Source of the DNA: Tetmemena sp. SeJ-2015
Lineage: Eukaryota; Ciliophora; Spirotrichea; Sporadotrichida; Oxytrichidae
Direction: 5' to 3'
NCBI GenBank assembly: GCA_027382625.1
Contig: JAJKFJ010020874.1
Coordinates: forward strand, 62,001-126,000
DNA: 64,000 nt
Position 1 is the first letter of the stretch. Every line of letters starts with the position of its first letter. The notes beneath the pieces were generated by a model that ran no database searches, was not told the DNA's origin, and worked only from the letters and a program-made list of their open reading frames with translations. The position numbers and the translations under genes were made by a program. Positions 1-64,000 of the stretch are shown here, piece by piece.

Positions 1-3000
1 GCAGCAGCCTTCTTTCTTCTGTTTAGTCCAAAGGCCTTTTGCGCATCCTCTCCTCCTTCCCTTCTCTTTTCTTCAAGTTTAGCAAGTCTCCATACTTCTA
101 ACACATGATAAATACTTATTTGTAGATACTTGGTTCCTAGAACAGAGTAGATAAGTTTGACCAAAGCATTTGCAGTGTGTAGACACCTTTGTTGAGAGAA
201 GAGCACAAACGACTTGAAAAAGGTATTTAGGATCTGGCGGACAAGAGAGTTCTGCCAGTTGAATGTTCTATCGAACCACTGGATCATCAACTAAGTGAGC
301 AGGAACTCCATCTCCTCGCCTTCTTGAGACTGAGTCAGCTTTCGTGAGAAAAGCATCTTGCAGATACCTTCTATCGTTATCTATCTTATGATTATACAGA
401 TATACACAAATAAGTAAGGTTAAAAGCTATATTTGAAACAATCTGAGGACCTTATCTTTGATAACCATATAGTCTTCGACTATAACCTTCTGAAGCTTTT
501 GAGTCTTAGCATCAGCTCCATGAATGATCAGTGAGTCCACACTTGACTTGAGGGCTATCACCTTCTCTCTAAGATTATCCTAAAGAACATCCTCTACAAG
601 GATGTGCAAGAAGATCCTTGCATAGTTTTGAAACACCTCTTTGTCTAACAGACAGAGAAGTCCAATTTATTTCTCTTCATATTTTTAAATTTAGCTATTT
701 TAGATTAGATTTGAATACACTCAATGGCAAGTAGCATATTATCCTAGTCCTTGGATTTGATGGTGGGTCCAATCAGTGTATCTATAATCTGCACCATGTT
801 TTGATCGTTAACATCTGCTCTGCACTGCTTGAGCAGTATCAAGCAGAGATTGAGAGCTCTTTTGTAGCTGAGTTTCTCTTTAAGTTGGATTTCTTCAATC
901 AATGCAACATAGTAGTGCAACTTCCTCAAAACCCTATTCAGCTCCTCAACAGAATAGTCTTACTCATCAATTTCTCCGTAGATCTCATTCAGTCTTTCGA
1001 GCTTCTTTTCTAGTTTAGCATGAACCTGCTCCCTCAATTTTCTGTAGTTACTCTATTAAAATAGATTACAAATGAAATTTAAAATAGATTTAATAAAAGA
1101 ATATGATTGGAGAGTCAGGCAGAGCCTCTACTGGCTCTTTGATATCAGAATATAGCTTAAAGCATGCTGATAGAGAATTCATCCGCCCTTTGGTCAAGTA
1201 ACTTCCTAGCTACAATGACTGCGATCCTGCAAATGTCATCTGAGTCCAGCACCAGAGACTCGAAAGAGAAGGGCTTGCAATAATCTTGGATGTCCCTCTT
1301 CACCCCAAGATCTTAGAAGTTGCGAATCTCTATTTAGATTTCCTAATCATCAGAGCCAGCTGGCTACAATCCTAGAGCTTCAAACTCTTCCTCATCTATG
1401 TCTGAGTCGTAAGGATTGGATTGCTTTTAAAATTTTAAAGAAAGCAAACTAATCCTAACTACGATTTTAATTTAAAGATGCTTGTTAGCTCGGCCAAAAT
1501 TATCATTCATGAAGTTGTCCTCATCCATTGCTTGCGCATTTGGATCAACACTTATTTCCTTAAGTAGGAATCTTCGTTAATGTAGAAGATGCCTATAGTC
1601 TTCGTATGAGTGACCAATTTGAGAAATGTAGCCAAAAATCAGAGACACAATGTTTCTCCTGGTTGTCTCTTCCTCTATGGTCAGTTGCAGAGAAAATTTC
1701 ATCCACTCACTGAACATTAGCCTGTCAGGTTTAAGCACAGAGAAATCTTAATGCTACTCCTAATCAATGTTAATACTTTATCGCCTAGAGAAGGATCCAT
1801 TTAAAGATATTGAGGGGTTCGAAGCTTGATAGGCAATCATGGCAGGATTAAAGAGGAGGAATTAGAAAATTTGAGAGTAGGTTTCAAAGGAAATAGAGAT
1901 GCCGTCCAGGGTTTCTAAGAATTCCCCTCCTCTGTCTTTGCGATACATCTTTGAGAACTCATAAGAGATTCTCAAGAACAGCAAATCTTATAATAAGACA
2001 ATAGATTTATTGAAGTTTTGCTCTTCGAAAGCTAGGTGCAAATTTTCGAAAGCGTTAGCCTCCTCTGGTTCCGACATTTTGACATTTGATAATTAACTGT
2101 GCTGAGTAAGTCTTCTCCCCTCTCCAGTAAGTCTTCTTTTTCTGGCTTATTCTTTAGCTCTCAATTCCTCTTCTTCTTAATCTTCCAAGGATTCACTTAC
2201 CTCTTCATCAACTACTCCAGCCATTTACTTCAGTTTTTGCACTATCTTTTGCAAATACAAAGCCAGCTTCACCTCATCCTCTACTCCAAGGCAGTGGAAG
2301 ATAAATCTGAGAAGAATAAATGGCAGCTGGATGTAGTACTCCTTCACAAATATCATCTTGCAGTCAATAACTTTGAAGATGTAGGAGAAATCTTCTCTCA
2401 TGACTGGGGCTCTCTCCTCTTAGCCGTTCTTTGCTTGATAAAGTAGTGGCTTCAAGAACTCAATGCATTCAAATCTGACTGCCTCACTTGGATCTGTAAG
2501 TCCTTCCTTCATTATAAGCATCCTCTACTCTAGAGATGGAAAATCTTCGATCTTAATACCGCAGCGATGCAACTTTTGGAAAGCTAATCTTCTTACTTCC
2601 TCATCTTTGTCCCTAAGTCGCTTACTTATGAAGATCAGAGTTGACTGAGTGAAGGGGGCTTTGATATTTGTGATTGCAGCCTTCCTCGCTTCCTTGCTTT
2701 TACTCTGAGTCATCAGTCGCATCAAATGATTGTACAGTTAGTCCTTGGGCTTTGTTTAGCTACAGAGTAATCCTGCTAACTGTATAGCGTAGAATATATT
2801 TATGATTGATATCTATCTGATGAATTTTAGATTTGGATGGTGGATCTACTAGAATTAAGAATATCGATAACAGTCTCAGACAAAGTGAACCTCAGTTCTG
2901 AGTTTAGCTTTATCTTTTCTGTTTTACCCAAATCAAAGGCTTGCACCAACTAAAAGATCAAGAACGCAGATCTTATTTAGGCCTGGAAGCTCAACTTTGG

Positions 3001-3757
3001 AGTGGAATAGATGTCAAGAACCTGCTACAAAGTTTGAGGAATCAGTGTATTCAAATCAGCTATGTTATAAGTTAGAAGGTGTGTTTAGAAAAAGAATATA
3101 TCACATTAAACATTTTTAAGGGACAGAAAATGAACTTACCTGATTAGATGTTAGGGTTGTGAGCAATATCATTGTAAAATTTCTCCAACAGTCTGTATAG
3201 ACCTTTGATCTTGCTGATCCTTCTCATCGAAAACAACAATCTTGTCAATGATTTCCGCAAAAGCAGTTTTGAAAGCCTTGAATTATCTTCTCATCATTTC
3301 CACAAAGGTATGAATATAAAATTTTTACTATGGATGACTTATAATGGTCTTAGAATGAGCACTTCTTACTTGCTGATTGGGGTCGCTTAGAATCTCAGAC
3401 ATGACTTCGAACAACCTGATATTAACTTCTTCTTAGATCTGAGCTGCAGATTTGTACTGGGGTTGCACGACAGGATTTTAACCTTGCTGGTTGATTTAAT
3501 TTAATGCATTTCCTTTTGCATTTTAAGCTGCTCTTCCTGGTACTCTTTAGACTTGTAGCATCTTCAAGTGTCTCTCTTCAAATAAATTATCATAAATTTA
3601 TAAGGTATAAAATTAGATAAAATTCATCAGACTAGATATCTCTTTCCTAGCTCAGGGACTCGCTATTCTTAGACTCATCATTTCTGTTCTTTGTTGCCCT
3701 TGAGTTGCTCTTTGTACCTTTTTTAGATTTAGTAGCTTGCTACTTTCTGGGTGGCAT
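1..3757 (-). CDS. Condensin complex subunit 3 (CAP-G/Ycg1-like), 3' partial
   Basis: HEAT-repeat subunit of condensin, which compacts chromosomes. The start is the ATG whose complement is at 3755-3757. It opens a basic N-terminus (MPPRKQQATKSKK), followed by helical repeats. The most telling stretch, 2525-2725, contains KEARKAAITNIKAPFT and RLRDKDEEVRRLAFQKL, the pattern of the condensin subunit 3 HEAT repeats. Coding continues leftwards (for example RKLHYYVALIEEIQLKEK near 850-930) and no TGA stop is visible before base 1, so the C-terminus lies outside the window. Many TAA/TAG codons are read as Gln, and several AT-rich interruptions (near 1060, 1440, 2790, 3090, 3310, 3590) are introns or IESs that I did not resolve. 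Family assignment rests on the repeat motif; another HEAT protein is the alternative. Confidence 0.62.
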
Positions 3758-3952
3758 TTTTCAAATTTAAATTTCAAAATATATCTCTTAAATGTAATCT
3801 TCTCCTTTCAAGCAATGAAGAGATAATTTATCTTCCATTTTTTTTTTTATAAAACTGTGAATGTTAAAAATAATTGTATGTGAGTTTTTGTAGTATATTG
3901 AAAATCCTTATGAATTTATAATGCCGATATTTGTTTTTGTAATAGTTTAATA

Positions 3953-4804
3953 ATGGATTCTACATGCTGCGTCACACATCTGAATTATGACGAGTAACGC
4001 AAAAACTTATCTTCTGATTAGCAACTAATCATAAGGAATGCAAGCTCAGTCAGTCTCAAATCTAACTCCAGTCTGCTGAGAACTTGCAGATTCTGCTATG
4101 AGCAGGAGATATTATTTAATGAGTTGCTATTATACTTATCTGAATTCCAATTTGAGAGCTCACACAGTTAAAGACCTAGAAATGCTTATGGCCTGGCTAT
4201 AAGAGAAGATAAAAACCCTTTGCTATCTCCTTGTGACTGTAAAGGCTCCATCCAATACATTCATAAGCAGTGCTTGAAGAAATGGGTGAACAAATCCCAC
4301 CAGACTAATATCAAAATATCACTTATTTAAATAAACTGAAAGTCATAATCAAGTGCTCTATTTGCAAGAGTGATTACACTAGCACACGAGTCACGAGAAA
4401 GTTTCATCACTTGATTCTCAAGCTAGTGAAAGTACTTTATAAAAAGAGAGAAACCATTCTGAGAGACCTGTCCCTCTTCAGTCTAGCGCTGTTGCTTTTG
4501 ATGGGCACCTTCTACTATCTCTACAGATACCAACAAGTTGAAAAAGATTCCCAGGCCTTCAATATTGTCCTCACTTTCTTTAAATCTTGACTATGAATTT
4601 CTTAGTTCTCATTATTTTATCTTTGTGAGTAGAATCACGACTCTAGAGATAATTAGAGCTGTGAAGAAGAGAGCTAGTAAAGTCAAGTTCTATCTCAACT
4701 CAGTCATCTACAAGAATGAATTCATCAATAAGCCCAAGAAGCTTGATCAATTAACTAAGTTATAATTCCTATTTATGAATCATGAGGAAGGATTCAGAAA
4801 ATGA
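3953..4804 (+). CDS. RING-CH (RINGv/MARCH-type) membrane E3 ligase-like protein
   Basis: Probable membrane-bound ubiquitin ligase. From the ATG at 3953 the protein has a short Ser-rich N-terminus and then the RING-CH zinc ligands: CRFCYEQE, SPCDCKGSIQYIHKQCLKKWV, and CSICKSDY. The Cys4-His-Cys3 order with the Trp after the fifth Cys is diagnostic. A hydrophobic segment (LFSLALLLLMGTFYYLY) follows as a membrane anchor, then a basic tail. The frame is broken twice; deleting insertions flanked by ATCAA (4310-4347) and TCTTT (4577-4619) restores both the zinc-binding region and the tail, which ends at TGA 4802-4804. The first deletion recreates the final CxxC ligands exactly. MARCH proteins usually have two or more membrane spans; only one is clear here. 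Confidence 0.82.
4310..4347. other. IES, pointer ATCAA
   Basis: A 38-bp AT-rich insertion in the RING-CH gene. The direct repeat ATCAA lies at 4310-4314 and 4348-4352. Excision joins ...QTNIK to CSIC in frame, rebuilding the zinc-binding domain. Confidence 0.85.
4577..4619. other. IES, pointer TCTTT
   Basis: A 43-bp insertion in the RING-CH gene between two TCTTT copies (4577-4581 and 4620-4624). Excision removes an in-frame TGA at 4588 and joins the membrane segment to the basic C-terminal tail. Confidence 0.7.
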
Positions 4805-5095
4805 ACTCAAAAAAGAGAGGAGAGCTTAGAAATGCTTGAACTTTAAAATTAATCAAATATCATATCAAAGCACATCTGAATTTAATAAACCATTTAATAT
4901 AAAATTAATTCATGCTAAGCCCTTGGAAGACTTATTGTCGAGTTTGGAAGTGTTTGTAGTTTAACTTTATGATTTATAAAATTATCTTCAATTTAATAAT
5001 AATTACATACATCATATTACTCTATTTAATGTATTGAAAAATGAAGCGATTATATTTTTTGATGATCATTTTCTCAATCTCATTCCAAATCAAAA

Positions 5096-6325
5096 ATGAT
5101 AAAAGTGACAGTGCGATCCCAAGTTTCATAGCAGCACCACAGCCACAACTCTTCAACCAATCTAGCCATCCATAATCCCAATACATCTCTCTCAACTGCT
5201 GCTTCCATATCCACCAATGCGAATGGCTCTAGCTATGTAGCCCACCCAAAGTTATCTTCCTCACACTCATCCAAAGTAATTCCTGTAAACCTAGAAACAG
5301 AGACTTTCTCAGACTTTATTCAAAAATGCTCCGACGCACTTAACATCAAAGCCAAGAGAGTTTTCACAAGTTAAGGGCAACAGATATATTTGCTCCTGGA
5401 TTTGATTAATCAAGAGACCTATCAAGTCACAGAGGTAAGTTAAGAAGTCAGAAAAACATCTCATTTCATTTCGAATCTAGCAACAAGATTTGATTGATTT
5501 AATTTTAGGGAGAGCTGTTTTAGATGAAGGAGCCTGTATCCATAGTAGCATCAAAGCAATTGTCGACTCAGAGCCCCTCAAATGTTCAGAGTTAGTAAAC
5601 TCAGCACACTATTTCAATGAGATCTTTGAACGATTCAATGATCAAAGGCAGTATGCCCTCAGTACCAACTGTGAGAATAGCCTTGTTGGGCGCAGCTCAA
5701 TCAGGGAAGACTGCCCTCGTCTGCTAATACTTCTTTAATAAGTTCAATGACGATTACTAGCCAACCATAGAGGATACTTACTCAAACTAAGTCAATATAG
5801 ATGACGATCAAGTTGAACTTCTTCTTATTCTAATTTAGAGTAACTTTAGCTTCTAGACACGGCAGGGATGGAAGAGTACAGTAATGCACTCAGTGACTAT
5901 AAATTGAAGGAGCGAGATGCTTACCTGATCTGCATCAATGTAAATGATCCTAAAGCACTAGACCAAGTTGATTAATACTACAGAAGGATCTACGCCTATC
6001 ATCCCTAAAGGGATGTAAGCATAATACTTGTGGGCTGCTAGAGCGATAGAGAAAGTGAAGAGGATAAAAGCGGCAGTGGCAGTCAGCGTAGATTAACCTA
6101 CAAGACAATTGAGAAATTCGCCCAAGATAGAAGGTCACCTTATATTGAATGCTCAGCCCTTAAAAATGACAATGTCAGTTATATCTCACTCTTTAAAAAT
6201 TTTTGTTCAGTGAGGTATTCGAGATGGTATGCAGAGAAGTAAAAAAGTTCTCGACTAGGAGGATTGAAATCTTTAATAGCTTTCACACTTAGAAGGCATG
6301 CTGCAATGGCTGCCTAATCTTTTGA
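5096..6325 (+). CDS. Doublecortin-like domain fused to Ras-like small GTPase
   Basis: The ATG at 5096 opens a Gln/Ser-rich N-terminus followed by a doublecortin-like fold (SDFIQKCSDALNIKAKRVFT, then a GQQIYLLLDL strand). A 74-bp GT-AG intron lies at 5435-5508. After a Ser-rich linker comes a Ras-type G domain: G1 GAAQSGKTAL, switch I threonine in DDYQPTIEDTY, G3 DTAGMEEY, and G5 ECSAL. The G4 motif is unusual (VGCQSDRE instead of NKxD), which should alter guanine specificity. The protein ends CLIF before TGA 6323-6325, a CaaX-like prenylation signal preceded by further Cys residues, so membrane attachment is likely. Two IESs (5818-5849, 6175-6206) must be removed to keep the G domain in frame. 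The doublecortin call is weaker than the GTPase call. Confidence 0.75.
5818..5849. other. IES, pointer CTTCT
   Basis: A 32-bp insertion immediately before the G3 motif of the Ras-like domain. CTTCT repeats at 5818 and 5850. Excision joins VELL to DTAGMEEY in frame. Confidence 0.82.
6175..6206. other. IES, pointer TCAGT
   Basis: A 32-bp insertion near the end of the Ras-like domain. TCAGT repeats at 6175 and 6207. Excision joins KNDNVS to EVFEMVCREV, the last helix of the GTPase. Confidence 0.8.
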
Positions 6326-6489
6326 TTACAAATCTACGATAATATTCTCACGCATCTCAAATCCACATCGAATTTATAAAATTAGTAGCTCTATTAAGTT
6401 AGTTTGATATTAAGGGTGAAGTTAAATTTGTAAGAGTTTTAATTTTATTTTTGCAAATTTTAATTTATTAAATCTCACAATTTAAAGCA

Positions 6490-8337
6490 ATGGCAGATAT
6501 GTCATCATCACCTTCTCGATCTCAAACTAGATAATAACTATGGTGGGTATTAAATTTTCACCTCTCACTTAGCTTTAGGTTTAACTATGACACGAGCAAG
6601 TACTACTGAGTTGATAGCGATATAGGCAAGCAGACTAAAATTGAGAAAGATGGAAGTTTCTCCAAAGTGCTTATTCCTTCCATCACTGGGAAGATGAGTT
6701 TCAAACAGAGAATTGATCTCTCCAAATCTATTGTAAGTCAAGCCACTTTTCTATTTCTCTCCAATAATCTTCAATTAATATGAAGTTAAATTTAAATCTT
6801 GAGTTTTTAGAGCTAGAGCCTTGCACCTAGGATTCCTAAAACTAATCGCTCTCCTTCGAAGCTCATTTACACACCGCAGTAAGACAAGTTAGATGGATAT
6901 TCTTAGTGCCCCAGACCACTCTCACTTCCCTACGAGAACAGCATCGACTATAACTTAAGAGTGCAAACCAACCACTTTAAGCGTCTACAAAAATCCACCC
7001 TGGAGTAAATGAAGAGCTTCATGGACTCTAGAAACCAAAGCATGGACAAAAATTAGCCCAATACCTAGCCAATTTCTAGCTATATGAGTGGCACGAAGAC
7101 TGCCTATCAGATCAATGTTGAAAATTGCAAAAATGCATATAAGTAGTTTACATACTTTTAAATTACAGAGAAAAACTTCTCTCTTCAATCAATAAGCACT
7201 TAGATATGAACGTCGTGAAAGTCGTGCAATAAGTTGAAGAGCAGAGTGAAAATGCATACTCTAACCTCAAGCTTAAAACGGAAGCTTAACTAAACGCCTG
7301 AAGAAAAACTTTGATCAAATAGAAAACTTAAGGAAAAAACTTACTAGCAACCAAAGTGGAAGAACGATTCATGGGAGGTTCCTCTCCTCTCCACCGACTT
7401 AAATTCTCAATTAGGCTAACTCACCAAGAAAGGAGTCTCCTAGACAGAGCTAATTTCAAGGAACTAGCCCCAGATTTTCACCAATGATGAATTCATAAAA
7501 CCAGTCTTTTTACAATTCTAGACCTGGCACCACAATTACAGGGATCAAAACCTAGATTCAAAAGAACCTGACTGCAGTCAATTAATCCCTAAACTTGAGT
7601 CTTATGACTCCACCAGCAGAGAGAAATATGTAAAATATGCAAACAACTAATGAATCTGCTATGAATCAATCCTTCTTTCACAGCTAAACGGCACTTCAAA
7701 CTATATGATGATGACTGGTAGATCGGGCTTCCGAATAAAGCCTGAAGATAAAGTCATGTCTGGCTTCTCCACACTTAAGGACCGTTATCGAGGTACTTTA
7801 ATAAAGTCTTACCTAGAAAAAACTAGAGAGAGGCATGGAGTTCTAGAAGATGATAACGATGACACGAAGAAATCAAAACAAGCCTAGAGTAACGAAACCC
7901 AGACCTTCTTATCCGGCTTCAACACTTCTTCTTATCAAAACTCAGGATGGATAAATCCCATTCCATAAGAGACCCTCAATTTTACAGTATTCAACAACAT
8001 AAGAACTGCCTCAGAGATAAAGCAAAAGGTGAGGTAGTAAGAAATTAACTAGAAGATTTCTCTTCCAGTTAAGTAAAAGGAATACAGAGCTAAAACTAAA
8101 GGCAGGTTTGCAGCTACTTTCATAAATGACCCAGCCACAAACTTCAGCAGAGATAAAAAGTGGCAGCTAGTTGCAAATCCACAGGCGAGAGCAGCTGAAG
8201 ATAAGTACTTAAAAAGAGACAGATTCTTGATGGAGAAGAGGAGATATCAAAGGATACTTAAAGAGATATAGTGTGAGGAGGCTGCTGGTATCAAAGGAGT
8301 TACAAAGATGCCAATACAATTTTAAGCAAAAAAATGA
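6490..8337 (+). CDS. Ser/Gln-rich protein, unrecognised
   Basis: A roughly 550-residue hydrophilic protein rich in Ser, Gln, Asn and Lys; I do not recognise it. The ATG at 6490 gives MADMSSSPSRSQTRQQ. Coding then runs through at least one GT-AG intron (about 6735-6810) and a small IES (7700-7713, pointer ACT) to TGA 8335-8337. A coiled-coil-prone part lies near 7205-7350 (VVQQVEEQSENAYSNLK, FDQIENLRKKL). The C-terminal 150 residues are basic and charged (KYLKRDRFLMEKRRYQR). An in-frame TGA at 6607-6609 sits inside otherwise sensible coding sequence and is not removed by any pointer pair I found. The opposite-strand kinase gene ends 176 bp downstream, so the two genes converge. Confidence 0.6.
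7700..7713. other. Possible 14-bp IES, pointer ACT
   Basis: ACT repeats at 7700 and 7714. Excision removes a TGA and joins TALQT to GRSGF in frame. With a 3-bp pointer the evidence is mainly the restored frame. Confidence 0.5.
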
Positions 8338-8512
8338 GCATCAACTTTAAGTTAAAATCATAATAAAATTCCCTTATAAAATAAGAAGTAGACTATTTTT
8401 ACAATTTAAGATTGGTTTTAATCATTTAAACCTGACATGTCTAGATGAAATATTAATCTTTTAGAAAAAAGTCAGCAGCATTAATAGACATAATTTTAAT
8501 ATCTTAAAGGTC

Positions 8513-11500
8513 ACACTATAAAAGACAAAGTAGAGTGCTTGTGACTCTTGCTCGTATCACACCCTCTATTTTGATGATTATTTTATAAAGGTTAAGTTGA
8601 CTTCCCAATACTTTTAATGTTTAAAGTCTCAGCAAGTCCAAAGCTGGATTATTATTTTGGGAGTCTTGTGATAAAGTTTTGAGCTCTAAAATATTAAAAG
8701 CTTTATTTTTTAACAAACTCTATAAAGGCTTTCTATCCTCATTTTAGACTCAGAGTTAGGATACTACTACTGTTATTGGAAATTTTAAATTTGACCTTGA
8801 ATTGCATTTTACAGAAGTTGATTTTAGAACACTTAGCTTTCCTCCTTTTAAAACTCATTATGAAAGTCCTAATGCTTAACACTATTCAAATGGATGTTCT
8901 TTGAGTGTCTTCTCATTTAAAGAGGACTCTAGTAGTTAAAGAATTATAATGCATAATATTATTAAGTTTTTCTCAGGGAATGATTCACTATTGGTTTAGA
9001 AAGGATTAGCTTTCAGACTCATCTATGAGCAATTTTGAGATTGAGTGTATTGAAGCGGAACATTGCTTTGGTATGCTGGGGGCTAGAACTAGGTGGTCTC
9101 AGAATGGTTAAAAAGTTCTCTTTTCTAGCTTCTCATTCGGTTAAATAGCTGCTGGGAAAGCTAACTCACCTAACTTCGCTGAATTGAGTTTCTTATATGA
9201 ATTAGTTGCTGGTTTGATTCTCGAGTCAATATGTTCTGAGTTAGCTCACTCATTCCATTTGCTTCAGTATTCTAGGATCTTAGAGGAGTTTCTATGTTTG
9301 AAGACATCTTTCTACCTCCTGCTAAAGAAAAATGCGAAAAGATTTCCTTATTGCTTATGAAGCTTGACCTAGATTAAGGGGTAGGCAAATAAGGAGTCTT
9401 ATTAGATTGGCCATGGTTCGAGTCCTAGATTTCACTCGAAAAATGACTCATAGCAGTTTTTTGTGAGGAATGATTAAATTTTCCATTAGAATCTTCTCCA
9501 AGCTTCTTGATTTAATATATATGAAAATAATGAATTAAGCATCTTTGTTCTGAGTTTTCTAAGTGAGAATTCAATTTGATCTTCATTTTTAGTTTCCCTG
9601 AAATGCTCTACTTAAATTGATGATTGATGATGCATTGGCTTTAAAGGCGCTTTAATCGGGCATTCCTCAATCATTTCTTACTCTCCAAAGTTAAGCTTTC
9701 TAAATTTAGACTTCTTAACGTTAAAGTGTATTTCTTTTGCCTAATTCACATTGGTTTAAATTCTCATAATTGCTTCAGTTTTAAGCTATGCTTCTTGTGA
9801 AACTCTTATGACAGGAGTTTTCGCAATTTTGTTGAAGTCAAACCTTGAAATTTGCTCGAATTTCTTCTCTTCAATACACGCTTTTTAAGTTTAATAGCCC
9901 TCACCAGTGTAAATATTTTCCTGATTGTCTCTGTGGGAGGATTTCTTGTGCTTTGAAGAGTGGAACTTGAGAGCCGATTCATTATTCCCTTAGTAGTTGA
10001 TTGAAGACTTTTTTAGTATAACTGGAGTATTTCTGCCAATGTGTTCACGGTTTTTATCAAGTTGATGCAATGGGGAGATATCATTAAGCACTTGCTTGAT
10101 CCGTGGACTTGCTTTTTCAGTCTCTGGTTGCTTGCTAAAATGGCTGGAGTTTGCAGCTTACCTTTCTCACTAGTCTATTACTGAATCGCAAGCTGCTTTT
10201 TTCTCCTTACAGAAAGTATTTATAATCAAAGCCTAATTAAAATTATAATGATAAGAAGATGACTATCTCTTCTTTAGTTGGTGCTGCATTAAAAAGCTTC
10301 CTTTGTTTTAATTATCTTTATCATTCAAACCTGTGAAGCTGCCCTTTAGATTGACTCTGCTTTCATCGAGCTATTTGCGTCTTCTGGAGCCACTGGTGCT
10401 TTAAGAAGTCAAAGGTCGACCCTCATTCGTGCTTTGAGAGTGCCTTGCAGTTTCAATCATTGAGCAGTTGCTTTAAGAAGTGCTGTCATCATTTCTGCAC
10501 TTCAAATCCAAAGATGGACAGCTATCTAGCAATTCAACTGAAACCTCTGGATAGCTGAAATCTTCGCAAAATTAATCTCATAAAAAAAAGACATGATTAT
10601 GATTCGTTCAGGATTTTAGTTTTGTAATCGTTAAAATCAGGTTCAGAAAACAGCAATTGCTTTGTATCTTCATTCAAGAAATAAGGTGTGCTATAAGATA
10701 AGAAGGCCAGCACTCGCATCTGCTTCCGAAGATTTTACTCGCAATCATAGAACATGAGTTTCTGTTTCTGGGTTAAAGGAATCTTAGATCTCTCATCTCC
10801 TGTAATCCATGGATGCATCAAAGCTTTCTTTGCATCATATCTCTACGATGGTGAAATTTGACACAGTTTACAGAAAAAATCCTTAGCTAGACTAAAAGAT
10901 TTGTAATTCAAGAATATATTAGATACCTTGAAAATCCCTCAGGGAAATTAAAGGATTCAAATGTAGATATGGATCTTAGTTTATCCATGAATCTATCTCT
11001 GTTCATCCCGACTTTGTAAATGGGATGCTCTCCTCTCGATAAAAGTTGGTACATAATGATTCCACACGACCAGATATCAATTCTCTACAATGAATAAATC
11101 AATAAGTTTAGTTACTTACTTTTCCGTAGGCTTGAGATTCCGCCTATTCAGGTGCCATGTAAATTAGAGTTCCAATCCTCTCATCTATTTCTTCAAAGCT
11201 AAGCACTTTGTGTTGTGTACTCAGCCCGAAGTCTATAATCTTGGTTTCTATCTTCATTCCATTCTCCCTGTTTCTTTTGAACATAACATTCTCTGCTTTG
11301 AGATCTCTATGCATATAATCGAGATCGTGAAGGTAATTAACGCCATCGAGAATTCCCTTCATTACTGTCCGTGCCTCATTCTCTGAGATATTTTAGTCCT
11401 CGTCATATAGCTTTTTTACTTATCCTCCTTCTACATACTCCATTTCTAGAAGTAGATATGCTTTGGTCTCGTATTTGTTTCTGAACTAAACGATGCCTGG

Positions 11501-11889
11501 GTGATTTAGCTTTCTCAATACCTTATACTCATTTCTCACGACCTTTAATCTCTCTTTGCTCAAATAAGGATATATGGCTTCTAATGAATGTGAATGCTGA
11601 TGTTAAGCTTGTTCATTATCTTGAGTGCTGAAAGTTGGTGTGTGAGAAGATTCTTGACCTATAAGACCACTCCAAATGATCCATAACCTAACAAGCCCTT
11701 CAGTTTAAATACTGAGTAGAAGTTAAGGTATTTTAAAAAGCAAATATAAACTTGGAATAAAAGTATTTCTTCGTTTCTTGTTTCTGCAAATTTTAAGTTG
11801 ATACAATGGAAGAATAAGCCGATTGTGATCCGAGTGTGATACTTGACGAATTCTTTGAACTGTAAGCTAAAAATTAATTTAACTCTCAT
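8513..11889 (-). CDS. CAMK-like Ser/Thr protein kinase with long Gln-rich tail
   Basis: The start ATG complements 11887-11889. The kinase domain has a glycine loop (LLGYGSFGVV), a catalytic loop (YMHRDLKAENVMF), DFG (IIDFGLS) and APE (GTLIYMAPE). Subdomain XI follows a 35-bp intron (10892-10926): RYDAKKALMHPWI. IESs at 11711-11749 (pointer ACT on plus) and 10563-10602 (pointer TTCG on plus) restore the frame. Unusually, coding continues for about 2 kb past the kinase as a Gln/Ser/Asn-rich tail. Examples are SSINYQGNNESALKF near 9990, QLTKIKM-like basic parts, and SQVSQLSQQLFNRMRSQ near 9130-9190. The last plausible codons end at TGA complement 8513-8515. More IESs must lie in the tail, for example after FFE near 9440. 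The tail makes this region look empty under the standard code. Confidence 0.72.
10563..10602. other. IES, pointer TTCG (plus strand)
   Basis: A 40-bp insertion just after the kinase domain of the minus-strand gene. TTCG repeats at 10563 and 10603. Excision joins KILNE to DFSYPEVSVELL in frame. Confidence 0.75.
11711..11749. other. IES, pointer ACT (plus strand)
   Basis: A 39-bp AT-rich insertion upstream of the glycine loop of the kinase. It is in frame, so only the conserved context and the repeats at 11711 and 11750 reveal it. Confidence 0.5.
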
Positions 11890-12539
11890 TGCATAATATA
11901 ATACGAGCTTTGCTCAGTTAAAATTTATTCTTAAGCGAATTCTCGCCTAAATTGATCTGCCTTTTGTTGAAAGCTTAAGATTCCTCGAGTTCTTGCATTT
12001 TAGAAGGAAAGATTAGCAAATTGTCTTAGGAATCAGTTTCATTCTCTGAGAAAGATAAATGTAGTATTAAACTCATCTTTATAATAATTTTGAAGATTCA
12101 TTGTCGCACCTAATTAGGAGCTCTGAGAGTTTTTTAAGGCCTAGTCTCTCACTCAGAATGTGCTCTATCTCCTGCTTTTATTTCTGTTTAGCTTTGGATG
12201 ATCTGCAATTATTTTCCTCAAAGTTCACTATTCATTTATTTAATCACAAATAAGATCCTTACACTTCAGAGTACCTATTTCATAAGGAGATTCCTCAGAT
12301 CACAAGGAAATTCCACTTATTTGTGACTCTGATCCTATTCCTTCTATAGAGAAATAAAGGTTTCTATTTGCTGGGCTATCACTTTTTCAGATTTTAACTA
12401 CGAAGACTACTACTACTGCATTAACAAATTATTTAATTTTTAACCGAATTCCAACAAAAATCTATAGGGCAAAAAGGTTTATGCCCGCTTCACATTGATT
12501 GTATAATGTTTGTGATAAAATTAGTAAAATAAATTTAAA
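11890..12539. other. Intergenic, AT-rich
   Basis: A 650-bp gap between the divergent starts of the kinase gene and the CYB5D1-like gene. I see no conserved reading frame or RNA gene. It should hold both promoters and possibly macronuclear chromosome ends. Confidence 0.5.
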
Positions 12540-13465
12540 ATGAGAGCAAGAATACCAACTCCTCGTTAGTCGGAACCGTCAGTTGAGAAGCAAGCCAAGC
12601 ACCTCCCTCGTCCATATAAACTAAGAAACTACTACCTGCCAACAGAAGTGGCTCTCCATAACACCAAGGATGACTGCTGGGTTTCATTCTACAACTAGGT
12701 GTTCGATTTAACTCAACTTCTGCAAAATAACTTCACGAGTGAGCTATGCGATCCTATTGTGCTTAACGCTGGCACAGACATTTCCCACTGGTTCGATCCC
12801 AACACCAGAGAGGTAAGCACATATCTTCTATTGCATTTCAGTCAAAGCTTTATAAGCTTCTATCATTCTTAAAAATCCCCTATCAAATCATTCAATGCAA
12901 ATATTTTTTTAAAGTATATTCCTTGAGAAAGAAGTTATAACTGAAATTATTTGACTCTAGCTAATTAACTTTATAGCCTCGCACATTTGTTGACCCAGAA
13001 AAAGGAACGACCTCTTACTACTGCCCAACTGGCAGGTATCTGCATATTCCCTCCCCAGAGCCAGACTCCCATCATGACGAGATAGCTTTCAACATCTCCT
13101 GGTGGAAAGATAGCAAGAGTTACATGATTGGAAGACTCACTACTCGCTCCAGAAAGATCAAGATTATAAACATGCTCACTAAGCATGAAGACGTGCTTGA
13201 GTTTAGCAAGTTAATCTTTGAGAAATATTTTGAGGTGGCCTCTGAAGAGTCAATCAATGAAATCCTAGACAGATACCTGGAACTGAATCTGCACTCTGCT
13301 TCATACACCTGGAAGAGACTAGGGAGAGTTCTAGACATGAATAAAACTCTGGCTGAGAACGACATCCCAGACGAAACTGAAGAACTGATAGAGCTGGGGA
13401 TAGATGTGGATGAGTATATCCCAGCCGTTCACTTGTACTTTAACGATGACCTTACTATTGCATGA
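12540..13465 (+). CDS. Cytochrome b5 domain-containing protein 1 (CYB5D1-like)
   Basis: An axonemal cytochrome b5-like haem-binding protein found in ciliated organisms. The ATG at 12540 gives MRARIPTPRQ. The cytochrome b5 part includes YLPTEVALHN, DDCWVSFYNQVFDLT and DISHWFDP (haem-region His). The intron at 12813-12976 (GTAAGC...TATAG) follows NTRE. The second exon has the family-specific continuation: YYCPTGRYLHIP, WWKDSKSYMIGRLT, RKIKIINMLTKHED, HSASYTWKRLG and the terminal AVHLYFNDDLT. It stops at TGA 13463-13465. Length (about 250 residues) and motif order match CYB5D1 of animals and protists. No IES is needed in the second exon. Confidence 0.9.
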
Positions 13466-13606
13466 TTATTTATATATTCAACTATTTGTAATTTAAGCTT
13501 TCAAAAATTAAAATTGGAGGGGTTTGAGTGTCATATTGTAAATGGAGGGGGGTTAAGAGTAGTATAAAAGTGAGGTTAGGGAGATAATAATCATAAATTA
13601 ATTGGA

Positions 13607-16600
13607 ATGCAGGCCGAACGCAACTTCGAAGCTAACTCTCAAAAGCAAACTGATCAAGAAGAAGAACTCAAGCAGGAGCAGGATAACCTAGTACCTTCTT
13701 CTGACAACCAAGTCGCTCTAGTCACAATATACAAATAAAAGGGAGATAATCTATTTTAAACACCAATTTCTTCTTTTTTATATAGATAAAGTTGAAAATT
13801 TATAAGAGGAATAGAATTTGTAAAATAACCTTTTCCAAAAATTAAAGATCCTTAAGAAGATTGCTTTAATTTAGTGAGTGCAGCAGGATGCCCCTGTGGG
13901 AAGCAATGCTGCTTCTGAGTTGATTCAGTAACTCTATCCAATGATGTTGAACTAGAATCAAAATGGGGCTGACTTGTAAGGTGGCTTCTCTCTACCTCTC
14001 CTCCAAAACCTGGGACTATTACCTCTCAACATATAGGCACCTCAGAATCCCTAAGCTCCAGCAGCAGCAAACAACCCTCAACAGACTTCTGCAAAGCAGG
14101 CATCTGCAATGTACAAGGTCCAAGCGAGTCCTCAGACTGTCTTCATTGGAGACATTCCTAGGGATGTTACTCAGGTGGAGCTCTTTGAGTACTTAAGGCA
14201 GCACGTTGGCGCAGACTTCGATATGGTTCTCAAGAGGTAAGAATCGCTTCTTCTAATTCAAATATTATAGACCTCCACTTAAGTTCTTTTACTACGCTTT
14301 CTGCAAGTTCGGTGACCTCTACTTGGGTAAGTTTAAACCTAGACTCGAAAAGGCTTGCTTCGATTCAATTATGTTGATATTTCTTTCTGTTCTCAAAGCT
14401 TAATTAATGTAGCAAGGAAGCTGACCAAGGACATTCGCTTCCCTGAGATAAGAGGCAAGTAGTGCAGAGTGCTGCCCTTTGACAAGGATCTCCATATCCA
14501 CAAGCAAGATCTCAAGGCCTCGCTTTTCATCAAGGGGCTTGCGAAAGTATGTTAGTATTTTAAGAGTGGAAGCACAACGATCTCTATGAGCTTTTCAAGG
14601 AATTTGGGGAGATCTTGAGCGTCAAGGTGTCGATAGATGCAGACCACAGATCTCGAGGTTACGGCTTTATCCAGTACACGAAGGAAGAGGAAGCTCTCAA
14701 GGCCATCTAATTCGTAATTGTTATTCTTAGTTTGATTGTTATAGATTGACGGCAAGGATGTTCGAAGTTTGAAGCCAAGTGTGAGAAGTTTGCCAGCGCC
14801 CTCATAATCTGTGGAGGAGAGGAAAGAAGGTGAAGTTGAAGAACAGAAAGATGAGTCTGAAGACTCTTCTACTTCTCAAAAGATTTCTGTTCAGCCTTAT
14901 CTAAAAAATGACTAGAGACTCACTTCAAAGAACTAGTTCAAAAACCTCTTTGTCAAGCAGTTCCCGGATCCTTCGATCACCGATCAGCAACTCTATGTAA
15001 GAAACCCCTCTCTATGCTTAACTCTTCTCTTTAGGACATGTTTTCTCCCTTTGGAAAAATTGTCAGTGCAGTCGTCATGAAGAAAGGCCAACTCAAGCAA
15101 TTTTAAGATTCTAAAGCTTCTTAATCAGTGGAGGAAGGCAAGGACTCTGCTTCCCTTGATTAAGCTTAGGATCTGTCTGAAAGTGCGGGCTTTGGCTTTG
15201 TGTGTTTCGAGGATGGTGAGAGTGCTCAACGAGCAGTGGAGGAGATGAATGGTTGGGGAGGTGACGGGACTGAGGACAGTGGACTTTACGTGAAAAGAGC
15301 TCTCAAGAAGAAGCAAAGGCAAGAGGAGATCAAGAAGGCTTCAGAAAAGTTCTAAAAATCTATGAAAAAGTTCAATCTCTATGTCAAGAACTTTCCCAGA
15401 ATAATTGATTGTATAACTTGTGTACATTCTCTATAAGATTTCCCCTTGATACGACTGAGGAAGAGCTGAGGAGATACTTTTCGAGGTTTGGTGAGATCAC
15501 GAACGTCAAGATCATGAGGAAAGTACTCTAGAATCCAGAGACTGAGTCTTCTGTGCCTCCAAAAGAGGCGGAAAATACTGGATCTGAGAAAGGTGAGTCT
15601 AGTCAAAACTCACAAATGGAGAAGTCATCTGATTCTGATGCTGTCAAATTCAAGTCAAAAGTTAGAATCTTTGGGGAATCACTTGGTTATGGTTTCGTCA
15701 GCTACAAATCTGCAAGTTAATAAAATATTTGAAACAATTATTCCTTCCATCGTGATAAAAGTTTATAGCCTATAACAGATTGATTTAATATTGATACTTA
15801 TTTAAAACTGCAGATTCAGCATTGAAGGCGAAGTTAGAATCTCGCAACATGCCTTTCAGAGAGAGGATTCTATTCGTGAGTGAGTTCGAATCTAAGCAGG
15901 TGCGTTAGGCTCACTTAGCAGAGATCAGAGACCGTAAAACTTTCGAGCTCTACAAGAAGCAGATCGCGCCTTAAATACCAGCAGCACCTTTGTAAAGACT
16001 TAACTTGGGTCCTTTTGGTGGAGTGTCCTTGGGTCACCTCATTCAGCTCATCTCTGCTTTAAAGTAGAAAGTGTTGATGAATAGGATGCCTCAGTAATCA
16101 AGAAACAACTCAGGCTCAAGGGGCTAGTCAGGTTTTGGTAGAAACAGAGGCTCATCTTATGCTCCTCAGAACAACTACAGGAGAAATCAGAACTTCACTC
16201 ATCATCGTAGGTTCTAATATTAAATTGTACTTCGAAAATTCTTCTTTTGAAGAATATCTTGATTTTTCATTTTTTGAACCCTAAATTGTATTTTTTCTAG
16301 AGTGGCCAGATAAACTAGCATCAGAACTAGAGGTTTTCAAACTTCTAACCTCAAAGAGGACCTGACTTCGGCAATCAAAATCAGCCTCCTTCACAGCAAG
16401 CAGCAGTTGTAGTAGGTAAACTTGCCGCCTCAACAGCCTCCAGTCTTGGGGCAACCTCAGTAGTTCCCTCAAGGCAACTACAGAACATCAATCCACAGCA
16501 GCAACAGCAGTTGCAGCAACAGTAATTGCAGCAACAGCAACCTTTCTACATGATGAATCCTCAAATGCAGCAAGCTATGACTGCTCCTCAACCTCAATTG

Positions 16601-17450
16601 ATACCTCAATTCTAGTAGCAACAGCAGCCTCTTGCAGTTAATCCAGCAAACCTGGCAATGAACTTGAATCCTTCCCAGCCTTTGATGATGGGAGGGGCTC
16701 AGCCTCAGACCAATTCCAACCAGTTGGGAGTGAGCATGATGCCTCCATCAGCTTTGAATCCTCAATTCGTGTGGGGACCTTTGAATGACCACCAGAGAAA
16801 CTACATCAGCACGATCATGCATAGAGACTTCTATCGCTTTGGCATCCGCAACGAGGACATCAACAATGGTCTGCCCACCAATTCCATCTTCAAGAAGGAC
16901 ATCCAGACCATCTAAGATAGCTCAGACTACTTGGAGGCTTCCAGCAGACTGGAGCAGAAAGAAATGATTGCAGAGATACTGATTGAGTGGGTGAACTGCT
17001 TCTTGCAGGATGAGACTCATGCGCCCAAGATCACTGGCATGATAGTCAACCTCAGCGACAGCGACTTTGATCACTGCATCGTCAGCCTTGAGATCTTCAA
17101 ACATAACAACACTACGTTTGTGCTCATTATAGTGTATTCTCAATAAGGTGAAGGAAGCTCTAGCTCTAGTTCAATCAGGTTTGGACAAGTCCAGCTCATC
17201 AAGCAACAACTCGATCCAGGGCAATGACCACAGCGGTACTCTCAATGAGAGCAGCATCCACAGTCAGAGCGCGATCAATGCAGCTCAAGGCAGCAACTCT
17301 TTTGGATTGGGTATTGGAGCAAGTGTGAGCAGCGGACATGCAGGAGCTCATCCCTACAACTTGCCTTTCTTGTCGAATGCGATTCTTGACGATGAGATGG
17401 GCTAGGACGATTCCTCTCATAGAGAGCTAGATTCTTAAGAGTCTATCTGA
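13607..17450 (+). CDS. Poly(A)-binding protein with four RRMs and a C-terminal MLLE domain
   Basis: A cytoplasmic poly(A)-binding protein acting in mRNA stability and translation. The ATG at 13607 opens a Gln/Glu-rich N-terminus. RRM1 begins TVFIGDIPRD, RRM2 has SLFIKGL and SRGYGFIQYT, RRM3 has NLFVKQFPD and GFGFVCFED, and RRM4 has NLYVKNFP, TTEEELRRYFSRFGEI and LGYGFVSYKS. A Gln/Asn/Pro-rich linker follows (about 16480-16780). The C-terminal MLLE (PABC) domain has KEMIAEILIEW, KITGMIVNLSDSD and KVKEALALVQ. The last part is split by an IES (17103-17142). It stops at TGA 17448-17450. Several intron or IES interruptions (around 13740-13880, 14237-14275, 14325-14410, 14715-14745, 15720-15815) were not resolved to the base. 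The acidic N-terminal extension and the inserts inside RRM3 and RRM4 are longer than usual. Confidence 0.88.
17103..17142. other. IES, pointer ATAA
   Basis: A 40-bp insertion inside the MLLE domain. ATAA repeats at 17103 and 17143. Excision joins EIFKHK to VKEALALVQ in frame, the expected MLLE helix. Confidence 0.88.
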
Positions 17451-17711
17451 GGGATTGTGTTTTGAGGCTTCCTTCAACCTTTGCGACTTTGTGATGAATT
17501 TTTTTGAAGTTTGGTTCCGCCTCATCTTGATTAGTAAATTTGTAGACTTTGTGCAACTATTAAGGTAAAAATATGAGCATTAAACTATTGTTGTTGTAGT
17601 ATTTTGAGTAATGGAGTCTTGTGGGGCCTCAGATGTGGGGCCCATTAATGAATTTAATTTTAATTTTTAATTTGCGCTTAATCAATGAATTAATATCCTG
17701 TTACTCTTAAG

Positions 17712-20700
17712 TTTACTATGTGTTCCCAGGAGCGACTCACTCCAGGTTTTCTCACTCTCTAGGTAAGTGGATGCGATAAATATACTTCATCTTCCATTCT
17801 CATCCATTTACTCTTACTTACTTTCTTTTGACTTGAAGATATATTTCTCTTATTTCCTGTTCGACTAACTGGCGAATATAGGGACAGCCTACTTGGCGCA
17901 TGAGACCATGAAGCACTTCAGGGACGTGGCACAAGAGGACCTAGCACTACCACCCAGTCTATGGCAAGTTCCAGGAAGCAGCACTCGATATCAAAGATTA
18001 GGACATCAAGAATTTTCATTATAGGTAGAATACGAATTATTAGAGAAATGTGGAGTGTGCCTGCATTGGATATGAAATTAGCATTCTGAACCTCTGGCAC
18101 GCTATCTTAAATCGCATCTCTTAGCGATCAGGAATTTATTCTATTGACCTCATCTATCCTCCAAGCTTATTCAACTATGTTGAAAAACTCTTCCTAATTA
18201 ATTTTATCTTCATCTTCCTTCTTCTCTATATTCTTAGATATCTAGTTGAATAGTTGCTAGCTGCTATATTGTATGACTAGCATTAGAAATAGGTCATTAA
18301 AATGATTTGACTGTGGGTCTTCAACTTGGAGTAAAAAATGACTACATCATAGGCTGTTAGGCAGTTGAATCAATTGAGCTTTGAAGACGCCTCAGTAATT
18401 GATGCTGACTACCTGATTTGATTCGATCAACCACATAGTACATTGATATAGTGAGGATGCTTCAGTTTGTGCTAGCGACCATAACGGCCCGGCATTACTG
18501 CACCAGTGCGACCACCCTAAGCGTAAGTGATCGTCTTTAAAACTTTAATATGTTAAATTACTACACTATTTTTAGTCTAGTTAAGTATTAAGAAAGAGAG
18601 ATTAGAGTATGTGTTAAGATATGAGTTTAAGATTGAGGAGGCCTGTAATCATATTCTTAGAGATTAATAAGAGAATCTTCTCTAACTTGTAATTCAAGTT
18701 ACCACTCTATATTGATTCATAAACTGTCAATGTTTAATCTGCTCTTTATAGGATGGATGTTCGATATCGTAGCCAACAAGACCAACAGTCTGGATGTGGA
18801 CAAGTTCGACTACCTGCAGAGGGATTCCAAGCACATGGGAATCAAGACTGTCGGCTTTGACTACAATCGTATCATTAAGAACTCAAGAGTCGTCAATCAT
18901 TCAAATATGCTTCATACTTACACTTCTCTGTATTGAGTTTTTAAAATGGGTAGATCTGCTACAACTAGAAGATCTACTATGAACTCTAATAAAACCACAT
19001 CATAAATAGTTTTGTTATTATATGGAGATATCTGCGCAGTCTCTGAAAGTTCGATGTTCCAGCACTATAGTTGAAGTATCTAAGTTGCTCTCAAATAGAA
19101 CACTCTTAACAATCTACAACTGAGTATGCTATGCATTTGGCCGCATGTTCAGTCACTACATGATCGTGGACGCTCTCCTCCTCGCCAACCCCTACTTCAA
19201 GTTCCAGGAGAAGATCTTCGATCCCAAGGCCTACACCCTCCTCACTGATAGTGTCCTCACCCATATCGAGTTCAGTCGCAAACCTGAACTGTAGGCTTCC
19301 AAGGATCTCCTACTCAGACTCAGACACAGAGACCTCTATCGCTTCATCGATCAGAAGATGATCACCTCCAAAGATTTTGGCAAGAGAGTCACTTCTCAAT
19401 ACTATCAACTAATTATTTGAGCTATGATGTCTATATTCTCAGGAGATTGTGAACCACCAAGACGTGAGCAAGTTCGGAGTGGAGTTGAGAGCAGAGGATG
19501 TGATAGTCAGCTTCCACTACCTCAACTGGGGCAAGGGAAACGTAAATCCCCTCAACTCTGTCAAGTTCTACAAGCAAACTGAAAACGAGATAGGTAAGCT
19601 ACGCTCTCTCAATATTCTAAATTCATATTGTGGATAAGATGCACATAGTAAAGGGTGCCTAGCTGTTTGATGTCGTGAAGTCGCTTGAACTGAGGAGTGT
19701 CGATAAAGTTCCAGCTACACAGCAAAAAAGAAAGTTAATACTTAATCTCATCCGATTTTAAAAATGGCTCCATTAAGATTGTGTCATTCCTTTTAGAACT
19801 TACTAATATCACCTATCAAATTCAATTGTTCTTATACATGTGAGTTTATATTGATTGAGCTCCATCTGCTTGTAGACCATGTCTTGGACGTATCTTTTCT
19901 TCCAGAACTGCGTGTCCCCTACATCTTGCCTCAACTGTACTATGTCCTAGCTCTACTGTTGATTGAGGGTATGAGGTTTTTTGAAAGTGCCATTTCCATT
20001 TGCACTCTGAGACTGAGATAGTCTGGTTTAAATTTCCATTGACGTTTGTTCTTACAAATACAAAATTGGTGTATATGTGGAATGGATATATCTTTGGAGT
20101 GGTAAGTGATGAAAGCGATAGATTTGATTTAATTGTATAAATCTGAGTTGGATATCCCCAAATCTTCCTCCGATCTCCCCTTCAGAACCTATATCTTAAA
20201 TTCTAAGCTCTCTCTTTCCCACACTCCCTCTTAAACTTAATTATAGTGACTCTGTACAAGGAAAGGGAAGAAGTGGGTCTATGCTATCCAAAGAACTACG
20301 AAGAATACTATCTCCGAGTTTTCGTCAAGGAAGAAGAAAAGGTAAGTCAAAAAGAAGTAGTAGAGAACTAATTCATCATCATTGACTATAGTTTGAAGCA
20401 GCTAAGCACGCCTTTGCCAATTTTTGCCGTAAATACAAGCAAGAGATTTCTGGCATGACTGATCAGGACCCTAACTTCTCCCCTGAGCCTCTTGCCAGAC
20501 AGTATTCTTCGCAACGTCGTCTGAGCTAGGATAACTACCGCTCACTCTACTCTCAAAATTCAACTGCTCACAAGAGGGAGAGTCTCACTCAAATAGAATC
20601 CTTGGAGCAAAAGGTCAGAGGACAGAGAGGAAACTTAGTAGATGAAGTGGACGCACTTTTGGAGTAAGGGGATGGGGATGCAGTGATCCAGCTGAGACAA

Positions 20701-20772
20701 GTCACTAACAGCAATCATGAAGTCTCTAACTCACAGAACTCGATCAACAAGAGACTAAAATTTGATAACTGA
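17712..20772 (+). CDS. SAMHD1-like HD-domain dNTPase, discontinuous
   Basis: Related to SAMHD1, a dNTP triphosphohydrolase. Family-specific blocks appear in the right order: VFPGATHSRFSHSLG (17725-17760), a GT-AG intron, then TAYLAHETMKHF; DIVANKTNSLDVDKFDYL, KHMGIK and FDYNRIIKNSRV (18735-18900); HYMIVDALLLANPYFKF and DSVLTHIEF (19155-19270); GVELRAEDVIVSFHYLNWGKG; and a Lys/Gln-rich C-terminus ending ...KRLKFDN at TGA 20770-20772. The N-terminal region and the central HD core with its catalytic His-Asp were not found between 17.9 and 18.7 kb. That stretch instead carries an unrelated-looking hydrophobic frame and a short Met-initiated piece at about 18337. So this gene is either scrambled with pieces elsewhere or interrupted by long IESs. 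The start coordinate is only where homology begins. Confidence 0.72.
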
Positions 20773-20779
20773 GCAAGGA

Positions 20780-20984
20780 GACAAACTCTACTGCTAATCT
20801 TAGATTAAGACTTAGGAAGAATACTTAATAAGGAAGATCCAAGTGATTAGAATAAGAGTCACTGCTGCTACTATATTGATGATGTACATAAAGCAACCTT
20901 AAAAGCTTTTAACCGTATCCCATATTGGTACCCCTTCAAAATATATCTCAAGTGAAAGCTAGAAATCAAATTAAGATTAATAGC
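20780..20984. repeat. About 90-bp dispersed repeat, copy 1
   Basis: The stretch around 20890-20984 (CCTTCAAAATATATCTCAAG, then CTAGAAATCAAATTAAGAT) recurs with few changes at about 30800-30890, just outside the right end of the transposon-like element. The rest of this interval shows nothing recognisable. Confidence 0.6.
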
Positions 20985-22012
20985 ATCACTTAATGAGAAG
21001 AATATTGTTTGTAGATTTGAAGAAATAATCTTAGCTTGAGATTAAACACTGATATTCTCCATTTAAGATTATAAATCATTTGCTGAGGGTATCTCTTTAG
21101 CCTGTAATGGTTTCTTGTACTGGCGGTAGAACTTATGGCTTTAAAAAATAAAAATTGAATGTATATATGCAAATATATATATATATATATGGGTTATTCT
21201 TTAGATATTCCTTTTCTTCATTTATTTTGTCATTCTATCTTGTCGTCTCTGGCCCATTCTCCAGCTGTATGTCTTGCGGGTTCAGAAGCTATCTCAAATT
21301 TAAAAATCCTTCAATAAGAAATATACTGACTATCCGTGAGGGGTTTATTCTACCTCAAAATCTAGATCTAAGCCATTTTGATTTTAGTAAGTTGTTACTC
21401 CTTTCATTGGATGTTCTGTAACTGGAGAATCATAACCAGCAGGTTATTTCCTAAAAATTAAGAAATTTGTGGAAATAATTTCAATTATTGGATAAATATT
21501 AATACTTTCTAGAGGGTAAGGAAAAACTAATCAAGATAGAGTTCTTAAAAAAGGATATATATATCAGGCAGCTAGAACAAGATCACTATCAGACTTATTA
21601 TAAATACTAACCTAGTTTACCTTTTAGTTTAAGAGTCTGCACTTTGAACAATTGCTTGTTGAGGGTGAGTCTAGACTCCTGGATGTTTTACGGGAGAGTT
21701 CTGCCTCCTCTTGTTAAAGATCTCGTTCTGAATATTGTTCAAATAGTTATTGGGGCTTGGCTGAGAAGGTGAGTCTCTTTTTTGGGGAGGGATGCATTCC
21801 TTGTCCAGGACGCTTGCCTAGTCTGCTGCAATTCTCCATTATTTTAGCAAAACATTATTGTTGAAAATGCTGTAGTTGTGGATGTAATCGTTGTATATGA
21901 CATTTTATTTAAATTAGCTTTTATTTAAAAAGTAATATATTTAAAATCTCAAGTACTCAATCAGCCAAGTATTTCTTAAGAATAACAAAAAACGAATAAC
22001 TCATCATATTCA

Positions 22013-24067
22013 TCATATAAATAGTATAATTTTCCCATTTTAAATTTTAAAAGGATGTTGATATTAGAAATCTGGGTTTCTTCTTTCAATATTAGTGTTA
22101 GCTTTAGTGTTATTCTTTCTGCGCTTGAGCTTCAATCGGTATTGCTTGATGAAGCAGTAGACCACAATTATCAGTAGAATTGTTATTACAGGTACACTTA
22201 CTCCTACTGCTATTTTCAGAGTTTTACTGCTCCCATCTCCAGAATCTGAAGAGGGTTGCCGATAAATAGTCCCAGTTGTAATATTATACTTCTCGCTAGT
22301 TATAAACACACAATAAATTTAAGAAGATAATTCATTTGATATTTAGAATGTTTAATTCTGTAGTCCCCTAAGCCAATCTTTTGCGAGCTCATGTCGTAAA
22401 CTTAGTAGTAACCTCTCAAGAAATTATCTCCAATCAGCCAATAGTTTATTCTACTGCTACCACCATACCCGTTTTCTTCCATCAGCAGGAATTTGCAACC
22501 AAATTATCCTTTGATTGTTTCCAAGTACTAGAATATATTTAATATCTATAAATTTAAATGTCTCATAATTTAAGAATGGCTGCATTGAGAGCATTTATCC
22601 TCCAAGGGAAAAAGTTATTGTGGGGTAACTGGTATCAAAGCTGTTAGTGCAGGCGCAATTAATGTAGCTAGTATCGTTCCAGCAAGTTCGTCCCTATTTA
22701 ATTACATTCATGATTTGATTGTATTCACTCCCAGGAATGAAAGTCTAAGAAGTGCCTGAGTCCAGAATCGCGTATGTGCTGTTCGTCTGAGAAATGAGAG
22801 TGTCTCCAACAGCTATGTTTCTGAGGCTTATTCTGCAATTATCTGCAGAGGATAGCGACACCCATTACAAAGACCCATAGGTTGAGTCGCTAGGAGTCAA
22901 GTAACAAAAAAGTTAGAATTTAAAAATCAACTCACTCAAAACATATTTTAGGCGCCAAGCCAAAGTCTGGAAGTTTAGCTCATAGTTCCAATAAAAAAAG
23001 TAAAGCCTTTAATGCCAATCTGGCCCTAATTGTAGAGCTATTATACGAATTAATCCTGAGCTCCATTTTTGGACATACAAAGTCCGATCTAGCCGTCAAA
23101 CTCAAAGCTCTAAAAACTATAAGGACAAATTAATATTTACTCGAAATTGGGCCCCATCAAAGACTGAGAGATAGGTGAAATTATTAACAGAGAATTCGCC
23201 ATTATTACCCAAAGAAAAGGTCTCTTTAGCATTTTAACCCATAACATATCCTTTTTGGTACTAAATATAGGAATATGTTGAAGTTTAGAGGTTAATTAAA
23301 AATGATGGGGAATATAAACTTACTGCTGAGCTAATATCACTCTATTTTAAATCTACAAAGGAAGAAGAACTGGAAGTGTCAAATCTTTTACCAGTGCAAT
23401 AGTAAGAAGGGCAACTCAAACTCGGAAGCCAGACAATCTATAAAGTTTTAATTAAAATGGGATAGTTTTATAGAAGAGATATTTTGATAGTTTAAGCTTG
23501 CAAATTATTACTGATGATATGGTATCAAACAAGAAGGTGAATTGTTATTTGGGAGTTCCAATATAAACTTTGCCATAGTATTGAATGTTGTTGTAGTTTT
23601 CCAATTTCATCTCTATTGAGGTCTATTAATTGAGATCTCTCAAAAAATCATTCCTTAAATCTATAATGAGATTTGAGTATCGAGCAACTATTTAAGATTT
23701 AAGTAGAATTAAGTACCCCACCAGGGTATATATAAAAGGCTTTTATATCACCCACTAAAGCATGCCCATAACTGGTGTGACCTGTCACTGATGCTACATA
23801 CTAACCCATAACGATCGAGCAAATATAAAATGGATGCTAACTTACTTTCATCATTTCTATCTCTTGACAAGCTGTTTGGAAGCTAATTCAATCTTCTTCT
23901 GTTTCCAGTTCCCTCTTTTTTATTTAAATCTATCTCAATATAGTCTTTTTTAGGAGCAACCTGCTGTATTTAGATGATGTTCTCATTTTTATTAAAGTTT
24001 TCACATAATGCCATTGATGTCAGAGCTAGAAAGATGATTAGATAGGATGCTTTGTTGGAGTTGAGAT
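22013..24067 (-). CDS. Membrane-anchored aspartyl protease (pepsin family), diverged copy
   Basis: A paralogue of the gene at 38062-40042. It has a hydrophobic N-terminal segment resembling a signal peptide (SYLIIFLALTSMAL), a pepsin fold with the second catalytic motif intact (AILDSGTS), and a C-terminal transmembrane segment followed by basic residues (VPVITILLIIVVYCFIKQY, RLKLKRRK). At the first active site the sequence reads DTISS instead of DTGSS, replacing an essential glycine. Several introns or IESs are shared in position with the other copy. No start ATG is visible in frame. It may be an inactive enzyme or a germline pseudogene; the mostly preserved frames argue that loss is recent or that the product is still made. 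Stop TGA complement 22013-22015. Confidence 0.65.
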
Positions 24068-24282
24068 TAATTGAAAATTGGACGTAAATTAAGATATTAT
24101 CTGGTATTGAAAGGAAATTAATTTCTCATTTGAAGAATATTATTTATTTTTTCACACTAGCAATTTATTATCATAATCTCTCGTATAATTATAGAGATGA
24201 CATGGGAAGATATCTTTTAGATTGTGTGAAGATGATTAAGTTAATTAATTTGCTTGAAGAATAATTATACAATCGCTATACA

Positions 24283-24910
24283 AAAGTTTAATTGGTGAAT
24301 ATTTTAGCTTTTCTAAGATATATAAATACTCCATTAGGGATAAAATGCCTAAGTAAGCTTCCTTGCCTATATGATATGGTAGAAGCTCTCTAATTGAGTT
24401 GCCAGTGTCTAATAGCAAAACTAATTCTCTATTTAATACGTTAGGCTAGAGAAAACTATGGGAATCTCATGTGACCAACCTAGAAGCGATAATGAGAAGA
24501 TATATTGGAGCATTAGATAGTTATAAGGTGTGAACTTGAGAAGTTTTATAGAATTATCTACTAGGAGAACTGAAGAAAAATCTCATTGCAGCTGGATAAA
24601 ATACTATTGACATTGGCTGGAAAAAAAGAGCTAATAAGAATATCATCAAAATATGTTTCTACCGCATAAGAAAAAGCCTTTTATGGCGGAGACCTTCAGT
24701 ACAATCAGAATGAGCACCATGTGTTGCTATTATCACTTGAAACAGGGTTTAGGCTGCCAGTGCAGGAATACAAAATATTTTTATAGCTGAAGAGGGAAGA
24801 GTGAAAACTTTATCTATTAATCATAAGTCAGACTTACCAAATTAGGAGATAGAAAAAAATGAGAGAGCAAATGAGATTTTAAAAAAGGATGTGTTAACGG
24901 CATTTAAAAA
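24283..24910 (+). pseudogene. PP2C phosphatase pseudogene, truncated by the transposon
   Basis: A degenerate copy of the PP2C gene at 40286-41550. Alignable parts include the start region (GGTGAATATTTTAG, but ATG has become ATT), the intron-1 area, AAACTATGGGAATCTCATGTGACC for the KTMEDSHVT region, and AGCTGGATAAAATACTATTGAC. Many frameshifts are present, and catalytic segments such as the DGHGG region are deleted. Similarity stops at about 24905, exactly where the transposon-like terminus begins, so the 3' part is missing. Confidence 0.8.
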
Positions 24911-24960
24911 ACCCCATAATATGATAAGAAAGTTAAATTAAGTGTGAATAATTAAATTCT
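24901..24960. repeat. Left terminal inverted repeat of TBE-like element
   Basis: The telomere-like part is eroded (TTTAAAAAACCCC instead of two full C4A4 units) but the internal portion ATAATATGATAAGAAAGT matches the inverted right end. It abuts the broken PP2C sequence. Confidence 0.68.
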
Positions 24961-25559
24961 TTTATATACTTATAATTATGCGAGGTCAAACGCGAATTAC
25001 TAAAAATAACTTACATGATCCATCTATCTCAGTCTTTCAATTTTGACTCTAACGGTATTGATGTAGCAACCCTGATCATAGAATATAGCCAGTTCTCACA
25101 TCAACTCCATCGCAAAAATGGGTGAGAGCGCCAACCATTTACTCTCGCATTTGAAAGTTGCTTTGCAATTGAGAAAGTTAGGAGTTGCAGCCTGTTCCTC
25201 ATTGCACTTCTAAGTTGCGTGCACATAATGTATTTGATTGATCCTATCAAACTAACTTCGCCACTAAGGCACTTCAGTTTGGACAGTAGCCGGCGAGCTC
25301 TCTCCATAGTAGGGTTTCGCTTATCTCAAAGATTTCCGTGATGTAGCAACATTATCGTTGAACGCCTATAAGTACAAACTGTGAAACTCAGGCGAAGGGT
25401 TATAGACTTCACTAAGCCATTTTATTATAATAATTTAATATATTTACACTGCTCAGGTTTGAGAGGGATAGCGTGAAGTTTGTAGTGCTGACGAGCTGTT
25501 GTTTCACACACACACCTTCATGAAGAAGAGTTCGGTAAAGAGACGATAACATAACAGTT

Positions 25560-25950
25560 ACGGTTGAAAGTATAATATAACTACAAGTGCACCTTTTTAA
25601 TCTGCAGAATCAGCGAAGCTAGGCATATAGAAGCTTATGTCTTCATCTCGCCATCATCAAGCTTGAGAGCCAGTATGTGCGTTCTTAAGAAGCTCCAGAG
25701 AAGATTCATAGACGGTGAGATCGTCATTACTGTTGACACCTCAGGTACAAAGGACAAAGGAAGCGAGAAGGCATACGCTGAGTATTGAACATCACTCCTG
25801 TTTTTTAATGTTCCATAATACTCGCAGAGTTCAACGGCATTGAGTTTTTCTGGAACTAGTTAAGGGACACTATAAGAAGTGCTGCTCTTTCACTTGATGC
25901 ATGATTAAGCTATCAATACAGAGGATTTAATTGTGAGTAGTTGTAAGAGA
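25560..25950 (+). pseudogene. Transposase-like relic (DDE C-terminal region)
   Basis: A broken plus-strand frame reads YVFISPSSSLRASMCVLKKL..., then EFNGIEFFWN, followed after a one-base shift by KGHYKKCCSFT. The FNxIExFW pattern is the end of the catalytic domain in Tc1/mariner/IS630-type transposases, and TBE transposase belongs to that group. The upstream catalytic aspartates were not identified. The assignment leans on the element's termini. Confidence 0.45.
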
Positions 25951-25999
25951 GTAGGAAGAAGAAGACAGACAAAGTTATGTGCGAGCAAGTAGCATGAAT

Positions 26000-27215
26000 T
26001 ATTTAGGAGTATTTAAAGCTTAACTTAATGATTAAGTCAATTTGCTTATCGGGGAAGATGGGTTCTTTAGAGTTCCTTTCTTCTCTTCTGTTGCAGATGG
26101 ACTAGCTTCTTCATCTTCGAACTGCCTCCGCATCATGTGCATACTCGTTCGTCCTCTAAGTTTGTATAGTGACTAGCACGTGCTCACTCGATGGTTGATA
26201 TTTTGCTTCCTGCTCTGAATACTTTGCTCTCTCCTTCATTAGCTAGAGCCAGTGCCAGTTTCTCTACACAGTTACTCTAAAACTTATAGAGAGGGTACTG
26301 CTGAAGCTGGTCAAGACCATTCTCGTGATAAACTTATTCCATTGCTTCTTTGGTCGCTTCTCTTAACTTAGAATTCTTCCTGCTGTGCATTTCTTTTCAA
26401 TGATCTCTTTTAGGTACTCTGCACGTACAGTACAAGGACGCCAAGAAGAACCTTTGTTCTGGCAACTTGTTTGAGAGTTGTTCCTTGTTAGGAAGGACTA
26501 GAGCAACACGGATTCCCACTCGCTCGTACTACATATTAGTGACTGCCATCTAGCCATACGTTGGTCTCCATATTGTCTGACTCGATTGTTTTGAGAGCCC
26601 CTTTCTAGTCCTCAGCACGATTGATCTGCACCAGAACGACGATCTCTTTGTTCCCATACACATTGTCGGACCAGGAACAACCCAACTAGATTATTAGTTT
26701 AAAGAAAAATTTAGGAAATTGAGCAGATTCTAAACTTCTTGCTATACCAATACCTGCTGATGAAGCTTTGCTCAAAGCTAAACCTGCGAGTGTTTTCTGC
26801 GCTCTCTCTCAGTAGCCTCAAATATTCGACCCGATGAACTGATCTCCTATATATATTTTACCTCCTCCCTTTGGCCCATCATAATTTTACATCATCTTTG
26901 CTTTTGAAGCTCAGTCGCTTCGAGGTGTAGTAGACCTGCCATTCCCACTGTGTCCACAGTCCCCGCCCTCCCCCCCCGCTCGCAGTCTTCTTGCTATGGC
27001 TACATATCTCAACATGCTGTCTTAACGCTACACCATCCGCGCCCATTCCGTAGATCTTACTCTCACACATCTCCCACTCTCCCCCGGCTCTCCTAGATTC
27101 TACAGAGCCTCCCTCATTCCTATGCTCTCCATCCATGTGCTTCACACGCTTGCACATGAACTCTACTAACATACTAAAACCCTTAATTGCTCTTATCTTA
27201 CTTCTAAGCATTAAA
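26000..27215. other. Interior of element, less AT-rich, unresolved
   Basis: This segment is markedly richer in G and C than the genes around it. Plus-strand frames of 60-90 codons (for example LHVQYKDAKKNLCSGN near 26415, and VLSTIDLHQNDDLFVPIHIV near 26610) and a minus-strand frame at 26879-27211 are open, but I recognise none. A run of nine C lies near 26973. Confidence 0.4.
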
Positions 27216-28539
27216 TTAAATTAAGAATTCTTTAAAAGTTATTTAGTTCCTTAAGGAATCATTCTTAATTGTACTTAATGATTTCTTCTTTTAGAGCAAC
27301 TATATACTTCCACTCAATCTTAATTACAATAACACTATTCTTAATTATTGCTTGCAGATTCTTAATTCATTAACGAGCTTAGAGTGATTTATTAATTAAG
27401 ACTTTTTAATTAAAGAATATTAAGTCTCTTATTAATGGAGAGAGCGCACCTACAGAGATGACTACAAAGTGTCATTTTAGAGCAAGAATCGAGTAGATTT
27501 CGTTTTTTCTCCAGAGATTCAGGCAAAAAATGAGATCAGAAAGCTAAAGCGAGAAGAAGCAACATTCTAAGAAGCTCAGGTTATGATATCTCGGAAAGAT
27601 GCGACTGAGTAGAATGATTCTTGAGAGAGAAACAAGATGAGAAATGAAGAAACTTAAGAAACCCATGCAGATAGCAAGACTAATGAAGCACTTTGAACAA
27701 GGACTATTTGGCAAGTGCAAGGTGTATGAGTTGTATTTTTTGCATTTAAATAAAAGTTTCTTCAAATTCAGCAATTTTATCTTTACTCCATATGAGAGCT
27801 TCTTACCTTGCTAAGTGAGGTACCTGTAGAGGTCTTCCTTGCTTCGGAACCTGTTGCTCAACTCTTGCGCTTCCACTCTTAATCGCTTAACATTCAAGTT
27901 TTCCACCATCTTGCTCGAGTACCGTTGTTCTATTTGAAAATCAAAGTTATTATTATTGATCTAGATCCGAACGAACCTAAAGTTTTTCTATTTAATAGGG
28001 AAGATCCTATAGGATGAAAAAGCTGAAAGGGGATAGAGCTAAAAACTAAGCGAATCAGTTGCAAGTTGTGAAGATGGAGCTCCTTTTTTTTTGTGGGGGC
28101 TCCTTTAAAAATTAATACTAATTTTTACTTAAAATTTAAATTTAGTGCAATCCCAAAAAGTTGCGAAACCCTTAATTAGTAGCATTTCCCAATCGCGTTG
28201 CAATGAAATTGGGTAGCAGCTTTTTTTTAAGCCTTTCGTGACCGACATTACTAACAGGGTTTTCCCAACGGAATTATTTAGAAATACTAACTGCGTTTTG
28301 AATTTTAAATTCGTAGCAAAATAAAGGCAGAATAAGAGATAAATATGGACAAAATAATAAATAAAAAAGATGAAAACATCAATAACTAAACACTTTTGCA
28401 CTTATGTTCTCGTGAGTCTCTACAACTAGGCAACGGCATACATAATAAAAGGGGCCTCTTCAAAATTTTAAAAAATTTAAAATTTAAGTTTGGAAAATCA
28501 ACCTAGCAAAGAGACAAGTACAACCTTAGCAAACCCAAG

Positions 28540-29800
28540 CTAAACTAATGTTGGGAAAACAGCAACCAAACAAGATGCTGTGTGCACAAAAGTGCAAGGG
28601 AGAGCTCTCTAAACTTGAGCTCGAGCAAGAAATCTCTGTGCTTTAAATTGTCAAGCCAAAAGTTGAGAAGTCGGTGGGCTTTTAAAACTATCGCACCTGA
28701 TGCTCCTCTTTTTCCCTGCTCCAGGATCAATGAGGAGAAGAAATTTTTTGAATGCAAGTAATGTAACGACAGTTCGAATATCCTAAAGAGCCTCAAGCGG
28801 CACACAAGGAAGTCCCCAGAAAAAAAACCAAAGATCTATAGAAGCATTAGAAAGTGGAGGGTCGCTACCCTTTGGGCCCCAACTTGTGAGCAACATTCTC
28901 TCACTCTGTTTTCCCTTTAAAGGGAAACACTTTGGAGAAGAAGCACAGGGCTGATTTCGTAATTTAGGGGTAAAGAAACTTTAAAGATTGGGTGCCCGCT
29001 AAGAGGCAAAAAACACGATACCTTGACAATTAAAATAAAGAGGAAGCAAGAGGAGAAGGGAAAAGGAAGATTGATTTTAAGAATCCAAAATTTATGTATG
29101 GTGTCATAAAGTTTCAAAACTAGCTCAAAGCCCAAAACTCCATGTTTAGAGTTGTAAATTTGGGGGAGTGTGTTCCCAAAAATTTCCCCCACCTTGCTTA
29201 TGCGAAGCGGGGGGAAAAGACACCATCATACAAGAAAAGTAGGGTTACAAGATCTTCCCTTACGAAAACCTTGTAAAAAAGGAAGAGAGAGGTCTTTAGT
29301 TCGCGAACGAACTGGGCAGGTTGAGAGAAAACGAGGGGGCAAAAAAATTTGAGCTAGTACGTTCTTCATCTTGCTGGGTTCTTATCGATCATGATTAAAA
29401 TCGCCATTTGCCTTTTCCCAAATGGGGGGGATCACACTAAAGAAAAAATTTCTCAGCACGAGGCCCCAACAAGAAATAGCTTACTGCTATTCTCACTGAC
29501 CTCGTTAAAAGGAGTGATGGAGGTTTCATGGGGGTTGGGGTTCGTGCACAGAGATCTCAACCCGAGAACATCATTTTAAAAACTTTTAACCAGTCAGAGC
29601 AACTTTCATAGACTTTAAAAAGAGTTGTAAGAAGAGAAAAAATTGGGGGAAGCATCGGTGTAGGCCCTTCCACACTTCCCCTAAAAGACAGACTTGGCTC
29701 AACGGTTCCCCGTGTAGTGGGAAAATTTTGGCTTTAAATTGCAATCATACTTTTATTTCCATATTTAAGCCCGAGGGGGTTTACTTTGTGTTTAAAAAAT
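28540..29800 (+). pseudogene. Zinc-finger/kinase-like relic (TBE 57-kDa-like)
   Basis: The frame near 28725-28830 gives FFECKQCNDSSNILKSLKRH, a C2H2-type spacing. Farther on, 29541-29570 gives LGFVHRDLNP, a protein-kinase catalytic loop, with a one-base shift before ENIILK. A gene with zinc fingers and a kinase domain is characteristic of TBE elements. Frameshifts at homopolymers break the frame repeatedly, so it is non-functional or poorly sequenced here. Confidence 0.5.
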
Positions 29801-30070
29801 GAAAATGATGCAATACAATTCGCAACAAGACATTGTAAGATAGACAAGGTAACAGAAAACCTTTTTAAAAAGTTAGTAAAAAAAAGAAAAAATCAAGCAA
29901 CCTATGAAACCAACACTTTAGTTTTCTGAGATAGAGGAAGCACTTAAAGTTATAAAATTCCCAGAGAAAATTTAGGGCCAAAACCTCAAGGCACCTTCAT
30001 GAAGTTTTTGATTGCCTGTTTAGGGGTTAAAATTTAGCATGATTTTTAAGTATTTTTAAAAAAAATTAAA

Positions 30071-30647
30071 TTAGGTGATCACAAAATAAATGTACTTTTT
30101 TTTCTCCATTCTTAAAAGAAATTTAATCAATTTTTGATAATTAATTAGATAATTATAACGAATAATGTCTGCCGCTGGTGCCAGCCTCCTCCATCTCTAA
30201 AAAAAAAACGCGATTTTACAGAGTTGGCACGGGAGGTCGACCCAGCCAGTTTGGCCACGGTGGCTCCAGCCTTGGCAGTGGCACTCAGCCGCCCCCCTCC
30301 TCAGCCCTCCAGCTTACCGACGACTCGGCTCTCTCCAATTGGGGGGGGCTCCGGACTTGGCCTCGGGGAAGTCCGAGGGACCTCACCCAAGGTCAGTAGA
30401 GAGCCGAGTCGCCCGGGAACCCCCAGGGCTGAGGAGGGGGGGGGCTGAGTGCCACTGCCAAGGCTGGAGCCACCGTGGCCAAACCGGCTGGGTCGACCTC
30501 CCGTGCCAACTCTGTAAAATCGCGTTTTTTTTTAGAGATGGAGGAGGCTGGCACCAGCGGCAGACATTATTCGTTATAATTATCTAAAATGATTGAACTT
30601 CTTTTAAGAATGGAGAAAAAAAGTACATTTATTGTGTGATCACCTAA
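30071..30647. repeat. 577-bp foldback palindrome, GC-rich core
   Basis: The left arm starts TTAGGTGATCAC and the right arm ends GTGATCACCTAA. The arms mirror each other through CTCCATTCTTAAAAG, GTCTGCCGCTGGTGCCAGCC, GGCACGGGAGGTCGACCC and CGACTCGGCTCTCT to a centre near 30360. The inner 400 bp is very GC-rich in an AT-rich window. It lies 64 bp from the right end of the TBE-like element. Confidence 0.93.
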
Positions 30648-30661
30648 TCTTAATCATCCTA

Positions 30662-30728
30662 TAATAAAGAAATTAATTACACAACTTATTTTCACTTTCT
30701 TATCATATTATGGGGTTTTGGGGTTTTG
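30662..30728. repeat. Right terminal inverted repeat of TBE-like element, G4T4 repeat
   Basis: Ends with two full G4T4 units plus G (30712-30728). The next bases are AAT, compatible with the ANT target preference reported for TBE elements, although the left flank does not show the same triplet. Confidence 0.72.
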
Positions 30729-30789
30729 AATGTCTAATGAGTAAAATATAAGTGGTTTTAATATGACTCAATGCTCTTGCTCCTACGAA

Positions 30790-30890
30790 AAATGATGCTG
30801 ATAAATAAACCTTAAAAGTTATTGATACCCTTTCAAAATATATCACAAGGGAAATCTAGAAATCAAATTAAGATAAGTAACTTTGAAATG
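30790..30890. repeat. Dispersed repeat, copy 2
   Basis: Matches about 20880-20984 over roughly 90 bp (CCTTTCAAAATATATC and CTAGAAATCAAATTAAGAT blocks). It lies just outside the transposon right end, with no coding potential seen. Confidence 0.65.
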
Positions 30891-30934
30891 AATAGAAAGT
30901 TTAAGAAATAAGTCTAGCATTGATCATCGGGGTC

Positions 30935-33135
30935 TCATCTTTTAGGGCTTTATGTATTTCGTCCAAAAATTTGTCCTAAGCCGACACAACAAGAGTTTGA
31001 TCTCGGCTAAACATATTTAAAGGAGCCCCAGTTGCCTCCGCAGTAGTTTTAAACCAACTTCTTAAAGTTCTTATCAGTTTGGTAGTCTAAAGTTATAAGT
31101 GCTTATTGATCTTGAGACTGGAGATACAGAGCATAGCTACTGAAATTATGAAGGAATTAAGAAGTGGAGATCTTCAAGAAGAAGTTATGACAGTTGATAC
31201 CGTGTGAGTGGTTGTCTTAGAAATCGCAGTTTTCAATTAGCACTCTTCCAGTTTACTCATCCGGGCTATTCTCTTGTCCTGTGATAGACCCCACTTTGAA
31301 ATTCTTGGGGCTCTTCTTGGCCATATTTGGTCGAGGTGGGAGACCCTTCTTTTAAGAGCCCTATCCTGAGTTCCCTCGCATCAATTACATCAAATCAATA
31401 AATGTATTTCCAATTGAAGAGGAGATTCCTGAGTGAAGATATGAATGCCACACTCATCATTTTCATAGAACTTAGACTCTAGAACCTTTACAGGTCCCTT
31501 CCAGAAGTCTTTAACTTATAATCCGTGTCTTTTATTCAAGAAGAACTCGCAGTCCTTTATCACAACAGGCATTGGATACTTTTTCAAAAAAAAGGCCACC
31601 TCTTAAGACAGAGAATTAGCCGGCTTTTCAAAATTCTCAAGGAATATACCACTCTCTTTATTTTCTAAGAATTAGCATCGCTCAATCAACAGACCTGTAT
31701 CTTTGACTATCAAACCATGGCCCTCTTATAAAATTGATAACGTATTTTTCTCTTCACTGTTCTTAAATCTACAATTTCTCATTACGAACTTGAACTTATT
31801 TGATTTTTAATGCACTTGAGAGAGTACCATATTCGCTCTCTGATTCTGAAAGAATTCGTTATCATTCAGCTCTAACATGTTGATCGCTAGGTCTTTTATC
31901 CTGAGACCATCTCCCTTGCTTTTGTAAATTTTGTTTCCATCTAGTTTAAATTTCAAGTTGTGAGCTGAGAAAGAGTGCAAAGATTATATCATAGTAGAAA
32001 GAGAATCTGAATTAAATTGTAGATTAGATGAGTACTGCAGCTTCTTCGCTGTAAGCTCATCTTAATAAATTAAGAATAAAGATTAAATCGCTCCATAGAT
32101 GTCGTTGTTGAGTAACTGAATTTTTCTCACTTGTTCTGTGCTGGTCGTCTCACTCAGCCACGAAATACTGATCCCACAAGCTTGCGGCTTAGAGATAGAG
32201 CAGTTTTGAATCTTAATGGATTTAGGATTGACGCAAACTATGGAATGATTTCTTGGTTCACTCATGTGGCACTTTTCAAGGTATAGGCTAAACTCAATAG
32301 ATAGTTTCCATCATTATAATTTGAGAACATTAGTTTACCATTAACACCTACTCGAGACTAGTCATAGAAATTGTAGAAGATGCATGACTTGACTAGAGCC
32401 ACTCCTTTATATTCATTAACTTCTTAAAGAGAGTCCTCATCATGCATAGCGTTTCCTTCCTCCATCATTAATCCATTTAGCCAAAAGCCAACTTCCTCCA
32501 AGAAATATTCTTTCACATCCATGCTGCCGTGGTGGCTGTGATTATGACTCAGTAACCTCATATTGCTGTTTCTGCCATTCCTGGTGCTTCCCACATTTTG
32601 AGGTTGAGCGTGATCATTGCTCGAGCCTTCATTCTACTTCAGTTAAGACTACCTATGGTTGGGTATATCCTCCAGACTATCATTGTTAGTACCCTTGTTT
32701 CTGCTAGAGTCAGTCTACTAGTTATTCTTTTCAGGCTTTTCTCCTGCCACATTTTCTTTCTTCATTGACCTCAAATAGCAATCTCTTACTTCAATATCAT
32801 AATGAAGACAATAATTAAGTGAGTAGGTATGCTAATTTATTGTTTCAAGTGTGGAGTTATTCTCAATGAGGATGAGTGGGAGGAGTAGCTTGCGCGTAAT
32901 CTAATCTATGCGAAAGTACTGGAGACATATCTCAGAGTAAGAGAGCTTACCGTCGTGGAAGTAAGCGACTTTCTATTGATATTCCTTAATTCGCTCCACT
33001 ACCTTCTACTGGTCTATTTTAAAGATCAGAGATACCTCGCTTATGCAGCTCTTAATCTAAATAATGGTTTAAATCATAGAATGAAAATAAATCTGGCTTG
33101 TGTTTGGTAAAGTTGAGCTATTTGCATTTTCTTTG
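30935..33135 (-). CDS. Right-handed beta-helix protein, C-terminal half of a scrambled gene
   Basis: Carries repeating short strands with Asn ladders typical of the parallel beta-helix fold: YDIEVRDCYL, KIQNCSISKPQACGIS, KFVMRNCRFKNSEE, GLLIERCQFLENKESGIFLE, VVIKDCEFFLNKRHGLQVKD, VLESKFYENDECGIHIF and VLIENCDFQDNHSHGIN. It ends ...GRNTQSPKR at TGA complement 30935-30937. No start codon lies at its beginning. The sequence opens at a 13-bp pointer (33123-33135, reverse complement of CAAAGAAAATGCA) that also ends the plus-strand half at 36576-36588. Joining the two at that pointer keeps one frame. Internal interruptions (about 31100-31440, 32000-32050, 32270-32300) include unresolved IESs. Confidence 0.75.
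33123..33135 (-). other. Scrambling pointer, 3' partner of 36576-36588
   Basis: TGCATTTTCTTTG on plus, the reverse complement of the 13-bp pointer at 36576-36588. Joining across it reads ...REYLKENA then NSSTLPNTSQ and continues open into the beta-helix coils. Confidence 0.8.
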
Positions 33136-33487
33136 TAAAAATAATAATCTATAATGTTCCAGATGAATGAATGCCAATTTTTTAATACTAAGTTGATTAG
33201 TATTTTTTTAATTTATTATCTGTGGACAGTTTATTGATCCAGCGTGTTTGCTTTTATATTCTAAAATTAGGGTGGGCTGCTTTAGTAATAAAATACCTTC
33301 GCAGTTATTCTAAAAAAGAGAGTTGATTTAGAATAATTATCCACGCAAATTATGGACGCTAACTAGAGCAAATATTGTTGCATTAATTTATTTCCACTCA
33401 TCTAGTTTGTTTGTGAGCAACTTATCACACTAAATTCAGTAAAACAGACAGATCTTCTCGCAGTCGCCGCAGACTCTAGCATACAAG

Positions 33488-34709
33488 ATGAACAATCCAA
33501 ACTCCAACTCGAATAGAAATTTCTTTTAGCTTTTCAGTTTTTAGTTGTGAACTCCAAAAATCAAGAGAGAAAGAATCAGATGATGGCAAGTGTACAACAC
33601 AACTCATCCAAAATGATTGGAGGGAGGGAGTCTGCAATGAGCTTCTAGTCAAACATGATTGCAGGCTACTAAGTTATTGCAGCTGTAGCTGAAACTAAAA
33701 GAGAAAACCAACAGTACAACAGCAAAATCAATCCCAAGCTAACAACCAGAGCAAAGCCAACAAAAGAATATTCTATCTCAGTTTTATTAAGAAATGCTGA
33801 CTTGGATAATTAGAGTGTAAATCAATCCAGAAATGGTGCGTTGTAGCTAGCAATAGGCACTCAACCTTTGCTTTTTTATTAACCTGTTAAAGGTCCAGAG
33901 GGTTTATTAACTCCTTAAAAGTCAGAGAAGAAGCCGTATGTATCGAGACACTCAGATGCTAGCTTGGATCAACAAAGGGTCTTTAACTTTGGTAAGAATA
34001 CTAATCGTTCTCAAAACATGGACACCGACCTGAACTTTGGAATAGCTCAGAATCACCTTCCTGTCTCTGGTTCTGGTGTGGAAATTCCCTCAAGTCATCC
34101 TTAGTATTAGAATACTCGCTCTCTGTTTTTATTTAGAAGGTTCATAAGATCTAAACTGCAGGCATCAACAATCTTCATCCCCTTTTAAAAGTGATAATAT
34201 TGAATCTTGTGGACTAGCCCAAAACTTCAGCTATTTATTTAGTAAAATTTACTTTGGAGGTGGGAGTCCATCAAATAGAATACCCAAGTTCACAAGAGCT
34301 CACTCAAAGAACCAGACAGGAGCGCCAATTACAGGATACAATCACCAGAACTCGAATTTCTTAATGGCCAACTAGAATGACAGTTTACAGATGAGTAATG
34401 AGAAACAGACTTTGTAACAGTAAAACTCAAACCCCTAATTTATATCAAATTCTCGCCAAAGGAATCCCTCTTATGCTTCTATCTAAACTATCAAAGCCAA
34501 TTTAACCAGGGCCTAAATCTAAAATTGGTATTTAGTTTAGCAATCTCAAGAGAGTGTGTTTCATTAATTCTCGAAGGGAGGGGGGTTTTTTGAAATCCCC
34601 CTTTAACCCTTAAAAAACTTAAAAAAAAAAAAACCTTCACCCCAAATTTTCCAGGCAAAAAAAATTTTTTTTAAAATTTGGGGCCAAAATTTTTTGGTTT
34701 TTTGGAAAG

Positions 34710-34745
<36 letters not shown>

Positions 34746-36588
34746 AAGCTAAAAAACATGTTTCGCCCTGAAGAAAATTGGGGGCATTTTTAAGAAAAAA
34801 CCAAAAGGTTTTTGAAAAATTGGGAATGAACGGATAATAACAACAACTTCAACCCAAAGAATGCCATCCTCTTACTTGAATCTCAAGGGGAGGATGCAAA
34901 CTCAGATATTATAATTTTCACATCATATTTAAATTAATAAAAGATGAAGAAGTATCGATAAGTATAATTAGAGCTAGTCATACCCACTCTCAATTATTTT
35001 CAGCGAGAGAGGAGTTCTCTGAAAAGTTCAGCAATTTAGGAACAGCCAGATAGAAAAATGGAGCTCCAAATATTACGACAGGAGATGTTTACCTTATTTT
35101 TATAGTTTTTGAGCCCCTCGATAAAATAGTAGTAACATTCCATCTCTTAAGAAAGGTACAAGCAACAATAGCGTGCTCAAGTCACCTTCTAGACTCAATC
35201 AAAGTTATCAGTAGAAGACAATGCAGCAACTCAACCTCAAAGCAGAGCTTAAATTCTTATAGGAGTGTTATAATCTCATTTTTAGGAAATTAAGTTTAAC
35301 AGTAGCTAGGTGCTTTTGAAATAGGAACTAATGAAGCTGGAACTGCATTTGAACCTTGTAACAGAACACGATCCTCTTATGAAAAAGTAAATTCAAAGAT
35401 TAGATACTCAGAGACTCTTCCAAGATCACAGGCCTAATCGTTTTAACTATCATAACAGACTCTTCACTCACAAGAATGTAAATGAAAAGGCAAAGCAGTC
35501 CACTTAAAACGCTTCAAGTCAAGCAAAGAAGAAAAACATTCTCACAGTCACTCAACTAAATAAAGGAGGGGATGCGAAGAATGAAAACCCTTCGCCAAAT
35601 CTGCGCATCATGCTCAACAAGCAACTCACATAGTCAATTTTATTTTGAGTATGTTTTTATTTGTCAATGAATTAGGCTTTCATAGGAAACAGTGAACTAC
35701 CTAATACTCATAATAATCTTTCTACTGCTTTTCAATATAACTCCAAGGTGAATATGCTAACGAGTTAACCATTTATCACCCCTAGATCTATTTTTAATTT
35801 AAATTATAAAGCAGAGTTAACTATTAGGAACAAAGAATTAAAATGAAATCTTATTTCGTCTTACCTTGCTATTAGGATTAATTCTATAAGATCTGAGAAT
35901 CATATGATGAGCTTTGATTCTGACAACACTATTGACGGTGATGCAAATGACTTTACTATTCCTGAGTCTGAGAATAATCTATAGCTTCAAAGGGGAGGCA
36001 CAGGCGTTATGTCTCTCAACTAGAAATCTCCCTCAAGAAGGACTTCAAACGCGCTACCTCAACAAGATAACTAAATTAAATAGTAACAGACTCTCAAGCC
36101 TCTGAATAAGCTTTTGACAAACAACTTCGACTCTAAGAATCTCATGCCAGTTCCTTCAAGTGTCCGAACTCATGGCGGGGGGAGCAACGGAGGAACTACT
36201 ACTAATCAGCAAGCGCAAAACCTATCAGGAATATTCAACAACTAAAGCTCAGCTAATCCCAAGCTTCTCAACTAGAGCACGAGTGGCAATCAAAAAAAGT
36301 TAGCAGAATAATGGTGGTAACTTATTTGATAATGATCTATGGGGAGACAAGCACATTCAATTTCCAGACCATGTGAACTATTCTCAATCTTCGCTCTCAA
36401 ATTTGATTTACAACAAGATCAAAAGTGCTCCTCCCTTCTCTACTTTAGTTCTCCCAGATAGGCATATAGTTTTACCCTGCATAGTTATGAAACACCCTAT
36501 AAATATCACAGGAACACCTGGAACAATTCTTGAAATAGTAAATGGAAATATCATATGCGACTTTAGAGAATACCTCAAAGAAAATGCA
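33488..36588 (+). CDS. Right-handed beta-helix protein, N-terminal half of a scrambled gene
   Basis: The ATG at 33488 opens MNNPNS. Removing the IES at 33500-33549 continues KNQERKNQMMASVQHN. A long Asn/Ser/Gln-rich region follows (for example DLNFGIAQNHLPVSGSG, NSRQRNPSYASIQTIKA). The last part is the start of the helix domain: STLVLPDRHIVLPCIVMKHP, NITGTPGTILEIVNGNIICD. Such a cap is followed in related proteins by many Asn-rich coils, which here lie on the opposite strand at 30935-33135. The coding ends at the pointer CAAAGAAAATGCA (36576-36588) without a stop. An AT/GC homopolymer patch (34570-34790) interrupts the frame. Other IESs, near 34180-34250 and 35080-36300, were not resolved. 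Confidence 0.75.
33500..33549. other. IES, pointer AACTCCAA
   Basis: A 50-bp insertion with an 8-bp direct repeat at 33500 and 33550. It carries an in-frame TGA. Excision joins MNNPNS to KNQERKNQ. Confidence 0.88.
36576..36588 (+). other. Scrambling pointer, 5' partner of 33123-33135
   Basis: CAAAGAAAATGCA closes the plus-strand half of the beta-helix gene. Downstream of it the local frame reaches a TGA within 20 bases, as expected if the rest is eliminated DNA. Confidence 0.8.
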
Positions 36589-36767
36589 TATGCAAAATAC
36601 TAATGATAATATTGCTTAATGGAAAATTTCTTTTTTGGTATATTATATAGTGTGATTATATTTTTACTAGTAGAATTCATTGATTATGAGAAAATCAGGA
36701 TTATTAATTTAGCAACGATTTCCAAGAATCTGCAAATAGATTTCTAAAAATAATTGTTTTGCTTCTT

Positions 36768-37511
36768 ATGAATGAACCTTTGATCGGAAGACCGACTAAG
36801 CAAGAATACAGATACTACGAGCGAGCTTCTCGCTTCGATCGACCTCGCTTTGATTTCCTCTCTTCTACTTTGCTGCAGATCCTACGGACTCTCTTCCTCC
36901 TAGTATTTATCGGGATTTACATTGCGTCTTTCTTTATGCAGCCCTTCTACGTGCACTATCTATATGTGTCCCACTGGGCCCTGCACTTCTCAGTGATAGC
37001 TTTGGTACTTTCAATTGCAGCAGCTAACGACAAACACAACATCGCCATCCGAGAATGGAGCCTCCTCACCTCAGAGCTTGCACTGACACTTTCAATAGTC
37101 AGTGCATTGATTTACTGGTCTCAGAGCAGAGATCAAGTGTACTAGAACATGGACTGGAACACCAAAACTGACAGAAACTTCCTCCTATACATAGCACTCC
37201 TGCACATAGGCACCTTGTTCATGAATGCTACGAATGTTATTCTCTCAGACTGTGCTTTTCTGACAAGAGACATAGGCTTTGTGATTCTGTTCGGAGTGGC
37301 TTTTGTAATCTTCCACTTTCTGGTGAGCAAAATAACTGGGGTGCCCCTCTACCCAGCTGCTGCCTGGTATAACTTTCACTCGATTATATCTGCGCTTGTG
37401 TTTCTGATAATTCTAGGAGGTATTTATATGCTGCTTGTGGGGCTCACAGCGATACTACCCAGAAAGGAAACGCACTTGCCAGAATCAGTCGAATCAAGAA
37501 TCAATTACTGA
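36768..37511 (+). CDS. Polytopic membrane protein, about 247 residues
   Basis: The ATG at 36768 gives MNEPLIGRPTKQEYRYYERA, then about six hydrophobic segments (ILRTLFLLVFIGIYIASFF, LHFSVIALVLSIAAA, LTLSIVSALIYW, FLLYIALLHIGTLFM, FVILFGVAFVIFHFLV, IISALVFLIILGGIYMLL). One TAG at 37143 is read as Gln between two otherwise open halves. It stops at TGA 37509-37511. The PLYPAAAWYNFHS segment between the last two helices recalls the FAR-17a/AIG1 and rolling-stone membrane families, but I cannot decide between them. No IES is needed, so this is a rare uninterrupted gene in the window. Confidence 0.72.
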
Positions 37512-37559
37512 ATAAATTCTACACACTCTTAACTTAAAAATCATCTCAACAGAATAATA

Positions 37560-40500
37560 TCGGCGTTATGAGCCTGTACAGAAAAAGTGAAATTTGATTG
37601 TAGAAGTTGTAGAAATAATCTTAGATTTATAGGTTCAAACTCTGATCTGCTCCATTTACGACGATAAATCAACGGTTGGGGTAATTTTATGGGTCTATTA
37701 TTCTTGCTTGCACTGGAGGGAGAACATATGGCATATAAATACATCTAAATAATTGTACTACGTGCTTTAAATATGGGTTATTCTGCTTTTCCTGTTCTTC
37801 TATCATCTATATTTGTCGTCTTATCTCTTCCTAACTATTCTATCTTCTTAGCTACTGTTCTAATCTAGACTGTTCTATGGCCAACTGAATATCTTGTTAG
37901 TTCAGAACTGGCTATCTAAAAAGATTTAAAAATACTAACTATCCGTGAGGGATGTACTCTCCCGCCTAAACTTGATAGTGGCTATTTTGATTTTAACCAA
38001 CTGCTTCTCCCATCACAGGATAGCCTACCGCTGCCTGAGCTCCACGCTCTGCATGTCAAAATCAAATTTTCACATTTTTGCGTATTTAAATTCCAATTAA
38101 TTTGCTTAATTTTCCTTTCTCACTTAGAATAAGATGTTGATATTAGGGCTGAGGATTTCTAGGTTAATTTCTTTAGTTATGAGCATTAGGGATATTGTTT
38201 CTGCGCATGAACTTCAAGCGGCGGTGCTTGACGTAGCAGAATACGAGAATTATGAGTAGGATTATGATTATCAGTCCACCCACTCCTACTGCAATTGCTA
38301 TTAGCAAAGTTCTACTCGCTATTCCAGAATCTGAATCACTGGATGAAGGTTAGTGATAAACAGTGCCGGCTGTTATATTATACTTCTCGCTAGTTATAAA
38401 CGCTAAATACATTAAACAGCCTATAAATTTCATATGTAAGAGTTTAATTCTGTAGTCACCTAAGCCCATCTTTTGCGAATTCATATCGTAAACTTAGTAG
38501 TAGCCTCTCAAGAAATTATCGCCCATGAGCCAATAGTTGACTCCAGAGCTGTTGTCTTGCATCAACTGCAGTTGGCATCCCGCATATCCTTTGTATGTTT
38601 ACAAGTACTAGAATAGATATCTATAAATGCCAGTCACATTATCTTTTTATAAGAATGGCTGCATTGAGAACATTTATCCTCCGAGGGATAGTGTAATGGT
38701 TGGGTAGCTGGTATCGGAACTGCTCGTGCATGCGCAAAATATGTAGCCAGAATCGGTCCAGCAAGTTCGTCCTGATTTAATTGCGTTCAAAACTTGAGTG
38801 TACTCACTACCTGGAATGTAAGTCAGAGAGGTGCCTGAGTCCAGAATCGCATCGGTGCTGATCGTCTAGGAAATGAGAGTGCCTCCAACAGTTATGTTTT
38901 TAAGGGACACTTGCCAGTGATAAGGAGAGGATAGAGACATCCATTGCAAAGAACCATAGGTTGAGTCGCTAGGGGTCAAGTAAAATTATTGGGATAATTA
39001 GCAAACTTGGATTAATGTTTTTAAGTTTAGGTTCCCAGCCAAAGTCTGGAAGTTTAACTCATAGTACCAATAAAAAGGGTGAAACCGTAAGTGCCGATCT
39101 GGCCCTAATTGTAGAGCTATTAGACGAATAAATCCTGAGACTTTGATCCGATTTTGGAGACACTCAGCCCAACTAAGCCGTCACTCTCTAAGCTCTAAAA
39201 TGTTATAGGGATAACTAAGTATATTTACGTGAACGTCACCACCACTATAGACAGAGAGATAGTTGAATTTATTGACTGAGAATTCGCCAGTTTGCACCAA
39301 AGATAAGGTCTCTTGAGCAACATAACCCTGAACATTACCTTGAGCGTACTAAAAATAGGATTATGATGATGAAGCTTAGTGGTGGTTATAGTAAAAATTT
39401 TGGATAATCTGAACTTACGGTGATCTGAGAAATCTGGTTAGTATTTACAAAGGAAGAAGAGTTAGAAGTGTTAAATCTATTCCCAGAGCACTAGTCAGTA
39501 GAGCAATTCAGACTAGGAAGCCATACCCACTACAAAGTTTAAATATAATTGGCTTGTAAGAAAGAAGTGATGTTAAGTTTAAACTTGCAAAAGGTTACAG
39601 ATGATCCGGTATCAAACATGAAGCTGAATTATTTTTTGGGGGTTCCAATATAAACGTAACCATAGTATTGAATGTTGTTATAGTTATCCAATTTCATCTC
39701 AATTGATGTCTATGAATCGAGATCTCTCTAGTCATCGTTCATTAAGGCTATAATTCCCATGAGTATTGAACAACAATAAATAATAGTGAACAACAATAAA
39801 TAATAGTATACTTACTTTCATCATTTCTATCTCTCGCCTACTAGCTATTTCTAAACCAATTCAATCTCCTTCTGTTCCCAGAAACCTCTTTCTTCGTTAG
39901 CTCTATCTCAATATAGTCTTTTTTAAGAACTTATTGTTATTCTTAGTCCGTGTTCTCATTTCTGTTCAAGCCTTCACCTGATGCCAGTGAAGTTAGAGCT
40001 AGCAAGAGTATTAAATAGAATGCTTTATTGGAGTTGAGACATTTGCGTATAGAGGATAAGTTAAGTTATTTTCTGGTATCGAAAGGACATTAATTTCTCA
40101 TTAGAGCGAATAATATTTAATTATTCACGCTATCAGTCTATTATCAGAAGAGGTCTCTTTCTTGAATAAAGGATCTATTATAAAGAATGGAATTGTGTGA
40201 AGATATCTTTCAGATTGTGTGACAGATAATTGAGCTAAATAATTTGCGTGAAGAATAATTATACAATCGCAATACAATAGCTTTAATGGGTGAATATCTC
40301 AGCTCTCCTAAAAAAGATAAAAACTCCATTGACGGGGGTAACACCTAAGTAAGTATCCTCGCTTATAGGAGCTGATAGAAGCTGAAATTTTTTGTCCTCA
40401 GTGTGTTGAGAGCTAAAAATGATTCTTTATATAGTTGAGGTACGGTGCATGCGGCATGCAAGGCTGGAGAAAAACCATGGAGGACTCTCATGTGACCCAC

Positions 40501-41000
40501 CTAGATGTGATAGAGGGAGAGATATCTGTGTTTGGTGTCTTTGATGGACATGGAGGGTGTGAAGTGGCGCGGTTTGTAGAGAATCATCTGGTGGACGAGT
40601 TGAAGAAAAATGATAATTTCAAGAAAGGAAACTACAGATAAGCACTGATAGACGTGTTTTTGCAGCTGGATAAAATGCTATTGACTGAGGCTGGAAAGAG
40701 AGAGCTAGTTAGAATATCATAAAAATATGGTTCCATGGCTTAAGGAGGAGCGTTTGATGGCGGGGACTTAGCTGTGCAAGCTGGGTGCACAGCATGTGTC
40801 GCTATTATCACTAAAAATGAGGTATACGTGGCCAATGCAGGTGATACTAGATGTGTAATAGCAGCAAAGGGAAGAGCGAAAGATCTGTCCACTGATCATA
40901 AACCAGACCTACCAAATGAGAAGAGAAGAATTCAGAGAGCAAATGGATTTGTAGAAGAAGGGCGTGTAAATGGCATTATAGCAATTAGTAGAGCAATTGG
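37560..41000. repeat. Segmental duplication, better-preserved copy
   Basis: Collinear with 20985-24930: conserved flank at 37560-38030, aspartyl protease on minus, PP2C on plus. The flank retains ACTATCCGTGAGGG and a 130-bp block similar to 21000-21140. Whether the flank codes for anything is unclear, since short similar peptides can be read on either strand. Confidence 0.85.
38062..40042 (-). CDS. Membrane-anchored aspartyl protease (pepsin family)
   Basis: A secretory or surface aspartyl protease. It has a hydrophobic N-terminal segment (FYLILLLALTSLASGE), a Lys/Arg-rich propeptide-like stretch, then the first active site YIGTPKKQFSFMFDTGSS, a substrate-flap region, the second active site AILDSGTSLTYI, and a C-terminal membrane segment (GLIIIILLIILVFCYV) with a short basic tail. 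Two GT-AG introns (ending before YAQGNV and before SLESDGLVGLSV) and two IES-like insertions (pointers AG and ACC) were identified. The only nearby ATG (complement 40040-40042) is one base out of frame with the signal-like segment, so the true start may lie behind an IES or the copy carries a frameshift. Stop TGA complement 38062-38064. Confidence 0.8.
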
Positions 41001-41550
41001 AGATTGGGAATATAAGAACTCAAATTTAAAACCCGAGGACAATATGGTGAGTGCTTTTCCAGAAGTAGTTGTGGAGCAGCTGAGGCCAGATCACGACTTT
41101 ATGATTATTGCTTGTGACGGTATCTGGGACTGCTTGACAAGTTAGCAAGCTGTAGATTTTGTGTATGAGACTAAATAGAAACTGCTCAAAAGATAATCAT
41201 AGTCACCTTCACACAGCCCGTCAAAAGTCAAGTCTCTAGCTTAGCCTGCAGGCCGCAAGAGCGTTGCCTCACCAACTAAGAAACCAGGCCTGCAACTTTA
41301 AAAAATGGGAACTGCACCCGGACAGAAAAACTCTTCTACAACTTTCGGCTAACTGTCAAATTAAAGCACAGCCTCTTCTTCAAATAACGCATCGCAAGTA
41401 GATCCTGCCACTAAGAGTAACGTCGTCGTGTCTCGTATCGTAGAACTAATGATGGATAAAATTTGTCCCTCGAACTTAGCTACTTCTGAGGGCTTGGGGG
41501 CTGATAACATGACCTGCGTCGTAATTGAATTCAATAAGGCTTCAGAGTGA
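40286..41550 (+). CDS. PP2C-type Ser/Thr protein phosphatase
   Basis: A metal-dependent phosphatase. The ATG at 40286 gives MGEYLSSPKKDKNS, the usual PP2C start. The intron at 40349-40434 (GTAAGT...ATATAG) leads to QLRYGACGMQGWRKTMEDSH. Metal-binding motifs follow in order: TMED, VFDGHGG, IACDGIWD and GADNMTCV. The region VANAGDTRCV and ISRAIGDWEYK is also typical. A Ser/Gln/Lys-rich insert of about 75 residues lies between the last two metal motifs (41150-41430). It stops at TGA 41548-41550. No IES is needed. TAA and TAG are read as Gln at six or more conserved-context positions. The decayed copy is at 24283-24910. Confidence 0.95.
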
Positions 41551-42260
41551 GTTCGATTGGGCCGCTTAAATAACTTAAATGAAGCTCTCCTTGTAATCTT
41601 CGCATTCTAAATAAACAAACATCATATAATCAGAGCTTCAGTGCAGGTAATTATAATTATAGCCGAGAATTTAATAAAAAAGAGAATTAAATCAAATATT
41701 AAAATGGAATAAATAAGTTGCAGTTGAAATGTATCCAAATTGAATAATTATTACATCATTCGATTCAGCATAAAATTTTAAGAACTTTTTATCCTTGCAA
41801 ATTTTGTGTGGGAGCACTAAGTAAAAAAGTTATAAGTGACACACGCTTTGCTGAAGAAGATATTTGAGTTTGAGAATACTGTGCGCATCATATCTCCCTG
41901 ATGAGATGATTAAAGAAGAAACTCATATTAATTTTTGATAGGCTACCGAACAAGCTACAGATCAGGGGTGAAACTGTTAATTTAACTGCGACGAAGTTGC
42001 AACTCTCCATTTATTATTTGAAACAATCCCCGATTTTAATTTAATTTTCTACTATAATACTCCTATGCAACTGCTTATGCAAAAATGACAGCCCATTGTT
42101 CTAAATAATGTGATTAATTGACATAAAACTATGCAAAGTGTTATAGCAGTGTAATTTATGATGTCTAAATTTTCAGAGTTTTACTCGCTCACTCAGCCCT
42201 CGAGTTTTATTTATTTATTGGATATATGAGAGTAATAATTTATAAATAATTGATCTTTAA
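41551..42260. other. Intergenic, AT-rich
   Basis: A 710-bp gap between PP2C and the TMBIM gene. No conserved frame, RNA gene or repeat was recognised. Confidence 0.5.
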
Positions 42261-43044
42261 ATGGCAGATAGCTCAGGATTGCTTGGAAGAAACGCAGACT
42301 CTAAATTCTACGATGGCTAAGACCGACTTAACTTTGTGAGAAAGGTCTACAGCATACTTGGAGTTCAAATTCTGATTACCTCTCTCATAACTCTAATCCC
42401 TATGACTAACGATCACGCCAGACTGTGGATGCATGATAATTATGGACTCTTAATAGCTGCCTGCATTTTTAATATACAATAAATTTTAAAGAAGCATCGG
42501 TTCTATTGTTGTGAGTTGTGCGATGATCTGCTTCAGATAACTGACCAGAATGGTTCCTTACAACTACGTTCTGCTGCTTCTTTTCACTTTATGCGAATCC
42601 TATATGGTGGCTTCATGTGCAGCAGTTTCTGATCAAAGTGCTGTGTTGGCTGCTTCCTTTTCAACTGCTGCAATTGTGATTGGGATTACTGTGTTCGTAT
42701 GGTTTGCTAAGGTAGACTTCACTTTCCTTGGGCCTATCATCTTAATCATCGGTCTACAGATGGCTATGCTCTCTATCTTCATTTTCTTCTTCCACTTCAA
42801 GACCCTGAATATGATCTACTGCAGTCTGGCAGTGATTCTCTTCTGCTTCTATCTGATCTTCGACACTCAGCTCATCATGGGAGGAAAGCGCTATGAGATT
42901 GAAATTGACGACTACATCCTCGGTGCATTTATTCTCTACACTGACATCGTTCACCTAATTTTAAGTCTGTCAATGTTTAATAGTGAATCATTGTTATTGA
43001 TTATGATCTTCCTCTATTTGTTGAGAATATTCGGAGGCAGATGA
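42261..43044 (+). CDS. Bax inhibitor-1/TMBIM (lifeguard-like) membrane protein
   Basis: A seven-helix endomembrane calcium-leak family protein. The ATG at 42261 gives MADSSGLLGRN, then FVRKVYSILGVQILITSLI, IVVSCAMICF, PYNYVLLLLFTLCESYMV, AIVIGITVFVWFAKVDFT, and the family signature FDTQLIMGGKRYEIEIDDYI with LYTDIVHLYLLRIFGGR at the end. Two IESs interrupt it: a short one near 42468-42483 that shifts the frame, and one at 42954-43010 (pointer CCT) that is in frame and inserts 19 foreign residues into the last helix. After removal the C-terminus matches the family consensus. It stops at TGA 43042-43044. Confidence 0.92.
42468..42483. other. IES, about 16 bp, T-rich boundary
   Basis: Needed to join the first two helices of the TMBIM protein in frame. 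The boundary falls in T runs, so the pointer (TTT) and exact ends are ambiguous. Confidence 0.6.
42954..43010. other. IES, pointer CCT
   Basis: A 57-bp in-frame insertion between DIVHL and YLLRIFGGR of the TMBIM protein. CCT at 42954 and 43011. Confidence 0.68.
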
Positions 43045-43276
43045 ACAACAAACTACCTTTCTAAAGTGTTCTATATACTCTAAATAAGAGCGATACTGAT
43101 TCATTCTATTATTTGCTAATTCTAACAAGAATCTGATGAACCTCTCAAAGTCAATCTTAACTTATGAAAAGTCTTAAATTTTAAGATCAGAATTATTGGT
43201 AGAATTTTACTGTTCCTTTTTTATAGAAGAATAGTTACTTTATTTTTCTTCTTTGTGATATAAAATAAATTGTAAG

Positions 43277-44151
43277 ATGAATTCAACAGCTGCTTCTCAC
43301 TACCAGCAATAACAACAACAACAGCAACAATTCACTCAAGCCTATAATCACTCTAGCAGCTCTCAATCGCTCTAGAATTAAAGTTATCAACAGATGAATT
43401 AATAAAAACCAACTGCAAGCTATAGTCAGATGATGCAGTAATAGTAGAATATGAGTAATAAGTATATGGAGGCTCAGGCATCTGGCTCAAACCAGACTCA
43501 TAAAGAAAAAATTCAAACTGCTCAAGGAGATCACTCTTCTCATTACCTTCAACAGAATTTAACAAAATTTTATTCTCATATAATATCTTTATCAGAATGC
43601 AACTAGCTAATCACAATAGCAATTCATGCAATAGCCAATTGGGCATATGGCTGCAAGCAGCTAGGTCACTCCTTGCCAAAGAAAGGCAGCATGGACCATG
43701 GATGACTTCAAAAATATTCAATCAGTGGGCAACGGTAAATTCGGCAAGGTCTTTAGAGCTGTTGAACGCAACTCTAACAAGCAAGTTGCACTCAAAATGA
43801 TTTAGAAATCAGTCCTTGAGCAGTATGATTTCTTCCCTCATCATCAATACTTTATTTCCTACTCTTTGTTCATTCTTTCTCAAGTGAAGAAGGAGCTTGA
43901 GATTCAGTGGAGACTGAGGCACCCAGGAGTGGTGAGGATGTATGGCTATTTCTACGATGATAGCAACATTTACGTGATCATGGAGTACTCAGCAGGAGGC
44001 AACCTCTATCAACGCCTTAGGAAGGAGAAGTACTTCTCCGAGGAAAAAGCAAAGCATATCATCACACAGATCATAGGTGCTCTAGTTTACATGCACGAAA
44101 GAAATGTAATCCACAGAGACATCAAACCTGAGAACATCCTTATTATGGATA
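43277..44151 (+). CDS. Aurora-type protein kinase, N-terminal half of a scrambled gene
   Basis: The ATG at 43277 opens a Gln/Ser/Asn-rich N-terminus, then the kinase N-lobe and half the C-lobe: WTMDDFKNIQSVGNGKFGKV, VALKMIQKSVLEQYD, ELEIQWRLRHPGVVRMYGYF, IYVIMEYSAGGNLYQRL and VIHRDIKPENILIMD. The LRHPxVVRxYGYF and HRDIKPENIL stretches are close to Aurora kinases. Two IESs (43553-43592 and 43830-43868) are removed to keep the frame. Coding stops being kinase-like at the pointer TATTATGGATA (44141-44151), before the DFG motif. The rest lies inverted at 45935-46380. The sequence 44152-44400 after the pointer has no kinase content. Confidence 0.88.
43553..43592. other. IES, pointer CAGAAT
   Basis: A 40-bp insertion in the Gln-rich N-terminus of the Aurora-type kinase. 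6-bp repeats at 43553 and 43593. Excision puts the N-terminus in frame with the kinase domain. Confidence 0.85.
43830..43868. other. IES, pointer TTC
   Basis: A 39-bp in-frame AT-rich insertion between QYDF and ILSQVKKELEIQW. Removal gives the normal Aurora spacing between these elements. Confidence 0.6.
44141..44151 (+). other. Scrambling pointer, 5' partner of 46370-46380
   Basis: TATTATGGATA at the end of the plus-strand Aurora half. Its reverse complement is at 46370-46380. Joining yields PENILIMD then TEKMHVKLCDFGW without a gap. Confidence 0.93.
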
Positions 44152-44403
44152 AAAGAGAGTCATGTGCGTGCACACTAGGGTAAGTAAAAAAGAAGGACTA
44201 AATGTAAATCTGTTAGTGAGAAGAAGATATATTGGCTAAAGTCTCATTAAAGGTCGATTGAGATTATTTCCCGAAGCGTCTTATACAATCAACAGTTTAG
44301 GATCAGAATGAGTGAGCTGTTGAACTTCATGCTTCCCTTTTCATCAGATGATATCGGCCTGTCTCAATAGTTATGAAAAGTGGCTTTCTATTGCCTTAAA
44401 TGC

Positions 44404-45713
44404 TCATTGATACTACTTCTTGACCTGTTGGTTGTTGTAGTACTGATTGTGGTGGGACTGGAGCATCTTCTTTCTGATTTCCTTCTTTCTCTTGTGAATG
44501 TCTGCGTATAGCTTATTTCTGTACTCTCTAATGGAGAACTTCTGGTTATCATCGATGGGGATATTAATCTTCTTTCTGCAGTTAGGCTCGTCCTCCTCGT
44601 TGTGGAACTGAGCCACATAGGGGTGCTTTAAAGACTGCTCAGCAGTGAGTCTGCGATCAGGGTTAAACTGAAGCAAGTTCTTAAGAAGATCTAGGGCATC
44701 ATCACTAGCGGTGGGGAACACGTCTCGGAAACGCTTGGCTTTGCGAGGTGGCAACTGCTCAAGCATGGTCATGGCCAGAGGACAGTCGATGGCCTCGATG
44801 TCTTCCTGAGAGGGTCTTCCTATCAGCTCCATCACTCTGTCAAGCTAAAGATGATAAACAATGAAAGCTAGTTAAGAGTTGAGGTGCCAGGGAAGACAGG
44901 CTTGCCGAGGAGGAGTTCTGCAAGGATGCAGCCCATGCTCCACATATCTACTCCCTTGGTGTACTTGTTAGAGCCAAGGAGAATCTCAGGTGCACGGTAC
45001 CATCTAGTGGCCACATAGTCAGTTAGCAAGGGCACTGTGTCTGGGTCCTTCACATCCAGTGATCTGGCCAGACCGAAGTCACCCACCTTCACGTGGCACT
45101 CTGAGTTAAGAAGCAAGTTGCTTGGCTTAAGGTCACGATGAAGCAAGTTTGCGGAGTGCATGTACTTCAGGGATTTAAAGCACTGGTACATAGCCATAAA
45201 GGTTAAGAGTTGCATATGATCATGATTTGGAACATGATGTACTGCTTATGGATGTCTTCCAGGATATTCGCTCTAATAACTGCGTGCAGGTCAGTATCCA
45301 TGAAGTCGAAAACCAAATAAGTACAAATAGACATCTATACGTGATGATAGTAAACCAAGTAGATGTCTCTATCATTTTCAGCTCTGATAACGTTTTAGAG
45401 TCTGATGATGTTCTCGTGGCCGTTTAGCTCTTGCAGGAAAATGATCTCTCTGAAAGTTCTCTGTGCGTCGGTAGCATTTTAGAAAGCGTCAAAATTTTTC
45501 TTGAGAGCAACGATGTCCTTAGTCTTCTTATCAATGGCCTTCCACACAATACCGTAAGCTCCCTTTCCTATTGACCAATAAGCACATGCAAGATTAGCGA
45601 GAATAAATATTTTAACTTCTCTAAGGAGAGAGGAAGGTGATAGGTTTTAGCTTACCAAGTTTCTGAAGGATTTCATACTTCTTGAGGACGTGGGCCTCGA
45701 TCTCCTCAGTCAT
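44404..45713 (-). CDS. MAP kinase (ERK7/MAPK15-like, TDY activation loop)
   Basis: The start ATG complements 45711-45713. Motifs in order: [84 protein letters not shown] (T-D-Y phosphorylation loop), [28 protein letters not shown] and [20 protein letters not shown], ending KKQYQ at TGA complement 44404-44406. The intron at 45568-45655 splits the glycine loop. Three IESs with pointers (plus strand) AAGCTA, ACAT and AAACCAA are needed. The CD-region spacing and [11 protein letters not shown] resemble ERK7/8. The whole gene sits between the two inverted halves of the Aurora-type kinase. Confidence 0.93.
44842..44864. other. IES, pointer AAGCTA (plus strand)
   Basis: A 23-bp insertion in the MAPK gene, repeats at 44842 and 44865. 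Excision joins GTSTLNQ to LDRVMELIG. Confidence 0.92.
45188..45231. other. IES, pointer ACAT (plus strand)
   Basis: A 44-bp insertion in the MAPK gene, repeats at 45188 and 45232. Excision joins HKQYIM to [12 protein letters not shown]. Confidence 0.9.
45310..45351. other. IES, pointer AAACCAA (plus strand)
   Basis: A 42-bp insertion in the MAPK gene with 7-bp repeats at 45310 and 45352. Excision joins DRDIYLV to [11 protein letters not shown]. Confidence 0.92.
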
Positions 45714-45934
45714 ATTTTTTCAAAACTTCAAACTACAATTATATTATTTGAATTCCCTTAGATTTATAATCCTCAATTTATTACTCACTTACTTGTAAAT
45801 TACATCTCACATTAATCTGTAAGTTTAGCAAAATAATCGTTAAATTTAAAGATCTGGTTCTCTATTTGAAGAGAACATAGATCTTGTTAATGAGAATAGT
45901 TGATGATAGATATGAGTATAGTCACTTTGTGAAA

Positions 45935-46380
45935 TCACTCCATAGAGTTAAAGTCTGAGGTGTGATTGAACCAGGAGTGGTTAAGCATCTACTCGAATGT
46001 CAGCCTGTCACTGGGTCTAGCACGGAGGATCTGGTTTATGAAATCCTTGGCCTGTTTGCTTAGCCCATCATAGACTGCATTTCTCTGCAGCTCTATCCTT
46101 GTGATGTTGTTGTAGGTCTGATCTTCGTTCTTGCCAGCGAAAGGAGCCTGCCCAGTGAGTAACTCAAAGGTTAGAATGCCCACTGCCCAGATGTCTATCT
46201 GCTAGTCGTAAGGCTGCTGCTGCACCAGCTCAGGAGCTACATAGTCCACAGTTCCACAAAACGTCATCCTCCTCTCATCAAACACAAACACACCAATATT
46301 CACATGATTAGTTATCGATGGTGTGGGTGGACCAGCCAAAGTCACACAACTTCACGTGCATCTTTTCAGTATCCATAATA
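45935..46380 (-). CDS. Aurora-type protein kinase, C-terminal half of a scrambled gene
   Basis: Begins at the pointer (46370-46380), not at a start codon: MDTEKMHVKLCDFGWSTHTI. After excision of the IES at 46277-46313 it continues DERRMTFCGTVDYVAPELV, QQPYDQQIDIWAVGILTFEL, LTGQAPFAGKNEDQTYNNI, RARPSDRLTFEQMLNHSWF, ending SDFNSME at TGA complement 45935-45937. DFGWS and the FCGT(x)DY(x)xPE activation segment are Aurora hallmarks. The threonine expected in the RRTT-like loop is represented by RRMT. Together with the plus-strand half this makes a full-length kinase. Confidence 0.92.
46277..46313. other. IES, pointer ATC (plus strand)
   Basis: A 37-bp insertion between STHTID and ERRMTFCGT in the inverted Aurora half. 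ATC at 46277 and 46314. Removal eliminates a TGA. Confidence 0.78.
46370..46380 (-). other. Scrambling pointer, 3' partner of 44141-44151
   Basis: TATCCATAATA on plus, the 11-bp reverse complement of the pointer ending the N-terminal Aurora half. Confidence 0.93.
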
Positions 46381-46592
46381 GTGACAATAATAAAGGCTTA
46401 AAAATATTCTTGAAAGAATAATTACATCAATTAATTACCATAAGTTAATGAAGTTAGGCCAGCAACTTTCCAGAAAACTCCTCCACGCCAGCAGATCTAC
46501 TGTCCTTCCAGCTGCCGCATCCAACTCTCATCTTAAATTGCTTACTTAATTCAAATTGCTTGTTCTTATTGTATCTACTCAGAAGAGGGCAG

Positions 46593-47461
46593 ATGGTTGC
46601 TCCTCAGTAGAGATAGATATTCAGTCTGTTTAAGTCATTAGAGAAGGACAAGGACATGATGAAGCAGATACAGGAAAAACTGGGCAGTGAACTCACAGAG
46701 ACCAAGAAGGAACATCTCGATAAGCACAAACTATTCATGGATGAACTCTTCTCTGCTGAGAATAGAGTATTCCTTGCGAGAGGGAAGTTAACCACATCTG
46801 CTGACTGCAAGAGTCTCGCAGATCTGAAACCTGAGTACTAGAGGTACATCAAGGCATTTAATGGAAATGCTGATATCGCTATATATGTTGAGCATTCCTG
46901 AAATTGTACGATAACATTGATTCAGTAGACTACGTGGGCGGCAACTACAAGGAAGACTTACTCAAGGTCTACGATGAACTGGGAGAGCTCTGCCTCATCG
47001 CAGGTGCTTTTATAAACTATTCATATCATAAATATATATGCACCTGACATGAGCTAGCTAGATGCAGTTCAAGCATTTGAAAAGTTCTATCTGAAGACAA
47101 GAGGTATCGACATAACTGGCAGCTACAAATCCAAATCCGGCAAAAAGAAATATTTAGGGAGGATGTAAATATCTGTGAATGAAAATGATGAGAAAGGAAT
47201 TTTTATAGAGAATAGTTAAATGGAAAATCTTGCCTATTCTCTCTATTAGAGTTTATGGAATGAAAGTGGGATGAGCCAGATATTGTAAGAATAAGAAGTG
47301 GGTGAGCTATTAGTGTAGGCGATGGCAGAGGTAGCGAATGCGGGCACAGCTTTCTTTGACTGCCTTATTGCATTCTAGCAAGCTTGGAGGAAAGCCACTG
47401 ATAGCATGAGATCAAACAGACTTGAAATGCAACTTCAAATTATATATAAGAATTTGAAATG
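46593..47461 (+). CDS. Helical protein, unrecognised (BAR-like?)
   Basis: The ATG at 46593 gives MVAPQQRQIFSLFKSLEKDK. The protein is strongly helical and charged (MMKQIQEKLGSELTETKKEH, YNEEYQRYIKAF-like parts, DELGELCLIAPDMSQLD, VQAFEKFYLKTRGID). The C-terminal part AMAEVANAGTAFFDCLIAF with QQAWRKATDSMR resembles the last helix of BAR or sorting-nexin domains, but this is only an impression. It has two interruptions: one near 46870-46900 with uncertain ends, and an IES at 47000-47039. It stops at TGA 47459-47461. The following frame starts without an ATG, so the two may instead be parts of one gene. Confidence 0.55.
47000..47039. other. IES, pointer GCA
   Basis: A 40-bp AT-rich insertion; GCA at 47000 and 47040. 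Excision joins GELCLIA to PDMSQLDAVQAF in frame. Confidence 0.7.
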
Positions 47462-47544
47462 AGAAAGAAAGACGAAGTGGTTTCCATCTATTCTTTCCTA
47501 GACTCGGATATATACATTTCAATTGATTTTTAACTTGGGATATT

Positions 47545-49113
47545 GAAGATAAAAAGCTTGAGCTTTTCAGCGCCTATCCAGAGCAGAAGGAGTTTTTGTT
47601 AAGAGAGTTCAACATGACAGAGGATTAACTTCGCGAGTTGATGGACCCAGTAGAGTATAAGAGAATCACCAAGACCTATCAGCAGTCGCTCGTGGAAATT
47701 GACCAGCATGCTTTGTTAGAAGCTCAACAAGGCACTAAAGTACTAGACCAAATCAAGTCTTAGTCAGATGCTGCAGTCCCTGATTTAGAATCCTAAACTT
47801 CTAAAGATGCCAAACAGCAAATCAAAACTAGAGACTAGGAGAGCCAACCAATTGCTAAGGCACAAGGAGCTGGGAAGAGTCAAATTAAAGAAAAGGACTA
47901 GCAATTCTTTGAAAGTCTAAAGGAGTATATACAAAAGGTAGACAATGAATCTTTCGAGAGCCAGATGAAGATCTAGAAGAAGATCAACACACCCATGGGA
48001 GACCAGAGTGACTACGAATCAGATGTTGACTATGACTCTACAAGAGAAAGTCCCCTCAATTCCTCAATCATCTTAAACACTTAAGAGAGTGTATTCATGT
48101 ATTATCTAGGGTAAGAGCTCAGCACAGGAGCAGGAATAAATCAGGAAGAGGAGAATCTTCCAATACCTGACTGTGCAGGATAAGAACGTCACCATTCCAG
48201 ACAAGGAGTACCCAGAAGCACTCACTCTCTTCATGGAAATTGAAGACTTGCTGTTCTACACTTTCATTTACGATGAAAACTTTGGATTCATGGCTGACCC
48301 CAACCCAAAAGACCCCGACTACAAATTTGAATACATGGAAAGAAGTGGAAGACCTATTCCTATCAAGTTGTACATGAGAGATCATTTAAAGCGATTATCA
48401 TTTTTTTATTAGATCACTCAAAGGAGTTCTTAGATTATCTGAAGAATAACAGACAGACTATTGAGCCCATTCTTTACACTTCTGGTCAACAAACTTATCT
48501 ATAATTAAAAATTGGATAGGATAATTTGAACTTATTCTGAGATGATTCTCAACATAATTGACCCAACCAGAGAAATCTTTCGCACTCGTCTCTTTCAGCC
48601 AGCTTGCCACGTCTTCGAAAAGAAGGATGAAGATATTTTCTACCTGCTCAAGGACATCTCCAGATTTAAGAACCGTGATCCTAAGCGCACAATTCTGTTG
48701 GATTCTAACCATCTTAACTTCTTATTCGCACCAGATAACTCCCTCCCTTGTCATCCCTTCACTGCGGAGATCATATTCAAAAATTAAAAGCTTTCATGAG
48801 TTTAGTTGTTTTAAACTTTACTATAATTCTTTAACATTTTTGTCCATCGCCAAAAATAGTCAAGAGTTTGTGTAATTTGTTAAAATAATCTCTTACAATG
48901 AATTTTATTATCTCTTTTTTAAAACTTTAAATGCTTTCTACGATTGTTAAGACTTACTTAAATTTGATAATAGCACCCTAAGGAGAAACAGACCCCTATC
49001 TGCTCCTGCTCCTAGAGACAATAAAAGACATTGCAGCTGCTGAGGATGTAAGAACAGAACTCATTTCCAAATACAAGATCAGATAAGGTCTTAGGAATGC
49101 AAAGCTCATTTGA
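47545..49113 (+). CDS. TIM50/CTD-phosphatase-like (FCP1-homology HAD) protein, probably catalytically inactive
   Basis: The N-terminal 170 residues are Gln/Ser/Lys-rich and acidic. The domain then shows TIM50/NIF features: RDHLKEFLDYLKNNRQTIEP, ILYTSGQQTYSEMILNIIDP, RLFQPACHVF, FYLLKDISRFKNRDPKRTIL, LFAPDNSLP, and a tail TDPYLLLLLETIKDIAAAED, VRTELISKYKIRQGLRNAKL. At the position of the catalytic DxDxT/V motif the sequence is FIYDENF, lacking the nucleophilic Asp and the Thr, as in non-enzymatic TIM50 proteins. Five IESs interrupt it (48063, 48130, 48388, 48492, 48773). It stops at TGA 49111-49113. No ATG opens the frame after the TGA near 47519; the true start is behind an intron or IES, or in the preceding gene. 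Confidence 0.8.
48063..48117. other. IES, pointer CTCA
   Basis: A 55-bp insertion; repeats at 48063 and 48118. Excision joins SPLNSS to AQEQDKNV in frame. Confidence 0.75.
48130..48174. other. IES, pointer GCAGGA
   Basis: A 45-bp in-frame insertion; 6-bp repeats at 48130 and 48175. Excision gives AQEQDKNVTIPDKEY. Confidence 0.72.
48388..48419. other. IES, pointer AAAG
   Basis: A 32-bp T-rich insertion; repeats at 48388 and 48420. Excision joins MRDHLK to EFLDYLKNN. Confidence 0.88.
48492..48538. other. IES, pointer AACTTAT
   Basis: A 47-bp insertion with 7-bp repeats at 48492 and 48539. Excision joins SGQQTY to SEMILNIIDP. Confidence 0.9.
48773..48969. other. IES, 197 bp, pointer ATA
   Basis: A large AT-rich insertion between FTAEII and APQGETDPYLL of the TIM50-like protein. 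ATA at 48773 and 48970. The pointer is short, so ends may shift by a few bases. Confidence 0.7.
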
Positions 49114-49235
49114 GTAAGTAGTTCACAAACTCAATTCTTTATTTAACATTAAGGATTAACATTCGAACACACGAACATTTATTATGCTTTAAAAATAGAA
49201 ATAGGATAGGTTATCTTAAGATATAGAAATATAAA

Positions 49236-50187
49236 TCATATTCCTTTGATACCGTTTCTTTCCCTAAGTTTTTCCCACACCATGAGCTGGATTATAGTAA
49301 AGGGCCCAAGGCGAATCCATAAAGGTGTGAATCCTTTATAAAATGCCAAAGGTCCCTCACTCTTTAAAACTTAAATTGCGCAATCTACTATGCCTTTGTA
49401 TTCTATAAAATGATAATAAAATTCAATAAATTCTTAGACTGTTGGAGAACTGCCCGTTCCTTGAGTTTAAATTCTTGTCTTAATCAGATCTATGGGCGCT
49501 GTTACGAGAGCTATGCACACCCCAGATATCATGCTCGACACAAAATGGTTTACATTCCCATCTTTAATGATCCCACTATTTATGAAGAAGTGTTTGCTAT
49601 GATCATAGCTAGCCAAAAATGTTGCGTTCAATATCACTGCTCTTATAACAGTAGCCTGAACTCCTGTGAAGAAACCAGAGAGTCCCCAAAAGCCAATTAC
49701 TTCCCTGAAATGAGAGAAAATACTCCTCGACTGGGTTAGAAAGCTGGATTGCATTCTCACTTTTAACAGGTCCATCGGGGTTGAAAATGCAGAAGCTATC
49801 ATCCCACACAAGCCTCCTGAAAGTAATTTAAGATGCAGAGGCGTATTTCGAGGATCTGTTGCTCCCAACTTTTACTTGATTGGCTCGTAGCACCCAAGTC
49901 TTATTGTGGAATAAACAATAAATGAAATTAAATGATTAATTAATTTAAACGCTTTCTCTAAGCCAAGATGCTGTTAAGCCTCTGTATAATCCTGATATTC
50001 CTTGGTATCTTATTACGAACTTGAGCGTCTCTATAGTTGAAGTTTTGTTATTGGTTACTTGCATCTTGATTTTAAGAGTATCAAAAGGGTGTGTGCAAGT
50101 GGCAGCTGTTATACTCGCCAATCCTCCGAGAGCGGCAGATAGGCCAAAACTATTAGCTTGATTATTTCTGTCTTAAGTTTTTGACAT
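49236..50187 (-). CDS. Mitochondrial carrier family (SLC25) protein
   Basis: An inner-membrane metabolite carrier. The start ATG complements 50185-50187: MSKTQDRNNQANSFGLSAAL. The three tandem repeats carry the Px[DE]xx[KR] signature: HPFDTLKIKMQ, TPMDLLKVRMQ and APIDLIKTRIQ. Matrix-helix glycines appear in GISGLYRGL, GLSGFFTGV and PLAFYKGFTP. It ends NGIKGI at TGA complement 49236-49238. An IES (49912-49945, pointer TAAAC on plus) follows LRESV. Subfamily resembles the dicarboxylate/oxoglutarate/uncoupling branch, but the substrate cannot be read reliably. A short in-frame AT-rich stretch near 49400-49430 may be another IES. Confidence 0.93.
49912..49945. other. IES, pointer TAAAC (plus strand)
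   Basis: A 34-bp insertion; repeats at 49912 and 49946. Excision joins SWLRESV to YSTIRLGCYEPIK, the expected carrier repeat. Confidence 0.92.
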
Positions 50188-50228
50188 GAAATAATTATTA
50201 ATTTGTTTAATAACTTTGTAATTTTAAA

Positions 50229-52626
50229 ATGGAAATGACTTCACTAAATTTAGCTGACAGAGATGTAGACATCTTGTCCAATAACTTAGAGAATTATTTG
50301 CAAAAGCCTCTTGCTATTATAGAAGGAGAAAGCTTGGAACTAATTGAAGAGAATTTAGTTTTCAACTAGGATTGGTTTAGGAGTCTTGACATTGCATCTA
50401 GTCAGGCTTCTTAGAATCAACATGATTATAAATTATGTTTTAAGAGTAATTTTCAGAGTGTTGTTATAAACTAGATTTAAAAATATTTATGAAGTTGGAG
50501 AAGAAGAAGATGATAGCATGAGAGAAGTAATATAGGAGTACTAGTTAATGAAAAACCTTCAAAATCAAAAGCTTGAATCAATATAACTTTATGATTATAA
50601 TTGAAGTAGAGACCATAATCAGTCTCATGAAATTATTGCTCAATTTGGGCAGCTAGAGTTTCCTAGTTTCCAAAAGCAGGACTCCTCAACTGTGGATAAG
50701 ATAATACAAACTAACCTATCACTGACAGAACAAATTATAGAATTTTCTGAAGTGATTAAGCGAGCAAAACAAGTTTAGTGGGATCAATAACAACAGAATT
50801 TTGATTTCTCAAGTGTTTATGAAGCAATCATTAACCAAGACTTCTAAACCGTTTTTTTTCAAAAATAAAATCTAATCTTACTTTTACAATATCTAATTTA
50901 AGACTACTTAATCGCTTTGGGGAAAGAGTCCTTCCAAGATAAGAACTTAGTCTCAAAATTCAAGAACTAGGACAATAAAAAGTCTACTTCGAAATTCAAT
51001 TCTCTCCAGAGACATCAAATTTTGTAGAGTACAATCCAGATATTTTCTAAAATGAACACTCAAGAACTGGAAGGCCTTAGAGAAAAGCTTGTTTAGCTAT
51101 TTCTAAGCAAGCAGATAATTATTTTTAGATAGAGAAGTTGGTTTTCCACTTTGTAGGAGAGAGTGATCTGAATGACGAGCAACACCCTGAATAATTTATT
51201 CTAATGATATGAATGGCTGTTTGCTTATATCGAGGATCAAGTTTAGTAATTTTCTCTTGCGCTGAAAGACAACGAATCGGAGTTAGCCTAACTTTTATTT
51301 TATAAAAGTAATAAATTATTGCCTTTTTGATAGAGGTGTATATAAAGAGTGCTTTCTAAAGCGTAGTTCGTTAAAGACATGAAATGATTAGTGACAACAG
51401 CAATATAAACTTGCAGGCAGATTCATATCTATATATTTAATATTCTGAGAACGTATCTTTGAAATCACTTTTTGTGAGTGCGATGATAAAACACGACTAG
51501 TCATTAGAAACCTCATACTTACAAGCCACTAATAAAGAGACTCCTTAATCTTGTCCGAGTTTAATAGAGATGCTCCTTCAGGCAGATCATTTAATTTTTT
51601 ACTTACTTTAATTTATCCTCTTTGCCTTGATAGCATAGAGAAAGATTAGCAAGTGGCTCTTGACTTCATTTTCAAAAGTCATTACTCAGATGGACAATTT
51701 ATTGAGCTAAACTATTTTCCATTTATTGAAAAATTGATGCACATACTATAATTTTACTGAAATCAAACATTCTACAAGACTTCTTCACCTCCTATTTCAT
51801 TCAAAACTTTACCAATCTTCTTCAACGCAAGCCAATTATAGTTACCCATGAAAATATTTAATTACTTCTAATGGACAAGATCAAGATTCCGTGATTATAC
51901 TTTTTGAAAATGTGGTTCTTTATCTCACCTAAAGAATCAGAAGTATCTTAAACGAGCAAGAGTCTGATATGCTTTCCCTTAAAACTAAGTCAGACTTCAG
52001 CAGACTAATTCTTTCTCTATAGCAGCTCAAAAAGCTTGCTAAGTCAATTTCATACAATTAAACCTATTTTTAAATAAATTTCTTCAGGTTTTAAGCATGA
52101 GAGCTAATAAGTTGATGAATAAGTGAAAACAAGAGGAGTGATTTTAAAAAGCCGAGTTAAAGATATTTTTGAAGATGAGATCCTCTCAAAGCTAAAGACT
52201 ATCTTAGTAACTAGCTTTGAAGCCACTCTATCACTTTCTTATTTTAATATGTGTATTTATTTTGAAGCAAAGATAATCCCTGATCACAATTCAGCAACCT
52301 ACAACTAGCAGCTAGTCTCTCGAGTTAGATCTTACAAGCAGAAGATATTCCCCTAACTTGTTGATCAACTTAAACTGAAGGGAGCATTAGAGATAACTTT
52401 AGCATTACTGATGCGAATCAAGCAAGATCTAGATACGATTTAAAAGACATTTACCAAGGATGAGTATCACCTAAAGCAACAATTTAATTTTTCATACCTC
52501 TTTTAAAATCAATTTAGAGAACTGAGGTTCGATTTAAACATAGTTGTAGAAGAATTTGGTATTCCTACTCAAGCAAAGAATAATCCATCTAGCTAGATAA
52601 AATGTACTGGACTATTTAGCTTTTGA
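50229..52626 (+). CDS. Large helical protein, unrecognised
   Basis: The ATG at 50229 gives MEMTSLNLADRDVDILSNNL. Coding, mostly as Gln/Leu/Lys/Ser-rich helices, can be followed through several frame changes to TGA 52624-52626. Readable segments include QLEFPSFQKQDSSTVDKII, SLTEQIIEFSEVIKRAKQ, YLIALGKESFQDKNLVSKF, GVILKSRVKDIFEDEIL and QLKLKGALEITLALLMRI. The overall look (long helices, no motif) recalls vesicle-tethering subunits such as those of the COG complex, but I cannot confirm it. At least six interruptions (about 50480, 50595, 51130-51200, 51300-51420, 51700-51790, 52060-52110) are IESs or introns not resolved to the base. Confidence 0.5.
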
Positions 52627-52722
52627 TTATTGCATTTACTTATTTCATTATCTTTGTAGTAAAATAACTGCGTTTTGATGAATTAAGTAAAATTATAGCA
52701 AGACTTTAAATTTCTTAAAACA

Positions 52723-53896
52723 TGGAGAACTCCAAGCTCTACTCAGACAGTAAGTCTAACGATTTATATCTGCCATGAAAATTTTTATAAACTCTATCTT
52801 AACTTCTTTTTAAATAGACCCTAATGATATGGCAACAGATGAAGACGCTATTGAGAGAAAGAAGGTAAGTACCCAAAGTATAAACGATATATCATTGAAA
52901 ATATCTCCTAGTATGGTCTCTAAGGATTGTTAACAGAAAAGTTTTAAACCTCCTTTACAACAATGAGCTTATTCTTTATATTTAGATTCTAAATTTGATC
53001 TACGCAAATGACTACAAAGGCTTGAAGGACTTAAAGATAACTAATAAGAATCTTAACTGGCTGGAGAAGCATTCTAAAACTGATCTCGATGACAAGATAA
53101 GCCCCCTCACCCAGGCTTCATTCCTTGGAAGAGCTAGAATTACCGAGCTGCTACTTGAGAACCCTTTAATCGATATAAACTTAACAACTGAGGATCACTA
53201 GTACACTCGAACTTAATTTATTCTATTTCTCTTTTCTACTCCACTAAGTGCGAGTTGCATCGCCGGAAATTTCGAAATAGTGAAAATCTTGGCTGAGAAT
53301 GGTGCAGATACTAACCATCTAAACTCCATGGGGTACACTCCACTCCTTTACTGCTTCTCAAGAATGACAGAAACATCTAATATATATGAAAATAAAAACA
53401 TATGCCTCAAAATAGCTGAGGTACTACTGGCTCATGGGGCTGATGTTGACCATTTTCATCATTAAAATTTAGTCAGTATGATATCCAAAGAGAGTGAATT
53501 AATTTATCATAAAAAGACTCTTCTAATGAGTTTTTGCGGCGTGAGCATGAATTTAGATCCAGTATATCTAGAAATGAATCTGGAGGTTATCAATAACAAA
53601 TTAAAGTATTGAGTTGATGATTATGTATTGCTATCAAGTTTTTGCTAGAACATGGAGCAGATAAGAACTTAAAAACCCAGTCTACTGGCTAAACAGCATA
53701 CGAACTTTCAAATAATCACTGTGCCAAAGACGAAGTCAGGGAAATATTGAACACCACTAAACAGATATTCTTTCATTAAAAGGCTTCGAAGCATAGAAAG
53801 GTCTCTCAGCACAGAGAAGTTGGCTAGATTATTCTAGACGACACTAAAGTTAAAGTTGGGTGCTGCTCTATGTTCTATTTTTGCAGAGGGAACTGA
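52723..53896 (+). CDS. Ankyrin-repeat protein
   Basis: The ATG at 52723 gives MENSKLYSDSKSN. The intron at about 52865-52984 (GTAAGT...ATTTAG) follows IERKK. Ankyrin repeats: SPLTQASFLGRARITELLLE, YTPLSASCIAGNFEIVKILA, ENGADTNHLNSMGYTPLLYC, IAEVLLAHGADVDHFHH and IKFLLEHGADKNLKTQSTGQ. The basic C-terminus ends CSMFYFCRGN at TGA 53894-53896, with a Cys-rich end that might be lipidated. IESs at 52761-52825 (GAT), 53205-53237 (ACTC) and 53588-53631 (TATCAA) are needed for frame; the last rebuilds the final repeat. Confidence 0.85.
52761..52825. other. IES, pointer GAT
   Basis: A 65-bp AT-rich insertion with a TGA. GAT at 52761 and 52826. Excision joins SKSND to MATDEDAIERKK. Confidence 0.65.
53205..53237. 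other. IES, pointer ACTC
   Basis: A 33-bp insertion; repeats at 53205 and 53238. Excision joins TEDHQYT to PLSASCIAGNFEI. Confidence 0.85.
53588..53631. other. IES, pointer TATCAA
   Basis: A 44-bp insertion with 6-bp repeats at 53588 and 53632 and an in-frame TGA. Excision gives NLEVIKFLLEHGADKN, a proper ankyrin helix. Confidence 0.9.
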
Positions 53897-54041
53897 TATA
53901 AACGAAGTTTTAAGTATTGATTGTGCAATAGTGGTGATGATTTTTTTTGCAGTTTATTTAAATGAATGATGCCTCAAAGTAGTAATAGTTATTCTCTGAT
54001 AAGAAATTGAAAAAGAGGATAGATTAATGGAAAAGTAAGTA

Positions 54042-57000
54042 TCAATTTGAAAATTAGCTGTTCATGAGATTTTAAGAGAGCAGCTAAGACTGTTTGATAA
54101 TGATTTTGATAAGCTTCTGTCTCTTGCCCTCTGATATCCCATATTGCTTAGAAAATTTGAGTGTGACTTGCTCTATATCATCACCCTCGTAAATCAGTAG
54201 CTGCTCTGTCCTATCATGAGCTATCTTCACATCCAAGCATATAAGGGGAACTTGTGAGTTATAGTCGTCGATCTCTTCTCCCTCATCACTGATGTCAACA
54301 TACTTTTGTGGACTCTTTGTGTAAGAATGCTTCTGCTAGTAATGAGATCTCTTTGCAGAATCTGTAAACTCTTCTACATTCATTGATCCCAAATTAGAAT
54401 TTGAGAATCCTTCCTCTGAATAAGATATCTTTTGACCTGTTTGGAGTATTGAGGATTAATGCTGATCTCTCTCATTATTCTAATGGCTTCCGCTTTTATC
54501 CTTTGATTAAAATTTCTAATTAAGATGCTTTGAATTGAGGCTTTAGTCCAATAAAATAAACAAATAACTACTTTTACTCCACTACAGAGTAGTTTAACTT
54601 TGATCTTTAATAATGGGAAGAATTATTTATATCCTTATTAATGACTGGCTTAAAGCTGCAGTGAGCCTTGTTAGTTTCATATTCTACATCTTCGTTGGAT
54701 CTATCTCGTTGCCTTGGTCTGGGCTTTGCTAAGCTCTCATATCCTTAGAAGTTGGGTGGTGGAGCAAACTGCTTTGGACCCTTAACTACAAATAAGATTA
54801 ATAAATGAGGTGTGATACTTACTAATTTTAGTGTTGAGTACTGGCTTGAAAGTGCATTTGCTTGCCTCTTCCTCTAGAGTTATCTATTTCATCTGGCCTA
54901 CTTTATTCTTGAAGCCATCCTTAGTTTTTGAAAGGTCCTTCAGGTACTCCAAATTACTCTTATTCTAAACTTTCTCCTGTATCATGCGCATTGATTTCTT
55001 ATCTAACTAAGGCTTGTAAGTTTTGTTTGCGGCCGCACTCATCTCAGCCACTCTAGATGCAGACTGCTCTCTCCTGTGAGATTTCATAGACATTTGCCGA
55101 TTGTAGTTCAGTTGATAGAATTTGGAAAACAGTTAACTCAGCTGATCTTCACTTGCATCTGCAAGACTAATTACGCCATCTTGGAAGTAGAATCCACCAC
55201 TGAGTTTTGTTGATCTTGGATTTTGTAAGTTATCACTCTGTGAGAGACTTATCTTTTAGATAGCGCAAAGGATATTGAAAATTGACTTCGGACAGACAAA
55301 ATATATTTACACATTTTATATCTTAAATCTTGAGATCCATCTAATCTCAACAAGTCCCAAAGCTATGCTGTGAGCTACTTCGAAGCGACTTATTCTTCAA
55401 AATAGAATCCAAGTCTCAACAGAAGGCTTTAAAACTTTTCAAAATCGAATACCTCTTCTGTTTACTCGTAATTTTCATTCTGAATGACTATTCTTACAGC
55501 TCATGAAACTCTTTCTAGAATTTGTCGTATAGAAGCTTCTAGCTACTATCAATTATTTTCCTTCCCTGGGATGCTTCCCTCTATCTGCCAATCTATTCCT
55601 CCTTCTTTTCTTAGATTTTTCTCAATCTATTTTGAGCTTCATTTTATAAATGGCTTAGTGCGCCACTCCATTCCTCTTTATTTTATAAGATCTTGATGCT
55701 GTTCTTATCGATTTAAGGTTTGAAAGTGAGTTAATTATTCTCAGACCTCCTTCCCGATCTAGACCTCTGTTCTTGCCTAGATATCTCAACCACGCTATTT
55801 ACCAACCCTAGATCTACTCAATGAAGATTTATTCGAGTGCATTCTTGATGAGGCTAGTTTTATCTCATCTTGCTCCTTTTGAAGCAGCTCATTCTAAAGC
55901 TCCTCTACTCTTTTTTCTCGTAACAAACTTATCTTGGTCTCTTAAAAAATCTGCAGTGGAGCGAAGGTTCTATCTCTCAGTACGTGATTATCCCCTATGA
56001 GACAGTGGCTGAAAGCTGCACTCTTAGAGTTCTTTCCTCTCTCCAATTGGGCTTGTAAATCTTGTTCTTCAATTCCTACTGCGCCTTACTCTCTTGATAG
56101 AGTCTCTCATGAATTTCGCTGTTATTCTACAAATTGTCTGCTAGGCCTTTGATCGGATTGGGATTTTGAAATTTAGGAGGGACTACTGTTACTAAACTTA
56201 AACCTGAGTCAACTGCCGCTTATGGAATTAGTTGATTGCTTTATCTGAAACTAAAAGTGACTTGAAGGATGACTGTCCTTGTAAGCCTTAAATATATTAT
56301 CGAAACGATTCCTTGCTTAATGATCTTCTATGCAAATTGCTGATACTGGAATTAAAAACTTGGCGCCTTTCTATGGGCAGTGTTAGGTTGACCCTTTTTT
56401 CTCCTCTTCAGTTTCTACCTGGTCTCCTGGATTGTACTACAGTTCATCATATTCACTTATCCTCTTTTTCTTCCATAAAGAGAAGAGCCATTCCCACTCT
56501 TATTTGGGTTATAGCCGTTAGACGATCTATTGTAGCTTCCACTGCTCATTTGCGCATTCATTTGTCTGCTTAAGTTACCGTTAGAGGAGGATTGTTCAGC
56601 ACTTGCTTTAGATTTTAATTCGTGATTGATTGGTTGCCTTTTTAAGCATTCCTCTGCTTATATTCAAACTTAAAATTCAAATTTAAAAAGGGAAAATTAA
56701 AATGAATAACTGTAGGGGAGTGACACATTTTAGAGTTTTGAATTAGGTGATTTGAATGGTGACTAGGCTTATATAGAATCTTGTTTCTGCGTTTGATACT
56801 TTATAGAAGTCGAGCTTTACTAATTAGCTTGGAAGGATGTCTTCTGATTTAAAAACTCCTAGAAATCAAAGATAGAATTAAACATTTTGGACGAAGCCTC
56901 TTGAGTTATTCTGATTTGCGAGTATTCTTGAATTACTCTTCTGTTTTGAAGAGATGCATGTGCTTGGGCCTATGAACTTGAAAAATAGTTGTTCTAAAAG

Positions 57001-57308
57001 GTAGCCTTTGTAATTTGATTGGGAGATCTTGAGTTGGCTCCAATCGCATAGTTGGAGTAATTTGACTATTGAGTGGCTTGTATCTAGTCTATTAAGATAA
57101 GAATAGGATTAAAGAGTTACCTTTATTAGTTGCTACTCCAGAGGGGCTAGTCACGAGTTCTTTCAAGCTCTTAGTATTCGGGGAGGAAATCCCTATTGGC
57201 TGAGATCTCTAAGCCTGCTTGCTGAAATATTTCTAAGGAAAGCGGAGTTAATTACTTAATCACTTTTAAATATACGAAATTGTGCAAAAGGAATATTGCA
57301 AGAGCCAT
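54042..57308 (-). CDS. Large Gln/Ser/Asn-rich protein with conserved C-terminal beta-grasp-like segment
   Basis: The start ATG complements 57306-57308. A short intron follows LLHNF, another follows VATNK. Most of the protein is low-complexity (QATQQSNYSNYAIGANSRSP, NAQMSSGSYNRSSNGYN). Two recognisable parts are NNSEIHERLYQESKAQQELK near 56120, a motif common in ciliate basal-body and flagellar proteins, and the C-terminal block PLICLDVKIAHDRTEQLLIY, EGDDIEQVTLKFSKQYGI, a strand-rich segment often found at the end of such proteins. It ends NSQFSN at TGA complement 54042-54044. Function is unknown; a cytoskeletal or ciliary role is a guess from the motif pair. Several IESs are unresolved (for example near 56690, 55990, 55280, 54800, 54570). 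Confidence 0.65.
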
Positions 57309-57319
57309 TTTGAAATATT

Positions 57320-57770
57320 AAAGTTGTTTCAATTTAACTAACATTACAATCAAAATTAGGGGAAAAATTATGATAATAATGATAAGTCCAAGCCTTTCAA
57401 CTTAAAATTTACCATATTATATGCTTTAATAATTTTTAATTTAGGGTTTAAAAAGGCATTACTTTTAGTTTAAAAAAGATTTTTTAAAATTAAAATTTTT
57501 TGTGCAATTTTTAAAAATTTTTTTTAAAAGGATTCTTAAAAATAAAAAGCTTATTCTTCTATCTCTTTCTTCCTCTGAAACATTTCCACCTAGTGCCATA
57601 GTTATATTTTAACTTTCATGAGGAAGTATTCTTACTTGAAATTTGATCCTCATCAAACTACTTATCTTTCTTCAAGATGGCTTTTTAGTTGAATTCGGGA
57701 TGCGACTTTTATTTAAAATTTAAATTCCCTTTTTTTTTAATAAAATTTAAAAAAAACGGGTTAACAAGAT
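57320..57770. other. AT-rich spacer with homopolymer runs
   Basis: About 450 bp, dominated by A and T runs near 57420-57540 and 57700-57760. I see no coding content. It may contain macronuclear chromosome ends or eliminated DNA; low base quality is another possibility. Confidence 0.5.
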
Positions 57771-57774
57771 AGTG

Positions 57775-60166
57775 AGTGGTTAAAATTACTGTGTTTAGTT
57801 TTCATAATTATTGTTTGAATCATCTGAATTACTGAAGGTATACATGAGTCATACTCCACAATCTCTTCAACTATTCCAAATTTACCATACTTTCTAGTGG
57901 ACTTTTGCTAATATACCCTTTCTTAAACCACTGTTCTCTTGTTAATCAGCTATCAAAATACTAAAATATACTCTAAAATTAACAAGAATTTAGTGTAAAC
58001 TGTCTGCTCCTTGCTTCTCAAGTAGGCTAAGAAAAATCTAAGACAACTATCTGCTTCTGTCCACTCTTTATCAGCTGCTCAAATTTGCTTGAGAGTAAGC
58101 TTCCAATCGTTTTAAACTATCTAGCAGGTGTATGTTTCTTGCACTTATTCTTTCCAGATCAAGAGTACGTCTTGATCCTAAGTCAGCATCGCAGATATTT
58201 CATACACCATATTGAAATTACCCAACCCTCTAAGATATAAATAAATTTACTTAAAAGAACTTACAATAACTGGGAGCAGATCTCAATAAGCTTTTTGAGT
58301 TTGTTAATTTTGTAGTCATAGATATTTTCCTCATCGTTTCTATTTTAAGTGTCCGATGAGGTCTGCAGCGAAGGCTGAGCAATGACATAGTTTTTAAGCA
58401 TGGCAGTGACTAAACTCATGTACTCTAGGTATTTACGATCCTTAGATTTTTCTACACAAAATTAGCAATTTCTAAAGCTTACCTTGAAATTGAATAAGGG
58501 CTTGGTGAAGATATGGCTAACTCTTAGGCTTCTTAAGAATTACAGATCGATGCTATGAAGTAGCTGAGCTAGTTTAGTATGGTCAAAACCCAAACTGAAA
58601 TGATCAAGGATCACTTTGTGATAGTTTAAATCCTTCATAAGCTGATCTTGCTTTACTAAGTGCTAGAAAATTGCTCGCAAGATTTTTAGAATCTACTAAA
58701 GCAGTCCTGCATGCTCTCTCGCAAGCAGTTGCTCTTTAAGATATTCATCTTCTTCTTAGTTTCTAAACTTTGAAAATGAATCTGGGGATTGAAGGTTGAG
58801 TCTTGATAAGCGATGCCCTTCTTGTTCACATACTTGAATAGCCGATTACACAAAGTAAGATAGCTTTTATTTAGCTCCTTCCTTATCTTTGGATATTTCC
58901 TCTTGATGCTCCACAATCAACATTTGCAAGGTCTCTGTGGTAAAGCGAAGTTGCTAGAAAGATTTCATTGAAAAAGTGTAGAAAAAGCAGGCTATCAAAA
59001 TATCCATATCGCCCAAATTGAAGAATACCAGAAAGGTTTCTGCAACCATCTTTCTCATATCATCACACTAGAGGTTTGTGGATATAGATCTTACAATGAA
59101 TAAGAGTAAATCTAGCTTCTTCACCTTCTGCCTCGAAGCTGTATTTTAATTAGAAGTCTAGGGATCTGTCAAGGCTTGGATGAGCTTGAAGTCAAGTTAA
59201 ATTTCTCCTTTATCTCTTAGCTCTATTTAGTAAGGAAGGTAATTCTAAAGTTTGCTTAGTTCCTCGTTTGATATAGCAGAGTCATAATTGGAGCTGTTAA
59301 AGTCTTTAAGAGTACCAGATGGTTCGCGTTTCAGCTTAAGTCTGTTTTCTTTAATCATTTTAACTTCCTCGTTAATCATAATCTCCTAAACCTGTTTTGA
59401 TAACTTCTTCATATCGTACTTTTCCAAAATTTTAATGGCTTCAATATCTTCTCTTAAAATTTAAAGCTATAGACATCTATATTATTTCTTGCTTATTTTC
59501 CTGTTAGTTTTATTTCTCTTGCTTTCCAAGTTCATTTTGGAAAATACTGCTAGATACTTTCTTCTTCCTAAAGAGCTTATCATTTTTCTTTTAAAGATTT
59601 TCTTCTAAACAAGGCTTGTTCAAAGCTTTTGTGCAAATTTAGATTGCTGCTTTAATTCAGCCTCCTCTTGGATTTGCTTTTGCAAGATTTCATTCTACTT
59701 ATTGATGAGCTCCAGCTTTCTGATTTTGTCTTAATCTGCTCCATTATCCACTCTCAGAAGTTCAAACTCCATCGTAAGCTTTTGAGTCATGGACATGTGC
59801 AATAAAAAGGAAGCCAATGAGAAATTAAGCGTATAAGATATGTGCTTATTACCTCCTTGGGCATTTGAGGCATGCGTCTAAGTTTGATAGCCAGATTTCT
59901 AGTCGCTCTGAGCTTTTTGCTGGAGCATTTTGATCTCTGTTACTTTCAGAAGTTTGCGAGTGAAGTCCTTTATTTCTAAGTTATGGTGCTTCTCTTTCAC
60001 TTCGTGTGAGATTGAGTCCTCGTCTGCTATATCGTCCTCGCCCTCTATCACTCAAACCAAGCTCCGTTTCTATAATGTAAGGCAAATATTGATTACATAC
60101 AATACTAGGTTGCTTCTTTGAGAGCTAGTTCAATTTTCTGATAGCATCAAGCGTAGATTAAACCAT
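57775..60166 (-). CDS. Coiled-coil protein, unrecognised
   Basis: The ATG complement is 60164-60166 (MVQSTLDAIRKLNQLSKKQP). Coding then appears as an acidic part (EGEDDIADEDSISHEVKEK), a coiled-coil part (RKLELINKQNEILQKQIQEE) and a helical conserved-looking body (LDLLLFIVRSISTNLQCDDM, RKMVAETFLVFFNLGDMDIL, KKMNILKSNCLRESMQDCF). The last readable frame is KYGKFGIVEEIVEYDSCIPS near 57870. The exact stop was not determined. Several interruptions (near 60070, 59830, 59460, 58240-58280, 57960) are introns or IESs. No domain was recognised. Confidence 0.55.
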
Positions 60167-60339
60167 TATATTTAAAATGGGTTACCGAAAATATAAGCTA
60201 TAGGTAGCAGTGGGATTATGAATTTTCACTCCCTCTTCAAAATTATTATGGAATTAAAATGATTAAGAAATTAATTACTATAGTGCAAAAAGGACAAAGT
60301 ACTTGAGGGGATGCTTAAATGCATTTACTCCACAAATAT

Positions 60340-60678
60340 TCATCTTGCTCCAGCACCGATACCTCCTCTGCCTCTGCTCTTAGAAAGTAGAGCGTTCTTT
60401 CCTTTTTTGGCCTGATTTGCGATTCTTTTGAACATGGGTGAGTTCTTGAGCATGTCTGGGATTATGATGAATCTGACTTGACTACCTCTCACGAACACCT
60501 AGTCCAAATGGTAGGGCTTGCCGTCCTTTCCAGTCACATATACATCATCAAGGCGCATGTTCATTGTGTCCTCAGCCTCCATCAAGTACCCTCTGTAGAG
60601 CTCTCCTGACTTCAACTCAACAGTGATAACGTGGTTCTCAGCTTCGTGAAGCAACTTAATTGGCACACCGATACTCAT
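60340..60678 (-). CDS. Small nuclear ribonucleoprotein Sm D3
   Basis: A core spliceosomal Sm protein. The ATG complement is 60676-60678: MSIGVPIKLLHEAENHVITV, then ELKSGELYRGYLMEAEDTMN (Sm1 motif), RLDDVYVTGKDGKPYHLDQV, and FVRGSQVRFIIIPDMLKNSP (Sm2 motif), with a short Gly/Arg tail (KSRGRGGIGAGAR) before TGA complement 60340-60342. At 112 residues it has the usual SmD3 size. One TAG is read as the Gln of HLDQVFVRG, a conserved position in SmD3 and a direct check of the code. No intron or IES is needed. Confidence 0.97.
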
Positions 60679-60759
60679 TTTCCCTCTCTCTTGAATTTAT
60701 TATTTATATTCTTTAAATTTGCAATTAATTGACTAAAAAATTGCTAAGTTTAAATATCG

Positions 60760-63700
60760 CCTAAATTTTATAGATGGCTTTTATTAGTCCTTGGTAGCAT
60801 CAGCCTGCGTACTCTACTCTTAATTTACCTATCTTCGAGATCTCTTAATACTTTGCTTGGTAGGTTTTACCTTTTCTTTAGGCTTAGTTCCCTAAACAAC
60901 TTCGACTGTTTGACTCTATTCCCTCAATTCTTTAAAATACTTGCTTCACTCAATAAGTTAAATTAAAGATCTTATGATACAGAAGTTTCAGTGAATTCTT
61001 CTATCTTGCATTATATTTCCACACTCTTAACTTCAGTCTCAATATAACACTATAAGCCCATCTCCTTACTCTATCTCCAAAGTTATATTTTTATACTTAA
61101 ATTAAAAGTCTACTAGGGGAAACTGTCAATTGAGTTTTAAGCACAGAGGTTTTTGCAGTCTTCTCTCCGCCTTCAACTATCCCAGCCCCGGAATCTCTAT
61201 TCCTCCGATAAGTAACACTTTAATTTAGACCAGCAGCAGCTTTATCCTTTCTATCTTAGCTCTAGAAGCTAGAAACCTGAACTGTTGTTACCCCTCCATC
61301 CTGCTGACCTAATGATTAATTTTTCTTCTGCTAGAAAGTACTGAGATTCTTCTATTATATTCATGTATTTTACTTCAAAAGTCTATTTGAAGGCGTTTGA
61401 TTTTTGGGGAGAGGATGAATATCTCTCAAACTCTGTATTGATTCAGCATCTTCGTTGCTGTTTAAGCTATTCGAGTCTTCGTCTTTCGATTATAAAAATA
61501 TATATTCGAAGTATCTATGATTGGTTGAGCTTCTCCTTAAAGCCTTGTTTAATGGGGGGTCTATCCCTGGAGTTCTTTTAAGTACGGGTAGGAGTCAAAA
61601 GCAGTCCATCATCTCTTTTGAAGTTCAAGTTAGGAGAGAGCAAGCCGATGCTGCTCTCCTCGTATCTCTTTTCGTTACTCCCTTTCGAATCTAGCACTGA
61701 TCTCTTGTTAATACCAAGAGCAGATTATTGCTATCCAATAATAATTTGCTTGGTCTTTAGTATAACCCTGGTGTTCAATTCTTTTAAGTTTGGTCTAAAT
61801 TTTAATCAATCATCATTATAACCACATATTATACTAATACTTAAATTTTTGTGGATTCATGAGGTGCAGAATGAACTCATCATGTGAAGGATCTATCTTG
61901 AGGAACCTCATTACGCTCTCGTGCTGGAGAGCTGCAATCAGACTTTTTAATTCTTTGTCATGCGGCTGCCAGATCTCTTCAACTAGATGCAATCGAGAGA
62001 GTTTAATTGCGTTCCTCACCTCTGAGAATTAAATCCATTATAAATAATCAATTGGACGGCAACTTGATCAATGGTTTTTATCTAAAATCATTATCCTAAT
62101 TATAATTAATCTTCAATAAGAAAAGCGAATTTATAGAATTTTATAAATTTCGATTTTGTGTTTGCTAGTTTGTTTGTCTTCTTATATTTAAATCTGATGT
62201 GGATGTTATTTTTAAAATGAAAGTTAAGCATTGGTCTTTAAATTAATTGAAAACTCTAACTTCATTATCAAAATAAAGGTTTTTAAATTAATTTAAATTT
62301 TAATTCTATTTGTCAAAAATGCTTTTCATATATTTTGACTTACCTAATTATACACCTTAGAGAAATCAAAAGCTTAGATATTGCTATAGTCCGTAGAACT
62401 GATAAGTTGCTTCAGTTCTTCTGAGACTTCGGCAAGTCCCAACCCAGAGATTATTTTCCTCAACTACTCTTCAAAAAAGGAAAGAGAGACCTCACTCTCC
62501 TTAAGCTTCTGCATGTATACAAAATTAAAAAGTAGAAATTACAAAATATATTCCTCCTTCTCAACTGTAATGTTGTGAGTTTCAGTCCTAAGATACTAAA
62601 TCTCGTATTTTTGCTTCTCCGACTGCGATTAGAAATTCCTCACTATCTTGATTATTGATACACTTAAATTAATTAAGCAACTACTCTAGAAGATATTTAT
62701 TTATACTATAACTGGGCTAATTTTCTCTGAAAATTGAATTAAAGATAGTCTATTTACCCTTGCATCTTCTAAGTCAGTTGGATTCTATGAAATAAATAAG
62801 AGAGCAATTAAGAATTGATATTAATGCTTTGACGAGTATCCTGTTGATCTCTTCATCTGAGATGTAGTCGTTCATTACTTTACTTTGGTAGTCATTCATC
62901 ATCATCTCAGTTTACTCCAGTTTCTGCATCATCTCCAGTTTGTATTCATTGAAGGCGGTCTATCATAACATTTATAATGCATGATGTGCTTACCTCTTGG
63001 GCTGAAATGTAAAACTCATGATGCTTAGATACTAAGTCCAGTTTTCTCTTCCACGCTTTCACGATTTACTCTCGTTCTATCTCATACCCCTTCATGTCAT
63101 CTTAACAATTATTATATCACACACATCATAATCTATCTTCTAGCTTCTTCTCAAATTCTTCTACTGTAGTCCAAAGCTCTCCTTTCAGTTGCAGTATGTC
63201 CTCATTAGTGTCTATTTTTATCTAGTCCCATTCGTGCATCATCTAACTTATCTGCTCGCCCGGGGGGTTATCTCCAAGCAAGCGATGCGTGTAGGGCCTA
63301 TCCTCACTTATAAGACCTAGTTTATAAACGGCTTCTATATTGTTGTCCTCTATGTCCTCTGCGATAACTGATAACTGCTTGCACTTCTAAGTCACCTCTG
63401 CAAACATTTACTTCACCTATCCAAATCTGTCTTCACAAAATCCCATATATATAAATCAAAATTAAGGACACATGAAATCCTTCTTCCTTTATTCCTCTCT
63501 TAAAAATTCCTGTTCCTTCTCCTAGATCTTTTTGAAATCGTACTCTTTGAATTTATTGCCTTTGGTTTGGCTTTCAAAAAAAAATAATCAATCATTTATT
63601 GAATGATGAGTAGTTCATTCTTTTCTGGGTGTGCCAGTATTTATTCTAGAGTGTCTAGATGAGAATAATCTCTAGGATTGCCTGGAGTGCTCATGAACTC

Positions 63701-64000
63701 CTTTATCATGTCTGAGTTCTTGAATAGCCCCTCTCATTATGAAGTTGTTCAGCTATAGTCAAATAATAAGGAAAAGCAATTTTAATTGAATTATTTTATT
63801 ATGGTATTTTACTATGTAAAGTGTCTCAAGTTACTTACATTTTGCACGTACTCCATCAACAGCTTCTATAATCCAGATGACTTTAGCATCAAATTAGACC
63901 ATAGCAACTTGTTTTTTTAAAACTTCTCTGTCACCTAAAAGTTAAATTCATTAAGGATTAGAGAGGAGGATTTTCAATCGTATACAAACTGAGGATGCAT
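60760..64000 (-). CDS. Large coiled-coil protein, 5' partial
   Basis: Enters from the right edge. Readable parts from N to C: KNSDMIKEFMSTPGNPRDYS, LDTLEQILAHPEKNELLIIQ (63600-63715); NKFKEYDFKKIQEKEQEFLR; MHEWDQIKIDTNEDILQLKG, ELWTTVEEFEKKLEDR; KRKLDLVSKHHEFYISAQE; ETHNITVEKEEYI; LRKIISGLGLAEVSEELKQL; VEEIWQPHDKELKSLIAALQ; then a Ser/Asp-rich region rejoined across the IES at 61488-61518 (KEKLNQS, KDEDSNSLNSNEDAESIQS) and a basic end (KPKEKVKPTKQSIKRSRRQV). Interruptions at about 62020-62340, 62520, 62660-62830, 62970, 63100, 63440-63480, 63580 and 63770-63830 are introns or IESs. No TGA was found before the SmD3 start. Could be more than one gene; the coiled-coil nature is clear, the identity is not. 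Confidence 0.55.
61488..61518. other. IES, pointer GATT (plus strand)
   Basis: A 31-bp AT-rich insertion; repeats at 61488 and 61519. Excision joins KEKLNQS to KDEDSNSLNSNEDAE on the minus strand. Confidence 0.8.

Follow-up and report, generated by a model that had tools for sequence, protein, structure and literature searches.

An Aurora kinase gene of the ciliate Tetmemena sp. SeJ-2015 is very probably scrambled, with its two halves on opposite strands, an inverted 11-base pointer that would guide their joining, and an entire MAPK gene nested between them. The locus lies within positions 62001-126000 of contig C1953, and these 64,000 bases, the whole stretch of DNA that was analysed, are called the window below; the assembly comprises 146,216,379 bases in 5,213 contigs. 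Because the Aurora and MAPK genes are interrupted by five AT-rich insertions flanked by short repeats, the window is read as germline (micronuclear) DNA of a spirotrich ciliate, and this reading and the scrambled arrangement are together considered very likely. Spirotrich ciliates are known to resolve such layouts by cutting and rejoining DNA when the somatic nucleus is built. The pieces, the repeat and the reading frame can be observed in the DNA and the conserved product in relatives, and from them we infer the joining itself in Tetmemena sp. SeJ-2015.

The Aurora gene and its predicted junction

Both genes are read in code 6, in which TAA and TAG encode glutamine and TGA is a stop. In the germline the Aurora gene is divided into no fewer than four pieces, of which segments 1 and 2 lie on the plus strand and segments 3 and 4 on the minus strand. 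Segment 1 (43277-43558, plus) begins with an ATG at 43277, encodes the Q/N/S-rich N-terminal part in an open frame and ends in the pointer CAGAAT (43553-43558). It is followed by a 40-base insertion (43559-43598, plus), an IES candidate that includes one copy of CAGAAT, the second being at 43593-43598. Taking out this insertion restores the frame, and its AT fraction is 0.85, compared with 0.58 in the 5' coding part. Segment 2 (43593-44151, plus) covers positions 2-136 of the Pkinase profile, that is, the N-lobe up to HRDIKPENILIMD, and ends in the scrambled pointer. Beyond 44151, the plus-strand frame reads KRESCACTLG, which has no likeness to the relatives compared. The remainder of the gene is found on the minus strand from 46380, where it starts with IMDTEKMHVKLCDFGWSTHT. 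Segment 3 (46314-46380, minus), which begins with the scrambled pointer, encodes MDTEKMHVKLCDFGWSTHTID, and segment 4 (45935-46279, minus) encodes the C-lobe, covering profile positions 153-263 and ending in a TGA stop at 45937-45935. A re-derivation by script thus reproduced both halves as an earlier note on this DNA had drawn them, the N-terminus on plus up to 44151 and the remainder on minus at 46380-45935. The halves lie on opposite strands and the segments are therefore out of orientation, as expected of a scrambled gene.

Segments 3 and 4 are separated by a 37-base insertion (46280-46316, minus), a further IES candidate with the pointer GAT (46316/46279). Removal of the 37 bases between the GAT copies gives STHTIDERRMTF, and STHTIDERR is present in 11 of the 12 relatives fetched. 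The C-lobe had been described earlier as uninterrupted and in frame after joining; the in-frame join holds, but this GAT-flanked insertion means that the C-lobe is not uninterrupted. Otherwise, the Aurora frame is disturbed solely by short insertions, and by eye the catalytic motifs VALK, HRDIKPEN, DFG and APE are all in place.

Segment 2 also contains an in-frame extra stretch at about 43833-43877 (plus). Nine of the 12 fetched relatives extend to this site, and since all nine read DFF(S/T)Q(M/I), the stretch is probably a further insertion. Worked by hand, the pointers TTCTT and TTTCT leave the wrong frame, and TTC (39 bases) preserves the frame at the cost of one residue that the relatives lack. 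None of the pointers tried yields the exact reading of the relatives, and this counts against the proposed arrangement.

The two halves share the 11-base sequence TATTATGGATA, located at 44141-44151 on plus and at 46370-46380 on minus, as had been claimed. It occurs exactly twice in the 64,000 bases, each time at the point where the similarity to Aurora breaks off. In 100 dinucleotide shuffles, the mean count was 0.03 and none had two copies. Inverted pairs of 11-mers 200-5000 bases apart are common in the window (413, of which 200 are distinct), so the inverted repeat by itself is weak evidence, and its commonness counts against the proposed arrangement. What is unlikely is the placement of TATTATGGATA at both similarity breaks. 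When 4,000 opposite-strand pairs of 30-base stretches were drawn at random from 38-52 kb and those less than 200 bases apart were dropped, none of the 3,886 pairs scored shared 11 bases or more, and the longest shared word was of 10 bases, in three pairs. Similarly, between plus 44100-44200 and minus 46300-46420, TATTATGGATA is the sole common word longer than 7 bases. A special DNA hairpin at the pointers was rejected, as z-scores of 0.47 and 1.03 are nothing unusual. At 11 bases, the scrambled pointer exceeds the other five pointers of the two genes (3, 3, 6, 6 and 7 bases), in line with the published observation that scrambled pointers are longer than others (Feng et al., 2022, PMC9797194).

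Joined at TATTATGGATA with one copy kept, the halves are in frame and give ILIMDTEKMHVKLCDFG; the predicted DNA of the junction is CCT-TATTATGGATA-CTGAAAAG. The same ILIMDTEKMHVKLCDFG is present letter for letter in P0012 (on a 1427-base contig), which is identical to the joined protein over IKPENILIMDTEKMHVKLCDF and matches it at 88% over 58% of the query. Of 1,136 matches to Aurora, 120 were listed, and 118 of these span the roughly 20 residues around the join with at most three gap columns. Aurora kinases are marked by the motifs HRDIKPEN, DFGWS and RRMTFCGT...APE. The joined protein carries these hallmarks and is most similar to Aurora kinases, to which it is accordingly assigned. Its best match among those listed is an aurora-1-like protein of Stylonychia lemnae (68% over 99% of the query, 2444-base contig), and 24 of the 120 listed matches reach at least 60% identity, on contigs of 650-3159 bases. 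The 60 PDB matches displayed, from a total of 278, are all Aurora kinases, some under older names such as serine/threonine kinase 6.

The nested MAPK gene

Between the Aurora halves, and also on the minus strand, lies a complete MAPK15/ERK-like gene of 370 amino acids (44404-45713). The gene had been predicted to be complete and to have introns and IESs of its own, and it is found to have a single GT-AG intron and, besides, three insertions flanked by repeats. The intron is of 88 bases (45568-45655, minus). The insertions, all IES candidates on the minus strand, are of 42 bases with the pointer TTGGTTT (7 bases; 45317-45358), 44 bases with CCA (3 bases; 45187-45230) and 23 bases with TAGCTT (6 bases; 44848-44870). 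The MAPK gene is thus non-scrambled and consists of four germline pieces. Its coding region (45713-44404) lies wholly inside the interval 44151-46370, and as far as the coding region goes the layout is that of published nested loci, in which one chromosome's segments all fall between two of another's.

In the two coding stretches measured, the AT fraction is 0.58 and 0.50, and it rises to 0.66-0.85 in the five settled insertions of the two genes. As introns, the insertions at 43553, 46316, 45358, 45230 and 44870 were rejected by eye, there being no GT...AG at the borders that restore the product. The insertion at 45655, unlike these five, starts with GT and ends with AG (by eye).

The best match to the MAPK among those listed is an S. 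lemnae 'extracellular response kinase' (P0121; 90% over 98%, 1428-base contig). Additionally, 12 of the 120 listed matches reach at least 84% identity, on contigs of 1032-2755 bases. Full-length similarity places the protein in the MAPK15/ERK7-8 family, and P0124 and others are labelled MAPK 15 at source.

Predicted outcome of the joining and alternative readings

When the interval is flipped in silico, both genes read on the plus strand, with the Aurora stop at 44586, a gap of 221 bases, the MAPK ATG at 44808, the MAPK stop at 46117 and then the untouched flank. In the actin I gene, small insertions are usually removed first and the inversion follows later (PMC2394655). By analogy, short direct repeats may first guide excision of the small insertions while the somatic nucleus forms. 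The inverted copies of TATTATGGATA would then recombine, joining 44151 to 46370 with one copy retained. Because the pointer copies face each other, the joining may flip the stretch instead of excising it, and the MAPK gene would on this pathway be kept. Once flipped, the MAPK gene would follow downstream of Aurora in the same orientation, and a break between the genes could finally separate them onto two small chromosomes. In Oxytricha, such joining is guided by maternal RNA templates (PMC2394655), and the same guidance may operate here. The proposal that DNA rearrangement inverts and joins pieces across another gene, made when the locus was first noticed, is supported in part. It gives the best account of the DNA, and the predicted joined proteins match those of two separate small S. 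lemnae contigs.

A single somatic chromosome carrying both genes would result if the flip were not followed by a cut, and the MAPK gene would then ride along with Aurora instead of being a nested locus in its own right. The tandem order 221 bases apart after the flip is compatible with this, and Oxytricha does have chromosomes with two genes (Feng et al., 2022, PMC9797194). Against it, the intergenic gap is AT-rich (0.75), and the best S. lemnae matches to Aurora and MAPK come from two different contigs, of 2444 and 1428 bases. Since short contigs are common in metagenomes too, it is these two S. lemnae records that carry the weight on separate molecules, and a shared chromosome appears improbable.

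The germline Aurora gene could also be dead after an inversion, or represent one allele of a polymorphic inversion, with programmed repair playing no part. The assembly contains another Aurora-like kinase, on contig C1787 and 39% identical to the query, which would speak for such a reading. The lack of a second case of the layout points the same way. In a coarse census of 20 hand-picked assembly loci with a partial kinase domain match, no inverted continuation was found; 19 have the adjoining part on the same strand, with some of the domain left unmatched in L020, L032 and L039, and one (L021) lies at a contig end. Inverted halves are hence not the rule in this assembly, and this too counts against the proposed arrangement. 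Yet in Halteria 12.9% of chromosomes are scrambled and 37.7% of those are of the inversion type (Lyu et al., 2024, PMC10901763). As these figures predict about one case in 19, finding none is no contradiction. One census locus, L027, has an opposite-strand kinase stretch 2.2 kb off, which overlaps in the profile and was assumed to be a separate gene. Within the window, three other genes examined are collinear over their matched extent, namely an aspartyl protease (38-40 kb), a Ras gene and a kinase at 11 kb, and this speaks against the arrangement in the same way; the Pfam search covered 60 of the 195 open frames of at least 130 residues, so the list of window genes is partial, and a codon-usage gene finder gave nothing useful on the window.

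A dead or allelic Aurora gene is nevertheless very unlikely. Compared with S. lemnae P0001, the two halves are similarly conserved, at 97 of 137 and 86 of 127 aligned residues, so neither looks decayed; frame problems are confined to short insertions and the catalytic motifs are retained. In addition, searches of the assembly with the locus and with its right flank to 52000 brought up neither an intact copy nor a second haplotype. Region 43200-46500 matched nothing but itself across the 146.2-Mb assembly in a search that scored the best candidates. Likewise, the Aurora query has matches of 96-98% solely at this locus, all other listed matches being at or below 44%, and neither a second copy of either Aurora half nor a collinear copy was found among the best candidates scored in the assembly. 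A kinase scan of the window for a collinear Aurora gene turned up no C-lobe on the plus strand that would fit. An assembly misjoin might have inverted 2.2 kb of what is really a plain Aurora-MAPK tandem, and the perfectly ordinary look of the flipped version would suit this. Such an error is scarcely credible given that the locus, like its right flank, is present as a single copy in the assembly and that an 11-base repeat is short for provoking a misjoin.

Possible origin of the locus and comparison with known systems

Flipping the scrambled interval yields an ordinary Aurora-MAPK tandem; therefore, one germline inversion could have made both the scrambling and the nesting, and perhaps the pointer. 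It is tentatively suggested, as a possible though rather doubtful history, that a single 2.2-kb inversion with staggered breaks created all three, and that development reverses it in each generation. One break would have cut the coding sequence of Aurora and the other the DNA immediately upstream of the following gene, the MAPK, and their stagger would have duplicated 11 bases in inverted orientation, forming the very pointer that undoes the inversion. Other models for the origin of such loci include local duplication, IES invasion, sudden recombination with AT-rich loops and stepwise recombination at short repeats (Feng et al., 2022, PMC9797194). The one-inversion origin is simple and testable. 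Moreover, the locus would illustrate that a gene enclosed by inverted pointers can survive the joining, and it offers a minimal, readable case of a scrambled and nested gene, with one scrambled junction, one inverted pointer pair and one intact inner gene.

The presence of a second gene inside the inversion had been singled out earlier as the noteworthy part. This cannot be maintained, as nested and inversion-type loci have already been published (Braun et al., 2018, PMC5940158; Lyu et al., 2024, PMC10901763). Among Oxytricha somatic contigs, 1,301 of 15,811 hold nested segments of other contigs and 1,847 of 15,811 are 'embedded only' (Braun et al., 2018, PMC5940158), whole non-scrambled loci have been described as sitting between the layers of nested genes (Feng et al., 2022, PMC9797194), and inversion-type scrambling and nested cases are tabulated for four spirotrichs (Lyu et al., 2024, PMC10901763). 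The Aurora-MAPK locus fits these descriptions and requires no new category or kind of rearrangement. Aurora kinase itself does not appear, among the matches listed, in the literature on scrambled micronuclear genes or nanochromosomes.

Three known systems resemble the locus. As in the actin I gene of Stylonychia lemnae, the arrangement would require an inversion, joins at short pointers and prior removal of ordinary IESs; in contrast, actin I also requires reordering (segment 9), and no complete foreign gene is mentioned for it in the available text of that account (PMC2394655). The 'Russian doll' loci of Oxytricha trifallax and Tetmemena likewise place a whole locus inside an interval that is eliminated from another, with a long pointer as the bridge, whereas the present locus has one layer and a single inverted scrambled junction and is known from germline DNA alone (Braun et al., 2018, PMC5940158; Feng et al., 2022, PMC9797194). 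Finally, inversion-type chromosomes of Strombidium, Halteria, Oxytricha and Euplotes share opposite-strand segments that require inversion, but the nested ('B-type') counts, as tabulated there, concern non-scrambled IESs only (Lyu et al., 2024, PMC10901763), while in the Aurora locus the nested gene lies within the inverted interval itself.

Surroundings and copies of the Aurora locus

The Aurora locus (window 43277-44151 on the plus strand and 46380-45935 on the minus strand) lies in surroundings that appear gene-dense, and four of its neighbors are ordinary. The plus strand carries genes for a PP2C phosphatase (window 40423-41547) and a Bax inhibitor-1 family protein (42406-43041), and the minus strand carries those for an aspartyl protease (38065-39817) and a mitochondrial carrier (49239-50361).

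Several kinase loci are present twice in the germline assembly with equal or almost equal scores, for instance on the contig pairs C514/C2852, C1298/C2552 and C1866/C3720. Perhaps these pairs represent uncollapsed haplotypes. Unlike them, neither the Aurora locus nor the flank to its right, up to window position 52000, showed such a second copy in the assembly.

An additional stretch in the N-lobe

The Aurora N-lobe contains an additional in-frame stretch (window 43833-43877, plus strand) that is absent from its relatives. Removal at the candidate pointers TTCTT/TTTCT would leave the wrong frame, and removal at TTC would leave one residue too many. Possibly, the stretch is a tiny IES combined with a one-base sequence error, or else a retained insertion.

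Other kinase loci

A second Aurora-like kinase, L005 (contig C1787, 47012-47791), shares 39% identity with the Aurora protein of the window. Its kinase domain is unsplit and lies inside a 777-residue open frame, whose long tail, judged by eye, looks like a coiled coil. At another locus, L027, a minus-strand kinase stretch that includes the C-lobe (7573-8169, profile positions 121-273) lies 2.2 kb away from an almost complete kinase on the plus strand; it may belong to a gene of its own or to a further scrambled locus.

Telomere-like repeats in the assembly

Nine contigs carry a C4A4 telomere-like repeat from base 1 (C298, C586, C672, C739, C770, C1030, C1301, C4311 and C4966). These repeats may be germline telomeres, the ends of somatic chromosomes or parts of elements that carry telomeres. 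Such repeats also occur internally in C126 and C2828; in C2828 they form a long array with interruptions at 3805-4156.
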